DNA from: an uncultured Methylophaga sp.
Lineage (GTDB): Bacteria; Pseudomonadota; Gammaproteobacteria; Nitrosococcales; Methylophagaceae
Assembly (NCBI RefSeq): GCF_947259025.1
Contig: NZ_CAMYKO010000002.1
Coordinates: 248,001 to 312,000 of the forward strand
Length of the DNA: 64,000 nucleotides
Reading direction: 5' to 3'
Shown here: positions 1 to 64,000 of the stretch, piece after piece
Numbering within the stretch: position 1 is the stretch's first letter
Layout: every line of letters starts with the position of its first letter
The notes under the pieces: model-generated
Databases searched by the model: none
What the model was told of the DNA's origin: nothing
What the model saw: the letters and a program-made list of their open reading frames with translations, nothing else
Translations under genes and position numbers: made by a program

Positions 1-1
1 G

Positions 2-208
2 TTAGAGCAACGCTTTGAGGCAGATAACAGGCAAAGACAACAACAGGGTAAAAGCGTGATGCCACTGGATGTTAGACTGCTGGCCGCGATTGAACACGGT
101 TTACCACCTTGTACAGGGGTGGCAATCGGGCTGGACCGGCTCATGCTTTTGATCACAGGACTGAATCAACTTGAGGCGGTTCAAAGCTTTGGTTTTGAGC
201 GCAGTTGA
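2..208 (+). CDS. epmA: EpmA (elongation factor P beta-lysyl ligase), C-terminal fragment
   Basis: This is the last 68 codons of a gene that begins before the window. The reading frame opens at base 2 and ends at TGA 206-208. It carries the class II aminoacyl-tRNA synthetase motif 3 region, GVAIGLDRLMLL, preceded by IEHGLPPCTG and followed by the short tail AVQSFGFERS. This matches the end of the truncated LysRS paralog EpmA (GenX/PoxA), which attaches (R)-beta-lysine to elongation factor P. Ordinary LysRS is a weaker alternative, because its C-terminus usually reads differently after the GLDR motif. The assignment rests on this short tail only. Confidence 0.8.
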   Translation, partial: LEQRFEADNRQRQQQGKSVMPLDVRLLAAIEHGLPPCTGVAIGLDRLMLLITGLNQLEAVQSFGFERS

Positions 209-239
209 GTAATAATTAAACTGTGAAACACCTCACGGA

Positions 240-1223
240 ATGACAGTCGCAGCAGGGAAGCCGGATATAAGGATGCTGATGACAATGCGCAATAAAACTG
301 GCCTGGTTGAACCGGATAACGACGTTTATAAAACCCTGCTTGAATCAACTCGTGCCATTCCCTGGAAAATTGACTGGCAAACCCTTGAGTTCAGCTATAT
401 TGGCCCGCAGATCGAGGATTTACTGGGCTGGACCCCGGAAAGCTGGCAATCCGTCAACGACTGGGCCGAGCGTATGCACCCTGATGATCAGGCGTGGGTG
501 GTCGACTTTTGTGTGTCTCAGTCAAAGGCCGGGTCTGATCATGAAGCCGATTACCGCGCTTTGACCCGTGATGGAAACTACGTTTGGATCCGTGATGTGG
601 TGCATGTGGTCAGGGATGACAACGGTGAAGTTGAGGCTCTGGTCGGCTTCATGTTTGATATCAGCGAGCGTAAGGAAACTGAGCAGAAATTGCTGGATCT
701 GCAAAAAGAACTGGAAGCTTTGTCTTATCAGGATGGTCTGACTGCAGTGCCCAACCGCCGTATGCTGGACAGTGTGCTGGAGCAGGAATGGTTAAAAGCG
801 CGTCATAACCAGCAGCCATTGTCAGTACTGCTCATTGATATCGACTTTTTCAAGCAGTACAACGATTTATATGGTCACATTCAGGGCGATGACTGTCTAA
901 AACAGGTCGCCGAAGTCCTGTCCGGAGCGGCTACCCGCTCGCGAGATTTCTTTGCCCGCTATGGCGGCGAAGAGTTTGTGATGGTGTTGCCGGAAACCGG
1001 AGCTGATGCGGCGATGAAGGTAGCGCAGCGCTGTCAACGCCGTATTCTGGCTGCGCAGATTCCGCATCAGCAGTCATCGGCGTCGCAGTTGCTGACTATC
1101 AGCATTGGCAGCGGCAGCATTGTACCCACACAGCAGGATCAGCTCAGAGATTTTATTGAACAGGTTGATCAAGCACTTTACCAGGCCAAACAGGCGGGAA
1201 GGAACCGGGTTCAGGCAGGCTAA
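240..1223 (+). CDS. PAS-GGDEF diguanylate cyclase
   Basis: Predicted cytoplasmic c-di-GMP synthase of 327 residues with no membrane segment. Residues about 35-145 form a PAS/PAC domain (PDDQAWV, then GFMFDISERK at its end). A short coiled linker leads into a GGDEF domain at about 160-325. The active-site loop is GGEEF at 242-246, which is catalytically competent in this family. An RxxD inhibitory site (RSRD, 233-236) lies exactly five residues upstream, so product inhibition is expected. The start is uncertain: ATG 279 follows an AAGG ribosome-binding sequence at better spacing than ATG 240, and would remove 13 residues. The gene stands 31 bases after epmA and may be read from the same transcript. 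The PAS ligand is unknown. Confidence 0.9.
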   Translation: MTVAAGKPDIRMLMTMRNKTGLVEPDNDVYKTLLESTRAIPWKIDWQTLEFSYIGPQIEDLLGWTPESWQSVNDWAERMHPDDQAWVVDFCVSQSKAGSDHEADYRALTRDGNYVWIRDVVHVVRDDNGEVEALVGFMFDISERKETEQKLLDLQKELEALSYQDGLTAVPNRRMLDSVLEQEWLKARHNQQPLSVLLIDIDFFKQYNDLYGHIQGDDCLKQVAEVLSGAATRSRDFFARYGGEEFVMVLPETGADAAMKVAQRCQRRILAAQIPHQQSSASQLLTISIGSGSIVPTQQDQLRDFIEQVDQALYQAKQAGRNRVQAG

Positions 1224-1242
1224 AGCAAGGCTTGCCTGCCTG
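1212..1242 (+). terminator. Strong hairpin after the PAS-GGDEF gene, possible terminator
   Basis: Nine-base arms CAGGCAGGC (1212-1220) and GCCTGCCTG (1234-1242) pair perfectly. Inside them AAGC and GCTT extend the stem around an AAG loop. The stem overlaps the stop codon of the PAS-GGDEF gene. No run of T follows, so this may be an attenuating or RNA-stabilising hairpin rather than a classical intrinsic terminator. Confidence 0.4.
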
Positions 1243-1346
1243 TTGTCAGAAAACTAACAGTATGCACAGGAAATGATTTTGCCTGTCGCATCCAGTAACA
1301 TCGTGATTAAGCCATCACCCAGAGCCAAGCCAACAGATACCAATTT

Positions 1347-1811
1347 ATGAAACTTTCTTTAGCACAGCCCAACGCCAGCCACTATGATGCTTTGTCTACC
1401 TGGATCAGTGATGCAGAGGCCTGCGTCCACTGGGCCGGGCCGGGCATCGACTATCCATTTTCCGGTGAGGCATTGCCGCAGCTGTTGCAAAAACAAGACA
1501 GCAAAAGCTTTTCGCTGACCGATGCCGAAGAGGGACTGATGGGCTTTGGTCAATACTGGCCAGGCAAGCCGGGCACGGTGCACCTGGGCCGGATTATTAT
1601 CAATCCACTCTACCGTGGTCAGGGACTGGGCAAAGCTTTATTGCAGTTGCTGATTGCCGAGGCCAGCCATCGCCATCAGCCAGAGACAATTACCCTGAAC
1701 GTGCTGCGCGATAATCCGCGGGCGACGTTCCTGTATCGCAAGATGGGCTTTGTCCCTCATGAAGATCATTCAACAGCGGACATGATCTTTATGCAACTGG
1801 ATGCCGACTAG
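1347..1811 (+). CDS. GNAT family N-acetyltransferase
   Basis: A 154-residue stand-alone GNAT domain. The acetyl-CoA pyrophosphate-binding motif A is clear at about residues 85-105 (GRIIINPLYRGQGLGKALL, with the Q/RxxGxG/A signature RGQGLG). It is followed by the motif B region FLYRKMGFVPHE near 130-140. The length is normal for a single-domain member. The acceptor substrate cannot be told from sequence; small molecules or protein N-termini are both possible. It lies between the GGDEF gene and the convergent TRAP permease genes and does not look operonic with either. Confidence 0.85.
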   Translation: MKLSLAQPNASHYDALSTWISDAEACVHWAGPGIDYPFSGEALPQLLQKQDSKSFSLTDAEEGLMGFGQYWPGKPGTVHLGRIIINPLYRGQGLGKALLQLLIAEASHRHQPETITLNVLRDNPRATFLYRKMGFVPHEDHSTADMIFMQLDAD

Positions 1812-1886
1812 CCGGATTGCTATGCCTTCATGCCCCGGCAACAGCTTCATGCACTGATTTGATTGTCAGGCCGGTGCTGGCCAAGC

Positions 1887-3194
1887 TCAGCTTTGCATCA
1901 GCTCCGGTAGCCACAGGCTGATTTGCGGGAAAGCGATCATCAGGCCCAGCACCAGGATTTGCACCACCACGAAGGGTACGATGCCTTTGTAGATTGATTG
2001 CAGCTTGAGCGTTGGCGGGGCACTGGCTTTGAGATAAAACAGTGAGAAGCCGAACGGTGGTGTCAGGAACGAGGTCTGCAGGTTGAGCGCAATCAGCAGT
2101 GCAAACCACAAAGGATCCAGCCCCATATGAATGGCCACCGGGGCAATCACCGGTACGACGATAAAACAGATCTCGATAAAGTCGAGGAAAAAGCCGAGCA
2201 GGAAAATCAGCAACATGCTGAGGATCAGAAAGGTCCATTTGCCACCGGGCAGACTGCTGAAAATATCCAGAATCAAGCGGTCACCGCCCATGCCCACAAA
2301 CACCAGACCAAAAGCAGTGGCACCGATGAAAATAATAAAGACCATGCTGGTCAGGCGGGTGGTTTTCTGCATCGCATCGCGCAGGTTATCCAGGTTTAGG
2401 CGCTGGTGAATAGCTGCCAGGACCATGGCGCCCAGCGCGCCAACAGCGGCAGACTCTGTAGGCGAAGCGAAGCCGAAGAAAATTGAACCCAGCACGGCGA
2501 TAATCAGAAATAGCGGCGGTACCAGACTTTTCATGACAGCCAGCGCCAGATGACTGTCGAACTCTTCATCACCGTTCATGGCCGGTGCCAGTTCCGGTTT
2601 GCGCCAGGCGACCCAGAGAATGTAGAGAATATAGCCGCTAATCAGTAAAAAACCGGGCACGGTGGCGGCAACAAACAGTTCACCCACCGGTACCCCGATC
2701 ACATCACCCAGCAGAATTAGAATAATGCTGGGCGGAATGATCTGACCCAATGTACCGGAAGCAGCAATAGTGCCACTGGCCAGAGACGGGGCATAGCCAC
2801 GTTTTAGCATGCAGGGCAGGGCGATGACTGCCATGGTGACCACGGAAGCGCCAACCACGCCGGTGGTCGCGGCCAGCAAAGCGCCCACGACCACAACGGA
2901 GATAGCGAGACCGCCGCGCAGTTTGCCAAACAGACGACCCATGGTGTCGAGCAGTTCTTCAGCTATGCCCGACTTTTCCAGTAAGACCCCCATAAACACG
3001 AATAAGGGCACCGCCAGCAGTGTGAAATTGGTCATGATGCCCCAGATCCGTAGTGGTAGCAGATTGAAGAAATCCAGACCCAGAAAAATACTGCCAAAAG
3101 CAAAGGCAATTGCACCCAGGGTAAAAGCCACCGGAAAGCCTGCCAGCAACAGCAGGAACAACACGGCGAACATAGCCAGCGCCCAGTATTCCAT
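1887..3194 (-). CDS. dctM: TRAP transporter large permease (DctM)
   Basis: A 435-residue, strongly hydrophobic 12-TM membrane protein of the DctM family, the ion-coupled translocating subunit of tripartite ATP-independent periplasmic (TRAP) transporters. Typical conserved stretches are AVPLFVFMGVLLEKSG near residue 60, the glycine-rich VVGALLAATTGVVGASV near 105, and GQIIPPSIILIL near 150. The sequence style resembles the mannitol/chloroaromatic subgroup more than the C4-dicarboxylate one, but the substrate is not predictable. Its ATG overlaps the stop of dctQ (ATGA at 3191-3194, read on the reverse strand), so the two are translationally coupled. No dctP gene lies beside them. Confidence 0.92.
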   Translation of the reverse strand: MEYWALAMFAVLFLLLLAGFPVAFTLGAIAFAFGSIFLGLDFFNLLPLRIWGIMTNFTLLAVPLFVFMGVLLEKSGIAEELLDTMGRLFGKLRGGLAISVVVVGALLAATTGVVGASVVTMAVIALPCMLKRGYAPSLASGTIAASGTLGQIIPPSIILILLGDVIGVPVGELFVAATVPGFLLISGYILYILWVAWRKPELAPAMNGDEEFDSHLALAVMKSLVPPLFLIIAVLGSIFFGFASPTESAAVGALGAMVLAAIHQRLNLDNLRDAMQKTTRLTSMVFIIFIGATAFGLVFVGMGGDRLILDIFSSLPGGKWTFLILSMLLIFLLGFFLDFIEICFIVVPVIAPVAIHMGLDPLWFALLIALNLQTSFLTPPFGFSLFYLKASAPPTLKLQSIYKGIVPFVVVQILVLGLMIAFPQISLWLPELMQS

Positions 3195-3718
3195 CAGCGG
3201 CGCTCCTTATTACGCAGAACATTGATTTGTTTAAGCAAGTCGGACAATCCCTGCAGCATAATCATCACAAAAGCCAGTAAAATCGCCCCTTTCAGAATAA
3301 AGCGGTAGGGCAGACCACCGGGATCGGGCGAGCCTTCCATGTAATAAAAGGCGTTTTCAACAAAGGGCCAGCTGGTGACCAGGATCAGAATGCAAAATGG
3401 AAACAGGAATAACAGCGTGCCCGCGATGTTGATCCAGGCCCGACCACGGTCACTGACAAAACGACTGAGATAGAGAATATCCACCCGCACATGCTCATCA
3501 TGCTTCTGGGTGTAGGCCCCGCCCAGCAGAAATACTAGGGCAAACAGATGCCATTCCAGTTCCTGCAAAGCGACCGAGCCCTGCTGGAACACATAGCGCA
3601 TGGTGACGTCGTAGCTGATAAGCAGCACCATGCCCAGCACCAGCCAGGAGACAGCCCGCCCGGTGGTTTCGGTGAATTTGTCGATGCCCGTAATCAGGCT
3701 CTTCGCTGTCAGTTTCAT
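3194..3718 (-). CDS. dctQ: TRAP transporter small permease (DctQ)
   Basis: A 174-residue protein with four predicted membrane helices, typical of DctQ, which pairs with DctM in the inner membrane. Diagnostic features are the first helix WLVLGMVLLISYDVTMRYVF with the following LQELEWHLFALVFLLGGAYT, and the conserved HVRVDILY motif near residue 70. The start at 3718 (MKLTAKS) is chosen because the frame open further upstream runs antisense through two other genes and gives a charged, non-membrane extension. It is the first gene of a two-gene operon with dctM. A periplasmic binding protein (DctP) would be needed for function and must be encoded elsewhere. Confidence 0.88.
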   Translation of the reverse strand: MKLTAKSLITGIDKFTETTGRAVSWLVLGMVLLISYDVTMRYVFQQGSVALQELEWHLFALVFLLGGAYTQKHDEHVRVDILYLSRFVSDRGRAWINIAGTLLFLFPFCILILVTSWPFVENAFYYMEGSPDPGGLPYRFILKGAILLAFVMIMLQGLSDLLKQINVLRNKERR

Positions 3719-3832
3719 TTTTAATTCATCGGAGTCGATTACAATCGAACAAGTGTCCCATAAACTGGCGTTGAGCTCTAGGTTATCAATTAGTGATAAA
3801 GTAATGGGTGGACTGAAATAGGGAGAAATATC

Positions 3833-4210
3833 ATGGAACAAGAAGCCGTTAAGAAAAATATCAGTAATAAAAACCAGTGGTTGCGAATCCTGTACATGGT
3901 TTTGTTTGCCGTGATTCTTTACCTGGTGATGATGCTGGTCACGGTGGTGGTCATCGTGCAACTGCTGTTTTCCCTGTTTACCGGTAAACCCAACCAGGAT
4001 ATTGCCGATTTTGCTGCCGACCTTTCTCAGTATGTTTACCGCATTGTTGCCTTTCTGACCTATACCGAAAACCGGCGTCCGTTCCCCTTTAACAACTGGG
4101 ATGAGGACGATGATAGCGATGACGAAGCTGATTATGCCCGTTCGGTAGAGGAAATGGGCGATGCGGGCCAGCCGGAAGGTGACCGGCCTAACAAGCCCGA
4201 TAATCAATAA
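3833..4210 (+). CDS. DUF4389 membrane protein
   Basis: A 125-residue protein matching the DUF4389 pattern. It has a basic N-terminus, one long hydrophobic helix at about 18-50 (LYMVLFAVILYLVMMLVTVV), then LFTGKPNQDIADFA and a second amphipathic segment ending YRIVAFLTYT. An acidic aspartate/serine-rich C-terminal tail follows. The function of the family is not known. It is probably an inner-membrane protein with a cytoplasmic tail. GGGAGA precedes the ATG at normal spacing. It is divergent from dctQ and lies 23 bases before yaaA, so it may share a transcript with yaaA. Confidence 0.8.
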   Translation: MEQEAVKKNISNKNQWLRILYMVLFAVILYLVMMLVTVVVIVQLLFSLFTGKPNQDIADFAADLSQYVYRIVAFLTYTENRRPFPFNNWDEDDDSDDEADYARSVEEMGDAGQPEGDRPNKPDNQ

Positions 4211-4233
4211 CCTAATATAAGGACAGACCAAAG

Positions 4234-4998
4234 ATGCTGATGGTGATTTCACCAGCCAAAACACTGGATTTTGATACCCCACCAGTTACTCAACAACACA
4301 GCCAGCCACGCTTTCTGGATGACTCAGCGAAGCTGATCAAACAGCTACGCAAATTGAGCAGTGCCGATATTGCCAGCCTGATGAAACTCAGCGATAAACT
4401 GGCTGGCCTCAATGTGGCCCGCTATGAGTCCTGGCAGACGCCTTTCGATCTGGATAATGCCAAGCAAGCGGTGCTGGCATTCAAGGGGGATGTCTACACC
4501 GGACTTGAGGCCGAGACGCTGACCAAAGCCGGTTTTGACTATGCTCAGCAGCATCTGCGTATTCTGTCCGGGCTCTATGGCGTTCTGAAACCACTGGATC
4601 TGATCCAGCCTTACCGACTGGAAATGGGCACCAAACTGGACAATCCGGCAGGCAAGGATTTGTATGCTTTCTGGGGCAGCAAGCTGCGTGAATCACTGGA
4701 GCAGGAACTGGAGGATGAGGTGTTGATCAACCTGGCCTCCAATGAGTATTTCAAAGCGATTGAAGCGAAAAAAATCAAAGCACGCATTATTACCCCGGTA
4801 TTCAAGGACTGGAAGAATGGCCAGTACAAAATGATTAGCTTTTATGCCAAAAAGGCCAGAGGCCTGATGAGTCGCTACATCATTGATAAGAAACTCAAAG
4901 ATGCCGAGAAAATCAAACAGTTTGACTACGATGGCTATCGTTTCAACGAGGCTATGTCTGAAGGTGATAACTGGGTTTTCACCCGGGATCAGCAATAA
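4234..4998 (+). CDS. yaaA: Peroxide stress protein YaaA
   Basis: A 254-residue cytoplasmic protein of the YaaA/DUF328 family, close to the 258 residues of E. coli YaaA. The hallmark N-terminus [13 protein letters not shown] is present, as are [19 protein letters not shown] in the middle and the C-terminal [10 protein letters not shown]. In E. coli YaaA limits free iron during hydrogen peroxide stress under OxyR control, and the family fold binds DNA. Those roles are inferred here. Only a short gap separates it from the sensor cyclase that follows, so it may be co-transcribed. No OxyR site was recognised. Confidence 0.95.
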
Positions 4999-5013
4999 AG
5001 AGTATTGAGCTTT

Positions 5014-6438
5014 ATGCGTTCAGGGAAGGACAACATTATTGTATTGACCTGGCTGCTGGGTCTTTGGCTGTTGATGAGTTCAGCGGCTGCTATCTCTGAG
5101 CCACGGCTGTCACTGACTGCTGAAGAGCAGCAATGGCTGAACTCGGTGGATGAGATTCGCCTGTGCAGTGATCCGGACTGGATGCCCTATGAAGGCATTA
5201 ATGAACAGGGCCAGCACACCGGCATTATGTCCGACTTTCATCTATTGTGGTCACAAATGCTGGACAAACCGGTAGTGCTTCAAGTGACTGAAAGCTGGCA
5301 GCAGTCACTGCGCTTTATGCAGGATAAAAAGTGTGATGTTCTGTCCAGCGCCCAGGAACTACCCAGCCGCAGGCATTACCTGCGCGTCACCGAGCCTTTT
5401 ATTGATTATCCCTTCGCGGTGGCGACACAACCGGATCAGCCGTTTATCATTAACCTGTCGCCGCTGATGACGGAGCAGTTTGCCATGGTTCGCGGGTATG
5501 CCGCTGTCGATATCATTCGTCAACGCTACCCCGAGATTCAACTTACACTCGTTGATTCGGCGCAACAGGGACTGAAACTGGTGGAAACAGGCAAGCTCTA
5601 TGGCTTTATTGATACCGTGCCCAGTATCAACTACCAGACTTTGAAGCATGGTATTTCCCACATCACTATCAGTGGCGTGCTGGAAGATCAGTACAAAATG
5701 GCAGTGGGCATTCATAAAGATTTGCCGCAGCTTTTGTCGATATACAACAAGGCGATTGACGCCACCCAGGCCGTAGAACAACAGCGGATTCTTAACAACT
5801 GGTTGTCACTGAGCTTTGAGTACCAGTTTAATTACACCCTGATGTGGCAGATCCTGGCTGGGGTTATCGCGTTATTGGGGCTGTTCTTCTATCACTACTA
5901 CACCGTTAACCGGCATAACCGTGAATTACAGCAGGTTAACCGGCAACTGCAGCACATCTCACACAGTGATCATCTCACCGGCCTGCCCAATCGCTATTAT
6001 CTGCACCAGGCCTTTGAAACCGAGCTCAGTCGTTACCAACGCTATCAGCACGGTTTTTCTCTTTTGATCATCGATATCGACCATTTCAAAACGGTCAACG
6101 ACCACTTCGGTCACGTGGTGGGTGATGAGATTATCAGGCAAATGGCCGGCCTGTTCAGCGAGCATATCCGCGACAACGATGTGGTCGGTCGCTGGGGTGG
6201 GGAAGAGTTTCTGATTTTGTGCCCTGATACAAACTTGCAGGGTGCTCGCACACTGGCCGAGCACCTGCGGGAACGGATTGCTCAGACCCACTTCGGGATT
6301 GATAACATGACAGTGACAGCCAGTTTTGGTGTGACTGACTACCGGGATGGAGAAATGATTAAAGACTGTATCCGCCGCGCTGATCAGGCGCTCTATCAGG
6401 CGAAACATAATGGACGCAATCAGACCGTAGTGTTCTGA
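5014..6438 (+). CDS. Periplasmic solute-sensing (SBP_bac_3) diguanylate cyclase
   Basis: About 474 residues: a signal peptide or N-terminal helix, a periplasmic type 3 solute-binding domain at about 45-270 (LCSDPDWMPYEGIN and FPIDYP-like VTEPFIDYPFAVA), one membrane helix at about 275-293, a coiled linker, and a C-terminal GGDEF domain. The active loop is GGEEF (395-399), with the inhibitory RDND five residues upstream. This design senses an amino acid-like or other small solute in the periplasm and makes c-di-GMP inside. The start is taken at ATG 5014. A TTG at 5005 in the same frame is possible, but AAAGAG is too close to it. Confidence 0.9.
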   Translation: MRSGKDNIIVLTWLLGLWLLMSSAAAISEPRLSLTAEEQQWLNSVDEIRLCSDPDWMPYEGINEQGQHTGIMSDFHLLWSQMLDKPVVLQVTESWQQSLRFMQDKKCDVLSSAQELPSRRHYLRVTEPFIDYPFAVATQPDQPFIINLSPLMTEQFAMVRGYAAVDIIRQRYPEIQLTLVDSAQQGLKLVETGKLYGFIDTVPSINYQTLKHGISHITISGVLEDQYKMAVGIHKDLPQLLSIYNKAIDATQAVEQQRILNNWLSLSFEYQFNYTLMWQILAGVIALLGLFFYHYYTVNRHNRELQQVNRQLQHISHSDHLTGLPNRYYLHQAFETELSRYQRYQHGFSLLIIDIDHFKTVNDHFGHVVGDEIIRQMAGLFSEHIRDNDVVGRWGGEEFLILCPDTNLQGARTLAEHLRERIAQTHFGIDNMTVTASFGVTDYRDGEMIKDCIRRADQALYQAKHNGRNQTVVF

Positions 6439-6450
6439 AATAGCAGAATA

Positions 6451-6966
6451 ATGAAACGATTGTTCTTTGCGCTATGGCCTGATACAGACATTCGCAGTGA
6501 GATTGATGCACTTAACCAGTCCATCGAGCAGCCGGGCCGCAAACTGGTCCCGGAAAATCTGCACATCACGTTGGTGTTTCTGGGCAATGTCAGCGATGAA
6601 ATCGCAGAGGCCTTGCAACAACAGGCCGCTTTTATCAGTGCGCGTCCCTTCAGTCTCACTTTTGATGAAATCGATTACTGGCGGCGGCCGAGAGTGTTAT
6701 GTATGACTTGCCAGCGCCAGCCAAAACCGCTTTACCAATTGGTTAATGCCTTAACCCGAATGGTGGAAGCTTTTCCGGTCAGGCTCGACAAACGCGCTTT
6801 CCGTGCTCACATCACCCTGATGCGTAAAGCTAAAAGCCGGCCCCGGTGTGATTTTGAACCCATTGCTATTGATGCTGACAACTTTGTGCTGGTGCAGTCC
6901 GTATCAACCGAAAATGGGGTGCGTTATGACGTGCTGGCGCGCTGGCCATTGACAGCAAAGGCCTAG
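6451..6966 (+). CDS. thpR: RNA 2',3'-cyclic phosphodiesterase
   Basis: A 171-residue 2H-phosphoesterase. The two catalytic His-x-Thr motifs are visible at H38-T40 (LHITLVFLG) and H120-T122 (AHITLMR), and length and spacing fit ThpR (formerly LigT). The enzyme opens 2',3'-cyclic phosphates on RNA ends and can join or cleave 2'-5' linkages. ATG 6451 begins MKRLFFALWP, the usual N-terminus. The gene is 12 bases downstream of the SBP-GGDEF gene. Its 3' end meets the convergent tetR gene, and both stop codons share the palindrome CTAG at 6963-6966. Confidence 0.93.
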   Translation: MKRLFFALWPDTDIRSEIDALNQSIEQPGRKLVPENLHITLVFLGNVSDEIAEALQQQAAFISARPFSLTFDEIDYWRRPRVLCMTCQRQPKPLYQLVNALTRMVEAFPVRLDKRAFRAHITLMRKAKSRPRCDFEPIAIDADNFVLVQSVSTENGVRYDVLARWPLTAKA

Positions 6967-7613
6967 GCCATTTGCTTCAGCGCTGAAGGCTCTGCTTCCC
7001 AGGTAGGCGAGACCGTGAACCAATAGGCCTGCTTGACGCCCAGCAGCCGATACAAACCTTCCGGCAGATCTTTGCGGATAGTATCGACATCAGGCTGCAC
7101 ATAGGCATAGCTCATTACACCGTGGATGTAGTGATACATAAGCCTAGCCTGTTGCTGCATATCGCCGCTGCGTTCAAGGTAATCACCGGCATCCAGTGCC
7201 TTGATCAGCGCCAGGTTATAGGTAATCGCCATCTGTGACAGATGCTGCAGCGCTTCGATGACTTGTTCATCATCGGTACCGATCTGAGCGCCGGCATTAA
7301 AAAACGGGCAGCCCCGCACTCGTTCATCACTGAGTTTGGATTTGAACAGGAACTGGATCAGATTTTCCAGTTGCTCAAGCGGGCTGTTGACGGGAGAAAA
7401 GATGGCATCGAGGTCCTGCTTAACCACTTGCCAGTAATAGGCCGTGGCCTCGCAGAAGAGGTTCGCTTTTGATTCAAAGTGATGATAAAACGCCCCCTTG
7501 GTGACGCCCGCCTGCTTGCAGATTTCATTCACGCCAACCACGCTGTAGTTGCTTTGCCAGATCAGCGCCAGTGCTGTCTCCAGCAGTTTTTCTCTTGTTT
7601 CGTTGACAGACAT
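6963..7613 (-). CDS. TetR/AcrR family repressor of the adjacent RND pump
   Basis: A 216-residue TetR-family regulator. The N-terminal helix-turn-helix at about 25-50 reads VVGVNEICKQAGVTKGAFYHHFESK, with the near-invariant GxFYHHF, followed by an all-helical ligand domain. The C-terminal domain has the LIQFLFK and CPFFNAG features common in the AcrR/NemR-like subgroup. A cysteine in CPFF could sense electrophiles, but this is conjecture. It is divergent from the RND efflux genes and separated from them by 300 bases. These carry a 16-base palindrome in the pump promoter and a related element in its own promoter, which suggests repression of both. Confidence 0.9.
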   Translation of the reverse strand: MSVNETREKLLETALALIWQSNYSVVGVNEICKQAGVTKGAFYHHFESKANLFCEATAYYWQVVKQDLDAIFSPVNSPLEQLENLIQFLFKSKLSDERVRGCPFFNAGAQIGTDDEQVIEALQHLSQMAITYNLALIKALDAGDYLERSGDMQQQARLMYHYIHGVMSYAYVQPDVDTIRKDLPEGLYRLLGVKQAYWFTVSPTWEAEPSALKQMA

Positions 7614-7642
7614 CTTTTCAGGGTATTGATTAAAACGTGACC

Positions 7643-7672
7643 AGTATAAATACCATCCGGTTTGTAAGGCAA
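7643..7672 (-). promoter_or_regulatory. Predicted tetR promoter with operator-like element in the spacer
   Basis: On the reverse strand TTGCCT (7672-7667) and TATACT (7648-7643) are separated by 18 bases. The spacer, 7649-7664 read on the forward strand, matches the perfect palindrome found in the pump promoter at 11 of 16 positions (AATACCATCCGGTTTG). This suggests autoregulation by the TetR protein. It is inferred from sequence only. Confidence 0.5.
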
Positions 7673-7792
7673 GAAAAATGTCAGCGTTGTGACAGCTTTA
7701 AATATTGACTTGGTATGCCTGCAGACTTATAGACTAGCGTTGAAATCCATTGCAGTTATTGGCTATCTTATTCATATCGGGTTTAGATAATG

Positions 7793-7811
7793 AGTCACTG
7801 TATCAGTGACT
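7793..7811. promoter_or_regulatory. Inverted repeat abutting the efflux promoter
   Basis: AGTCACTG (7793-7800) and CAGTGACT (7804-7811) form a perfect 8-base inverted repeat around TAT. The repeat ends on the first base of the TTGACG -35 element. It differs in sequence from the TetR-type palindrome, so a second DNA-binding protein, possibly an activator, could act here. Confidence 0.4.
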
Positions 7812-7840
7812 TGACGATCATACCGATCGGTATGTATCCT
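7811..7840 (+). promoter_or_regulatory. Predicted RND operon promoter with a TetR-type operator
   Basis: TTGACG (7811-7816) and TATCCT (7835-7840) are spaced by 18 bases. The perfect palindrome CATACCGATCGGTATG fills 7819-7834, that is, almost the whole spacer. A repressor bound there would block RNA polymerase directly. The adjacent divergent TetR gene is the obvious candidate. The ACCG...CGGT core is common among TetR-family operators. Confidence 0.6.
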
Positions 7841-7913
7841 ATGGGTCTGCATTTCTGCAGTAACCATTCTCAGGGAAGTTCAGCGCTGCCACCAATGCAG
7901 CCGGAGATCATGC

Positions 7914-9098
7914 ATGTCAAAGTCATCGTCCAAACAGAAACAAAGCGGATTTAAATGGATCCTGTTGCTGCTGGTGTGCGCGGTAGCGGCGTTCTTTTAT
8001 ATTAATCAGGCCAGCAGCGAGCAGAGTGAAGATCAGCAGGGCGCTGCCAGTCCGCCGCCGCCCGTCGCTGAGGTGACAGAAGTCAAGCCGCAACAAGTGC
8101 GGATTTGGACGCATTTCTCGGGCCGTCTGACTGCCGTGGACAGGGCCGAAATCAAACCCCTGGTGGGCGGTGAGCTGCAAAAAGTCGGTTTTGAAGATGG
8201 TCAGCAGGTGGAAAAAGGCGACCTGCTGTTCGTGATTGACCCACGTCCGTACCAGGCTGCCGTCAAGCAGGCCGAAGCGCAATTGGCGTCAGCCCGATCC
8301 CGAGCCCGTCTGGCTGAGGATGAACTGGCACGAAGTGAGCGGTTGGTGAAGAAAAAACTGGTTTCCGAGTCTATTTATGACGCCGCTAAAAGCGAATCTC
8401 AAATGGCGGCTGCAGCGATTGACGAAGCCAGCAGTGCTTTAGCTAAAGCCAAGTTGAATCTTGATTACTGCTATATCCGTGCGCCATTTAATGGGCAGAT
8501 CAGCCGTGCTGAACTCACTGTGGGCAATATTATCGAAACCTCGCCCAATGCACCGGTTCTGACCACACTGGTCGCCAATGATCGCCTCTACGCCGAGTTT
8601 GATGTTGATGAACAGACTTACATTAAATCCGTGCGTCGCAGTCAGGGGGAGCAGGCCATGCCGGTGACAATGACACTGGCGGCCGATGACAGTGTCACTT
8701 ACCAGGGCAACATTCATTCTTTCGATAACCAGCTTGATACCTCCAGCGGGACGATCCGTGCCCGTGCCATATTTGATAATACCGATGGGGCTTTGACGCC
8801 CGGTATGTATGCCAATGTCAGTTTAGGTGCAGCGGAAGAAAAATCCGTGATGCTGGTACCGGAACGGGCAGTGGGCACCAACCAGGACAAGAAGTTTGTG
8901 TTTGTGGTGAACGAGGAAGACATCGCCACTTACCGCGAAATCAAACTGGGCGCCCATCACCAGGGCAGCCGGATCGTGGAGTCTGGCCTAAATGGTGGTG
9001 AGCGCGTCATTGTTAATGGCCTGTCTCATATTCGTCCTGATACCCAGGTCACAGCCAAACCCATGGAAACCAGCGAGCAGATCGCCGGAGCAGAATAA
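7914..9098 (+). CDS. RND efflux periplasmic adaptor (membrane fusion protein)
   Basis: A 394-residue HlyD/MexE-like adaptor. An N-terminal membrane anchor lies at about 13-30, followed by a low-complexity linker. The lipoyl half-motifs are GRLTAVDRAEIKPLVGGELQ and later YIRAPFNGQISRAELTVGN, enclosing a coiled-coil hairpin (about 110-185). Beta-barrel and membrane-proximal domains complete the C-terminal part (GMYANVSLG, VLVPERAVG-like). It links the inner-membrane pump to an outer-membrane channel. GGAG precedes ATG 7914 by eight bases. It is the first gene of a two-gene operon, and no outer-membrane factor is encoded next to it. Confidence 0.93.
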   Translation: MSKSSSKQKQSGFKWILLLLVCAVAAFFYINQASSEQSEDQQGAASPPPPVAEVTEVKPQQVRIWTHFSGRLTAVDRAEIKPLVGGELQKVGFEDGQQVEKGDLLFVIDPRPYQAAVKQAEAQLASARSRARLAEDELARSERLVKKKLVSESIYDAAKSESQMAAAAIDEASSALAKAKLNLDYCYIRAPFNGQISRAELTVGNIIETSPNAPVLTTLVANDRLYAEFDVDEQTYIKSVRRSQGEQAMPVTMTLAADDSVTYQGNIHSFDNQLDTSSGTIRARAIFDNTDGALTPGMYANVSLGAAEEKSVMLVPERAVGTNQDKKFVFVVNEEDIATYREIKLGAHHQGSRIVESGLNGGERVIVNGLSHIRPDTQVTAKPMETSEQIAGAE

Positions 9099-9137
9099 AA
9101 CCCAAGCTGCCTGGCAGCGTGTGAACGAAGGAACGCA

Positions 9138-12100
9138 ATGAACATTTCCAAGTTTTTTGTGGACAGACCGATCTTTGCCGGCGTGTTGTCCATGCTGATT
9201 TTTATTGCCGGTCTGATCTCGATGTTCAAACTGCCTATTTCGGAATACCCCGAGGTGGCGCCGCCTTCCGTGGTGGTCAATGCTTCCTTCCCCGGTGCCA
9301 ACCCCAAGGTCATTGCTGATACCGTCGCCAGGCCGCTGGAAGAACAGCTCAGCGGTGTAGAGAACATGCTGTATATGTTTTCCCAGGCGACGTCCGACGG
9401 CCGGATGACACTGACGGTGACCTTCAAGATCGGCACTGACCCTGACCTGGCGCAGCAAATGGTGCAGAACCGGGTCACACAAGCCACTCCGAGACTCCCC
9501 GAGATCACTCGCCAAACCGGCGTGACAGTGGTCAAGAGTGCACCCGATCTCACGATGGTGGTGCATTTGATCTCGCCCGATAAAAGCTATGACGAACTGT
9601 ATCTGCGTAACTATGCATTGATGCACGTTAAAGACGAACTGGCCAAAGTCGAAGGGGTGGGGCAGGTTCGTCTGTTTGGCTCCGGTGACTATGCGATGCG
9701 GGTCTGGCTTAATCCGGAGAAGGTCGCCGAACGTGGGCTGACCGCCACCGATGTGGTCGCCGCTATTCGTGAGCAAAATGTGCAGGTTGCGGCCGGGGTG
9801 ATCGGCGGTGCGCCGATGACCGATCCGGTGGATCTGCAACTGCCGATTAATGCCAAGGGCCGGCTGGAATCACCGGAAGAGTTTGGCAATATCATTATCC
9901 GCGCCGGTAGTGAGGGGCAGATCACCCGGCTCAAGGATGTGGCCAGGGTGGAACTGGAGGCTGCCGAGCACAGTTTGAACTCCATGCTCAACAATCAGCC
10001 AGCGGTGGCGATTCCTATCTTCCAGTCACCTGGTGCCAACGCCATTCAGATCTCTGACAATGTCCGTGCCATCATGGCTGACCTCAAACAGCGCTTTCCG
10101 CAGGGCGTGGATTATGAGGTCGTGTACGACCCCACGGTCTTTGTAAAGGAATCCATCAACGCGGTCATCAAAACCCTGCTGGAAGCGCTGGCGCTGGTGG
10201 TCATCGTGGTGGTGGTATTCCTGCAGACTTGGCGTGCTTCACTGATTCCCCTGCTGGCAGTGCCGGTATCGATTATCGGTACTTTTGCGCTGATGCACGT
10301 GTTTGGTTTTTCCATCAATACCCTGTCCTTATTCGGACTGGTTTTGTCGATAGGTATCGTGGTCGATGACGCGATCGTGGTGGTGGAAAACGTCGAGCGT
10401 AATATCGAGTCCGGTCTGTCACCGCTGGAAGCCAGTTACCAGGCCATGCGTGAGGTCAGTGGGCCGATTATTGCCATCTCGCTGACGTTGGTCGCGGTGT
10501 TTGTGCCGATTGCCTTTGTCAGTGGTCTGACCGGCCAGTTCTACCAGCAGTTTGCTTTAACCATTGCCATTTCCACCGTGATCTCGGCAATTAACTCGCT
10601 GACCCTGAGTCCGGCCTTATCAGCGCTGCTGCTTCGCAGTCATGATGCCCCCAAGGATCGACTGACCAGGATGATGGACTTTCTATTCGGCTGGTTCTTC
10701 CGCTGGTTTAACCGCAGCTTTAAAAACGCCTCGCATGCTTATTCCGGTTCAGTGACCGGGCTGCTTCGGCATAAAACCATTTCGGTGGTGATTTATGCCG
10801 TGCTGCTGGGCTTTACCGTCTATGGGCTTAATGCTTTGCCTAAGGGCTTTGTACCGGCGCAGGATAAGCAGTACCTGATCAGCTTTGCTCAACTGCCGGA
10901 TGGTGCCTCATTGGCCCGTACTGAAGAGGTGATTCGCGAAATGGGCGAGATTGCACTGGCAGAACCCGGCGTAGCGAATGCCGTGCAGTTCCCAGGGCTG
11001 TCGGTTAATGGATTCACCAATAGTCCCAGTGCCGGTATCGTGTTTGTGCCACTGGATTCCTTCGAGGATCGTACCGATCCCAATCTCTCTGCCGGGGCGA
11101 TAGCCGGTCGGTTGCAGGCTAGGTTTGCGCAGATAGAAGAAGCTTTTATCGCCATCTTCCCGCCGCCACCGGTTCGGGGGCTGGGCACTACCGGCGGTTT
11201 CAAACTGCAGATCGAAGATCGCGCCGATATGGGCTATGAAAGCCTGGCCCAGGTCGTCGATCAGACCGTGGCTGAGGCCCGTCAGAGTCCGGCTTTGACC
11301 AACGTCTATTCCAACTACAAGATCAATGTGCCGCAGCTCTATGCCGATCTGGACCGGACCAAGGCCAAGCAACTGGGGCTTAACGTCAAGGAAATCTTCG
11401 ACACCATGCAGATTTACCTGGGCTCGCTGTATATCAATGACTTTAACCAGTTTGGCCGCACCTACCAGGTGATTGCCCAGGCCGATTCGCAGTACCGCAA
11501 CAGCCCGGCTGATGCGCTCAATCTGAAAGTACGTAACAGCCAGGGTGAAATGGTGCCGCTGGGCAGCGTCATTGAAATGCAGGAAAGCTACGGTCCCGAG
11601 AGCGCTGCGCACTACAATGGTTATCTGGCTGCTGACTTGAACGGTAATGCTGCACCGGGTTATTCCAGTGGTCAGGCCCAGGATGCGATCAGTGAGATCC
11701 TAGAAGACACGCTGCCGCCGGGTATGGCTTTTGAATGGACCGATCTGACCTATCAGCAGGTGCTGAGTGGCAACACGGCAATGTATATCTTCCCGCTTTG
11801 TCTGCTTTTAGTGTTCCTGGTGCTGGCGGCGCAGTATGAGAGTCTGATCCTGCCGCTGGTGGTGATTACCATTGTGCCCTTATCAATCCTGGCCGCGGTA
11901 TTCGGGGTCTGGGTGACCGATGGTGACAGTAATATCTTCACTCAGATAAGTTTCTTTGTGCTGGCCGGGCTGGCCAGTAAGAACGCCATCCTGATTGTTG
12001 AGTTTGCCCGTGAGCTGGAAATGAACGGCATGCAGACCGTCAAAGCGGCGATCAAGGCCAGTCGCATGCGTTTACGCCCCATCCTGATGACCTCGTTTGC

Positions 12101-12293
12101 CTTCATTATGGGCGTAGTGCCGATGGTACTCTCTACCGGTGCCGGGTCTGAAATGCGTAACGATATCGGTGTGACGGTCTTTTCCGGTATGCTGGGGGTG
12201 ACCTTCTTCGGCTTGTTCTTCACCCCGATTTTCTATGTGCTGCTACGCAAGCTGGAAGGCCGCCGCCGTTATCATGGTCAGATAGCAGGCTAG
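9138..12293 (+). CDS. RND multidrug efflux permease (HAE1 family)
   Basis: At 1051 residues this has the full length of an AcrB/MexF-type trimeric, proton-driven pump. It starts with MNISKFFVDRPIFAGVLS, has 12 predicted helices in two repeats, and carries the proton-relay aspartate pair in helix 4 (GIVVDDAIVVVENVER). The second repeat shows FTQISFFVLAGLASKNAILI. The sequence is closer to the MexF/BpeF-like branch than to AcrB by general style, so amphenicols, quinolones or solvents are plausible substrates, but this is inference. It lies 39 bases after the adaptor gene. Its stop is one base from the stop of the convergent lipoprotein gene. Confidence 0.95.
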   Translation: MNISKFFVDRPIFAGVLSMLIFIAGLISMFKLPISEYPEVAPPSVVVNASFPGANPKVIADTVARPLEEQLSGVENMLYMFSQATSDGRMTLTVTFKIGTDPDLAQQMVQNRVTQATPRLPEITRQTGVTVVKSAPDLTMVVHLISPDKSYDELYLRNYALMHVKDELAKVEGVGQVRLFGSGDYAMRVWLNPEKVAERGLTATDVVAAIREQNVQVAAGVIGGAPMTDPVDLQLPINAKGRLESPEEFGNIIIRAGSEGQITRLKDVARVELEAAEHSLNSMLNNQPAVAIPIFQSPGANAIQISDNVRAIMADLKQRFPQGVDYEVVYDPTVFVKESINAVIKTLLEALALVVIVVVVFLQTWRASLIPLLAVPVSIIGTFALMHVFGFSINTLSLFGLVLSIGIVVDDAIVVVENVERNIESGLSPLEASYQAMREVSGPIIAISLTLVAVFVPIAFVSGLTGQFYQQFALTIAISTVISAINSLTLSPALSALLLRSHDAPKDRLTRMMDFLFGWFFRWFNRSFKNASHAYSGSVTGLLRHKTISVVIYAVLLGFTVYGLNALPKGFVPAQDKQYLISFAQLPDGASLARTEEVIREMGEIALAEPGVANAVQFPGLSVNGFTNSPSAGIVFVPLDSFEDRTDPNLSAGAIAGRLQARFAQIEEAFIAIFPPPPVRGLGTTGGFKLQIEDRADMGYESLAQVVDQTVAEARQSPALTNVYSNYKINVPQLYADLDRTKAKQLGLNVKEIFDTMQIYLGSLYINDFNQFGRTYQVIAQADSQYRNSPADALNLKVRNSQGEMVPLGSVIEMQESYGPESAAHYNGYLAADLNGNAAPGYSSGQAQDAISEILEDTLPPGMAFEWTDLTYQQVLSGNTAMYIFPLCLLLVFLVLAAQYESLILPLVVITIVPLSILAAVFGVWVTDGDSNIFTQISFFVLAGLASKNAILIVEFARELEMNGMQTVKAAIKASRMRLRPILMTSFAFIMGVVPMVLSTGAGSEMRNDIGVTVFSGMLGVTFFGLFFTPIFYVLLRKLEGRRRYHGQIAG

Positions 12294-12294
12294 G

Positions 12295-13599
12295 CTAGCG
12301 TCGGGCAGTGATAGATTGCCCGTCGCTGGTGGTCAGCAGCAGTGCGCCGCGCGGCGTGAAGTCGAGGCGTTTGATATCGCGTAACAAAGTCAGGAACAGC
12401 TCTTCCTGCTTCATCAACGCGGGGGCGCAGGCTTTGCGGGTGGTAATGGCGCCGTCAATATCCAGCCCCTCTCTGAACTCATAGGTGGTGGTGTACTGAT
12501 TGCAGGAGGCCTGACCTGACAAGCGGCCCTTGTCATCAAACTTGAGGGTCACACGTGAGAAGTCGATCATGCCGCGGTTGTTGATGTCTTCGACCACCCA
12601 CTCTTCACCGGTCAGCAGGGCATCACTGTCACCTCCACAGCCCCTGAGATGTTTATCATCGAAATGGATTTCCACATGCTGGGGGTAGGGCTTGCCCGAC
12701 ATGCTGTCGCGGCACAGGCTGTGTAATACATTGACCTTGAGCAGACGCTCATTGGCCTTGGAGTGCAAAACAAAACCACTGTGGGTCAGGTCAAGCTGTG
12801 GATTGGGCATCACCAGCCTCTGCCGGCCATAATTCCAGTTGAGCACTACTTCATTGACCTCTGCCGACAGGGCCCAGCCGGGTTCATTGCCATGAGCACT
12901 GAATGGGAAAAGCGCGAGGATGTTCTTACTGACCCGTGTGCATTGCGGCCAATCAAACGAGGCCATGGTCAGCATTGCCCGTTCGCCTTTATGCCAGAAC
13001 ACTACCTGACTATCAGCAGACTGATATTTGGCACCGGAAGCGGCTGATACCTGTTGCAGATGAAAAATGTCATCATCCAGATGAAGCTGCATTTTTTCCT
13101 TATCCAGCCGGGTTTTCACTGTTTTACTGCCACAGACAAACAGCCCGGTGTGATTCACCATCTCGCTGTCAAAAGCCTGGATAAGGTTAACATCGCCCAG
13201 CTCCAGCTCAGGCATGTCTCGGTTGATACTGTAGAGCTCGTCAGCAGTCCACAATCCACCTTCCGGGGTTTGCAGGAGAATGCGCAATGCATAGGGGGTA
13301 TCGGCACGAATCTGGTCTCTGAAAACCCGCAACTCAAAGGGCAGGGGACGTTGCTGTTTGTTTAAAACGATGGTTTTTTCAGCAATGATCGCCTTGGTTT
13401 CTGGCAGGGCAGCGAGGTTTTCCAAGCGCAGAGTGAGGGTATTGCCATTGCTGGCAGGGAGTTTTGACGCCGCCGTTGCCTGACCACTAATCACTAGAGC
13501 GGTCTGCGCTTCTGCTTCAGACTGCGGTGAGTCACAGCCTGTCATCAACGCTAGTGCGAACAGATTCAACCAAACAGCAAACTTTCTCACAGAGGTCAT
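12295..13599 (-). CDS. Lipoprotein with YbaY-like and META (HslJ-like) domains
   Basis: A 434-residue predicted lipoprotein. A signal peptide ends in LALMTGC, with the lipid-modified cysteine at residue 22. Three regions follow. The first is a YbaY/YscW-type beta domain at about 30-135, with the repeated ALVISGQ and LPFELRVF strand pattern. The second is a middle domain with several cysteines (LFVCGS, WPQCTR, LCRDSMSG, RGCGG) that resembles membrane-associated COG3650-like proteins. The third is a C-terminal META domain (EEWVVEDINN ... GQASCNQYTTTYEF). META domains occur in heat-shock or antibiotic-resistance lipoproteins such as HslJ. The function is unknown, and an envelope stress role is only plausible. 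Confidence 0.75.
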   Translation of the reverse strand: MTSVRKFAVWLNLFALALMTGCDSPQSEAEAQTALVISGQATAASKLPASNGNTLTLRLENLAALPETKAIIAEKTIVLNKQQRPLPFELRVFRDQIRADTPYALRILLQTPEGGLWTADELYSINRDMPELELGDVNLIQAFDSEMVNHTGLFVCGSKTVKTRLDKEKMQLHLDDDIFHLQQVSAASGAKYQSADSQVVFWHKGERAMLTMASFDWPQCTRVSKNILALFPFSAHGNEPGWALSAEVNEVVLNWNYGRQRLVMPNPQLDLTHSGFVLHSKANERLLKVNVLHSLCRDSMSGKPYPQHVEIHFDDKHLRGCGGDSDALLTGEEWVVEDINNRGMIDFSRVTLKFDDKGRLSGQASCNQYTTTYEFREGLDIDGAITTRKACAPALMKQEELFLTLLRDIKRLDFTPRGALLLTTSDGQSITARR

Positions 13600-13646
13600 G
13601 CCGGCAACCCTTCTTTAATTCATCCTTGTGACTGCTAATTTAGCAG

Positions 13647-15974
13647 TTATTGCTGTGGCTGTTGTGAATCCAGTTCACTGATTTTTGCCAGGAGCGAGCT
13701 GAGTGGCATCGGTTTGGAGAAGAAATACCCCTGAAAGCGATGGCAGTCCATGTCTTGAAGAATGTCGACGTGTTGCTGTGTTTCCACGCCTTCGGCAATG
13801 ACCTTGAGTTCCAGAATTTCGCCGATTGAGATGATATTCCTGACCATTTTGCGCGCCGTGACATCATGAATCAGAGAGTCGACAAAGCTCTTATCAATTT
13901 TGAGTTCGTCAATCGGTAGCTGTCTCAACAGACTGAGCGAGGAGAAGCCGGTACCGAAGTCATCCAGTGAAATGATAGTGCCGCTCTCTCTGAGCTGGTC
14001 AATTTTGGGCCGGATCAAATCCAGATCTTCAACAAAAACATTTTCTGTCAGCTCCAGCACATACTGAATGTTGTCAGTCGAAGTCAGGCGACTGAGATCA
14101 TTGAATTGCTCTACAAAATCCTCCTGCATGAATTGTGTGGCAGAAATGTTAATAGCCAGATCAATGGAGCTGCTCAGTTTGTCATTAATATGTTTCGCGT
14201 CAGCAAAAATCAGTGACATCAAGTGTCTGCCCAGACGTGGCATCAGACCTGAAGACTCGGCAACGCGGATAAATTTATCAGGAGGAACAAAACCCAGTGC
14301 CGGGTTTTCCCATCTGACCAGCGCTTCAAGGCCTGACAAGCTGCCGTCAGCACTGACCTGTGGTTGATAGAACATCACGAACTGTTCGCTGCCGATAGCT
14401 TGTTTCAGCTCCTGTTCAATCGTCAGTTTCTCGTGATAGAGCTGATAGATGGCTTCGTCATAAACTAAAAACTGATTTTTTTGCTTTTTAGCCTCGAACA
14501 TAGCAATCTGCGCTGCTTTGATGGTTTCGCTCAGGTTAGCTCCCTGGTCAGGGTAGCGGGCAACACCAATACTGGCAGTCAGCAGGATACTGGCTTCATT
14601 TCTTGCGTAAGGCCTGGAGAGCTCAGCGAGTAATTCTTCTGCCATTTGCGTCATGCTTTGCGTGCCATTATCGGGTTTGCGAATGACGAACTCGTCACCA
14701 CTGGTGTGAAAAACACAGTCGGTGTCCGGACAGAAAGTTCTGAGCCGGTGCGCCATTTCAACCAGGACTTCATCACCGAAAGCATTGCCATAAGCGTCAT
14801 TGGCAGATTTGAAGTTATCCAGATCGACATAAAAAACGGCACAAGCGGCACCATCTTCATTCCAGTTTTTCAGCGAGAGCATTTTCAGCTTGGTGAGATT
14901 AGGCAGACTGGTCAGATCATCATGAAAGCTTTTGAATTCGAGCTCATTGAGGCGTTGTTTTTCTGTGTTAAGAAGACGCCGGAATAACCAGTAAATGGTT
15001 GCCATGAAGAAGAAAAATGCCAGCAGGTAAACCCAGAAAATATTGAAAAATTCTGAATAGATGGCTGACTTGGGTTTTTGTGAGACCACCCACAGAGAAA
15101 ATTCAGGCAGATATTTCAAACTCATTATTTGCGCTTCATCGAAGCGATTGTTCAGCTCGAAATCATAAATGCCACTACTATGCATCAGGTCTGCTTTATC
15201 AAAGCCTTGTGTGGCTAGCATTTCCAGCGCGTTCTCGTAGACCTTCCGGGAAATGGGCATATCGTAGACATTGGGGCGGCGCAAAAGGTAGTTGGCTGAA
15301 ACATACTGAGGATAGAGATCGGCTTCTCTGACCAGAAACAGGATATCGTCATCAGCGTTAACACCACTGCCCTCGAGAAAGGAATTAGCACCGGTAATTT
15401 TCAGGCCTGCTGTCATCACTGCAACGATTTCGCCACCGTCATCGCGCAGTGATTTACGGATGGGTAATACCCATTCTTCGAGGGCTGGCATGTAATAACT
15501 GCGGCCCAGCGTCATTTTGTGGGTATTGAGGGTAAGAGCAAAACTATCCGCTGTTTGAGGGTACGTTCTCAAATTAGGCAGCATGGAGAGGTTTTTCATG
15601 TCACTGGTGATCAGAAACTCACCAGTGGTATTGGTCAGTCCAAAGCCAGCCAGTGCCGGATTGTTGTCCATGAGCTGTGCCATGATGGCCCGGCTTTTTT
15701 GGGTATCTTTGTAGTTGTCATCATCGAGGAGGTGAATGCCAATCAGATCCAACTGATTTTCCTGGGCATTCAGTGATGATTTAGTTGATGTTGAAACGAG
15801 GGTGATGGCATGGCGATGCTTTTCAACTGCATCCTGGTAGATATTTTCCCAAGTGAGCGCGGACACGAAGTAGAGAATCACCGCGCCCGCCAGCAGCAAA
15901 ACACAAAACGAGGTCCATATGTTTTTTTTGAGGAAGTCAGCCTGGCTTCCCGCCAACTCATAACTTAAAAACAT
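13647..15974 (-). CDS. Cache-GGDEF-EAL protein, probable c-di-GMP phosphodiesterase
   Basis: A 775-residue inner-membrane signalling protein. Helix 1 lies at about 18-40. A large periplasmic double-Cache sensor follows at about 45-310 (SLRDDGGEIVAVMTAGLKI), then helix 2 at about 315-338, a GGDEF domain at about 350-510 and an EAL domain at about 520-770. The GGDEF loop is SGDEF rather than GGDEF and has no RxxD site, so cyclase activity is doubtful. The EAL domain keeps its catalytic motifs (EALVRW, DDFGTGFSSLSLL and the lysine in LKIDKSFV), so it should hydrolyse c-di-GMP. It lies 71 bases after the chemoreceptor gene on the same strand and may be co-transcribed with it. Confidence 0.92.
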   Translation of the reverse strand: MFLSYELAGSQADFLKKNIWTSFCVLLLAGAVILYFVSALTWENIYQDAVEKHRHAITLVSTSTKSSLNAQENQLDLIGIHLLDDDNYKDTQKSRAIMAQLMDNNPALAGFGLTNTTGEFLITSDMKNLSMLPNLRTYPQTADSFALTLNTHKMTLGRSYYMPALEEWVLPIRKSLRDDGGEIVAVMTAGLKITGANSFLEGSGVNADDDILFLVREADLYPQYVSANYLLRRPNVYDMPISRKVYENALEMLATQGFDKADLMHSSGIYDFELNNRFDEAQIMSLKYLPEFSLWVVSQKPKSAIYSEFFNIFWVYLLAFFFFMATIYWLFRRLLNTEKQRLNELEFKSFHDDLTSLPNLTKLKMLSLKNWNEDGAACAVFYVDLDNFKSANDAYGNAFGDEVLVEMAHRLRTFCPDTDCVFHTSGDEFVIRKPDNGTQSMTQMAEELLAELSRPYARNEASILLTASIGVARYPDQGANLSETIKAAQIAMFEAKKQKNQFLVYDEAIYQLYHEKLTIEQELKQAIGSEQFVMFYQPQVSADGSLSGLEALVRWENPALGFVPPDKFIRVAESSGLMPRLGRHLMSLIFADAKHINDKLSSSIDLAINISATQFMQEDFVEQFNDLSRLTSTDNIQYVLELTENVFVEDLDLIRPKIDQLRESGTIISLDDFGTGFSSLSLLRQLPIDELKIDKSFVDSLIHDVTARKMVRNIISIGEILELKVIAEGVETQQHVDILQDMDCHRFQGYFFSKPMPLSSLLAKISELDSQQPQQ

Positions 15975-16045
15975 CTGTATTTAGCAGTCCTTTTCAGTTT
16001 AGGTTGGCGTAGTGAAAAGTCAGACCAACTAGTTCTACATCGTTA

Positions 16046-17920
16046 TCACACCTTGAATTGATTCACCAGCGTTTGCAGGTCGTTAGCAAGCTGAGCAAGT
16101 GACTGGCTGGTTTCAGTCGTTTGTGAGGTGCTGGAAGCATTTTCCTCGGCGATACCGGCAATCTGGTTGATGTTACGATTGATATCTTCAGCCACCGCCG
16201 ACTGTTCTTCTGCCGCACTGGCAATATGGGTGTTCATATCCCGGATTGTCATGACCCGTTCCGAGATCACAGTCAGAGAATTACCTGCCGATTCGGCCTG
16301 GGTCACACTCTCTGATGCCTGGTCTTTACCCGACATCATGCCCTCAACACATTTATTGGCACCGCTTTGCAGACGTTCAATAATGGTTTTGATTTCTTCG
16401 GTCGATTGCTGACTTCTTTGGGCGAGAGTACGGACTTCATCCGCTACCACCGCAAAGCCCCGACCAGACTCACCGGCACGCGCCGCTTCAATGGCCGCGT
16501 TCAGGGCCAGCAGGTTGGTCTGTTCAGCAATTTCCTGGATCACGGTCAACACGGTGCCGATATTGTCACTCTCCACTTGCAGGTCACGAATGGACTGGGC
16601 GTTTTCCTCAACCAGACTGGCCAGTTGTTTAATACCCTGAACACTCATCGATACCACTTGTTTACCCTGCTCAGTCTCTTCGTCCGCTTCACGTGACGCG
16701 GTGGCTGCATCAGCCGCACTTCGAGCCACTTCCTGAACGGTAGCGGTCATCTCGTTCATCGCTGTGGCAACTTGTTCACTGCTGCTTTGCTGGCTCATGA
16801 CCCCTTGGCTGGTCTGGCCGGTGATGACAGACAACTCTTCCGCTGCCGCACTGACAGTTTGTGCCGATGTGATCACTTCATTGATGAGCTTCTGAAAGGA
16901 TTCAGTCATGGCATTGTAGGCTTTTGCCATGTGACCAATCTCATCGTCTGAATCAACGCTGGCACGAATACTTAAATCGCGCTGTTTGTTGGCCTCTATC
17001 ATGGTGTCGTAAAGCGAAGACACGGAACGGCTGATACCGCGACCCAGCATCAGAATAAAGCCGACAATCACGATTGAGAGCACCACCGATAACACGATGG
17101 CCATAATTTCAATCCTCAAAACCTGTTTGGGAATAATGGCCTGAATATTATTCTGCATATCCGCCAATACGGTCTCTGACTGATGAATGGTCGCCCGCAT
17201 TTCAGCGCGCTTGCCTTCACTGGAATCAAAGCCCAGCGCCTGCACACCACTCACCAGCGCCATAAAATCTTTTTCGTAGGCTGATAAAGCATTTCGCACA
17301 GCACTTTTCTGAGCAGGAGAGATAAAACTACTGTTCAAGCCGTCACGGAAAGCATCGACATTGCCCTGAAAACGGTCGACATATTTCATATCCAGACGCA
17401 ACATGAAATCTTTTTCGTTCCGACGCAGGGTCAGCATGTCTTTTAATAGCGCGTCAGAAGCTTCCTGCTCCAGGATAGCTTCAACTTCGTGCACGGATTT
17501 CCTCAAGGATCCGTAAAGGCCACTCTCAGAATCCAGGCCAATCCGGGTTTGAAGTTCTACCAACTCATTAAATGTCCGCTGGTATTCGTTAATAACATCA
17601 ATTAACTGCTGGTTCAGCTTTTGTTCTTCGGGCAGATCATTCAGCTGCGTTTCCAGCGCAAGCAGGTGAGCCAGCATACCCTGAACGTTTTCATTAAATT
17701 GATCCTGGTACTTGAGATCCAGACGCGCCATAAAATCCTTTTCATTGCGGCGCAGGGTCAGCATATCCACTTCCGCTTGGTAGGTTTGTATGGCGATTTT
17801 TTCCAGATTCTCGACTTTTTTGATACCCACACTCTGAACAACGAGCAGGATAAAAAGTGAAATACCCACCAGAATGGCAAGGAGTAAAAGTTTTTTCTTG
17901 ATGGTTATATTGTTGAGCAT
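16046..17920 (-). CDS. Methyl-accepting chemotaxis protein with HBM sensor domain
   Basis: A 624-residue chemoreceptor. Helix 1 spans about 10-30. The periplasmic helical-bimodular (HBM) domain at about 35-280 shows the two diagnostic repeats [12 protein letters not shown] (56-67) and [12 protein letters not shown] (165-176). A second helix, a HAMP domain (about 305-360) and a long signalling coiled coil with the hairpin tip [19 protein letters not shown] follow. Characterised HBM receptors such as McpS sense organic acids. The start at ATG 17920 is preferred over GTG 17938 because AAGG lies nine bases upstream of it. No C-terminal CheR-binding pentapeptide is seen. A sigma-28-like promoter precedes it. 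Confidence 0.95.
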
Positions 17921-17952
17921 GGCACAGACCTTACGCACTGAATTCTCTGTTT

Positions 17953-17979
17953 ATATCGGCTACATTTCAGTAAAGCTTA
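17953..17979 (-). promoter_or_regulatory. Sigma-28 (FliA)-type promoter of the chemoreceptor
   Basis: On the reverse strand TAAGCTTT (17979-17972) is followed after exactly 11 bases by GCCGATAT (17960-17953). The flagellar sigma-28 consensus is TAAAGTTT-N11-GCCGATAA, so 6 of 8 and 7 of 8 positions match. A start site near 17946 would leave a leader of about 26 bases before the ATG at 17920. Its position ahead of a chemotaxis receptor fits the known regulon. Confidence 0.75.
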
Positions 17980-18175
17980 GGGCTTTTTGTATGACAGAAT
18001 TGTTACAGTCACCAGAGGAAAGCAGGGTTGAGGGTAAAAATCATTTAAAAGCCGTCTACCAACAGGCTTTAACCATCACTCATATGAGGGTGGATGCCAG
18101 GTTTTTACCAGGCCGACTGAGCTTAGAGGGCACTGCAGATTCCCTCGCCCAGAGCAGACAACAGAATTTAGCGAG
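17980..18175. other. Non-coding stretch between chemoreceptor promoter and cassette array
   Basis: About 200 bases with no convincing gene on either strand. It lies beyond the last attC-like site in cassette orientation. I see no further attC core pair, terminator or RNA gene here. It may be residual chromosomal sequence that flanked the array insertion point. Confidence 0.4.
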
Positions 18176-18235
18176 TCATAACGCCCGACTCAAGCGCCGG
18201 CTTAGAGCCACCGAGTGTCGGAGAGTCGGTTATTA
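18176..18235 (-). other. attC-like site after lysE
   Basis: In cassette orientation the site runs from TAATAAC (18235-18229) to GTTATGA (18182-18176). Next to the cores, CCGACTC and GAGTCGG pair perfectly to give the inner stem, and the centre CTAAGCCGGCGC is variable. An alternative outer core CCTTAAC (18253-18247) overlaps the lysE stop codon. The cores depart somewhat from RYYYAAC/GTTRRRY, so this is the weaker of the two sites. Confidence 0.5.
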
Positions 18236-18247
18236 TGCTGCCAATTG

Positions 18248-18865
18248 TTAAGGTTTTGCTATCAGATACGAGCCTGCTCCAACCATCAAACTACCCGCCG
18301 TAACCTTAAGTGCTCGTTCTGCTCTAGGGTTTCTTACAGATGACACAAGGCCCCTTGCGAAATAGGCATAACCCAGTTTGACACCGCCCACAGCGACTAT
18401 TGTTATCACCGCAATGTGTACTATATCTAATGCCCCGATAGTGGCCAGATCAACAAAAGCAGGGAACAAACTCGCGTAGAAGAATATAGCTTTTACATCA
18501 CCGAGGGTGAGGAACAACCCAGAGAAAAAGCTTGATGATAAATTCGATACTGACCGTTCAGAATTCTCCAACTGTAATGAAGCGCTTGATCTCATCAGGC
18601 TTACACCAAACCAGATAAGATATCCGCCCGCCAAATATCTCAGGATCAAAAAAAAGTTGCCTAACACTTCCGCCAGTGCGGCCATTCCTAAAACAGCTAG
18701 AAACACGAAGACAAGATCACCTAATACAATTCCCGCCGCAGCAGCACTCCCGTTCGCGAATCCGGCAGAGGTGGCGCGAACAACGACCAAAGCCACACTA
18801 GTGCTGGGAACTAGTGCCAAAGCTGCCATCGCTGCAAACAGACCTATTATTTCGACGAGACTCAT
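18248..18865 (-). CDS. LysE/RhtB family exporter (cassette-borne)
   Basis: A 205-residue inner-membrane protein with about six helices and the LysE/RhtB signature. The N-terminus SLVEIIGLFAAMAALALVPS lies in helix 1, GIVLGDLVFVFLAV in helix 2, and YLAGGYLIWFGVSLMRS in helix 3. FFSGLFLTLGDVKAIFFYASLFPAF is the usual central motif, with LGDVKA where many members have LxNPKA. The family exports amino acids or other small metabolites, and the substrate here is unknown. LysE-type genes occur in chromosomal integron cassettes. The gene sits 18 bases inside a predicted cassette boundary and has no promoter of its own that I can see. Confidence 0.85.
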   Translation of the reverse strand: MSLVEIIGLFAAMAALALVPSTSVALVVVRATSAGFANGSAAAAGIVLGDLVFVFLAVLGMAALAEVLGNFFLILRYLAGGYLIWFGVSLMRSSASLQLENSERSVSNLSSSFFSGLFLTLGDVKAIFFYASLFPAFVDLATIGALDIVHIAVITIVAVGGVKLGYAYFARGLVSSVRNPRAERALKVTAGSLMVGAGSYLIAKP

Positions 18866-18877
18866 GTTGATTCTTGG

Positions 18878-18953
18878 GTTTAACGACTAAGCTAAGGGGA
18901 GGCTCTAGCCAGAACCAGCGAGTGAATCGAGCGACTTTAGCGCCTTGTTAGGC
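18878..18953 (-). other. attC-like site between the two cassettes
   Basis: In cassette orientation the site begins with GCCTAAC (18953-18947), a perfect RYYYAAC core, and ends with GTTAAAC (18884-18878), a perfect GTTRRRY core, 76 bases in all. Inner segments GCGCTAAAG and CTTAGCTTAG are partly complementary, and GGCTAGAGCC sits near the centre. The TAA stop of the upstream gene is the TAA within the first core. The recombination point would lie between 18884 and 18883. Confidence 0.65.
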
Positions 18954-19478
18954 ATTGGTGTTTGGAGTGCTCAAAATGGAAATGGCAGATTCGAGATTTT
19001 CAGTGTTAGTTAACTCCCATTCGCGGATAGTAAGAAGTGCTTTTGCTGCTGCTTCAAGATGCGCAATGCTAGCTGGAGTTGTTACTAGGCTAAAGCCATT
19101 TCTACCTTTGATATTGCTCTTTACGCGAACCCACTTCCCTGGAAACTCGACAGCCCAAACCGAATGTACAATACGATTTCTAAACTCTTCGGCTGTATTT
19201 AAAGCTTTTTTTATTAGCTTTATTTCAACACCATATTCGTGCGTTTTCTTTCTAGGATATAGCTCAGCCATTAGATCAACTTTTTGGCGAAAGCTCATGG
19301 CCGATGAAATTATGTGCCTGTCTTCTAGCACTCTAAGTGAGAGTACACTGGTCAATGCCTCGGCAAGCCACAATTCAACTTGCTGGAAATTGACAACAAT
19401 GTGTCCAATTGCAGCGAAAAGCTGATCCTGTTCTGCTGCGGTCAAGCGCTGTGTTTCAACTTCGTCTGATGTGCTCAT
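18948..19478 (-). CDS. Hypothetical cassette protein
   Basis: A 176-residue protein of no family I can name. It looks all-helical and soluble. The first half contains FAAIGHIVVNFQQVELWLAE and SAMSFRQKVDLMAEL, followed by EEFRNRIVHSVWAVEF. The pattern of a helical pair plus RNxxxHS resembles small HEPN-like or nuclease-associated helical proteins (RN...H is the HEPN core). That resemblance is only suggestive and would need a profile search. The start ATG 19478 is five bases inside the cassette boundary, and the stop lies inside attC. Codon choice looks less GC-rich than in flanking chromosomal genes. Confidence 0.7.
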   Translation of the reverse strand: MSTSDEVETQRLTAAEQDQLFAAIGHIVVNFQQVELWLAEALTSVLSLRVLEDRHIISSAMSFRQKVDLMAELYPRKKTHEYGVEIKLIKKALNTAEEFRNRIVHSVWAVEFPGKWVRVKSNIKGRNGFSLVTTPASIAHLEAAAKALLTIREWELTNTENLESAISILSTPNTNA

Positions 19479-19482
19479 AGAT

Positions 19483-19489
19483 GCCTAAC
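19483..19489 (-). other. Leading cassette core site (GTTAGGC)
   Basis: GTTAGGC in cassette orientation is a perfect GTTRRRY core just upstream of the first cassette gene. A short inverted partner ATTAAC lies five bases before it (19500-19495), so the pair resembles a simple attI-type site more than a full attC. No complete upstream attC or integrase gene was seen. Confidence 0.45.
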
Positions 19490-19620
19490 AGGATGTTAAT
19501 GAAGCCATTGGCCTCATAATAATTATTAGCGTGAAAAGATCATAACTTTGAGAGAAGAAAGAGCATGACTCTAATTGATTGAAATTATTTGCTTTTTTCC
19601 GGGAAGATTCAGGCGCTTTC

Positions 19621-19647
19621 ATTAATCGTGAATGATTCACGATTAAT
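19621..19647. repeat. 27-base perfect palindrome
   Basis: The arm ATTAATCGTGAAT (19621-19633) is followed by one G and then by its exact reverse complement (19635-19647). T residues follow on the forward strand. The length and near-zero spacer suit a dimeric protein-binding site or a replication/recombination site better than a terminator. Confidence 0.6.
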
Positions 19648-19897
19648 TTTTCAGAAAAGCCAGTGGCTGGCACTGCTGAATAAGAGTTAGTGGTGGCGTT
19701 GGCTTCCATGCTTGATAACCTCGGCTTTTACAGGCCTTTGAATTGGTTGAGCTGACTCAATTTTGGCAATCGATTCAATATTTCATAATGGCTTGTGGTG
19801 TGCAAGTGTTTGAGGGGGCTTTGTCGTTTTGCCTCTGTGGGAAGATAGCGACGGGTAGTTTTCATTCTAATCTGGTTTTGGGTGGTTAGTTCTGGGC

Positions 19898-19931
19898 CTG
19901 GATTGCTTCGTCGTGCCTCCTCGCAATGACA
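19898..19931. repeat. Interspersed repeat copy (CTGGATTGCTTC ... TCGCAATGACA)
   Basis: The two conserved ends CTGGATTGCTTC and TCGCAATGACA enclose an 11-base variable centre. The same ends, in reverse orientation, occur inside recD at 37716-37747. I recall similar GATTGCTTC/CGCAATGAC elements between genes in many proteobacteria. Confidence 0.65.
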
Positions 19932-20037
19932 TTGTGGGGAGTTGCTTTCATGCGGGGTGATAACAGCCTTGTATAACAGGGTTAGTAGAGTGTTTCTTCG
20001 CTGTTAATGTAGTCTTTCTTTAACAACGCTATTTGGT

Positions 20038-20937
20038 TTATTGCAGTTCGATCATCTGTTGCTTGGGGACTTTATCCAGCTCCCAGTGATTTAAGCCCCA
20101 TGTCCAGAGATCGGGCAAAGATTCTTTCCGCAGGTATTTGGGTGGCGCCATCCCCAGAAACTGCATGGCTTGCCAGAGCATTTCGACGGCATTGTCGGCG
20201 GTGATCGGTTCGGCGTGGGTTTGTTTGCTGAGTTTGTCACCATCGGCGGTACCGGCCAGGGGCACATGCGCATAGCTGGGAGTGGCCAGTTTGAGACTGA
20301 ATTGCAGCAGGATCTGACGGCTGGTGGAGTTAAGTAGGTCGGCACCTCTGACCACGTGGGTGATTCCTTGTTCGGCATCATCAACAACCACGGCCAGTTG
20401 ATAGGCAAACAGGCCATCTGCGCGTTTGAGCACAAAGTCGCCAATATCTCTTTGGATGCGGTGATCAAACATGCCCTGAATTTCATCTTTAAATACCAGG
20501 TGGGCGACATCGGTTTTAAAGCGCCAGGCGCGGGTTTTGCGTTCGCGGCTCAGACCATGACGGCAAAGGCCCGGATAGACCGGTCCTTCCAGACCGGCAT
20601 GGGCAATATCAGCCACTTCGCGGCGGCTGCAGTTGCAGGGATACACGAGGTCTTTCTCGATAAGGGTATCCAGGGTGGCCTGATAGGCTTCATCGCGTTG
20701 GCTTTGATAGAGCACCGGGCCATCCCATTCAAAGCCGTAGGCTTCGAGGGTACGTAGAATATCATCGGCTGCGCCGGGGACTTCGCGGGGTTTATCAAGG
20801 TCTTCCATGCGTATTAACCACTGGCCATGATGGCAACGGGCATCAAGGTAACTGGCCACCGCAGCAATCAAAGACCCGAAATGCAAAGGTCCGGTGGGAG
20901 AGGGCGCAAAACGGCCGACATAGGGGCGTGGATTCAT
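20038..20937 (-). CDS. gluQ: Glutamyl-queuosine tRNA(Asp) synthetase
   Basis: A 299-residue catalytic-domain paralog of GluRS without the anticodon-binding domain, the size expected for GluQ-RS. It attaches glutamate to queuosine at position 34 of tRNA-Asp. The class I HIGH motif appears as HFGS (19-22) in GRFAPSPTGPLHFGSL. The zinc ligands are in YPCNCSRRE and VYPGLCRHG near residues 100-125. The second signature is DGDKLSKQ near 230. Its ATG overlaps the stop of the upstream 7TM-GGDEF gene (ATGA), so it is translationally coupled to that gene. In enteric bacteria gluQ instead follows dksA, so this context is unusual. Confidence 0.95.
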   Translation of the reverse strand: MNPRPYVGRFAPSPTGPLHFGSLIAAVASYLDARCHHGQWLIRMEDLDKPREVPGAADDILRTLEAYGFEWDGPVLYQSQRDEAYQATLDTLIEKDLVYPCNCSRREVADIAHAGLEGPVYPGLCRHGLSRERKTRAWRFKTDVAHLVFKDEIQGMFDHRIQRDIGDFVLKRADGLFAYQLAVVVDDAEQGITHVVRGADLLNSTSRQILLQFSLKLATPSYAHVPLAGTADGDKLSKQTHAEPITADNAVEMLWQAMQFLGMAPPKYLRKESLPDLWTWGLNHWELDKVPKQQMIELQ

Positions 20938-22712
20938 GAATTGCCCGGCTTGTTCTGCTCGGCTGGCGCCACCGGGCTGAAGCGGTACTGATCCAGTTCA
21001 GCCTGATAAAGCTGGGACTGATTGCCCCCTGATTGCTTGGCCCGGTAGAGGGCCTGATCGGCCTGACGGAAGGCGGTTTGTTCACTGAGCTGGGATTCAC
21101 TGCAATAGAGCGGACTGATCCCGGCACTGAGACTGGCCCTGAACTCGTCGCTTTCGCAGTCGAAGTGGGTATCGAACAACAACTGTCTGATCCGATCGAC
21201 TTTTTCCAGTGCTTTGTCGGCGGCACTGGCCTGGAACAGGATCATGAACTCGTCGCCGCCCTGACGGATGCAGACATCTTCGGCGCGTGAGATTTTTTGC
21301 ATCAGGTTGGCCAATGCTTTCAGCACGGCATCGCCTTTTTCATGGCCATGCTGATCGTTGATGTTTTTGAAGTCATCCAGATCCAGCAGCGCCAGGAATA
21401 CGGGTTTACCGTTATGGACAAACGCGCTGTATAAAGCATCGGCGGCAGTCTGGATCACGCGTCGGTTACTGAGCCCGGTCAGTGCATCCTGATGTACCAG
21501 TTTTAATACCCGTTGCCGGTCCACTTCCCAGTGCTGCAGTTTATCGCCCAAAGCCATCAGCAGCATAAACGCCTCAATCACAGCCCCGGCCTGTGCATAA
21601 AACAGTGACTCCATGCCCCAGGGCAGCAAGCTGGTGGTGGCGGCCAATACGCTTAAAGTCAGGCCACAGCCGTAAACCACCCAGGCCATGGCATACCAGC
21701 GCGCGTAACGCAGGCCGGCTCGGTACGCCATCAGGCCCAGCACACTCAGCAATATCAGGCTGACAATGGACAGCATGGCGATATAAAGCACGCTGGTATA
21801 AAGCCCGGCAAAGCGCAGTCCTATCGCGGCTAACATTAGCACTGGCAGCCATTTGAACACTCTGTCCAACCTGGGAAATTGCAGGCGGGTCAGTAAAAAC
21901 TGGCGTGAAAATACAAAGGCACTGGCGGCGACCAGCAGATAGATAATATGGAAGCCCTCGTTGTGCCAGAACACCGATGTTGGCCACAGGAACTGGTAGG
22001 CAAAGCCGTTGAGTAGCGCCCACATCAGGGTGCTACTGAGCAAGAAGAAGCTGTATAAAAGGTAACTCCACTGCCGTAGTAACAAGGCACCGATGAAGGA
22101 GATTAAAATCAGGATCAGCATGGCCCCGTAGAACAGGCCGTATAACAAATATTCACGATCCTGCTGGGCGGCAAACGCCTCGGCCTCACTGAGCTTGAAG
22201 TTAAGCGTAACGCTGTCGGGCTTGTCGAAATAGAGCTTGAGATAGAGCGTGGTGCTACCAGCAGCGACAGTGCGGTGTGCAAAGGCCAGGTTACGGTAAT
22301 CTACTGGCCGTTGATGGTAGGGCGCCCGATCCGACAGGAACTGCTGGTCAATGGCGTCCTGATTGTCCTGCCAGTAAATCTCGATGTTGTCGATATAACT
22401 GGTTTCGTGATGTAAGACCCAGTCTACCGGCAGCGGTGAAGGGTTTTCGAGTTTGAGCCGCAGCCAAAATGCCTGGTCGGAGATGCCACGGTTGCTGTCT
22501 TTATCTGTCAGGGGCTGAAATTGTTCGATGGGCAGAGAGGTCAGGTCACTGTCTTTATCGCTGACCAGGAATTCGACCGGTGCACGCAGCAATTGCTGAT
22601 CCAGCTTTTCAATATTGATAGCGGGCGGTGACACCAGTCTCTCCGCCTGCGCCAGCGGCGACAGACAGAGACACAACAGGGTGAATATAATCCGGCTCAA
22701 ACTAGACTGCAT
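20934..22712 (-). CDS. 7TMR-DISM diguanylate cyclase
   Basis: A 592-residue membrane cyclase. A signal peptide (about 1-23, ending LAQAE) precedes a periplasmic 7TMR-DISM extracellular domain 2 (about 40-190, a carbohydrate-binding-like jelly roll). Seven transmembrane helices follow at about 200-400, then a coil and a C-terminal GGDEF domain. The active site is intact GGDEF (in CIRQGGDEFMILF), with RAED five residues upstream as the inhibitory RxxD site. The extracellular ligand is unknown. The stop overlaps the gluQ start. The first ATG, 22712, gives a good signal peptide and is preferred. Confidence 0.93.
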   Translation of the reverse strand: MQSSLSRIIFTLLCLCLSPLAQAERLVSPPAINIEKLDQQLLRAPVEFLVSDKDSDLTSLPIEQFQPLTDKDSNRGISDQAFWLRLKLENPSPLPVDWVLHHETSYIDNIEIYWQDNQDAIDQQFLSDRAPYHQRPVDYRNLAFAHRTVAAGSTTLYLKLYFDKPDSVTLNFKLSEAEAFAAQQDREYLLYGLFYGAMLILILISFIGALLLRQWSYLLYSFFLLSSTLMWALLNGFAYQFLWPTSVFWHNEGFHIIYLLVAASAFVFSRQFLLTRLQFPRLDRVFKWLPVLMLAAIGLRFAGLYTSVLYIAMLSIVSLILLSVLGLMAYRAGLRYARWYAMAWVVYGCGLTLSVLAATTSLLPWGMESLFYAQAGAVIEAFMLLMALGDKLQHWEVDRQRVLKLVHQDALTGLSNRRVIQTAADALYSAFVHNGKPVFLALLDLDDFKNINDQHGHEKGDAVLKALANLMQKISRAEDVCIRQGGDEFMILFQASAADKALEKVDRIRQLLFDTHFDCESDEFRASLSAGISPLYCSESQLSEQTAFRQADQALYRAKQSGGNQSQLYQAELDQYRFSPVAPAEQNKPGNS

Positions 22713-22765
22713 GCGTGGTGCTTCTCTATAGGACCTCTTTAGTTTGCCAGACTCAGCCGGTTTGG

Positions 22766-23794
22766 TTAATTGGCAGTGGCGCCACTGTCAATTGTGATAT
22801 TCACCAGCTTGCTGGCAATCTCAGGGTTGCCGTTGGACATCATAAGTACCAGGAAGTCACTGAACTTGAGCCCCTCGGGTTTGACCGAACTGACGGTGAT
22901 ATCAAGGCTGGGGTCGTCTGAGGTCAGGAATTGTTGCAGATGCGCCATCAATTCTTTTTCCAGCGGACTGACTTGACGCGTTTGCTCCTGCATGGACTGT
23001 TGCATGGCGGTCAGTAAGGTTTGTTTGAGGTTCTCGACAGTCGGCTCCAGCCCCTGGGCCTGCATTGTGGCAATCATCTCCGGGTCGGCTGCAGCGGTCT
23101 GATACAACTTGTCCATCAGCCCGCGATCACGATAGGCGAGTTGCAGGCGGGTCAGGCCGGCGTTGCTGAATAACTGCTTCATCATCTCGGCCTGACGTTG
23201 CTGCACGGCTTCGGCATCAAGTTGATCCAGAGGCTGATCGAGTTTCGGCAGGTTAACGATCTGCAGGGCAATATCCGAATCCAGCATGGTTTCAGAGCGA
23301 TAGTGGCTGAAGGCATCAAGCGTTGAAGCGGTCGTGTCATAGTCATAACCCATTTCTGCATCGTAATGCAGGTAGAGGGTGTTATCGCGGATATCAAAGT
23401 TGTCCTCAATGAGTTTGAGTGACATCGCATCGGCTTCGGCCAGCATGGCGCTGATGGAATTGACGCGCATTTCCACATCATCCATCGCAATGCGAAGGTT
23501 GGTGGGGATTTGCTGCTGATTTTTCTCCAGACCGGTGATGGTGATGGTCTTTATGGAAAAGTCGGGCTGATCCGGCTCTGCAGCGATATAGCTGACCTGT
23601 TCCAGCGTGATGTCGTTACTGATTAACGACATCCGGGCATCGGCGTAATCGAACTGCCCCTGACCGGACTCGGCCAGTTGCTGGCGGGCCTGTTCCAGGG
23701 TGTCGCTGAGCTGACGGTCGGTCTGGTAATCAGCGTAGGCATAGGCGCCGGCAGAGGCGACCAGCAGGCCGGTAACAATCCATTTTATTGACAT
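22766..23794 (-). CDS. Membrane-anchored periplasmic protein of unknown function
   Basis: I do not recognise this 342-residue protein. It has an N-terminal hydrophobic segment at about 4-22 (WIVTGLLVASAGAYAYA), either an uncleaved anchor or a signal peptide, and no other helix long enough to span the membrane. The next section is rich in beta-strand-like patterns (FSIKTITITGLEKN, IALQIVNLPKLDQ). A helical, glutamine-rich part follows, and a strand-rich end (LDITVSSVKPEGLKFSDFLVLM). The general build recalls DUF945/YdgA-like or AsmA-like periplasmic proteins, but no diagnostic motif is seen. It lies 53 bases upstream of the 7TM-GGDEF gene on the same strand. Confidence 0.7.
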   Translation of the reverse strand: MSIKWIVTGLLVASAGAYAYADYQTDRQLSDTLEQARQQLAESGQGQFDYADARMSLISNDITLEQVSYIAAEPDQPDFSIKTITITGLEKNQQQIPTNLRIAMDDVEMRVNSISAMLAEADAMSLKLIEDNFDIRDNTLYLHYDAEMGYDYDTTASTLDAFSHYRSETMLDSDIALQIVNLPKLDQPLDQLDAEAVQQRQAEMMKQLFSNAGLTRLQLAYRDRGLMDKLYQTAAADPEMIATMQAQGLEPTVENLKQTLLTAMQQSMQEQTRQVSPLEKELMAHLQQFLTSDDPSLDITVSSVKPEGLKFSDFLVLMMSNGNPEIASKLVNITIDSGATAN

Positions 23795-23821
23795 GATTCT
23801 TCCTTATTGTTGAGTTGCATT

Positions 23822-24574
23822 TTAAATATCAAAGTGGGCCACCAGAGGCGCATGATCGGAGAGTCGATTCCAGGACGAGTGGGGTGGCCGTTCACATAAC
23901 ACCGGCTCCATGCCCCGATAGTAAATCCGATCCATCTTCAGCACCGGCATCCATGAAGGCCAGGTCCGGGCATAGCGGTTATGCAGCGTCCGGTAAGCTT
24001 CTTTCAGTTCCAGGTGCTGGGACAGACGCTTTTCTGCCTGACCGGCCCAGTCGTTAAAGTCACCGGCAACAATCAGCGGCGCATCATGGGGCACATGTTC
24101 GTCGATACGTTCACACAAAGTCACGAATTGGCGGCGACGTTCAATCCCGATCAAACCCAGATGGATACAGATAATATGCAGCGTGTCATTGCGCCAGGGC
24201 AAGCGGATTTCGCCATGCAGCAGACTGCGGCTGGCCCAGGTAAAGGGTGACACGTTGATGTTTTCCCAACTAACCAGCGGGTACTTGCTTAGTATGGCAT
24301 TACCGTGGTGGCCGACGCTGTAAACCGCATTTTTGGCATAGGCATAATGCGGCCAGACATCCTGAGCCAGAAACTCGAAGTGGGGTTCATCCGGCCACTG
24401 ATGCTGGGTCAGACCATGTTCGCTGTGTTCACCCTGGATCTCCTGCAGCAGCATGATGTCGGCATTGGTTTCCATCAGGGCATCGCGCATCGGGTGCAGC
24501 GTGAATTGACGTCGGCTGGTGTTAAAGCCCTTGTGCAGGTTGTAGGTCAGAATGCGCAGCTGGTTTGAGGGCAT
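23822..24574 (-). CDS. Endonuclease/exonuclease/phosphatase (EEP) family hydrolase
   Basis: A 250-residue EEP-fold protein similar to YbhP. The metal and catalytic motifs are in order: LRILTYNLHKG at the N-terminus, ADIMLLQEIQGE (metal-binding Glu), the middle HGNAILSKYP, LIVAGDFNDW (Asp and Asn), and the C-terminal LSDHAPLVAHFD (Asp-His). The start at 24574 (MPSNQLRILTYN) is chosen because upstream in-frame ATGs would place 30 non-conserved residues across the htpG promoter. The substrate, whether nucleic acid, phospholipid or inositol phosphate, is unknown. It is divergent from htpG. Confidence 0.87.
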   Translation of the reverse strand: MPSNQLRILTYNLHKGFNTSRRQFTLHPMRDALMETNADIMLLQEIQGEHSEHGLTQHQWPDEPHFEFLAQDVWPHYAYAKNAVYSVGHHGNAILSKYPLVSWENINVSPFTWASRSLLHGEIRLPWRNDTLHIICIHLGLIGIERRRQFVTLCERIDEHVPHDAPLIVAGDFNDWAGQAEKRLSQHLELKEAYRTLHNRYARTWPSWMPVLKMDRIYYRGMEPVLCERPPHSSWNRLSDHAPLVAHFDI

Positions 24575-24679
24575 GAAAAATGATGTCCGGTCTCGGTCGG
24601 CCAGTGAAGCTGGAAGATACGTCCCTATTATGGTGAGAAGGTGACAAAAATCCAAGTAACACAAAATCTGTCAGCGAGT

Positions 24680-24708
24680 CTTGATTTTGTTTCAGCCAGT
24701 CCCCATTT
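24680..24708 (+). promoter_or_regulatory. Sigma-32 heat-shock promoter of htpG
   Basis: CTTGATT (24680-24686) and CCCCATTT (24701-24708) are separated by 14 bases. The heat-shock consensus is CTTGAAA-N13-15-CCCCATNT, so the -10 element matches fully and the -35 at 5 of 7 positions. Transcription would start near 24715, about 37 bases ahead of the htpG ATG. Confidence 0.8.
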
Positions 24709-24751
24709 GCTTTGCATATCCAACCAACAGCCAAATGGAGGCATTATTTCA

Positions 24752-26659
24752 ATGGGCGTTGATGCACATAAGGAAACGCTGGGTTTCCAGACTGAAGTCA
24801 AACAGTTATTGAATCTGATGATTCATTCCTTGTATTCCAACAAGGAAATCTTTCTGCGCGAACTGGTCTCTAACGCGGCCGATGCTGCTGACAAGTTGCG
24901 CTTTGAAGCTTTGTCAGACGATGCACTCTATGAAGACGAAGCCGATCTGAATATCCGCGTCGCTTTTGATGCCGAGGCCAACACGGTCACCATCAGCGAT
25001 AACGGTATCGGCATGACCCGCGAGGAAGTCATCGACAACATCGGTACTATCGCCCGCAGTGGCACCCGCAAGTTCTTCGACAGCCTGACCGGCGACCAAA
25101 GCAAAGACTCGCAGTTGATCGGCCAGTTCGGTGTGGGTTTCTACTCGGCCTTTATCGTGGCCGATAAAGTCACGCTGAGATCGCGTCGTGCCGGTCTGGG
25201 CGCAGAACACGGTGTGCAGTGGGAGTCTGGCGGTGAAGGTGAATTCACCATTGAAACCATCGAAAAACCGCAGCGCGGTACCGAAATCACCCTGCACCTG
25301 CGTGAAGGCGAGGAAGAGTTCGCCAATGGCTGGCGTCTGCGCAACATCATCAGCAAGTACTCGGACCACATTAACCTGCCGATCCTGATGGCCAAAGAGC
25401 CGGTGCCGAACGAAGATGGCGAGATTGATGAAGCTGATCAGGGCGACGAGACCGTCAACAAGGCCACCGCGCTGTGGACCCTGTCCAAGAACGATATTTC
25501 CGACGAGGAATACAAAGAGTTTTACAAGCAGATCGCTCATGACTTCCAGGACCCGATGACCTGGAGCCATAACAAGGTTGAGGGTAATACCGAGTACACC
25601 TCACTGCTCTATATTCCGTCAAAAGCGCCGTTTGATCTGTGGGACCGTGACCGCATGCACGGTATCAAGCTGTATGTGAAACGTGTCTTTATCATGGAAG
25701 ACAGCGACCAGCTGATGCCACGTTACCTGCGCTTTATCCGTGGCGTGATCGACACCAACGATCTGCCGTTGAACGTGTCACGTGAAATTCTGCAAAGCAG
25801 CAAGACTATCGACTCAATCCGCGCCGCTTCAGTCAAGAAAGTACTGAGCGAACTGAGCAAAATGGCCAAGAACGAGCCGGAACAATATGCCGAATTCTGG
25901 AAAGAGTTTGGTCAGGTGATCAAGGAAGGTCCGGGCGAAGACTTTGCCAATAAAGATACCCTGGCAAAACTGCTGCGCTTTGCCACCACCGAATCCGGCA
26001 GTGCTGAGCAGACCGTGTCGCTGCAGGATTATGTCGAGCGGATGAAAGACAAGCAGGACAAGATTTTTTACATCACCGCCGAAAACTATGCCGCGGCGAA
26101 AAACAGTCCGCACCTGGAAGTGTTCCGCAAGAAAGGCATCGAAGTCCTGCTGCTCACCGACCGCGTTGACGAGTGGCTGGTGAACTCGCTGACCGAATTT
26201 GACGGCAAGCACCTGCAATCCGTCGCCAAAGGTGATCTGGATCTGGGTGATCTGGAAGATGAAGAAGAGAAAAAAGCCCAGGAAGAAACCGATAAAAACT
26301 TCGAAGATCTGGTGGAACGGGTTAAGAAAAACCTCGAAGACAAGGTTAAGGACGTGCGCATTACCCATCGTCTGACTGATTCACCGGCTTGTCTGGTTGC
26401 TGACCATTACGATATGAGCCAGAACCTGGAACGTATGCTCAAAGCCGCTGGTCAGGATGTCGCTGGCAGCAAGCCGATCCTGGAACTGAACCCGGATCAT
26501 CCGATGGTCGCCAAACTCAAAGATGAGTCTGACGACGAGCGTTTCGGTGACTGGACCTCCATTATCTTCGACCAGGCCTTGCTGGCAGAAGGCGGTCAGC
26601 TGGAAGATCCGGCGACTTACGTCAAACGCATTAACGAGATCTTGCTCAAGATCGCTTAA
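24752..26659 (+). CDS. htpG: Molecular chaperone HtpG (Hsp90)
   Basis: A 635-residue bacterial Hsp90, compared with 624 in E. coli. The N-terminal ATPase domain shows [18 protein letters not shown], the Bergerat-fold DNGIGMT and [11 protein letters not shown]. The middle domain includes [18 protein letters not shown] and the client-binding [12 protein letters not shown]. The acidic [11 protein letters not shown] linker and C-terminal dimerisation domain complete it. The start at ATG 24752 ([16 protein letters not shown]) has GGAG 11 bases upstream. A longer frame from 24641 would overlap the promoter and is rejected. A strong terminator follows. Expression should be heat-induced. Confidence 0.98.
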
Positions 26660-26686
26660 GTCTCCGGGCTTGGATGCGATAGAATG

Positions 26687-26714
26687 GGCCGGACATTGTT
26701 GTCCGGCCTTTTTT
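26687..26714 (+). terminator. Intrinsic terminator after htpG
   Basis: GGCCGGACA (26687-26695), a four-base loop TTGT and TGTCCGGCC (26700-26708) form a perfect nine-pair GC-rich stem, followed directly by TTTTTT (26709-26714). It separates htpG from hslO. Confidence 0.92.
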
Positions 26715-26749
26715 ATTGCCCGGTCATTTTTATCCAGTGGGTTTTGATT

Positions 26750-27637
26750 GTGAGTTCAGATTTACTACAACGTTTTCTTTTCGATAACGCCGCCATCCGC
26801 GGTGAGTGGGTCAGCCTGCAGGAAAGCTGGCAGGAAGTGCTTAACCGCCGTGACTATCCGGCACCAATCCGCCGCGCCTTGGGCGAGATGATGGGGGCTG
26901 CTGCCTTGCTCACAGCCACGGTCAAAATCGATGGACGACTGGTGCTGCAGATCCGTTCGCAAGGGCCGGTCAGTCTGATGATGGTGGAGTGCACCAGTGA
27001 TAATACCCTGCGCGCTTTTGCCCAGTGGGACGGCGAGTTGCCGGAGCAGGCGGGGCTCAGCAGCCTGACCGGTGAAGGCACGCTGGCGATTACCATTGAA
27101 GTGGCCGGCGCTAAGAATCCTTATCAGGGCGTGGTGAACGTGCAGGGCGACTCGATTGCTGAAACCCTAGAAAGTTACTTTGAACGTTCCGAGCAACTGG
27201 CGACCCGCATCTGGCTCTGTGCCAACGATCACAATGTCTCAGGCCTGTTTCTGCAACAACTGCCCAGCGATGAAGAAGGCAAGGAAAAGGCGGAAGAGGA
27301 CTGGTCACGGATCAGCCAGCTGGCGGCCACCATTACCGATGAGGAGTTACTGACCCTGGAAGTGGAAACGCTTCTGCACCGTCTGTTTCACGAAGAAGAA
27401 GTCCGCTTGTTTGATCCCACAGCACTGGCCTTTGCCTGTACCTGCTCGCGAGAGCGGGTCGCCGAGACGATCAGCATGCTGGGGCAGGAAGAAGCCGAGG
27501 ATATCATCGACGCCGAGGGTGGCATTGAGGTTGCCTGTGAGTTCTGCAACGAACATTACCACTTCGATAAGGTTGATGTGGCCGAAATATTCACTGATAA
27601 CATTGCCAGCGAAGGTGACCCCGGCACCCTTCACTGA
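26750..27637 (+). CDS. hslO: Redox-regulated chaperone Hsp33
   Basis: A 295-residue Hsp33 (E. coli 292). The C-terminal zinc redox switch is complete: CTC at residues 230-232 and CEFC at 263-266. Oxidation of these thiols activates the holdase. The N-terminal domain begins SSDLLQRFLFDNAAIRGE, the usual family start, so the GTG at 26750 is chosen. An upstream frame to 26684 would begin in the terminator. The gene sits just after htpG, so two chaperones with different triggers (heat and oxidation) are neighbours but separated by a terminator. I see no obvious promoter in the 35 bases between the terminator and the start. Confidence 0.95.
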   Translation: MSSDLLQRFLFDNAAIRGEWVSLQESWQEVLNRRDYPAPIRRALGEMMGAAALLTATVKIDGRLVLQIRSQGPVSLMMVECTSDNTLRAFAQWDGELPEQAGLSSLTGEGTLAITIEVAGAKNPYQGVVNVQGDSIAETLESYFERSEQLATRIWLCANDHNVSGLFLQQLPSDEEGKEKAEEDWSRISQLAATITDEELLTLEVETLLHRLFHEEEVRLFDPTALAFACTCSRERVAETISMLGQEEAEDIIDAEGGIEVACEFCNEHYHFDKVDVAEIFTDNIASEGDPGTLH

Positions 27638-27681
27638 GCATGAAGGGCTAATGCGTCACTGAATATAATCGGCTGACAGGC

Positions 27682-28206
27682 TCAGCGGTTCCAGGGCATT
27701 TTTCTCAGTAACAGGGCCAGTCCGCACCAGCCTGTCAGGCCCGACAGCAACATACCTGCACCCAGTAAAGCCAGGACGGGCAGAGCCAGTGACATATCCA
27801 TATAGCTGAGCAAACTCAATATCAGCACGGCCACACCAAAAACAATTTGCACCTGCCGCATTATCGGTAGGGTCGATGCGTTTTTGTCAGTCCCAATCAC
27901 CTCAAAACCGGCGGCTTTCCAGCTATTGATGCCGCCATCAAGATTGCTGATGTTATCCAGCTTGTTGAGTTCAGCGGCAATCTGACAGGCCATCTCGCCG
28001 CGCGCCCCTTTCTGGCACTGAAATATCACCGTCTTGTTACCCTCCGCCTGCCAATGCCGAAGCGTGTCTTTCAGTCTGTCGAGCGGTATGGAACGGGCAT
28101 GTTGAATGTGTTCCCGGGCAAATTCATCAGGTTCGCGGACGTCTATCAATATGGCCTGGTGGCGTTCAAGTAAGGTCTGGGCCTCACCGGGTGTGAGCGT
28201 TTTCAT
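27682..28206 (-). CDS. Rhodanese with C-terminal DUF2892 membrane domain
   Basis: A 174-residue fusion. The rhodanese domain spans about 1-105, with the active-site cysteine C64 in FQCQKGARG and IDVREPDEFAREHIQHA before it. A DUF2892-type pair of membrane helices follows at about 115-170 (FGVAVLILSLLSYM and LLGAGMLLSGLTGWCGLALLL). The protein would hold a sulfurtransferase at the cytoplasmic face of the inner membrane. It lies 11 bases after the ArsR-type gene, whose relatives respond to sulfide and persulfide, so a role in sulfane-sulfur handling or detoxification is likely but inferred. Confidence 0.9.
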   Translation of the reverse strand: MKTLTPGEAQTLLERHQAILIDVREPDEFAREHIQHARSIPLDRLKDTLRHWQAEGNKTVIFQCQKGARGEMACQIAAELNKLDNISNLDGGINSWKAAGFEVIGTDKNASTLPIMRQVQIVFGVAVLILSLLSYMDMSLALPVLALLGAGMLLSGLTGWCGLALLLRKMPWNR

Positions 28207-28217
28207 TTGTCTGTTCC

Positions 28218-28550
28218 TTAAAAGTCAGTGCTGTTGTCGGGCTGGCAGAAACTGCGATACATCACTTCCATAATTTCCAGTACTGCCGGGTGAGCAATGC
28301 GATAAAAAAGCACGCGATGTTCTCTGCGAAAATCCACCAGGCCCTCATCCTTGAGTTTTTTCAGGTGTTGCGACATTGATGTCTGGGCGATTTGAGTTGC
28401 CTCTATCAGTTCCGTGACACTTTTTTCGCCTTCACTGAGCTGGCACAAAATCACCAGGCGGTGAGGACTGGCAAGTCCTTTCAAAAAATCCGCTGCCTCA
28501 GTGGCTTTGCGCTGAATAATTTCTGATTCCATCATTTGGCCTGTTGACAT
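28218..28550 (-). CDS. ArsR-family repressor, BigR/SqrR-like persulfide sensor
   Basis: A 110-residue winged-helix protein of the ArsR family. The recognition region is TQIAQTSMSQHLKKLKDEGLV, and the wing is FRREHRVLFYRI. It lacks the CxC metal site of ArsR/SmtB. Two cysteines, C36 (LVILCQL) and C102 (YRSFCQPD), fall where BigR and SqrR have the dithiol pair that forms a tetrasulfide link with persulfides. The neighbouring rhodanese and the divergent AhpD-like gene agree with such a role. Exact start is uncertain: Met6 or Met7 may be used. An AT-rich inverted repeat overlaps its start. Confidence 0.85.
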   Translation of the reverse strand: MSTGQMMESEIIQRKATEAADFLKGLASPHRLVILCQLSEGEKSVTELIEATQIAQTSMSQHLKKLKDEGLVDFRREHRVLFYRIAHPAVLEIMEVMYRSFCQPDNSTDF

Positions 28551-28568
28551 ATTTTAAATAAATAATAT
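28549..28568. promoter_or_regulatory. AT-rich inverted repeat between the ArsR and CMD genes
   Basis: ATATT (28549-28553) and AATAT (28564-28568) are inverted around ten A/T bases, and the repeat touches the ArsR start codon. BigR-type regulators bind AT-rich inverted repeats, so this is a candidate operator for the divergent pair. The arms are short and the region is A/T rich by nature, so chance is not excluded. Confidence 0.3.
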
Positions 28569-28603
28569 CATAAAAATGTAAATCAACAAAACGGAATACA
28601 AAA

Positions 28604-28945
28604 ATGTCAAAAAATTATGTCGAGATGACAACGCAGATTGCAGCCCAGGCCGGTGAAATTAAAAAGCGGGTGCCGGATGCAATGAGTGGTTTTTACAGCA
28701 TGTCCCGTGCCGCGACGGCAGATGGCGCGCTGGATAAAAAAACCAAAGAATTGTTAGCGCTGGCAATGGGGATTGTTCAACGCTGTGATGGTTGTATCGG
28801 TTTCCATGTGAAGGCACTGGTGAGTCTCGGCATGACAAAAGACGAGTTGGCAGAGGTGCTGGCGATGGCAGTGTACATGGGCGGCGGCCCCGCGCTGATG
28901 TACGCGGCCGATGCCATGACTGCCTATGAACAGTTCACGGCATAA
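28604..28945 (+). CDS. AhpD-like carboxymuconolactone decarboxylase family protein
   Basis: A 113-residue single-domain CMD/AhpD-fold protein. The catalytic thiol pair and histidine are in RCDGCIGFHVKA (C61, C64, H68). This CxxC-xxx-H motif is typical of AhpD-like peroxidase or thiol-disulfide members rather than true decarboxylases. It is divergent from the ArsR-rhodanese pair with only 53 bases between, so it is probably controlled by the same regulator and may act on persulfides or peroxides. The ATG 28604 gives the expected N-terminus. The stop is 18 bases from the convergent msrBA gene. Confidence 0.9.
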   Translation: MSKNYVEMTTQIAAQAGEIKKRVPDAMSGFYSMSRAATADGALDKKTKELLALAMGIVQRCDGCIGFHVKALVSLGMTKDELAEVLAMAVYMGGGPALMYAADAMTAYEQFTA

Positions 28946-28963
28946 AGCCGCTTTCAGCCTGGC

Positions 28964-29920
28964 TCAGTCCAGTGACCAGTCTTTTCTGACCCAGTGGCAG
29001 GTATAACCATTGGGATAGTGCTGCAGATAATCCTGATGTTCGGGTTCGGCTTCATAGAACGGACCGGCTTTGACGACCTCGGTCACGACAGGGCCGGGTA
29101 ATTTGCCACTCGCATCAAACGCTTTAATGACTTCTGAGGCTATCTGGGCCTGCTCCTCATCCAAGCAGAAAATCGCCGAGCGGTAGCTGTCACCAATGTC
29201 ATTACCCTGGCGGTTTTTGGTGGTGGGATCATGCATGGTGAAGAAGAATTCCAGCAGCTTTTTATAAGAGGTCTGCTGTGGATCAAAGATGATCTCAATC
29301 GCTTCGGCATGGCCGGTGGTGCCGGTTTTGACATCACTGTAGCTGACATCCGGCACGTGGCCGCCGGTAAAGCCGACCCGGGTGCGTAAAACGCCCGGTT
29401 GGTGGCGAAACAGCTCTTCCATACCCCAGTAACAGCCCCCGGCCAGGATGGCGGTCTGTTCGTCGCTGGCCTTTTTCTGCTCGAATAAAGGCAGGTACTC
29501 GCCATAGCCTTCATGCTCCAGCTGATCTTTGGGGATAAAGCGCAGGCTGGCCGAGTTGATACAATAACGCATACCGCCGCGGTCTGTAGGGCCATCAGGG
29601 AAAACATGCCCCAGGTGAGAGTCGCCATGGCGCGAGCGGACTTCCACCCGCTGCATGCCCAGACTGCCATCTTCATGGCTGGTGACATTGTCAGGTTCAA
29701 TGGCCTGGGTGAAACTGGGCCAGCCGGTGCCGGAGTCAAACTTATCAGTCGACGAAAACAGTGGTTCGCCCGAGACCACATCCACATAAAGTCCGGACGC
29801 TTTGTTATCCCAGAAGGCATTGTTGAAAGGCGGTTCAGTCCCGCATTGCTGGGTAACCTGGTACTGCATATCATCCAGTTGCTGGATGGCGTTTTCATCT
29901 TTTTTAAAGGGTTGCTTCAT
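28964..29920 (-). CDS. msrBA: Peptide methionine sulfoxide reductase, MsrB-MsrA fusion
   Basis: A 318-residue bifunctional enzyme that repairs both methionine-R- and S-sulfoxide. MsrB comes first (about 10-145), with SGTGWPSF, the catalytic C120 in [11 protein letters not shown], and [10 protein letters not shown]. MsrA follows (about 155-315), with [12 protein letters not shown] (C163), GHAEAIEI and a likely resolving cysteine in GYTCHWV. The MsrB part has [10 protein letters not shown] where zinc-binding members carry CxxC, so it is the metal-free type. The start at ATG 29920 (MKQPFKKDE) has GGAA upstream; 25 extra residues are possible but non-conserved. No signal peptide, so it is cytoplasmic. 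Confidence 0.94.
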
Positions 29921-30035
29921 AGCGATTTCCGACTTCGTTATAAGAGATACAATATTGATGCCTGAACAGGCCAAATGTTTCACTGTAGAATGCATCTGAC
30001 CGCAAACATTTCATCAAACAGGGACTGAAGCGCAC

Positions 30036-33000
30036 ATGCTCAAGGTGGTGTACAGCAACAACACGGCATATCTGGCCGATTATCTGGCCCAGGTGCAGCG
30101 CGCTGAACCCTTATCACCTTTCCAGTCTGACACAATTATTGTTCAGAGTAATGAGCTGTCACGCTGGCTGTCCCTGCTGCTGGCAACCCGGCATGGTATC
30201 GCTGCCAATCTCGAGTTTCCGTTTCCCTCGGCCTATATCTGGCAATTGTTTCATGCGCTGTGGCCCGATGTGCCGCTGCAGTCACCCTATGCTAAAACGG
30301 CCACCAGCTGGCGGATTTATTCCTTGTTACCCGAATGTCTGGACGAGGCTGGTTTTGCACCGGTAGCAGCGTATCTCGGTGATGACAATGATGATCTCAA
30401 GCGCTACCAACTGGCTGAGCGACTGGCTGATACCTTTGACCAGTATCTGATGTACCGGCCTGACTGGATAGCCGACTGGGAGCAGGGCCGGGCAAGCAGT
30501 TGGCAGGGCAAACTCTGGCAGCGACTGACCCGGGATGATCCCGAGCCCAAACACCGCGCCCATCTGTTGCAGAAAATGCACACCCTGTTGAAAGCGTCCG
30601 ATACGCCGCCACCGGGCCTGCCAGAACGCATCAGCATTTTCGGTATTTCCGCCTTACCACCGGTCTACCTGCAGACTTTTGAACTGCTGTCGCGTTTTGT
30701 GGATATCACTATTTATTACCTGTCACCCAGTGAACATTACTGGGGCGACCTGCGTGATGCCCGCCAGCTGCAACGCGATCAAATTGAGCTCAATCTGGAT
30801 GACCAGGATGTCGAGCCGGGGCATCCGCTGCTGGCCAGCCTGGGCAAGCAGGGCATGGAGTTTTTCCGCCAGTTGCAGGACACCGAACATGATGCCGAGA
30901 CCTGCTTTGTCGAGCCCGAGACCGGCACCATGCTGGCTGATATTCAGCATGATATGTTTTCCCTGAGCCTGCCCGATAAGACGCCGGTGAAAGAAGACGA
31001 TAACTCGATCAGCATCCAGGTCTGTCACAGCCCGATGCGTGAGATTGAAATTCTCCACGATCAATTGCTGGCCCTGTTTGAGCAAGATCCCGACTTATCA
31101 CCGACTCAGATCGTGGTGATGACCCCGGATATTGATATCTACGCGCCATGGATAGAAGCCGTGTTCGGCGCCAGTGGTGACAACCCGACTATTCCGTTCA
31201 GCATTGCCGATAGCAGCGGTCAGCAGGAAAGCCAGTTGCTCAACAGCTTTTATAGCCTGCTGCAACTGCCACAGTCCCGGTTTGAACTGGAATCGGTGCT
31301 GGCATTGCTGGAATGTCCGCCCTTGCAGGCCCGCTTCAATCTGGATGATGCGGCGCTGGCCTGGGTGCGCGACTGGTGCCGGCAGACCCGTACCCGCTGG
31401 GGACTGGATGAATCCGATAAAACGGCATTGGATTTGGCGCCCAGTGATGCCAATACCTGGCGCGCCGGACTGGATCGCTTGTTACTGGGCTTTGCCATGC
31501 CGCTCAATGAACCGGGTGAGCCCTGGCGTTTGTTTGATCAGCAACTGGCCATGGATGGCATCAGTGGTGAGCGGGCACGTATTGTCGCCAACCTTTGTGC
31601 GTTTATTGATGCGCTTGATCATTGGCGTCAGCTGTTTAAACGTCGTCTGACCCTGTCGCAGTGGCAGACCGAATTGAACCTGTGTCTGGATGCCTTTTTC
31701 CGCACTGACGGACTCGAAGACAGTGAGGCAGATACCGAGATAACTGGCATACGCCAGCAACTGGAGCGGCTGGTGGAAAGCGCCGAGCATGCGGCTTTTG
31801 AGCAGGAGGTGGGTATTGAGCTGGTGTTGAGCTGGCTGCAGTCCCACCTCGATGCGGCCGATCACAGTCACCGTTTTATGGGGCATGGTGTGACCTTCTG
31901 CGGCATGGTGCCGATGCGCAGTATTCCGTTTAACGTGGTGTGTCTGATTGGCATGAATGATGAAGTCTTCCCGCGCCGCCAGCCTTCGCTCAGTTTTGAT
32001 TTACTGGCCAAAGATTACCGCGAAGGCGACCGTTCGCGTCGCGATGATGATCGCTACCTGTTCCTGGAAGCTTTACTGTCTGCCACGCAAACGCTCTATC
32101 TCAGCTATGTGGGCGCCAGTATCAATGATAACAGTGATATTCCGCCTTCCGTGTTGATCAGTGATCTGGAAGACTTGCTGGAGGCCCGTTTTCAGTCGGC
32201 AAGCGGCGGCTCCATCATTGAACAGATTAAAACCCGGCATCCCTTGCAGCCATTCAGCCAGCGTTATTTTGATGGTCAGGATCCCAAACTTTTCAGCTTC
32301 AATGCCGGCCAGTGTCCGGAGCAGACAACAGTTGAGCCTCAAGACTGGTTTGACAACCCGTTGCCCGAAGCCGACGCCAGTTGGCGGGAACTGACCGCTT
32401 CGCAACTGGCGCAATTTTTCGCCCATCCTGCCCGCTTCCTGTTGCGCGAGCGGTTGCGCGTCAGGCTGGAACTGGAAGAAGAGGAACTGGAAAGCCGCGA
32501 ACCGTTTGCGCTGGACGGGCTCGAAAGCTGGCAATTACGCCAGGAGCTGCTGCAGGCGCGGCTCAGTCAATTTAGTGACGAGGGCATGAAACCACTGATC
32601 GAAGCCACCGGCATGTTGCCTCAGGGCCATCTGGGGGATGCCTGGTATCAGCAGGAATCAGCCCAGGTTGATGAGTTTATGCAAAAGCTGGCGCCCAATC
32701 TGCCGATGGGGGAACAGATAGATGTGCCCGTCGCTTTGCAGGTGGATAACTTTTATCTAAACGGTCAGTTACATGATGTCAGTGAACAGGGACTGCTTCG
32801 CTACCGGCTGGCGAAAAAGAAAGGCAAGGATCTGATTTCATCCTGGATTGATCACCTGTTGCTGAATATTCTCAGGCCGCAGGGCGTCACGCTGGAAACC
32901 CGACTGGTACTGCAGGACGCGGAAATCGTGTTTTTACCGGTGACCGGACCTACCCAGATCCTGTCTGATTTGCTCAAGCTCTACTGGCAGGGCTGCCATC

Positions 33001-33244
33001 AACCGCTGAAATTTTTCGATAAAACCAGTTTTGCTTTTGCCGCAGCCAGTCTCGGTGATAAACCGGAAAAAGCCTTTGAAAACGCGTCCAAAGCCTGGGC
33101 TCCCCAAGGTCAGTTTGTGATGGCCGAGCAGGACGATCCCTATTACCAGCTGCTTTATCCGCAAGCGCCGGTGGACAAGGAAATGGGCGAAATCGCCATG
33201 CAGGTTTATCACCCGATTCACCAGCATCTTGAAGGAGGCAAACT

Positions 33245-33248
<4 letters not shown>
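30036..33248 (+). CDS. recC: Exodeoxyribonuclease V gamma subunit RecC
   Basis: A 1070-residue subunit of the RecBCD helicase-nuclease, slightly shorter than the 1122 of E. coli. RecC is an inactivated helicase that splits the duplex and recognises Chi. The N-terminus shows IIVQSNELSRWLSLLLATRHGIAANLEF, and later LSPSEHYWGDLRD and FCGMVPMRSIPFNVVCLIGMNDEVFPRR, both family hallmarks. The inactive nuclease-like domain ends the protein. Its TGA overlaps the GTG start of recB (GTGA), so the two are translationally coupled. The order recC-recB-recD without ptrA differs from E. coli. Confidence 0.97.
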
Positions 33249-36728
<3,480 letters not shown>

Positions 36729-36736
<8 letters not shown>

Positions 36737-38576
36737 GTCACTGAACCTACTGCGCCAGCATGGTTTCAGCGAACTGGCCTGCCAGTTTGCCCGCTTTATC
36801 GAGCGCAAAGAACATCACCAACATCCGGTAGTCAGCCTGACAGCCGGTTTATTGACTGAAGCCATGGCACAGGGGCATGTCTGTCTGAATCTCAGACATT
36901 TGCCAGACACGCTGCATCAGCTGACAGACCTCATTCCAGACAGCGCTGATAGCTGGCAGCAACAACTGCGTGAGGGTCGCTCGGTGGGCCATCCCGGTGA
37001 TTACACACCGCTGATTCTGACCAATGAGGGGTTGCTGTATTTATACCGTTACTGGCTGGATGAGCGTGATGTGGCGCAGGCTATCCGCCAGCGTCTGCAG
37101 GCCGTTGACGAGCTTAACCTGATTCAGCTCAATAATGACCTGGCCGGATGGCACAACCCCATAGCCGGTATCGACTGGCAGAAAGTTGCCGTGGCGATAG
37201 CCTTAAGCCGCCGTCTGGCCGTGATCTCCGGCGGCCCCGGCACCGGTAAAACCACCATTGTGCTTAAAATACTGCAATGCCTGGAAAGCCAATACGCCGA
37301 TAACGTTAATCTGGAACAGCATGGTGGGGACAGGCTGCGTATCGGCCTGGCTGCGCCCACCGGTAAAGCCGCTGCCAGGTTGCAGCAATCCATCAGCCGT
37401 GAGCAGAACCGGGAAGTGAAAACCCTGCACCGCTTACTCGGCATTACTGAACACAATGATCAGGGCCGCTTTAATGCCGAGCGACCTTTGCCGCTGGATG
37501 TGCTGATTATCGACGAAGCCTCGATGATTGATATCAGCCTGATGGCTAAATTGATGCGGGCGATGCCGGAAAAGGCCAGGTTGATCCTGCTGGGCGATAG
37601 CCAGCAACTGGCCTCGGTTGAATCTGGTGCGGTGTTGGCTAACCTGAGCGAAGGTCAGCAGGGCCATTTTTCCGATGACTTTATTGAGCAATTCCCCGTG
37701 CTGGAACTCGACCCCCTGTCATTGCGAACAAACGTGAAGCAATCCAGCCCCCAAGCGCAAGAAAGCGAGGAAATCTCTATATCGGAACAAAGCTCAACAC
37801 AAGCCGTGCTCACCGACAGCTTTGTGCGCCTTCAGCACAGTTACCGCTTTGCCAAAGACAGCCTGATCGGACAACTGGCGAATACCGTGAACCTGGGCCA
37901 GTCCGATGCCGCGATTAACTTGTTGCAGTCACAGCCTGACTCTACCTGGCTGCTGCCCGATGAGAGCAGTCTGCTCAATACGTTGGCAAGCGGTTACCAG
38001 GGTTTTATTGAAGCGGTAGAAAAGCGCCAATCAGCCCAACAGATTATCGAAGCGTTTGACCAGTTCCGGGTGCTGGCAGCACTCAAACAGGGGCCACAGT
38101 CAGTCACGGCAGTCAACCGGATGATGAGCCGCTATCTGGCACAGCGCGGCTGGCGCACCACCCAGACCTATTACACCGGTCGCCCGATCATGATTACCCA
38201 GAATGACTATCGCCAGCAGCTGTTTAACGGTGATATCGGTGTGATCCTCAGAGATGAACAGGGCCAGCTCAAAGCCTGCTTTTATTTTGGCGAGGGCCTG
38301 CGCTGGGTCGGCCTTAACCGCCTGCCCAGTCACGAAACCGTGTTCGCCATGACCGTGCATAAAAGCCAGGGCTCCGAGTTCGATGCCATCAGCATTTTAC
38401 TGCCCGATGAAATCAGCCCGATTCTGAACCGGGAGTTACTCTACACCGCGATTACCCGAGCCAGGAAAAACCTCAGTCTTTTGGCGACAGAACAAGTTCT
38501 GAGACACACCATTCACAGCCGTCATCAGCGGGAGAGTGGGTTGCAGCAACATCTCCACTCTTTTCCTGAAATTTAA
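36729..38576 (+). CDS. recD: Exodeoxyribonuclease V alpha subunit RecD
   Basis: A 615-residue superfamily 1B 5'-3' helicase. Walker A is ISGGPGTGKTTIVLKI near residue 160, motif II LIIDEASMIDISLMAKLM near 258, and motif V/VI MTVHKSQGSEFDAISI near 535 with AITRARKNL at the end. The start at ATG 36729 (MTESLNLLRQHG) overlaps the recB stop. Residues about 330-360 form a polar, low-complexity loop (about SLRTNVKQSSPQAQ onwards) whose DNA begins with a copy of an interspersed repeat (37716-37747). The loop lies between the GAVLANL helix and RLQHSYRF, a place where RecD length varies, so activity is probably kept. Confidence 0.96.
37716..37747. repeat. Interspersed repeat copy embedded in recD
   Basis: The ends CTGTCATTGCGA and GAAGCAATCCAG match, in reverse, the ends of the intergenic copy at 19898-19931. 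Only the eight-base centre differs. It is translated in frame as part of a loop in RecD. The added segment may extend to about 37810, which would account for the roughly 20 extra residues relative to E. coli RecD. Confidence 0.65.
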
Positions 38577-38825
38577 CCAAAGCAATTTGGTGCGCTGAGT
38601 ATGGTGAACAAAAAGTATAAGAACGAACTCAGCCCATGGCAGGCTTAGTCGACGGTCTGCGGTAGATATGCATAAAGCGATGGTCATACCGTCAGTCGTG
38701 TTGCAGCACCGACAATACAATGTGGCCCAACCATTTCTCTGAGGCATTCATTTCGCTGTCATCGTTTGGCAAGAGCGCCGTTCATTCACTTTTCGCTGCT
38801 TTGGTTTTTATGTTTATGCCCAGTC
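38577..38825. other. Intergenic stretch between recD and the MATE gene
   Basis: About 250 bases between two convergent genes. I see no coding frame with support, no RNA gene and no intrinsic terminator with a U-run. Confidence 0.4.
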
Positions 38826-40193
38826 TCACGCGTCAGCGTCTCTCGCAACAATGATGCGTGATGGACGGAAATGCCAGAACAACGAGGTTGCCAGGATAAA
38901 TGTCAGCCACTCGGTCAGCGGCATCGCGATCAAGAACAGCGGCGAGGCCAGCATGCTGCTGAGCAGAAACAACAGGCCAACGGGCAAAACCAGCCCACGG
39001 GACATCGCAATCAGCATCGACGGTTTGGGTTTTTGCATCGCTGTCAGGTAGATAGACAGAATCACGTTGACGCCGTTAATCAGAAATAATGGCCAGACCA
39101 GGCCGATAAACTGCGAAGACAAGTCACGAGTGGCAGCCGAGGTCTCATCCAGAAACAGGCTGGTCAGCCATTGCGGTGAGAACAGCAGCATCAAAGTCAG
39201 ACCCAGGCTGATTAAAAGCACCATGGCGATGCCGGTGAACACAAACTGCAGAATACGCTGGGCATTGCCCGCACCGTGGTTATGGCTGACCAGCAGATGC
39301 AGGGCATCAGCAATGCCGTAATAAAGCATCAGGCTGACGAAAATCAGGTAGTTGATGACGGCAAAGGCGGCAATGCCATCGACGTCCATCTGGGTTACCA
39401 GCAGCCAGTTCAACACCAGAATCACTACACCGCCGGAGATTTCATTGATGCATTCCGATAGCCCGTTAACACTGATGTGTTTGAATTCAGCCCATTGCCG
39501 AGGCCAGGACCAGTGTAATTGGCGCTGAGAGCGGGCGAAGAAACTCATCAGGATCACCAGTTGCAGGCCCTGCGCAATGGCCGTGGCCCAGGCCGCGCCT
39601 ACCAGTCCCCAGTCCAGCACGATGATAAACCAGGCATCCAGCAGGATATTCAGCAAAGCACCGGTGACCAAAGCCGTTGTCGCCAGTCGCTGACCATGAT
39701 CCTGGCGCACGAAGTAGTACAGCACCATGGTAAAAATCTGCACCACCAAAACGGCGCTGAGGATATGGAAATAGGGCATAATCAAGGGCACCAGACTGTC
39801 CGGTGTGCCCAGCAAGCCCAGGATCTGTTGGTCCAGCCACCATGCCAGCAGCATAAAAAACAGACCCACGACCAGCACCGCTACCAGACATTTACTCAGC
39901 ACGGCGGAGGCCGCTTCTTTCATTCCCTGCCCCAGAAAGTGCCCGCAGCGCACGGCACCGCCGATGGCAATCATTAAAGCCAGGCCGAAAATCAGCGTCA
40001 GGTAGGGCAGCAGCAGGTTGATGGCAGCCAGCCCGTCACTGCTGACAAAGTGGCCGACAAACATGCCATCGACAATGCTGGCGGTAGTAATAGCCAGCAG
40101 TCCCAGGATCGATGGCAGGGCAAAACGCAGGAAGGTGCTGATAACCGGACCTGTCAGGATCGGATTATCTAGGGTTTGTTCGGACATGTTCAT
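38826..40193 (-). CDS. MATE family efflux transporter
   Basis: A 455-residue inner-membrane protein with about 12 helices in two MatE repeats. The first repeat begins FALPSILGLLAITTASIVDGMFVGHFV, with the LAAINLLLPYLTLIF helix after it. The second begins near NGLSECINEISGGVVILVLNWLL. Members export cationic drugs, sodium-coupled toxins or metabolites. The sequence resembles the MepA/DinF-side branch, but the substrate is unknown. Two ATGs (40193 and 40187) are both possible starts. It is divergent from lepA with 256 bases between. Confidence 0.9.
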   Translation of the reverse strand: MNMSEQTLDNPILTGPVISTFLRFALPSILGLLAITTASIVDGMFVGHFVSSDGLAAINLLLPYLTLIFGLALMIAIGGAVRCGHFLGQGMKEAASAVLSKCLVAVLVVGLFFMLLAWWLDQQILGLLGTPDSLVPLIMPYFHILSAVLVVQIFTMVLYYFVRQDHGQRLATTALVTGALLNILLDAWFIIVLDWGLVGAAWATAIAQGLQLVILMSFFARSQRQLHWSWPRQWAEFKHISVNGLSECINEISGGVVILVLNWLLVTQMDVDGIAAFAVINYLIFVSLMLYYGIADALHLLVSHNHGAGNAQRILQFVFTGIAMVLLISLGLTLMLLFSPQWLTSLFLDETSAATRDLSSQFIGLVWPLFLINGVNVILSIYLTAMQKPKPSMLIAMSRGLVLPVGLLFLLSSMLASPLFLIAMPLTEWLTFILATSLFWHFRPSRIIVARDADA

Positions 40194-40314
40194 AGTGCCT
40201 GAGATTGGCTAAAAGCCCAAAATGCTAATGATGCTTATTTTACTGAGCAAGCTGCTTACCTCTGTGACAGCAGCAGGCCATAGACAGAAGATCGTGTTAG
40301 CGCGGTTAAGTGCG

Positions 40315-40320
40315 TATAAT
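40315..40320 (+). promoter_or_regulatory. Possible -10 element upstream of lepA
   Basis: A perfect TATAAT is present in the 256-base gap before lepA, but no good -35 hexamer lies 16-18 bases upstream. Use as a promoter would give a leader of about 120 bases. The ribosome-binding sequence directly before the lepA ATG is also poor. Confidence 0.35.
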
Positions 40321-40449
40321 ACCTGCTCATTTGCTGAAGCTGCGACGTGATAGCCAATCTGTGCTTCGCTGCCGATACCAATTGCTTCCAGAAACCGGAC
40401 GCACCGGTCAGCGCCCTGCGTTGCTAATCACCATAAAAAATGTAACTGA

Positions 40450-42246
40450 ATGAATAATATACGTAACTTTTCTATCATCGCGCATATCGACCACGGCAAG
40501 TCCACCATCGCCGACCGTTTTATCCAGGTATGCGGCGGTCTGAGCGACCGTGAAATGCAACAACAAGTGCTGGATTCGATGGATCTTGAGCGGGAGCGGG
40601 GGATTACCATCAAGGCACAGACCGTGTCGCTGGAATACAAAGCCCGCAACGGTGAAACCTATCTGCTTAACTTTATCGACACGCCCGGCCACGTTGACTT
40701 CTCTTATGAAGTCTCGCGCTCTCTGGCAGCCTGTGAAGGTGCCTTGCTGGTGGTGGATGCCGCCCAGGGCGTGGAAGCACAGAGTGTGGCCAACTGCTAC
40801 ACGGCCATTGATCTGGGGCTGGAAGTACTGCCGGTACTGAATAAAATCGACCTGCCTTCGGCTGATCCTGACCGAGTGGCACAGGAAGTTGAGGATATTA
40901 TCGGCGTTGATGCGATGGAAGCGGTGCGCTGTAGCGCCAAAACTGGTCTCGGTATCGAGGATGTTTTGGAAGAACTGGTCGCCAAAGTGCCCGCCCCCAG
41001 TGGTAATCCCGATGCGCCTTTGAAAGCGCTGATTATCGACTCCTGGTTCGACAGCTATGTCGGTGTTATCTCGCTGGTGCGTATTGTTGATGGCTCGCTG
41101 AGCACCAAGGATAAAATCAAGGTGATGTCGACCGGCCAGGAATATCAGGTTGATGAAGTCGGCACCTTTACGCCCAAACGCGCCCCCTGTAAAACACTGG
41201 ACTGCGGTGATGTCGGTTACGTGATTTCTGGGGTCAAGAACATTGATGGCGCGCCGGTCGGCGATACATTGACCCTCGCTCATCATGGCGCCGACACCAT
41301 GCTGCCTGGCTTTAAGGAGATCACACCGCAGGTTTATGCCGGTATTTTCCCGGTCAGCAGTGATGATTACGAAAACTTCCGTGAGGCACTGGCCAAACTG
41401 CGTCTGAATGACGCCTCGCTGTTTTATGAGCCGGAAACCTCACAGGCGCTGGGCTTTGGTTTCCGCTGTGGTTTCCTGGGCCTCTTGCATATGGAAATCA
41501 TCCAGGAACGACTGGAGCGGGAATATGATCTGGATTTGATCACGACCGCACCCACGGTGGTTTTTGAAGTGGTCAAGCGCAGCGGCGAACTGATCAAGGT
41601 CGAAAACCCAGCCTCTCTGCCTGATGTCGGCAGTATCGATGAAATCCGCGAACCCATTGTGGTGGCCGATATTCTGGTGCCGCAGGAACACCTGGGTGCA
41701 GTGATTACCCTGTGTGCGGAAAAGCGTGGTGTACAGAAAACCATGCAGTACATGGGTAAGCAGGTTTCTCTGACTTATGAACTGCCGATGAATGAAGTGG
41801 TCATTGATTTCTTCGACCGCATCAAGTCAGTCAGCCGCGGTTATGCCTCGCTGGATTATCACTTTGTGCGTTTCCAGCCCGCTGATCTGGTCAAACTCGA
41901 TATTCTGATCAATGGTGAACGGGTCGATGCGCTGTCGCTGATCGTGCATAAAGAGAGCAGTGTCAGCCGTGGCCGTCTGCTGGTGGAAAAGATGAAAGAG
42001 TTGATTCCACGGCAGATGTTTGATGTGGCGATTCAGGCAGCGATTGGCGGCCATATTATTGCCCGTTCCACGGTTAAGGCGATGCGTAAAAACGTGCTGG
42101 CGAAATGTTACGGCGGTGACGTGTCGCGTAAGCGCAAGTTGCTTGAGAAACAAAAGGCGGGTAAAAAACGGATGAAATCCGTGGGCAAGGTGGATGTGCC
42201 CCAGGAAGCCTTCCTGGCAGTATTACAGCTGTCCAAGAATTCATAG
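40450..42246 (+). CDS. lepA: Elongation factor 4 (LepA)
   Basis: A 598-residue translational GTPase, nearly identical in length to the E. coli protein (599). G1 is [17 protein letters not shown], switch/G2 [13 protein letters not shown]3 DTPGHVDF, and G4 VLNKIDLP. The EF-G-like domains and the LepA-specific C-terminal domain follow, ending in [22 protein letters not shown]. LepA acts on stalled or initiating ribosomes, partly at the membrane. The start ATG 40450 fits the family N-terminus, although a clear Shine-Dalgarno sequence is missing. It leads a conserved cluster with lepB, 15 bases downstream. Confidence 0.98.
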
Positions 42247-42261
42247 AAGGAGCGAAACTAG

Positions 42262-43032
42262 GTGACTTTTCCGGCGTTAATGGTGTTACTGGTGGCCGTG
42301 ACCGGCCTGATATGGCTGATCGACAGGCTTTTCTGGTACCCGAAAAGGAACAAGGATGAAGATGAGCCGGTGGTGGTCGAGTACGCCCGCTCCTTTTTCC
42401 CCATCATTCTGCTGGTGCTGGTGATCCGTTCTTTTATTGCCGAGCCGTTTCGCATTCCGTCATCATCAATGGTGCCCACGCTGCACATCGGTGACTTCAT
42501 TCTGGTCAACAAATTCTCCTACGGTGTGCGTTTGCCGGTATTGCATACCAAGCTGTTCAACACCGGTGAGCCTGAGCGCGGTGATGTCGCTGTGTTCCGT
42601 TTCCCCAAAAAAGCGGAAGACAAAGACAAGCCGGATGTGGATTACATCAAGCGCGTGGTAGGCCTGCCGGGTGACCGGATAGGCTATTTCAACAAAACGA
42701 TCTATATTAATGGTGAGCCGGTCGGTCAGGAAAAGTTTGAGCCTGAAGATATGATCCTGCCGGCTTACACCGAACAGCGCTTCGAACATATGGGCGAAAA
42801 CGGCCATATGATTTGGGTAGATACCGACAAACGGCCGCTGGAAGGCGAAATGGTAGTGCCGGAAGGCCATTATTTTATGATGGGTGATAACCGCGACAAC
42901 AGTAACGACAGCCGTTACTGGGGCACGGTACCTGATGACAATCTGGTGGGTAAAGCGTTTCTGATCTGGATGAGTTGGGACTGGGATAACGGTGGTATTA
43001 TCTGGAACCGTATCGGCCAGTCTATTGATTAA
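42262..43032 (+). CDS. lepB: Signal peptidase I
   Basis: A 256-residue inner-membrane protease that removes signal peptides. Two N-terminal helices (about 4-22 and 45-57) precede the periplasmic catalytic domain. The Ser-Lys dyad is S69 in FRIPSSSMVPTL and K130 in DYIKRVVGLPGD. The conserved box GDNRDNSNDSRYWG is present. The start is GTG 42262, with AAGGAG nine bases upstream. It is translated between lepA and the DUF4845 gene, the usual gammaproteobacterial order. Confidence 0.97.
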   Translation: MTFPALMVLLVAVTGLIWLIDRLFWYPKRNKDEDEPVVVEYARSFFPIILLVLVIRSFIAEPFRIPSSSMVPTLHIGDFILVNKFSYGVRLPVLHTKLFNTGEPERGDVAVFRFPKKAEDKDKPDVDYIKRVVGLPGDRIGYFNKTIYINGEPVGQEKFEPEDMILPAYTEQRFEHMGENGHMIWVDTDKRPLEGEMVVPEGHYFMMGDNRDNSNDSRYWGTVPDDNLVGKAFLIWMSWDWDNGGIIWNRIGQSID

Positions 43033-43042
43033 GGGGATAATC

Positions 43043-43423
43043 ATGAAAAATCAACGCGGAATGACTTTGATTGGCTGGGTGATTGTGCTCGCCCTGATTG
43101 GCTTTTTTGCCACGCTGGCAATGCGACTGGTGCCGATGTACCAGGAGTATTACGGCGTGTTGCAGATCATGAATGACATGGAAATCGAACTCAGAAACAA
43201 CAACCTGAGCAAAGGTGAAGTAGAAAAGCTGCTGATGAGACGCTTCAACATCGGTTACATCAGCAGTGTTGAAAAGGATGATATCGAGATTCTGCGTGGT
43301 AAAAACTCAGCTTATATCACCAAAATCATTATTGATTACGAAGTCAGAAAGCCGTTTATGGCGCATATTGACTTGGTTGGTAGCTTCAGAAAAGAAATAG
43401 ATACAGAGCCACAGACAAGATGA
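43043..43423 (+). CDS. DUF4845 protein (LepB-RNase III intervening gene)
   Basis: A 126-residue protein with one N-terminal membrane helix (QRGMTLIGWVIVLALIGFFATLAM), which resembles a pseudopilin-like start, and a soluble part of about 95 residues (ELRNNNLSKGEVEKLLMRRFNIG). DUF4845 proteins are often encoded between lepB and rnc in gammaproteobacteria, as here, and have no known function. The ATG 43043 follows AAGGGGAT. The 3' end overlaps rnc (ATGA), implying coupled translation. Confidence 0.88.
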   Translation: MKNQRGMTLIGWVIVLALIGFFATLAMRLVPMYQEYYGVLQIMNDMEIELRNNNLSKGEVEKLLMRRFNIGYISSVEKDDIEILRGKNSAYITKIIIDYEVRKPFMAHIDLVGSFRKEIDTEPQTR

Positions 43424-44103
43424 TCACTCAGCGGCAAAAAGCCCTGTGCAAGCAGTTAGACATTACCTTTATCGACACCGGCCTGTTACAGCAGGCATTA
43501 ACCCATCGCAGCGCCGATCCCAAAAATAACGAACGTCTGGAATACCTGGGTGATGCCATTCTCAGCTTTGTGATTGCCGAGGAACTGTTCAACCGCTTTC
43601 CCCAGGTCAAGGAAGGCAAGCTGAGTCGTTTGCGTGCTTCCCTGGTGAAAGGGGAAACGCTGGCCGAAATTGCCCGCGAGCTGAAAATCGGTGAAGTGCT
43701 GATCCTGGGGCCGGGTGAACTGAAAAGCGGCGGCTTTCGCCGTGAATCAATCCTGGCCGATGCGGTGGAAGCCATTATTGGCAGTCTGTACCTGGACCAA
43801 GGGCTGGAGCCGGTCAAAGCGCTGATCCTTCGCCTGTTTCTGGAAAGGCTCGATAGCATTGATGTGACCGAGACGGTCAAAGACCCCAAAACCCGCCTGC
43901 AGGAACTGCTGCAAAGTCGCAAACAGCCCTTGCCGATTTACAGCGTCAAGGAAATCAAAACCGATAAAAAACAGCCGGTTTTTGAGGCCTCCTGCCAGGT
44001 TTCTCTGCTGAATAAAGTCGTGCTGGCGCAGGGCAGCAGCCACCGTAAAGCTGAAAAGAAAGCTGCCGAGCGTGCCTTGACCATGATTGAAGAAACCTTA
44101 TGA
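43420..44103 (+). CDS. rnc: Ribonuclease III
   Basis: A 227-residue double-strand RNA endonuclease. The catalytic signature NERLEYLGDAILSFVIAEEL is at residues about 37-56, with the second acidic cluster ESILADAVEAIIGSLYLD near 110. The C-terminal double-strand RNA-binding domain is at about 155-225 (KTRLQELLQSRKQPLPIYSV ... HRKAEKKAAERAL). It processes rRNA and many structured transcripts, and often autoregulates its own operon. No obvious RNase III stem is visible upstream. It overlaps both neighbours by four bases. Confidence 0.97.
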   Translation: MITQRQKALCKQLDITFIDTGLLQQALTHRSADPKNNERLEYLGDAILSFVIAEELFNRFPQVKEGKLSRLRASLVKGETLAEIARELKIGEVLILGPGELKSGGFRRESILADAVEAIIGSLYLDQGLEPVKALILRLFLERLDSIDVTETVKDPKTRLQELLQSRKQPLPIYSVKEIKTDKKQPVFEASCQVSLLNKVVLAQGSSHRKAEKKAAERALTMIEETL

Positions 44104-45005
44104 ACGAAACTGCATTCCGCTCCGGCTATGTCGCCATCATCGGCCGTCCCAATGTCGGCAAATCGACGCTGATCAACCGCGTTCTGGGGCAGAAGCTGTG
44201 CATCACCTCGCGGCGACCACAAACCACCCGCCACCGGATTCTCGGTATCAAAACCACGGAGCAGGGCCAGTTTATTTACGTCGATACGCCGGGGCTGCAC
44301 AGCGATAACAAAAAGGCGATGAACCGCTACATGAACCGCGCGGCCTCCTCGTCGATAGAAGATGTCGATGTCATTCTGTTTGTGGTGGAAGGGCTGAAGT
44401 GGACTGATGAGGACAAAAAAGTCCTAAAGCGCTTGCAGGAAGACGCCAGAGCGCCGGTGATCCTGGTGCTCAACAAAGCCGACAAACTTAGTGACAAGGG
44501 CGCCTTACTACCGCAGATCCAGGAATTGTCATCGCAGTACGAGTTTGCTGCCGTAGTGCCGATCTCGGCACGTAAAGGCATGAATACCGATGTACTGGAG
44601 CAGGAAATCGCCAAGCTGATGCCGACAGGCGAGATGATTTTTGATGAAGATCAACTCACTGACCGCAGCTCGCGCTTTCTTGCTGCTGAAATCGTGCGCG
44701 AAAAACTGTTCCGCTACTTGGGTAAGGAGCTACCTTATTCCATTACCGTTGAAGTAGAGCTGTTTGAGGAAGAAGACGGCATGTTCCGTATCAGTGCCGT
44801 GGTCTATGTCGAGCGTAGTGGTCAGAAGTCCATCGTCATTGGCAAAAAAGGCGAACAACTCAAACGCATCGGCCAGGATGCCCGCGAAGAGATGGAACAG
44901 TTATTCGGTTGCAAGGTCTTTCTACAAGTCTGGGTTAAGGTTCGCGAAGGCTGGTCGGATAATGAACGCATGCTCAAAAACCTCGGTTACAAAGACGATC
45001 TCTGA
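44100..45005 (+). CDS. era: GTPase Era
   Basis: A 301-residue ribosome-assembly GTPase. G1 is IIGRPNVGKSTLINRVLG, G3 VDTPGLH and G4 LVLNKADKL. The C-terminal KH domain (EVELFEEEDGMFRISAVVYV, IVIGKKGEQLKRIGQDAREE) binds the 3' end of 16S rRNA. Full length (E. coli 301). The start overlaps the rnc stop (ATGA), and recO follows after 12 bases, which is the standard order. Confidence 0.98.
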   Translation: MNETAFRSGYVAIIGRPNVGKSTLINRVLGQKLCITSRRPQTTRHRILGIKTTEQGQFIYVDTPGLHSDNKKAMNRYMNRAASSSIEDVDVILFVVEGLKWTDEDKKVLKRLQEDARAPVILVLNKADKLSDKGALLPQIQELSSQYEFAAVVPISARKGMNTDVLEQEIAKLMPTGEMIFDEDQLTDRSSRFLAAEIVREKLFRYLGKELPYSITVEVELFEEEDGMFRISAVVYVERSGQKSIVIGKKGEQLKRIGQDAREEMEQLFGCKVFLQVWVKVREGWSDNERMLKNLGYKDDL

Positions 45006-45017
45006 TAGTCAACTGCT

Positions 45018-45728
45018 GTGGAACTGACCGCCGCTTTTGTTTTACACCACCGGCCTTATCGCGAAACCAGTCTGCTGGTGGATGTACTGAGTCGTGATTA
45101 TGGTCGGGTCAGCCTCGTAGCCCGTGGCCAGCGTCAATCGAAAAAACGTAAACAGTCGGTGATGCAGCCGTTTCAGCCATTGTGGCTGAATTGGTTTGGC
45201 TATGGTGAACTGGTCACGCTGCAGCAGGTGGAAGCCGCTGAAGCCGGCTATCGGCTGCTGGGCAATGCCAGTCTCTGTGGTCTGTATCTGAATGAACTGC
45301 TGGTTAAACTGCTGCCTTTGCATGAAGCAGAACCGGAACTGTTTGATAGCTATCGCCAGACACTGCGGGCGCTGCAGGGCCAGGATGATCCGCAACTGAT
45401 ATTGCGCTTGTTTGAAAAACAACTGCTGGCGCAACTGGGCTATGGCCTGCAACTGGATGTGGATGCCGGCAGCGGTCAGCCGCTGAATGATGCGCTGAAT
45501 TATCGTTATCAGCCTGACAGCGGCCCATACCAGGCGGATGCTGAGGCGACGATGACCATTTCCGGCCGTAGCCTGCGCCACCTCCGTGAAGAGCAGGGCT
45601 TTGATGAACAGAGTCTGAAGCAGATTAAAACCCTGATGCGGACAGTGATAAATTATTATCTGGGGGGCCGGCCTTTGCACAGCCGTCAATTGTTTGCCGG
45701 TCTTAACCAGTACAAACCAAAAAGTTAA
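45018..45728 (+). CDS. recO: DNA repair protein RecO
   Basis: A 236-residue recombination mediator that loads RecA on SSB-coated single strands with RecR. The N-terminal OB domain reads [33 protein letters not shown], a family hallmark. A helical C-terminal domain follows. No zinc-finger cysteines are seen, as is usual in gammaproteobacterial members. The start is GTG 45018 ([10 protein letters not shown]). It is part of the rnc-era-recO-pdxJ run. It is also the RecF-pathway counterpart of the RecBCD genes found 7 kb upstream. Confidence 0.95.
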
Positions 45729-45738
45729 CGGGAGACTC

Positions 45739-46470
45739 ATGTCCATTTACCTTGGTGTTAATATCGACCATATCGCCACTTTGAGACAGGCGCGCGGTAC
45801 ACGTTATCCGGACCCGATCCAGGCCGCGATCGAAGCCGAACAGGCCGGGGCTGACAGCATCACCTTGCATCTGCGTGAAGATCGTCGTCATATCCAGGAA
45901 CGTGATGTGGCGATGCTGGCCGATATTCTGCAAACCAAGATGAACCTGGAAATGGCAGTCACCGAGGAAATGCTGACGATGGCGGAAAAATACCGGCCTG
46001 CCGATGCCTGCCTGGTGCCGGAAAAGCGCGAGGAACTGACCACCGAAGGCGGGTTGGAAGTGGCTGGTCAACTAGATAAAATCAAACAGGCCTGTCAGCG
46101 ACTGGCGGCGGCCAATGTCCGGGTTTCATTGTTTATTGACCCGGAAATCAGCCAGATAGAAGCCGCGCTGGCTTGCGGCGCACCGGTGGTGGAATTGCAT
46201 ACCGGGCGCTATGCCGATGCCGAAACCGACGAACAGGCAGCGCGTGAGCTGGCGATCATTACCGAAGCCGCCGAACAGGCGCATGCCCGCGGTTTGCAGG
46301 TGAATGCCGGCCACGGCCTGCATTATCACAACACCCAGGCTATCGCTGCCATCCCGCAGTTGGTAGAGCTGAATATCGGCCATGCTATTGTCGCGCGCTC
46401 GGTATTCAGTGGTTTCCAGGCGGCGGTGAAAGACATGAAACAGCTGATGCAGGAAGCCCGTCGCGGATGA
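45739..46470 (+). CDS. pdxJ: Pyridoxine 5'-phosphate synthase
   Basis: A 243-residue TIM-barrel enzyme that closes the ring of pyridoxine 5'-phosphate in vitamin B6 synthesis. Characteristic segments are [20 protein letters not shown] at the start, [17 protein letters not shown] (active site), [24 protein letters not shown], and [13 protein letters not shown] near the end. ATG 45739 with GGGAG just upstream is chosen rather than the longer frame, which runs into recO. It overlaps acpS by four bases. Confidence 0.97.
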
Positions 46471-46847
46471 TTTTTGGTATCGGCACTGATTTGGTTCATA
46501 TCCCGCGCATGCAAAGCCTGCTGGATAAGCATGGTGATCGTATTGCAGAGCGGATCCTGAGTGAAGGCGAGTTTGCCGAGTTTAAGCTGCAAATCAAACC
46601 GGCAGCATTTCTGGCCAAGCGCTTTGCCGCCAAGGAAGCGGCTGCCAAGGCTTTGGGCACCGGTTTCCGTGACGGGCTGAGCCTGCGCCATATCGTGGTC
46701 AAAAACAATCAGCTGGGTAAGCCGGAATTAAGCTTTGAAGCGGTCGGTCAGAATTTATTAGAGACACTGAATATCGACCGCTGCCTGCTCAGTCTCAGCG
46801 ATGATCAGGACTATGCCAGTGCCTACGTGATATTGGAATCTGCCTGA
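46467..46847 (+). CDS. acpS: Holo-[acyl-carrier-protein] synthase
   Basis: A 126-residue 4'-phosphopantetheinyl transferase that activates acyl carrier protein. Magnesium and CoA-binding signatures are [13 protein letters not shown] at the N-terminus and [20 protein letters not shown] near residue 50. The C-terminal [19 protein letters not shown]-like strand ([20 protein letters not shown] here) completes the trimer-forming fold. It overlaps pdxJ at the start and shares TGATG with cysM at the end. The pdxJ-acpS pair is conserved in gammaproteobacteria. Confidence 0.97.
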
Positions 46848-47746
46848 TGAAGCCTGACGCCGTTAAAGCCTATCCCACTATCGAAAACTGCATCGGTAAT
46901 ACACCGCTGGTGCGGCTGCAGCGGCTGCCGGGGGAAACCAGCAATACCATTCTGGTCAAGCTGGAAGGTGATAATCCGGCGGGTTCAGTGAAAGACAGAC
47001 CGGTAGCGAGCATGATCCGCAAAGCCCAGCAACGTGGCGATATCAAAGCCGGCGATACGCTGATTGAGGCGACCAGTGGTAATACCGGCATTGCGCTGGC
47101 GATGGTGGCGGCGATTCTCGGTTACCGGATGATTCTGATCATGCCGGAAAACAGCAGTGCTGAACGCCGAGCCACCATGCGTGCCTATGGCGCCGAAATT
47201 ATTCTGACTGATGGCATGGAGTCGGCACGTGACCGGGCACTGGAGATGCAACAGCAGGGCAAAGGCAAAGTATTAAACCAGTTTGCCAACTTTGATAATC
47301 CGCTGGCCCATTATGAAGGCACCGGCCCTGAAATCTGGCGGGACACGGACGGACACATCACCCACTTTGTCAGTTCAATGGGCACCACCGGCACCATCAT
47401 GGGGGTGTCGCGCTATCTCAAAGAGCAAAACCCGGATGTGCAGATTGTCGGTGTGCAGCCAACTGAGGGCGCCAGTATTCCGGGTATCCGCCGCTGGCCG
47501 GAGGCTTATCTGCCATCGATTTTCGAGCCACAGCGGGTGGATATGACTCTGGATGTCACCCAGAAGGAAGCCGAAGAAACCATGCGTCTTCTGGCTAGCC
47601 GTGAAGGCATTTTTGCCGGCGTTTCCTCAGGTGGTGCGTTGGCCGCGGCATTACGCCTGTCACAGCAGGTAGAAAATGCGGTGATCGTCAGCATCGTCTG
47701 TGATCGCGGTGATCGTTACCTGTCGACCGGGGTTTTCCCAGCCTGA
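46847..47746 (+). CDS. cysM: Cysteine synthase B
   Basis: A 299-residue PLP enzyme of the O-acetylserine sulfhydrylase family. The Schiff-base lysine is K49 in NPAGSVKDRPV. The substrate loop is EATSGNTGIALAMVAA, and the phosphate-binding loop is SSMGTTGTIMGVSRYL. The shorter length and the GIRRWPEAYLPSIF stretch are typical of CysM rather than CysK, so it may use thiosulfate as well as sulfide. The ATG overlaps the acpS stop. In many relatives cysM follows this cluster directly. Confidence 0.94.
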   Translation: MKPDAVKAYPTIENCIGNTPLVRLQRLPGETSNTILVKLEGDNPAGSVKDRPVASMIRKAQQRGDIKAGDTLIEATSGNTGIALAMVAAILGYRMILIMPENSSAERRATMRAYGAEIILTDGMESARDRALEMQQQGKGKVLNQFANFDNPLAHYEGTGPEIWRDTDGHITHFVSSMGTTGTIMGVSRYLKEQNPDVQIVGVQPTEGASIPGIRRWPEAYLPSIFEPQRVDMTLDVTQKEAEETMRLLASREGIFAGVSSGGALAAALRLSQQVENAVIVSIVCDRGDRYLSTGVFPA

Positions 47747-47756
47747 GGGCCCGACT

Positions 47757-49823
47757 ATGGCAAGGATAGCCACGGGCGCCCTGGTTTGTCTGATACTGCT
47801 GTGGCTGACACCCGCCCAGGCCATAGACAAAATTCACATTCAGTCAGACAACTGGCTCTATCAGGGCTTTGCCGCTGGCCAGTTTGAACTGGGCGTCAGT
47901 CTGACAGCATCTGGCTTGCAACTGGATGCCACTGCCCGGCAATTAGATTTGCCCGCCCCCTGGGGCCAACTGGAACAGGTTCATCTTCACTGCGATGAAC
48001 TACGCCTGGCAGCCGCGACCTGGCAATGTGACAAAGGCCAACTACAGTTTACGCATCCCCGGCTGGGGCCGCAGCAACTTGGCTTTGCCGGTCAGGCCAA
48101 TGCTGACAGGCAGCAATATCAACTTGAGCTTACCGGACTCAAGCTCGCACAGGGGCAGATGCAACTTAAAGCTGACTATCAGGCAGAGGCCTGGACCGTC
48201 GACTTAACAGCTCGTGACACTGTTTTGGCAGCATTGAATCAATGGCTGCCTCTTTTCCTGAGTGAATCACAGCGTGCCTTACTGGCTGAATGGGACTACC
48301 AGGGCAAGGTGTCGTTGAATGCCAACGTCTCTGGCAGAGCTTCGCAGCTCGCTGAGCTGACTTTGGACTGGCAACTGGATGCGCTCAGCTTCAGCAACCA
48401 GAGCGCCACCCAAATTGCTGAAGATCTGTCCGTAACAGGACAGCTTGATGCCCGCATGAAGCAAAACCAATGGCAATGGCAGGCCAATCTCAAAAGCGAT
48501 AGCGGTCAGGCTTACAGCGAGCCGATATTTCTGGATTTAATGCAGCATCCTGTGTCGCTGTCAGGCAAAGGCGAGATCTCAGCCGACTTTGATGCACTGA
48601 GAGTGGTTGAGCTGCAGTTTGATCAGCAGTCGGTGTTATCGGGCAATCTGAGTCTGAACTGGCAGCAGGGCGGCTTGACCGACTTCAAACTGGCAAGCGA
48701 AGCGATTGATTTAAGCAAGCTTTACCCGGTCTGGCTGCAACCCTTTGCCCTGGGCACGGCGGCCGCAAAAATGCAGCTTGAGGGGCAGGCTGCAGTGAAC
48801 ATTGACTGGCAGCAGGGTGATTACCAGTTACAACTGGCGGTGGATGAGCTGTCGCTTAAAGACGAGACAGAGAAGTTCAGCCTGCAAAACCTCAATGGCA
48901 AATTGGCCTGGACTAACACCGACAATGCCATGTCCAGCAAGCTGAACTGGTCCCGGGCAAAACTTTATGCGTTGGATCTGGGGGCGGCGGGCATTGCTGC
49001 TGAGAGTCGCAATAACGGTCTGACATTGACTGAGGGCCTGGACCTGCCGGTGCTGGACGGTTCGCTGCAGGTCAATGCCTTTGAGCTGCAGCGAAAAGCG
49101 GATGGGCATGTCGACTGGCAGTTTGATGGTCTGCTGACGCCGATTTCAATGGAGAGCCTCAGTGCGGCGCTGGAGTGGCCGCCATTACACGGCAAACTGT
49201 CGGGCATCATTCCCAGGGTCAGTTACAGCGGTCAACAGCTGACCATCGATGGGGCTTTGCAGATGAAGATCTTTGATGGCACCACGGTGATTCGTGATCT
49301 GCGTTTGACCTCACCGCTGGGTAGATTGCCACAGCTTTATGCCAATATTGATATCAGCGACCTGGATCTGGGGCTGTTAACCCGGACTTTTGATTTTGGC
49401 TTGATCAGCGGCCGCCTTGAGGGCTATGTGCATGGGCTGCGATTATCCAATTGGCGGCCGGTGCAGTTTGATGCCCGCCTGCAGACGCCTGAGGACAATC
49501 CGGGTAAAAGACGCATCAGTCAGAGAGCTGTCGATAACCTGACTGAAATTGGCGGTGGTGCCAGCGGTATGCTGTCACGCAGTTTTCTGGGTTTTTTTGA
49601 GGACTTTTCCTACCAGAAACTGGGCCTTGCCTGCCGTCTGCAAAATGAGATGTGTCTGATGTCCGGCGTTGGCGAAGCAGAACAGGGCTATTATATTGTC
49701 AAAGGAGGAGGTGGTCTGCCGCCCTGGATCAATGTAATCGGCTATACTCAACGCGTTGACTGGGCGGATCTGATTGCCAGGTTATTGGCGGTGCGTGACA
49801 GTTCAGGGCCGGTGATTGAATAA
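47757..49823 (+). CDS. ydbH: YdbH-family intermembrane phospholipid transport protein
   Basis: A 688-residue AsmA-like protein. A signal or anchor segment is at 1-22 (ALVCLILLWLTPAQA). The rest is made of repetitive beta strands (LQLDATARQLDLPAPWGQLEQV, LSGNLSLNWQQGGLTDFKL) that suit a long hydrophobic groove bridging the periplasm. TamB, YhdP and YdbH have overlapping roles in moving phospholipids to the outer membrane in E. coli. The assignment as YdbH rests on this fold plus the following YdbL-like gene, 12 bases away. It is shorter than E. coli YdbH (about 880). The start ATG 47757 is taken over the longer frame inside cysM. Confidence 0.8.
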   Translation: MARIATGALVCLILLWLTPAQAIDKIHIQSDNWLYQGFAAGQFELGVSLTASGLQLDATARQLDLPAPWGQLEQVHLHCDELRLAAATWQCDKGQLQFTHPRLGPQQLGFAGQANADRQQYQLELTGLKLAQGQMQLKADYQAEAWTVDLTARDTVLAALNQWLPLFLSESQRALLAEWDYQGKVSLNANVSGRASQLAELTLDWQLDALSFSNQSATQIAEDLSVTGQLDARMKQNQWQWQANLKSDSGQAYSEPIFLDLMQHPVSLSGKGEISADFDALRVVELQFDQQSVLSGNLSLNWQQGGLTDFKLASEAIDLSKLYPVWLQPFALGTAAAKMQLEGQAAVNIDWQQGDYQLQLAVDELSLKDETEKFSLQNLNGKLAWTNTDNAMSSKLNWSRAKLYALDLGAAGIAAESRNNGLTLTEGLDLPVLDGSLQVNAFELQRKADGHVDWQFDGLLTPISMESLSAALEWPPLHGKLSGIIPRVSYSGQQLTIDGALQMKIFDGTTVIRDLRLTSPLGRLPQLYANIDISDLDLGLLTRTFDFGLISGRLEGYVHGLRLSNWRPVQFDARLQTPEDNPGKRRISQRAVDNLTEIGGGASGMLSRSFLGFFEDFSYQKLGLACRLQNEMCLMSGVGEAEQGYYIVKGGGGLPPWINVIGYTQRVDWADLIARLLAVRDSSGPVIE

Positions 49824-49835
49824 AAGGAGACAACA

Positions 49836-50444
49836 ATGAAGTTATTAAAATGGCTGACAGGTTCGGTATCAGGGTTGATGCTGGTGTCCTGCGTGACGAT
49901 TAATATTTATTTCCCGGCAGCGGCCGCGGAAAAAGCCGCCGACCGGATTATCGAGGATGTCTGGGGGCCGGAAACACAGCCACAATCAGACCCTGAAGCC
50001 ACGCCCGAGCCACAGGAGTCTTCCGCCTCACCGTCAGCTTCAGGTCTGGCGCTGCAGGTGCTGGACTGGCTGGTGCCACAGGCTGCAGCCGCCGAGGCCA
50101 ACATTAATATCAACTCGCCGGCCATTAATGCACTGAAATCGGCCATGAAGTCACGTCATAACCAGCTTGAAGCCTTCTATAACAGTGGCGCGGTGGGGCT
50201 GACTGATGACGGTCTGATTACCGTGCGTGATGCCAAGGCGATTGGCCTGAAAGACCGCAACAAGGTGAATGGACTGGTGGCGGAGGAAAACAAGGATCGT
50301 AAAGCGCTTTATGCCGAAATCGCCCGCGCCAATGGTCATCCCGAATGGGAAAATGATATCCGTGATACCTTTGCCAAACGCTGGATCAGCAACGCGGCCA
50401 AGGGCTGGTGGTATCAGCAGGGCGGCAGCTGGAAACAAAAATAA
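49836..50444 (+). CDS. ydbL: YdbL (DUF1318) lipoprotein with YnbE-like N-terminus
   Basis: A 202-residue predicted lipoprotein. The signal peptide ends LMLVSC with C19 as the lipid site, followed at once by a beta-strand-like VTINIYFPAAAAEKAADRII. A proline/glutamate/serine linker covers about 47-70. The C-terminal DUF1318 domain (about 90-202) starts NININSPAINALKSAMKSRH and has GLKDRNKVNGLVAEENKDRK, then WYQQGGSWKQK at the end. In E. coli the YnbE lipoprotein and the periplasmic YdbL are separate genes after ydbH. Here one protein seems to carry both parts. GGAGA precedes the ATG, and a terminator follows. Confidence 0.85.
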   Translation: MKLLKWLTGSVSGLMLVSCVTINIYFPAAAAEKAADRIIEDVWGPETQPQSDPEATPEPQESSASPSASGLALQVLDWLVPQAAAAEANININSPAINALKSAMKSRHNQLEAFYNSGAVGLTDDGLITVRDAKAIGLKDRNKVNGLVAEENKDRKALYAEIARANGHPEWENDIRDTFAKRWISNAAKGWWYQQGGSWKQK

Positions 50445-50468
50445 GCCCGTCTTTCATTTATAATATTG

Positions 50469-50503
50469 AAGTCCAGTGGCGCTTTTGCGTCACTGGACTT
50501 TTT
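50469..50503 (+). terminator. Intrinsic terminator after ydbL
   Basis: AAGTCCAGTG (50469-50478) and CACTGGACTT (50491-50500) form a ten-pair stem with a 12-base loop, and the run TTTTT ends at 50503. It closes the lepA-to-ydbL transcription run before rlmD. Confidence 0.9.
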
Positions 50504-50527
50504 CGTTTCAGAGTTTAAGAGCACAAC

Positions 50528-51862
50528 ATGGCAAGACGCAGGCGCAGACAGAAGCTGCCACCGGAACCGGTGAGAGCAACAATCGAATCTTTATCTCACG
50601 ATGGCCGGGGCATTGCCCGGATTGACGGCAAAACCGTCTTTGTTGACGGCGCGCTGGCCGGTGAAGAGGTTTCCTTCCAGTACTCGCGCCTGCATAAAAG
50701 CTATGATGAAGGTCGCACTACGCAAGTCCATCAATCTGCCGCAGACCGGGTCGATCCTAAATGTCAGCACTTTGGCGTCTGCGGTGGCTGCAGCCTGATG
50801 CATATGGCGCCAGAGGCCCAGCTTGCCCATAAGCAGGCTACACTGGCAGAGCATTTCACGCATTTTGGCAGCCTGACACCACAAACCTGGCTGCCGCCTC
50901 TGACCGGGCCATTGTGGGGCTATCGGCGTAAAGCGCGGCTGGGCGTGAAGTATGTCACTAAAAAAGAGCAGGTGCTGGTAGGCTTTCGCGAAAAAGCCTC
51001 ACCCTTTATCGCTTTGCTCAATCAGTGTGAGGTGCTGGATCCGCGGGTTGGTATGCGGCTGGGAGAACTGGGCGAGATGATTGCCGGGCTCGATGCCTAT
51101 AACCGCATCGCCCAGATCGAGGTGGCGATGGATGATGAGCACGTGGCACTGGTGTTTCGTAACCTCGATCCTTTGTCCGATGCCGATAAACAACAGCTGA
51201 TTGACTATGGTCAGCAACATAATCTGTGGATGTATCAGCAGCCCGGCGGTCCCGATACGGTGTCACCATTATGGCCGCAACGACCACAGCTGTCTTATGC
51301 ACCGGAAGATGGACTGACGCTGAATTTTGATCCCAGTGACTTTACCCAGGTGAATGCCGGGATTAATGAAAAAATGATTCAGCGGGCGCTGGCGCTACTC
51401 GATGTTCAGCCTGAAGACCGCATTCTGGATCTGTTCTGCGGGCTGGGTAATTTCACTTTGCCGCTGGCAAGGCGGGTAGCCGAAGTAGTCGGGGTTGAAG
51501 GCGACCAGGCACTGGTCAGACATGCCAATAATAATGCCGCACTGAACCAGCTCAACAATGCCGAATTTGAGCAGGCCGACCTGACCCAGACTGAACTCAA
51601 GGACTACCCCTGGGCGCAAAAAGGCTTTAACAAAATTCTGCTGGATCCGCCTCGCAGTGGCGCTTTTGAAGTCTTGCACCAGCTTGCCGAACTGGGTGCG
51701 GAGAGACTGGTTTATGTGTCCTGTAATCCGGCAACGCTGGCGCGGGATGCCGGCGAACTGGTCAATCAGCACGGCTACACCATGGAAGCGGCCGGTATTA
51801 TGGATATGTTCCCGCATACCACCCATGTCGAATCGATTGCGGTATTCACTAAACAGCGCTGA
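50528..51862 (+). CDS. rlmD: 23S rRNA (uracil-1939-C5)-methyltransferase
   Basis: A 444-residue SAM-dependent tRNA/rRNA m5U methyltransferase. A basic N-terminus leads to a TRAM domain (about 12-70). The [4Fe-4S] ligands C79, C85 and C88 lie in DPKCQHFGVCGGCSLMHM, with a fourth in LLNQCEVL. The SAM motif is RILDLFCGLGNFTLPLARRV, and the catalytic cysteine is in YVSCNPATLARD near the end. These features match RlmD (RumA). Its TGA shares bases with the alkC ATG (TGATG), so the repair gene downstream is coupled. Confidence 0.95.
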   Translation: MARRRRRQKLPPEPVRATIESLSHDGRGIARIDGKTVFVDGALAGEEVSFQYSRLHKSYDEGRTTQVHQSAADRVDPKCQHFGVCGGCSLMHMAPEAQLAHKQATLAEHFTHFGSLTPQTWLPPLTGPLWGYRRKARLGVKYVTKKEQVLVGFREKASPFIALLNQCEVLDPRVGMRLGELGEMIAGLDAYNRIAQIEVAMDDEHVALVFRNLDPLSDADKQQLIDYGQQHNLWMYQQPGGPDTVSPLWPQRPQLSYAPEDGLTLNFDPSDFTQVNAGINEKMIQRALALLDVQPEDRILDLFCGLGNFTLPLARRVAEVVGVEGDQALVRHANNNAALNQLNNAEFEQADLTQTELKDYPWAQKGFNKILLDPPRSGAFEVLHQLAELGAERLVYVSCNPATLARDAGELVNQHGYTMEAAGIMDMFPHTTHVESIAVFTKQR

Positions 51863-52974
51863 TGGCTGATAACCCTTTACTTAAGGATCAGCTGGGACCG
51901 GCTGCGGTCAGGCAACTGGCAGCGCGGCTGCAAACAGCCTGGCCGGTCTTTGAACAGCAGGGGTTTATCAATCAGGCCTGTCATCAGTTAGAGTCACTGG
52001 AACTCAAGGCCAGGGTGAGCCATATCATCAATACACTGGCAGTGTTTCTGCCTGCCGGCTTTTGTGAAACGGCGCGAATTCTGGATCGGGTGGCCAGCGA
52101 CTGGCCCTGTGATCCCGAGCGCAACTGGAGCAGTTTTACCGCCTGGCCTTTGATTGATTATGTCAGTGTTTACGGACTGGACTATCCCCAGCGTTCCTTT
52201 GACTTACTGGAAAAGATGACGTCGCTGTTTACCGCCGAGTTCGCCATTCGGCCCTTTCTCGACAGGCACTTCGCCCTCACCCATCAGCAATTACTGCACT
52301 GGACGCAACATGACAGTGAGCATGTGCGGCGATTGGCAACAGAGGGCATACGTCCGCGTTTGCCCTGGGCCCGGCAGATTAAGACGTTGCGTGATGACCC
52401 TGCAGCCATCTGGCCGATTGTGGAGCCATTGAAGGCTGACCCCAGCCTCTATGTAAGGCATTCAGTGGCCAATAATCTGAACGATATCAGTAAAGATCAT
52501 CCGCAGGCGGTACTGACAATCTGCCGCCAGTGGCAACAGGGCAGTGATGAAAAAACCGACTGGGTGATGCGCCACGGTCTCAGAACGCTGGTCAAAAGCG
52601 GTCATCCTGAGGTGTATGCCTTATTGGGGTTCACCGAGCAGCCGATACTGAAAAAGGCGGATTTTCGCCTTGCTGATTCAGTGATAAAAGTCGGTGAGAA
52701 GCTGAGCCTGACGATGGCGATTGAGACTCAAGACCAAGCCCGCCTGGTGCTGGACTACCGCATCGGTTTTGTCCGCGCCAACGGCAAACCGGGCTGGAAA
52801 GTATTCAAGTGGAAAAATATTGACACGCAGGGCGGACAGACACTGACCATACAGAAAAGTCATGCCTTTATGCCGCTGGCAACACGGCAATATTACCCCG
52901 GCCGTCACCAAATTGAATGTCTGATCAACGGCCGGGTAGTGGCCAAAGCGGCGTTTTTTCTTGAGCTAGCCTGA
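51862..52974 (+). CDS. AlkC-type DNA alkylation repair glycosylase
   Basis: A 370-residue protein of the HEAT-repeat alkylpurine glycosylase group. The helical repeats cover about 15-255 (RAVSHIINTLAVFLP-like segment, then WPLIDYVSVYGLDYPQRSFDLL, and HVRRLATEGIRPRLPWARQI). The motif SLYVRHSVANNLNDISKDHP near 190 is a DNA alkylation repair hallmark. The C-terminal part, about 260-370, is beta-rich (LVLDYRIGFVRANGKPGWKVFKW). That matches the Ig-like domain described for AlkC rather than AlkD. It should excise 3-methyladenine or 3-methylcytosine type lesions. No SOS-like or Ada-type site was recognised. Confidence 0.88.
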   Translation: MADNPLLKDQLGPAAVRQLAARLQTAWPVFEQQGFINQACHQLESLELKARVSHIINTLAVFLPAGFCETARILDRVASDWPCDPERNWSSFTAWPLIDYVSVYGLDYPQRSFDLLEKMTSLFTAEFAIRPFLDRHFALTHQQLLHWTQHDSEHVRRLATEGIRPRLPWARQIKTLRDDPAAIWPIVEPLKADPSLYVRHSVANNLNDISKDHPQAVLTICRQWQQGSDEKTDWVMRHGLRTLVKSGHPEVYALLGFTEQPILKKADFRLADSVIKVGEKLSLTMAIETQDQARLVLDYRIGFVRANGKPGWKVFKWKNIDTQGGQTLTIQKSHAFMPLATRQYYPGRHQIECLINGRVVAKAAFFLELA

Positions 52975-52978
52975 ACGC

Positions 52979-53083
52979 TTACGACATGACCATGCCGTAG
53001 ACGACCAGCAGAATAAACGCGACTGATAAAACACAGATGATTTCAGCAAAGTGTTCGCTGAAGAGTTCTTCCAATTTATCCAT
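52979..53083 (-). CDS. 34-residue single-span membrane protein behind an FNR-type promoter
   Basis: A very small gene: MDKLEELFSEHFAEII at the N-terminus and VAFILLVVYGMVMS at the end, one predicted transmembrane helix (about 14-33) and an acidic amphipathic lead. AGGAGGTG lies six bases before the ATG at 53083. A second ATG one codon earlier (53086) is also possible. The strong ribosome-binding site and the upstream FNR-like promoter argue that it is real despite its size. It aligns without gaps to the second small protein at 53261-53368 (9 of 34 identical, including K, L, E, F, II, LV and G). The function is unknown. A helper subunit of a membrane complex under low oxygen is one possibility. 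Confidence 0.75.
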   Translation of the reverse strand: MDKLEELFSEHFAEIICVLSVAFILLVVYGMVMS

Positions 53084-53132
53084 CATGCACCTCCTGTTTG
53101 GTGATTGAACGATAAGCAACAAAGCTGTGTTG

Positions 53133-53174
53133 ATTATCGAGCTTGTCCCGGTGGTGAGCATTGATTTGGATCAA
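53133..53174 (-). promoter_or_regulatory. FNR/ANR-dependent class II promoter
   Basis: TTGATTTGGATCAA (53161-53174) is a perfect TTGAT-N4-ATCAA FNR box. On the reverse strand, 22 bases after it, lies GATAAT (53138-53133), five of six matches to a -10 element. This is exactly the spacing for an activator centred at -41.5, with transcription starting near 53126 and a 43-base leader to the 34-residue gene. Confidence 0.8.
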
Positions 53175-53208
53175 TTTGTTGTTGTTAATTAAAAAATTAC
53201 GCCCATAA

Positions 53209-53236
53209 AAAAAGCCAGTCAAGTGACTGGCTTTTT
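53209..53236 (-). terminator. Intrinsic terminator after the 35-residue gene
   Basis: AAAAAGCCAGTCA (53209-53221) and TGACTGGCTTTTT (53224-53236) are exact reverse complements. Because T runs follow on both strands it could act in both directions. On the reverse strand it lies 25 bases after the second small gene and ends the SulP transcript ahead of the FNR promoter. Confidence 0.9.
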
Positions 53237-53260
53237 GATGTAGTGTGTCAGTGGATTCAA

Positions 53261-53368
53261 TCAGGCGTTGTAAAGGCCGAAAGCGACCAGTGCCAGCCAG
53301 AAAGCCACAAAACTGAGGATAATGTGGGGAAATTTTTCCACCAACAGTGCATCAATTTTTTTCAACAT
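53261..53368 (-). CDS. 35-residue single-span membrane protein downstream of SulP
   Basis: A short reverse-strand gene encoding MLKKIDALLVEKFPHII at the start and LALVAFGLYNA at the end, with a transmembrane helix at about 14-32. It begins 73 bases after the SulP stop codon, and an intrinsic terminator follows it, so it is probably the last gene of the SulP transcript. A GAG lies eight bases ahead of ATG 53368; this ribosome-binding site is weaker than that of its relative at 52979-53083. The two small proteins share length, topology and spacing of conserved residues and are probably paralogs. No function can be assigned. Confidence 0.65.
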   Translation of the reverse strand: MLKKIDALLVEKFPHIILSFVAFWLALVAFGLYNA

Positions 53369-53441
53369 GTTTCTATCTCGTAGTTAACAGGTTAAACAAT
53401 TATTTTTATTCTGGCGGCAGAAGATAGCAGGTCTTGATTAT

Positions 53442-54974
53442 TTACGCCAGCTTGTCGTCAGCCACATGATATTGCGGATCTTCCATCACATTGACTTCGA
53501 TCAGGTCGGCAGCATTATCCAGCAACTCTTTGCACTCTTTACTGAGGTGTCTCAGATGCAGCGTTTTACCTGCCTTGATATAACGTTCGGCCAGGCTGTC
53601 GATGGCTTCGATCGCGGAATGGTCGTAAACCCGAGAGTTCTGGAAATCGAGAATAATATCGTCAGCCTCATCATTTTTAGGGTCGAACATTTCACTGAAA
53701 TTGCGCACTGAACTGAAAAACAACGGGCCGTTCAGCTCGTGGACAATCGAACCTTCTTTATTACGATAGCTGTTGATGTAGATGTGTTTGGCATGCTGCC
53801 AAGCAAATACCAAGGCTGACAAAACGATACCCACCATCACCGCAATGGCCAGATCGGTAAAGACGGTGATCACCGCTACCGAAATGCCGATAATGGTGTC
53901 GGGCAGGGGAATACGACCCAGCAGGCGGAAGCTGGCCCATTCAAAGGTACCCAGTACGACCATGAACATGACACCGGTCAGCGCTGCAATCGGAATGATC
54001 TCGATCAGCGGAGAGGCAAACAGGATAAAACAGAGCAGGAATAAGGCGGCTGACAGGCCTGATAAACGGCCGCGGCCACCGGAGTTGATATTGATCATGC
54101 TCTGACCAATCATGGCGCAGCCACCCATACCGCCAAAAAAGCCGGTCACGGTGTTGGCGACGCCCTGACCCACGCATTCCTTGTTGGGACGACCGGTAGT
54201 TTCGGTAATTTCATCAATCAGGGTTAATGTCAGCAAGGACTCGATCAGGCCGATAAACGCCAGTACAAACGCATAAGGCGCGATAATAGTCAGCGTTTCC
54301 CAGTTCAGCGGCACCATGGGAATGCTGAATTCGGGGAAGCCACCGGCAATGGATGCGACATCACCGACCGTGCGGCTGTCCAGCCCCAGGAAGATGACCA
54401 GCAGCGTCACGACAATAATGGCCGCCAGTGACGATGGAATTGCCTTGGTCAGCTTAGGCAGGAAGTGACTGATAAACATGGTCAATGCCACCAGACCCAG
54501 CATCCACCACAGCGCACTACCGCTCAACCACTGTTCTTCACCGTTACTGCCGGTGACCTTGAATGACTCCAGCTGTGCCAGAAAAATCACCATGGCCAGG
54601 CCGTTAACAAAGCCCAGCATCACCGGCAACGGCACCATGCGGATAAACTTACCCAGGTGGAATACCCCGGCGAGGATCTGCAATATCCCCATCAACACCA
54701 CGGTCGCAAACAGGTACTCCACACCATGCTGGGCGACCAAAGCCACCATGACCACGGCGAGAGCCCCGGTAGCGCCGGAAATCATGCCTGGCCGCCCCCC
54801 GATAGCAGCTGTGATCAGGCCCACCAGAAAAGCGGCATACAGCCCGACCAACGGTTCAACGCCGGCTACAAAAGCAAAAGCCACGGCTTCCGGTACCAGC
54901 GCCAGGGCCACGGTCAGGCCGGACAAGACATCGTTTTTAATATTCTGTGGTCGTTTCAATAACAGATTGAACAT
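53442..54974 (-). CDS. SulP family anion transporter with STAS domain
   Basis: A 510-residue inner-membrane transporter of the SLC26/SulP family. It begins with the conserved [26 protein letters not shown], shows [17 protein letters not shown] in helix 3, and has about 14 helices (to about 395). A cytoplasmic STAS domain lies at about 410-500 ([22 protein letters not shown]). Family members carry sulfate, bicarbonate or other anions. The sequence resembles the group often annotated as sulfate permease, but bicarbonate cannot be excluded. AAAGGT lies before the ATG. It is divergent from lexA and followed by the 35-residue membrane protein. Confidence 0.94.
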
Positions 54975-55216
54975 GCAATACCTTTTTCACGGGACAGCGG
55001 TGCCGGTGGCAGCTGCCGATATGATTAGCGTTTTGAAGGAGGAGTCAGGCCGCCGCGAGGGAGTCGCCAGCGTCCGTAAAAAGACGCTGATTATCCACGA
55101 AAGCCGGCTTCAAGTCCAGTCTGAATAAGAAATAGTGCCTTAATAACAAAGACTTATTTTTGTGTTTGGGATAAGTGAGCAGCGATTGGAAAATTCGCTT
55201 GTTTAATGGTGAAAAG
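54975..55216. other. Intergenic stretch between SulP and lexA
   Basis: About 240 bases between divergent genes. I see no coding frame with support. The promoters of both genes must lie here, but I could not place convincing -35/-10 pairs. There is no CTGT-N8-ACAG SOS box of the E. coli type. Confidence 0.4.
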
Positions 55217-55248
55217 TTCTCTATATTTTCTCTTCTCACTATTTTCTC
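55217..55248 (+). repeat. Tandem 16-base direct repeat upstream of lexA
   Basis: TTCTCTATATTTTCTC (55217-55232) is followed without gap by TTCTCACTATTTTCTC (55233-55248), identical at 14 of 16 positions. It ends 17 bases before the lexA ATG. It may be the operator of this divergent LexA or an element in the leader. It is C/T rich on the forward strand. Confidence 0.5.
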
Positions 55249-55265
55249 AGACAAGGAATGGGATC

Positions 55266-55874
55266 ATGCTGACTGAACGTGAACAACACACATTGGATTT
55301 TATTCGTCATTACATTGATGAACACGGACGTTCACCACTGGTCTCGGAAATTGCCGACGGGCTGGGGATCAGCTCGCAGGGCACCACCCACCGCTATATT
55401 CAGGCGCTGGTCGATGCCGGTTTGCTGGAGCGACATGTTGGACGCACCCGCGGGCTCCGCCTGACCGAACAGGCTCAGCCCGAAGCTTTGGGTCCGCTGA
55501 CTTTGCCGGTCATGGGCAAGATTGCTGCCGGGCGGCTGATTGAAGCGGTCGCCGATGAGTCGGAAATTGATCTGGGCGATATGTTCACCGGCAAAGATCG
55601 CTTTGTGCTGAAGGTGAATGGCGACTCCATGATCGACAAAGCCATTATGTCGGGCGATTACGTGGTGGTGCAGTCACAGTCGACCGCCCGCCACGGTGAT
55701 ATTGTGGTGGCGCTGGTCGATGGCTTTGATGCCACCCTGAAAACCCTGCTGCTCAATGATGATGGCACCATCACTCTGATGCCGGCCAATATCGATTATG
55801 AGCCGGTGACGCTGCCTGCCGACCGGATCCGGATTCAGGGCGTCGTCGTGGGTCAGTTGAGAACCTACCCGTAA
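55266..55874 (+). CDS. lexA: LexA repressor (LexA2-like)
   Basis: A 202-residue SOS repressor with a complete autoproteolysis module. The cleavage bond is A88-G89 in KIAAGRLIEA, the serine S121 is in VNGDSMIDK, and the lysine K159 is in DATLKTLLL. The N-terminal winged helix (about 1-65) has a recognition part, SSQGTTHRYIQALVDAGLLE, that differs from the E. coli type and resembles second LexA copies that control polymerase operons. The ATG 55266 is preceded by AAGGAATGG. It heads an operon with a Y-family polymerase (3 bases later) and a small SRAP-like gene. A main LexA may be encoded elsewhere. Confidence 0.93.
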   Translation: MLTEREQHTLDFIRHYIDEHGRSPLVSEIADGLGISSQGTTHRYIQALVDAGLLERHVGRTRGLRLTEQAQPEALGPLTLPVMGKIAAGRLIEAVADESEIDLGDMFTGKDRFVLKVNGDSMIDKAIMSGDYVVVQSQSTARHGDIVVALVDGFDATLKTLLLNDDGTITLMPANIDYEPVTLPADRIRIQGVVVGQLRTYP

Positions 55875-55877
55875 ACC

Positions 55878-57119
55878 GTGAAACCGGATCGGCAACAACC
55901 CTGGGAGCGGCTGATTGCGTTGGTTGATATGAACTGCTTTTTTGCCCAGATCGAGCAGCAGGATTATCCATTCTGGCGCAACCGGCCGGTGGCGGTGACC
56001 AACGGCAAGCTGGGCAGCACCATTATTACCGCTTCCTACGAGGCCAGAAGTGTCGGTATTCATACCGGCATGCATTTGAAGGAAGCACGCCAGCTGTGTC
56101 CGGCGCTGATTCAGGCACCGAGTCGGCCTTATCGTTATGCTGCGGTGTCGTCCAGGATCATGGCTGCACTGCAGCACATCACACCGGATGTAGAAGTTTA
56201 TTCAGTTGACGAGGCCTTTCTGGATGTCACCGCTTGTCAGCAGCTACATGGCAGTCCGCTGCAGATTGGTCAGTTGATTAAAAGCACGGTCAGTGAGGCT
56301 TCAGGGCTGACCTGCAGCGTAGGCCTGAGCGGTGACAAGACCACCGCCAAATTTGCTGCCAAGCTGGAAAAGCCGGATGGTCTGACCCTGATCGCGCCGT
56401 GGCAGGCAGAGGCGCGTCTGGCCAATGAGCCGGTGACGGCATTGAGTGGCATCAGTGAGGGAATCAGCCGGTTTCTATCACGCTATGGCATTGAGCGCTG
56501 TGGGGATATGAAAAAAGTGCCGATGAGTCTGATCGCCAAACGATTCGGTCATCCGGGACGGCGTATCTGGCTGATGGCACAGGGACGTGACCCGGAGCCG
56601 GTGATTATTAATGTTAAAGATCCCAAAACGATAGGCCACGGCAAGGTCATGCCACCGGGGACCGCTGACAAGCAGACGGTGTTGACCTATTTTCAGCATA
56701 TGTCGGAAAAAGTCGGTAGCCGACTGCGTAAGCATGGATTCCAGTCAGACCGTTTTTTTATTGGTATCAAAACCCGGCGTCAGGGCTGGCTGGCCACCAA
56801 AATCAAACTGGCTCAGGCTACTGATGACGGTGGCCTGATTTATGATTTGTGCCGCCGTTTTGTCAATGACTGCTTTGCCGGTGAAGACAGTCGCCAGGTT
56901 CAGGTGACCGCATTAAACCCGACCCTGGGACGTCAGGCGGATTTATTTATTGATAACCATGAACAGCACAAACGTCATGCACTGAATAATACCGTGGATC
57001 AGATTAACGAGCGTTTCGGTGAGTTCACCGTCGCGCCCAGCCGGGTGATAGGACGCAGTGAAATGCCCAATGTGATTGCCCCGGCCTGGAAACCGAGTGG
57101 ACACAGGAAGACGATTTAA
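55878..57119 (+). CDS. Y-family DNA polymerase (DinB/UmuC-like)
   Basis: A 413-residue translesion polymerase. The palm motifs are visible: ALVDMNCFFAQIEQQ (first acidic residue), EVYSVDEAFLDVT (the SxDE motif with the catalytic Asp-Glu), and SVGLSGDKTTAKFAAKLEKPDG. The helix-hairpin-helix (LSGISEGISRFLSRYGIERCGDMKKV) and little-finger regions follow. A beta-clamp-binding motif may be near the end (ADLFID). The sequence mixes DinB and UmuC character, so I do not assign a symbol. The start is GTG 55878, three bases after the lexA stop. Co-transcription with lexA means that it is induced by DNA damage. Confidence 0.92.
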   Translation: MKPDRQQPWERLIALVDMNCFFAQIEQQDYPFWRNRPVAVTNGKLGSTIITASYEARSVGIHTGMHLKEARQLCPALIQAPSRPYRYAAVSSRIMAALQHITPDVEVYSVDEAFLDVTACQQLHGSPLQIGQLIKSTVSEASGLTCSVGLSGDKTTAKFAAKLEKPDGLTLIAPWQAEARLANEPVTALSGISEGISRFLSRYGIERCGDMKKVPMSLIAKRFGHPGRRIWLMAQGRDPEPVIINVKDPKTIGHGKVMPPGTADKQTVLTYFQHMSEKVGSRLRKHGFQSDRFFIGIKTRRQGWLATKIKLAQATDDGGLIYDLCRRFVNDCFAGEDSRQVQVTALNPTLGRQADLFIDNHEQHKRHALNNTVDQINERFGEFTVAPSRVIGRSEMPNVIAPAWKPSGHRKTI

Positions 57120-57560
57120 ATGTGTGGCGGTGTTTATTTCAAACACGGCGACGCGGTGATGCGGATGTTTTTTCCCAATCCCAAGGCTGTGCTGCCGATA
57201 TTACTGCAGGATGGCAATATCCAGTTGCTTGCCTGGGGCCGACGTCAGAAACAACAGGGCCGCCTGCCGGCCACTGGCTGGGCGCAACTGGATGCGATTT
57301 ACTCGGGCCGCTGGGACAAATTTTTTCCTATCCCGGTCAAGATTCCGGTGCTGAGCTTTATGGAAAAGGATCTGGAAGGCCAAACCCACTGGTATGACCT
57401 GCAGAAAGGGCAGTTCATTCAGGGGCTGATTGCCCGTGATCACAATGAAAGACGGGTTTATGTGGTGACGATTCAGCCGGAACTGGAAGATGCTCAGATC
57501 CACAGTCGCTGGCCGCGTGTGGTGCAGGCCGGAGAGAAAACCTTCGATCCCCAGGGTTAA
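57120..57560 (+). CDS. Minimal SRAP (HMCES/YedK)-like protein
   Basis: A 146-residue protein that begins MCGGVYF, so cysteine is the second residue, as in SRAP proteins that bind abasic sites through Cys2. Other points agree with a reduced SRAP fold. PVLSFMEKD (E82) lies where GFYEW is expected, FIQGLIARD resembles the AGLW strand, and QIHSRWPRVV (H128) resembles the IHxRMPVIL motif. Normal SRAP proteins have about 220 residues, so this would be a short version. It starts directly after the polymerase stop codon in a lexA operon, a known context for SRAP genes. The identification is an inference from motifs. Confidence 0.6.
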   Translation: MCGGVYFKHGDAVMRMFFPNPKAVLPILLQDGNIQLLAWGRRQKQQGRLPATGWAQLDAIYSGRWDKFFPIPVKIPVLSFMEKDLEGQTHWYDLQKGQFIQGLIARDHNERRVYVVTIQPELEDAQIHSRWPRVVQAGEKTFDPQG

Positions 57561-58087
57561 CTGCTCAGTACCCGGCTGTGAAGGCGGGTCTGGGTACAGT
57601 TGCCACCGTCTTTTTTTGCTTGCACAACGTGACGCTGGGCGGTGGCCAGCATGTCGAGTACGCCGTAGTTGTCGTTTTTCACCGGTGAATAAGTGGTATG
57701 TCCGATGCTGACAGTGGCGTAACGTCCGGTGGGTGAGTGGGGATGAAAAATTTCCAGGGCGGCGACGGCTTTTTGCAGCCGGGTAGCCAGTTGTTTGCTC
57801 TGGCGGAATGTCATCTGCGACGTGATAGCCATGATCTGCTTGCGATTGAAGCGTGCAATGTAGTCGGTTTCGCGGTGAAACTGTTGCCCGATGGTATTGA
57901 GAATTTTCTCAAAGCAGACCGATTTGTTTTCCAGCAGGGAGAACTTGTCGACATCGATAATAAACATGGATACCGAAAATTCACCGGTCACGGCATGCCG
58001 CCAGTGATCGATGAGATGCTCCAGCAGTCCGGTCTGATCAATCAGAATGTCATCAGTTGCTGCTGCTTCTTGGCTTTGAGTATCCAT
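57557..58087 (-). CDS. Degenerate GGDEF-domain protein
   Basis: A 176-residue soluble protein with the outline of a single GGDEF domain. FSVSMFIIDVDKFSLLENK is the metal/nucleotide strand, the middle helix is FEKILNTIGQQFHRETDYIARF, and the end is YATVSIGHTTYSP and ATAQRHVVQAKKDGGN. The catalytic loop, however, is NRKQI (81-85) instead of GGDEF, and no RxxD site precedes it. It cannot be a cyclase. It may bind GTP or c-di-GMP as an effector, or act by protein contact. It lies 69 bases downstream of galU on the same strand, and overlaps the end of the convergent SRAP-like gene by four bases. Confidence 0.82.
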   Translation of the reverse strand: MDTQSQEAAATDDILIDQTGLLEHLIDHWRHAVTGEFSVSMFIIDVDKFSLLENKSVCFEKILNTIGQQFHRETDYIARFNRKQIMAITSQMTFRQSKQLATRLQKAVAALEIFHPHSPTGRYATVSIGHTTYSPVKNDNYGVLDMLATAQRHVVQAKKDGGNCTQTRLHSRVLSS

Positions 58088-58156
58088 GGTTCATCATAGT
58101 TTGTCCCTACCAGTTCCATCATAGCAGGACTGGAACCGGCAGGGCTCAGGTCAGGA

Positions 58157-59005
58157 TTACTTGTGGTCGCGCTGATAATAATAATTGGTCGCTTCCACAA
58201 AACCGTCGATGCTGCCGCAATCAAAGCGATGGCCTTTGAATTTGAGTGCCAGCACCCGCTTTTCCTGGGCCATAGCGCGGATAGCATCGGTGATCTGCAC
58301 TTCGCCATTGGTGCCCGGCGGCGTATTGCGGATGTAATCGAAAATATCCGGCGTCAGCACGTAACGGCCAATGATGCCCATGCTGCTGGGGGCGTCTTCG
58401 GGTTTGGGTTTTTCCACCATATCGTCCACTTCAAACACGCCGTCTTCGATTTCACGGCCGGAAATCACCCCGTAGCTGCTGATGTTGTCGCCCGGCACCT
58501 CTTCAATGGCGATAACACTGCAGTTGTATTTTTCGTACAACTCAACCAGCTGACCCAGCGCACGCTTACCTTCCGTGCCTTCCGGGTGGGCGCACAGGTC
58601 ATCGGCAAGAATAACGGCAAAAGGCTCATCACCGATAATCGGTTCACCGGTCAGAATCGCATGACCCAGACCCAGCATGGCGCGCTGGCGGATAAAGATG
58701 AAGTCAGAGTTATCCATCACATTGCGGATATCTTCCAGATAGGATTCCTTGCTGGAGCCTTTGATCTCCTGTTCCAGCTCGTAGCTGGTATCGAAATGAT
58801 CGGCAATGGCGCGTTTACCTCGGCCGGTAATAAAGCCGCATTCGGTGGCGCCGGCTTCAACGGCTTCTTCCACACCGTATTGAATCAGGGGCTTATTGAC
58901 GATGGGCAACATTTCCTTGGGCATGGCCTTGGTGGCCGGCAGGAAGCGGGTGCCGTAACCGGCAACCGGAAACAGGCATTTGCGAATTGGTTTAACTTCA
59001 GACAT
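58157..59005 (-). CDS. galU: UTP-glucose-1-phosphate uridylyltransferase
   Basis: A 282-residue nucleotidyltransferase that makes UDP-glucose. The N-terminal signature KCLFPVAGYGTRFLPATKAMPKEMLP carries the nucleotide loop and the catalytic lysine. YGVEEAVEAGATECGFITGRGK and FAVILADDLC (metal-binding Asp) follow. The sequence PPGTNGEVQITDAI near residue 230 is typical. It lies 73 bases after the GH13 phosphorylase gene in the same direction. It would convert the glucose 1-phosphate released by that enzyme into the donor needed by the glucosyl transferase two genes upstream. Confidence 0.97.
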   Translation of the reverse strand: MSEVKPIRKCLFPVAGYGTRFLPATKAMPKEMLPIVNKPLIQYGVEEAVEAGATECGFITGRGKRAIADHFDTSYELEQEIKGSSKESYLEDIRNVMDNSDFIFIRQRAMLGLGHAILTGEPIIGDEPFAVILADDLCAHPEGTEGKRALGQLVELYEKYNCSVIAIEEVPGDNISSYGVISGREIEDGVFEVDDMVEKPKPEDAPSSMGIIGRYVLTPDIFDYIRNTPPGTNGEVQITDAIRAMAQEKRVLALKFKGHRFDCGSIDGFVEATNYYYQRDHK

Positions 59006-59078
59006 GCAATTTTCCTTTTTGAAGCATCAGGAGCTTAATAAAACTGTAACAGTTGATTGTGAATGTACCATGACAATC

Positions 59079-60833
59079 CTAGCCGTTGGTGATCCACAAC
59101 ACCTGATAGGGGGCGAGGGTGAAGACTTCGGTGCTTTCATCAAAAATATGACCACTGATCAAATCCCACCAGCGGTCAGTCACAATCAGGTTGAGTTCGG
59201 CAATCCGCAGTGGCTGCGGCGTGTCGCTGACATTAAAAATACAAAAAATACTTTGCCTTCTGTCCATACTCTGCCGCCAGAAGCCGAACAATTGTTCGCC
59301 CATATGCAAAGTGAACTGGGTGGCATTGGGGTGAAAAGCGCGCTGTTGCTGGCGCAGATGTACCAGTTTTTTGAGCAGACCGGAGACCTTGGCATGCTGT
59401 GACTCGGGATTGGCAAGCTCACTCTGTAGCTGCTCATAGTCCCACTCGTGGCGATTGATACCGCGGTTTTGTCCGCTGCGTTCGAGTTTTTCCATATCGT
59501 TACTGGTCGCCAGCAGACTGTGGATATAAATACCGGGAATGCCTTCCAGTGCCAGCATAATCGCATGAGCGCAGATAAAACGGTCAATATTCCATTCATC
59601 CTTGCCCTGAGTCGTGCCCTGCAAGGCATCAAATAGTGAGATATTGATTTCATAGGGCTTTTTCACACCATTGTCGCCGGCGCGCCAGGAAATCTGGCCG
59701 CCAAACTGCTGCATCGTGCTGATCAGTGAGGCGATTTCTGAATCTGACAGCAGGCCTTCAGCGGGTCTCAGACCAATGCCGTCATGCGAGGCAATAAAGT
59801 TGAAATAAGCGGTGCCGTTCTGCGCCGGCGGCATGCTCATCAGCCATTGTTTGAGATAAAAACAGTTGCCGGTGACCAGCGTGTTCACCAGCAGTGGCGG
59901 AAGGGAGAAATTGTAAATGCAGTGGGCTTCGTTGGCATTACCGAAATAACTGAGGTTTTCACGGTTGGGAATATTGGTTTCAGTAATGATCACGGCATCG
60001 GGCTGCGCATGCTGGATCAGGCTGCGCATTAGCCTCACCACTTCATGCGTTTCTGCCAGATTGAGGCAGCTGGTCCCCGGTTTTTTCCATAGAAAGGCCA
60101 CCGCATCAAGACGGAAAATACGTATGCCCTTATCCAGGTAAAAGCGCACAATTTGGATAAATTCTTTCAGCACTTCAAGATTGCGGAAATCAAAATCCAC
60201 CTGGGTATGGCTGAAGGTGCACCAGACATACTTTGTGCCATCAGCAGTTTCGGTCTCGCGCAGCAGCGGGCTGGTACGTGGCCGCACCACCTGGCTGACC
60301 GGGGTATCGGGTGCGGTGGTGTAGAAATAATCATGACCCGGTCCTTCGCCCTTGATGAAGTTATCAAACCACTCACCGCTGCTGGAACCATGGTTAATGA
60401 CCAGATCGGCCATCAGCCGGTAGTCGCCGGCAATGGCTTCAATATCGTCCCAGTCACCCAGTTTGTCATTGACCTGGTAATAATCCATGACGGCAAACCC
60501 GTCATCGGAGCAGAACGGGAAGAAAGGCAGGATATGTACACCGTTGATAAAACCTTTGACCTCGGCATCAAGGAAGCGATGCAGGGTTTTCAACGGCGCT
60601 TCGTCTTGCTGTTGCACGCTGTTGCCATAGGTGATCAGCACCATATCCTGCTGATCCCAGTTGTTCTTGTGCGGGACGGTGTCGTGAAACTCCTCGTCCA
60701 GTCGCATAAGCGTGATGATTTCCTTGCACAAAGCATCGACCGAAAGCTGCGGTGCAACCTCATGGTAAATCGCCCGCAGGTGGTAACTGACGGTTTGTTT
60801 CAGTAAATGCAGTTGTTCTTCACTGGCTGTCAT
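59079..60833 (-). CDS. GH13_18 glycoside phosphorylase, probable glucosylglycerate phosphorylase
   Basis: A 584-residue alpha-glucan family GH13 enzyme of the sucrose-phosphorylase-like subfamily 18. Conserved regions are DLVINH (143-148), [10 protein letters not shown] with the nucleophile D243, IITETN with the acid/base E285, and ASHD (transition-state stabiliser, 348-351). Sucrose phosphorylases are usually near 500 residues; the longer form and the neighbouring glucosyl-3-phosphoglycerate synthase suggest phosphorolysis of glucosylglycerate to glucose 1-phosphate and glycerate. Sucrose, sucrose 6-phosphate or glucosylglycerol remain possible. The ATG is 13 bases after the gpgS stop. No signal peptide, so it acts in the cytoplasm. 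Confidence 0.85.
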
Positions 60834-60846
60834 TAATCTCAGATCC

Positions 60847-62070
60847 TCAGGCAGAAAATTCCTGGTAGTCGGCTTCTACGGCTTCATACAGGCGTTCAAA
60901 GATATCCGGCAATGCGCTCTGGACACGGCTCCAGCTTGGCGTGAACGGGGTTTCCATCGGGTTTTCCAGAAACATCTGACCGGCATCCATAATGTTCTTG
61001 GCAAACATTTCCACCGATTCTTCTTCCTGGTGAATATCAAAGTTGAGCCCGTTCATCACCGCATCATTGCGATAGGTTTCCACGAAATCGAGCGCAATCC
61101 GGTAGTAGGTTGCCTTGAGGCTGCGGAAGGCTTCCGGTGAGAACACCACGCCCTTGGTGGCCAGTTTGCGGAACAGAGATTTGGCAATATCGATCGACAT
61201 TTTTGACAGGCCGCCACGCTGGTCATCCAGCGATAAGTCCTGGTGTTTATGATCATAGGCATCGGCTACATCGACCTGACACAGTCGGTTATTGGCGTAG
61301 TTGCGGTGCATTTCCGACAATACGCCGATTTCCAGCCCCCAGTCGCTGGGAATACGGATATCGGTCAGCACATCACGACGGAAGGAAAACTCACCGGCCA
61401 ACGGGTAACGGTAGCTATCCATATATTCCAGGTAAGGGTGGGAGCCGATAACCGATTTCAGTGAACGGATTAACGGTGTCACCAGTAGCCGGTTCACGCG
61501 GCCATTAAGTTTGCCACCAGCCACGCGGGCGTAATAGCCCTTGCAGAACTCGTAGTTGAACATCGGGTTGGCCACCGGGTAAATCAGCCGAGCCAGCAGT
61601 TCGCTGGTGTAGGTGACGATATCGCAGTCATGCAGGGCAATCGATTCGGTCTTGCCTGAAGCCAGTATGTAGCCCATGCAATACCAGACATTGCGGCCTT
61701 TGCCCATTTCCTTGGGGGCCAGTCCCAGAGATTGCAGTTCGGCATCGATGGCTTTCAGTCTGGGGCCGTCATTCCACAGAATCCGGTGGTGCTGGGGCAG
61801 AGTATTAAAAAATTGAATGGCATGGCGATACTGGTTTTCATCCGCCCGATCCAGGCCAATGACGATTTCCGACAGATAAGGCACATTTTTCAATTGCTGC
61901 ACGATATTGGGCAGCGCTTCCCCTTCCAGTTCAGAGAACAGGGAGGGCAGCAGCAGGCCCATCGGCCGTTGTTTGCTGAACTGCAGCAGGTCACTCTCCA
62001 GATCGGCGAGATGACGGTGAGTCAGGTTATGTAAGGTGGTAATAATCCCATTCTGGTAGAAATCAGCCAT
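60847..62070 (-). CDS. gpgS: Glucosyl-3-phosphoglycerate synthase
   Basis: A 407-residue retaining glycosyltransferase of the GpgS (GT81) type. It transfers glucose from a nucleotide sugar to 3-phosphoglycerate. The sugar-nucleotide part reads [18 protein letters not shown]. The metal-binding acidic motif is HDCDI (D148, D150), and [20 protein letters not shown] and [14 protein letters not shown] are typical acceptor-side segments. The start at ATG 62070 ([12 protein letters not shown]) with GAGG upstream is chosen; the longer frame runs into the upstream gene. It overlaps the kinase-phosphatase gene by eight bases. Mannosyl-3-phosphoglycerate synthase is a less likely alternative. Confidence 0.88.
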
Positions 62071-63820
62071 GATTGCCTCGGGGTTGCGTGGATGAATCGG
62101 GATGCAGCGTTGCATCGAGTATCTGATTAACACCTTCGGCCCAGCCTTTGGGCCCGGTGTGGGTGGAGATGGTCAGGTTCTGTTCGCGGTTGACGGTGGG
62201 CAGCGGATGGACCGGTGAGCGGATTAGCAGGGCATAGTCTGCCTGCTCCAGCATGGCCTGATCATTCTGACTGTCACCGATGGCCAGCGACAGCATGGTT
62301 TTATCGAGCTCGGCGGCCTGGAAAATCTGGGTCAGCCATCGTAAGGCCCGGCCTTTGTTACAGTCACCGGAGACATGCATGAACCGACCACCTTCGAGGA
62401 TGTGGGCACCAGCCTGTTGCAGCTCTTCGATAAACTGTTGTTTGAGATTGCCGTTGCCCTGCCAGGCTATTGGCTCACCGAACTGTCGGCGTGCAGCCCG
62501 GGCCGCGGCGTGGACATTGAGTCCTGTCATCGCAATAATGCCGTCAATACCGGCATCGGTAAAAGTTTTGAATTCACCGGCATAACGGGGACGCAATTGC
62601 TCGATAAGCTGCTGCCACTTTTTACGTGGTTCAACAAAGGCTTTAATCCAGTAACCGTCTTTTTCTACCGTGTCTTCGGGTTGCTTTTCAAAGTAGCCGA
62701 CTGGAATAAATACCGCCGCGCCGTTTTCAACAATGAACGGGTGGGCGTTGTTCAGACTGTCTCGCAGCAGTTCGACCTCGGCCTGGGTTTTACTGGTTAC
62801 CGGCATGACCGGGATGTGTACAGAGGCCAGTGCCTTGAGCGTGGGAACGGCATCATCAAAATGATAGTTGTGATGATCAAGCAGGCTGCCGTCCATATCG
62901 GTAAAGATCAGCCATTGCTTGTCTTTCATGGCTGAGAGCTTAGGTGGTCTGGATGTCAGTTTGGTGATTTGCCGGGAGGCATTGAGTTCAAAAAGGTAGT
63001 GAACACGTTCGGGCAGAGTATTGAGGGTATTTTCTGTGATTCGCTGGTAAAACTTGATAAAGCGGGACAGTTGCAGTTCATCCATCACCTGGCTTTGCTG
63101 CTGCGCGTTTTGACGTAGCTTGTTTTCCTGTTCCAGCCGCCAGTTATAGATGCAGTCAAACGACGGGGCTTTCAGCATGATCCAGATATCAATCAGGTCA
63201 AACAAAGCGGGGTAGAAGCGGGCGAGCTGCTCATTAACGTAGCGGCGCCAGTGTCCGTCGCTGTCTTCATTGGCTTCCAGATCGTTAACCGCCTGTGAGA
63301 GTGCCGCCTCATCTTCGGCTGTGGCACCCAGGCACCAACCTTCCAGTAGTATGATGTCTACCGGTTCATTAATACATGATGCAAACTCGGGTGGAGACCG
63401 ATCGTCGGTGGCTTTATTGAAACGTGGTACAAACACCGGCAGGTGTCGGTGCAGTAAATCACTCAAGGTTTTTCTTGCCAGGGCAATGTCATGGGTGCCG
63501 GGCACGCCACGCGTGGCCAGCAGCGGATGAATGCCCGAAGCCAGCGTTTGTCGCTCGTTGCGGGTGAAGTAAAAGTCATCCAGTGACAGGGTGACAGCGC
63601 GCAGGCCCTGTTGCTCGAGTAAAAACTGCAAACACGCCGCGAGGGTGCTTTTACCCGAGCCCTGAGCGCCGTTAATACCGACGATTAAGGGGCGCTTTGC
63701 ACTATTATGGTGCGATTTTATCGTCTCTGACAGAGGGGCAAACCATTCCTTGATCAGTCCCCGGTAGCTGTCCGGTAACTGTTGCTGTCTGAGAAAGCCG
63801 GTAATATCAGTGTCCAGCAT
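62063..63820 (-). CDS. Fused D-glycerate 3-kinase and HAD phosphatase (GPG phosphatase)
   Basis: A 585-residue two-domain protein. Residues about 1-285 form a P-loop kinase of the D-glycerate 3-kinase/GLYK type: GINGAQGSGKST (49-59), LSLDDFYFTRNER (79-90), RGVPGTHDI (104-112) and LLEGWCLG. Residues about 298-570 are an HAD phosphatase of the mannosyl/glucosyl-3-phosphoglycerate phosphatase family: FTDMDGSLLD (nucleophile D308, D310), VENGAA (364-369), GRFMHV (478-483) and GDSQND (515-520). The protein could phosphorylate glycerate and dephosphorylate glucosyl-3-phosphoglycerate. The domains normally occur as separate proteins. It is the first gene of the operon; the ribosome-binding site is weak. 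Confidence 0.88.
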   Translation of the reverse strand: MLDTDITGFLRQQQLPDSYRGLIKEWFAPLSETIKSHHNSAKRPLIVGINGAQGSGKSTLAACLQFLLEQQGLRAVTLSLDDFYFTRNERQTLASGIHPLLATRGVPGTHDIALARKTLSDLLHRHLPVFVPRFNKATDDRSPPEFASCINEPVDIILLEGWCLGATAEDEAALSQAVNDLEANEDSDGHWRRYVNEQLARFYPALFDLIDIWIMLKAPSFDCIYNWRLEQENKLRQNAQQQSQVMDELQLSRFIKFYQRITENTLNTLPERVHYLFELNASRQITKLTSRPPKLSAMKDKQWLIFTDMDGSLLDHHNYHFDDAVPTLKALASVHIPVMPVTSKTQAEVELLRDSLNNAHPFIVENGAAVFIPVGYFEKQPEDTVEKDGYWIKAFVEPRKKWQQLIEQLRPRYAGEFKTFTDAGIDGIIAMTGLNVHAAARAARRQFGEPIAWQGNGNLKQQFIEELQQAGAHILEGGRFMHVSGDCNKGRALRWLTQIFQAAELDKTMLSLAIGDSQNDQAMLEQADYALLIRSPVHPLPTVNREQNLTISTHTGPKGWAEGVNQILDATLHPDSSTQPRGNHG

Positions 63821-63931
63821 ATCCGTGTCTCTTGCTCTGTTTTGAAAAGGTTAAAGCAGTCAACGCAATATTCGTACCGCGTGATACATTGACAGCTTTA
63901 TTCAAGCTTAAAGACTGATAGAGCGGTTGTT
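63821..63931 (-). promoter_or_regulatory. Leader region of the glucosylglycerate operon
   Basis: These 111 bases separate the operon from the upstream cation-efflux gene on the same strand. They are A/T rich and must hold a promoter if the operon is transcribed on its own. Several weak hexamers are present (TTGAAT, TTGACT), but no pair has good spacing, so I do not choose one. Confidence 0.3.
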
Positions 63932-64000
63932 TCAGACTTGCTGCTGGCAATGACCATCTTCGCACTGATGCACTTCAATTGTGATGTGTGACAGCCGGTC
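63932..64000 (-). CDS. C-terminal end of a probable cation diffusion facilitator
   Basis: Only the last 22 residues are in the window, beginning DRLSHITIEVH and ending QCEDGHCQQQV before TGA (63934-63932). The pattern H-x-T-I-E-V followed by a short Cys/His-rich tail is typical of the cytoplasmic C-terminal domain of CDF zinc/cobalt/cadmium efflux proteins such as CzcD. The rest of the gene lies outside, so the call is tentative. Confidence 0.5.
   Translation of the reverse strand, partial: DRLSHITIEVHQCEDGHCQQQV

Follow-up and report, generated by a model that had tools for sequence, protein, structure and literature searches.

B, a 34-residue predicted membrane protein of the Methylophagaceae, appears from its sequence context to be the FNR-induced copy of a duplicated, family-specific single-helix protein. 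We tentatively take it to be an accessory of the cbb3-type cytochrome c oxidase; this is the likeliest role, though we hold it at slightly less than even confidence, and we infer the partner from gene distribution. In the proposed mechanism, low oxygen would activate FNR/ANR, which from a site at -41.5 would switch on the monocistronic B gene by class II activation. B would then enter the inner membrane and bind the cbb3 oxidase, where it could stabilise the enzyme, help assemble it or tune it, while its tandem paralogue A would be expressed differently. The regulatory logic is clear, with a duplicate gene of which one copy lies under FNR, and co-loss points to a concrete candidate partner.

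The B locus and its FNR-type promoter

The stretch of DNA analysed (the window, 64,000 nt) belongs to a 2.70 Mb genome that is 99.9% complete, and the named relatives closest to it at the B locus are the methanol-consuming Methylophaga. The features of the locus are as follows:

53442..54974, minus strand: SulP/BicA-like transporter gene preceding A; adjacent, but rejected as a general partner
53261..53368, minus strand: paralogue A, 35 aa, in tandem with B on the same strand, without an FNR box of its own
53206..53238, no strand assigned: terminator-like inverted repeat GCCAGTC-AAGT-GACTGGC between A and B, flanked by A/T runs, read directly
53161..53174, minus strand: FNR/ANR box TTGATCCAAATCAA, predicted centre -41.5, found with at most one mismatch in 38 of 44 family B genes
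53133..53138, minus strand: -10 element GATAAT, its 22-nt spacing kept in relatives; the +1 is a prediction
53089..53095 (approximate span), minus strand: Shine-Dalgarno sequence AGGAGG; many relatives have a GGAGG-type site in the same place
52979..53083, minus strand: microprotein B, single-helix membrane protein, 34 aa (35 aa from the ATG at 53086)
51862..52974, plus strand: HEAT/DNA-alkylation-repair-like protein, convergent, ending 4 nt from the B stop

The original prediction described a perfect FNR box placed 22 bases from a GATAAT element in class II activator geometry, with a lone 34-codon gene and a strong AGGAGG site downstream, and each of these elements is borne out. The perfect box occupies 53174..53161 and the hexamer 53138..53133 on the minus strand, with a gap of exactly 22 nt. 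Transcription is predicted from the sequence to start at about 53126 (7 nt past the -10 hexamer), which would centre the box at -41.5. The ORF runs from 53083 to 52979, stop codon included, and its ATG lies 6 nt from AGGAGG; an alternative ATG one codon earlier, at 53086, would give 35 residues and shorten this distance to 3 nt. No same-strand gene follows B; its neighbour on that side is convergent and stops at 52974, leaving 4 nt to the end of B, so B is monocistronic.

Of the 23 FNR-activated E. coli promoters whose starts are known, 19 have an FNR site no more than 4 nt away from -41.5 (PMC3688515). The B promoter has a TTGAT-N4-ATCAA site with a predicted centre at -41.5, inside this tolerance of 4 nt either way, and the genome encodes an FNR protein. 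It thereby resembles the E. coli class II promoters of dmsA, narG and nirB, which also have a single FNR site at -41.5 (PMC3688515); unlike these, it drives a lone microprotein gene from a start site that is a prediction. The regulator gene itself (L132:985-1731) encodes an N-terminal C-x2-C-x5-C pattern, a further cysteine and a Crp-type helix-turn-helix. M. nitratireducenticrescens, too, has a described fnr gene, which has been connected with the control of denitrification genes (PMC11526790).

Genome-wide, there are 13 perfect boxes compared with none of the reversed control pattern, while chance alone, estimated simply from genome size, would yield about 2.6 perfect 10-base boxes over 2.7 Mb. 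Intergenic perfect boxes precede ccoN and the genes for cytochrome bd subunit I (cydA), a fumarase-type lyase and a zinc alcohol dehydrogenase. The last three boxes are at L121 (C4:385019 in this genome), L126 (C5:792901) and L123 (C5:252659), respectively. Taken together, the perfect boxes would outline a small FNR regulon. At least one perfect box, the second in the window (44641-44654), falls within the coding region of an Era-like GTPase gene and probably occurs by chance.

A conserved tandem microprotein family

A profile search with B detected homologues in 44 of the 57 Methylophagaceae genomes, whereas six genomes of the sister family and the 366 other Gammaproteobacteria sampled (370 were sampled from the class) yielded none. 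The frame is thus conserved in relatives, as had been asked of a genuine gene, and B is under purifying selection: its median pairwise dN/dS is about 0.32 (0.24 for A), and all measured pairs stay below 1. Residues F13 and G31 do not vary across the aligned set.

The box is conserved along with the gene. With up to one mismatch allowed, 30-160 nt upstream of the gene, it precedes 38 of 44 B genes vs 2 of 34 A genes; because the genomes are related and hence not independent, the figures measure conservation rather than a probability. The homologues with the same upstream box that had been called for therefore exist, and they span all four genera of the family. In 36 distinct upstream sequences, a TATAAT-like hexamer placed exactly 22 nt from the box averages 4.1 of 6 matches, with at least four matches in 27 of them, while all other spacings average 3.0 or less. 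Two of the four genera have one member each, and in these the box is degenerate or misplaced; the gene also has no box before it in four genomes where one copy was found (G026, G028, G068 and G070). One genome (L025, of the Methylophaga sp. 41_12_T18 type) carries two perfect FNR boxes before B, 40 nt apart. As about 2.6 perfect boxes are expected in a genome of this size, one might ask whether the ORF and its box are themselves accidental; this is refuted by purifying selection and by the family-wide retention of the ORF, the box and the spacing, and we attach practically no probability to it.

AlphaFold models B as one helix (residues 3-34, pLDDT 88), in line with a real 34-residue protein that would span the inner membrane with a single helix. 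B has no Pfam or NCBIfam family at E<=1 and no match in a PDB search, and a structure search with the one-helix model likewise gave no match. Searches of B alignment members against Pfam and of A members against NCBIfam returned only single-member, chance-level matches. B and its relatives make up an undescribed microprotein family, which among the genomes sampled is found only within the Methylophagaceae.

Small size, hydrophobicity and a strong ribosome-binding site are also properties of toxin-like peptides that depolarise the membrane, as in type I toxin-antitoxin systems or among stress peptides, and a toxin family was one chance-level match for an A member (E 0.31). However, we found no antisense promoter over B or its leader, the sole promoter-like site (53384-53412) being at chance level in consensus scans that are themselves weak evidence, and in Rfam nothing rose above noise. 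The tandem pair's long vertical conservation and the class II control by FNR also set it apart from such loci, and we consider B very unlikely to be a toxin of this kind.

The second member of the pair, A, is a homologous ORF of 35 residues (53368..53261) about 180 bp upstream of B, absent from the original prediction. It sits behind the SulP transporter gene and before the terminator-like inverted repeat (53206..53238), which the terminator scan did not report. Most genomes of the family, M. sulfidovorans DSM 11578 being one that carries the pair, retain the A-B tandem, but its flanking genes (SulP, lexA, ppsA, ppsR and the HEAT protein) vary. The natural reading of these sequences is that the gene was duplicated and that one copy was then brought under FNR control, in this presumed order.

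The neighbouring SulP/BicA-like transporter offers itself as a partner of A and B, with A directly downstream of it on the same strand in the window and an orthologous SulP gene adjoining A/B in 12 genomes. Yet the orthologue is missing from most A/B genomes, including the close relatives G003 and G013, and these genomes hold only a distant homologue elsewhere (~40-47% identity) or none. A general role as SulP accessory is thereby rejected, and we regard accessory subunits of this transporter as a highly improbable explanation. The orthologue (at least 81% identity) is confined to 12 of the 57 genomes and in all of them adjoins an A/B pair or single copy, which suggests that the SulP/BicA-like gene has been gained or lost repeatedly at one site.

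Co-occurrence and co-loss with the cbb3 oxidase

The original prediction proposed, more loosely, an accessory of a respiratory or transport complex. Of this, the transport half does not hold for the adjacent SulP as a general partner, while co-occurrence and repeated co-loss point the respiratory half to cbb3. We compared A/B presence with that of ccoN, FNR, bd oxidase and SulP. All 44 family-positive Methylophagaceae genomes carry ccoN. It was not detected in four genomes of the family (G033, G071, G076 and G077), none of which has an intact A/B copy. Across all 57 genomes the co-occurrence gives p = 0.0018 in Fisher's test, with the ccoN-negative genomes belonging to one clade and the independent events being few (2-3). 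A smaller p value arises if genomes are dropped post hoc, and it carries no weight.

At the syntenic position before ppsA, G033 retains a decayed copy, with an extra base and a TGG to TAG change inside the helix. This site, occupied in relatives by the single-copy gene, holds no copy in G071, G076 and G077. A PpsA tree places G026, a genome with both ccoN and an intact gene, together with G033 (support 95/95) inside the ccoN-negative genomes; the family gene has therefore been lost at least twice. FNR has been lost as well in three of the four ccoN-negative genomes, and the completeness of G071 and G077 is only 81-84%.

Nine ccoN-positive genomes lack an A/B match, six of them less than 83% complete. 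In G004 and G020, lexA, which adjoins A/B in relatives, lies at a contig end, so that absence is uninformative. G032 has ccoN and is 99% complete, with no A/B match; its ppsA was not found either, and hence the locus may be missing from the assembly.

Loss of FNR as the sole reason for the co-loss is contradicted by two genomes. In G024, ccoN and an intact copy of the family gene persist beside an fnr homologue wrecked by 14 stops, and G071 has fnr without ccoN and without the family gene. The wrecked homologue lies at G024:C6:289715-290404, with all 14 stops in frame, in a 1.1 Mb genome that is reportedly 100% complete; the one intact A/B copy kept there alongside ccoN stands behind a degenerate box. 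Cytochrome bd was also rejected as the partner, as bd oxidase does not track the A/B family.

The co-loss with ccoN might nevertheless be indirect, with B an FNR-induced membrane microprotein serving some other low-oxygen component (bc1, a c-type cytochrome, NO or nitrate reductase, a cbb3 maturation factor) or having a general role in membrane stress. FNR regulons are broad, the ccoN-negative genomes have probably lost several respiratory genes, and A/B has no physical link to cco. Weighing on the other side are the failure of bd oxidase to track the family and the separability of FNR from it in G024 and G071. We regard this reading as a real possibility. As to linkage, we found none between A/B and the cco operon; the two are often about 50 kb apart or on different contigs, and the operon already contains ccoQ. 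If B does serve cbb3, this suggests that searches pairing FNR boxes with short conserved ORFs could reveal lineage-specific small subunits of respiratory oxidases encoded far from the operon.

Known small respiratory proteins and a possible role of A

The closest functional parallel for a cbb3 accessory is CcoM, a 36-aa subunit of the Pseudomonas stutzeri cbb3 oxidase that is important under oxygen limitation (PDB 5djq chain N; PMC10433244); subunits of such a kind thus exist for cbb3. B resembles CcoM in length, in its predicted single transmembrane helix, in its predicted link to low oxygen and in its link to cbb3, the last presumed for B. Homology is rejected, as CcoM has no detectable sequence similarity to B; the A1 profile matched nothing in the PDB at E<=10, even with 5djq_N among the chains searched. 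Unlike CcoM, B has a tandem paralogue, with only one copy FNR-boxed, and its association with cbb3 is presumptive. In our model B would work like CcoM, yet it is no CcoM by sequence.

CydX and TorE/NapE are likewise small single-span proteins, which stabilise a respiratory enzyme (PMC6134056), and the B family shares the small size and, by prediction, the topology. They serve systems other than cbb3, the TorE/NapE genes adjoin the partner gene, and TorE is longer at 56 aa (PMC6134056). No Pfam or NCBIfam match at E<=1 connects B with TorE/NapE or with other named small respiratory proteins.

Yeast cytochrome oxidase has oxygen-switched isoforms, Cox5a and Cox5b. A and B could be their bacterial parallel, two isoforms of a supernumerary single-helix oxidase subunit that are exchanged according to oxygen supply. 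A would then be made at all oxygen levels, and B would be substituted through FNR at low oxygen, retuning or stabilising cbb3. We consider this specific arrangement unlikely. In two genomes (L137 and L145), a perfect FNR box lies 37-38 nt ahead of the A start codon, a position from which it might repress rather than activate.
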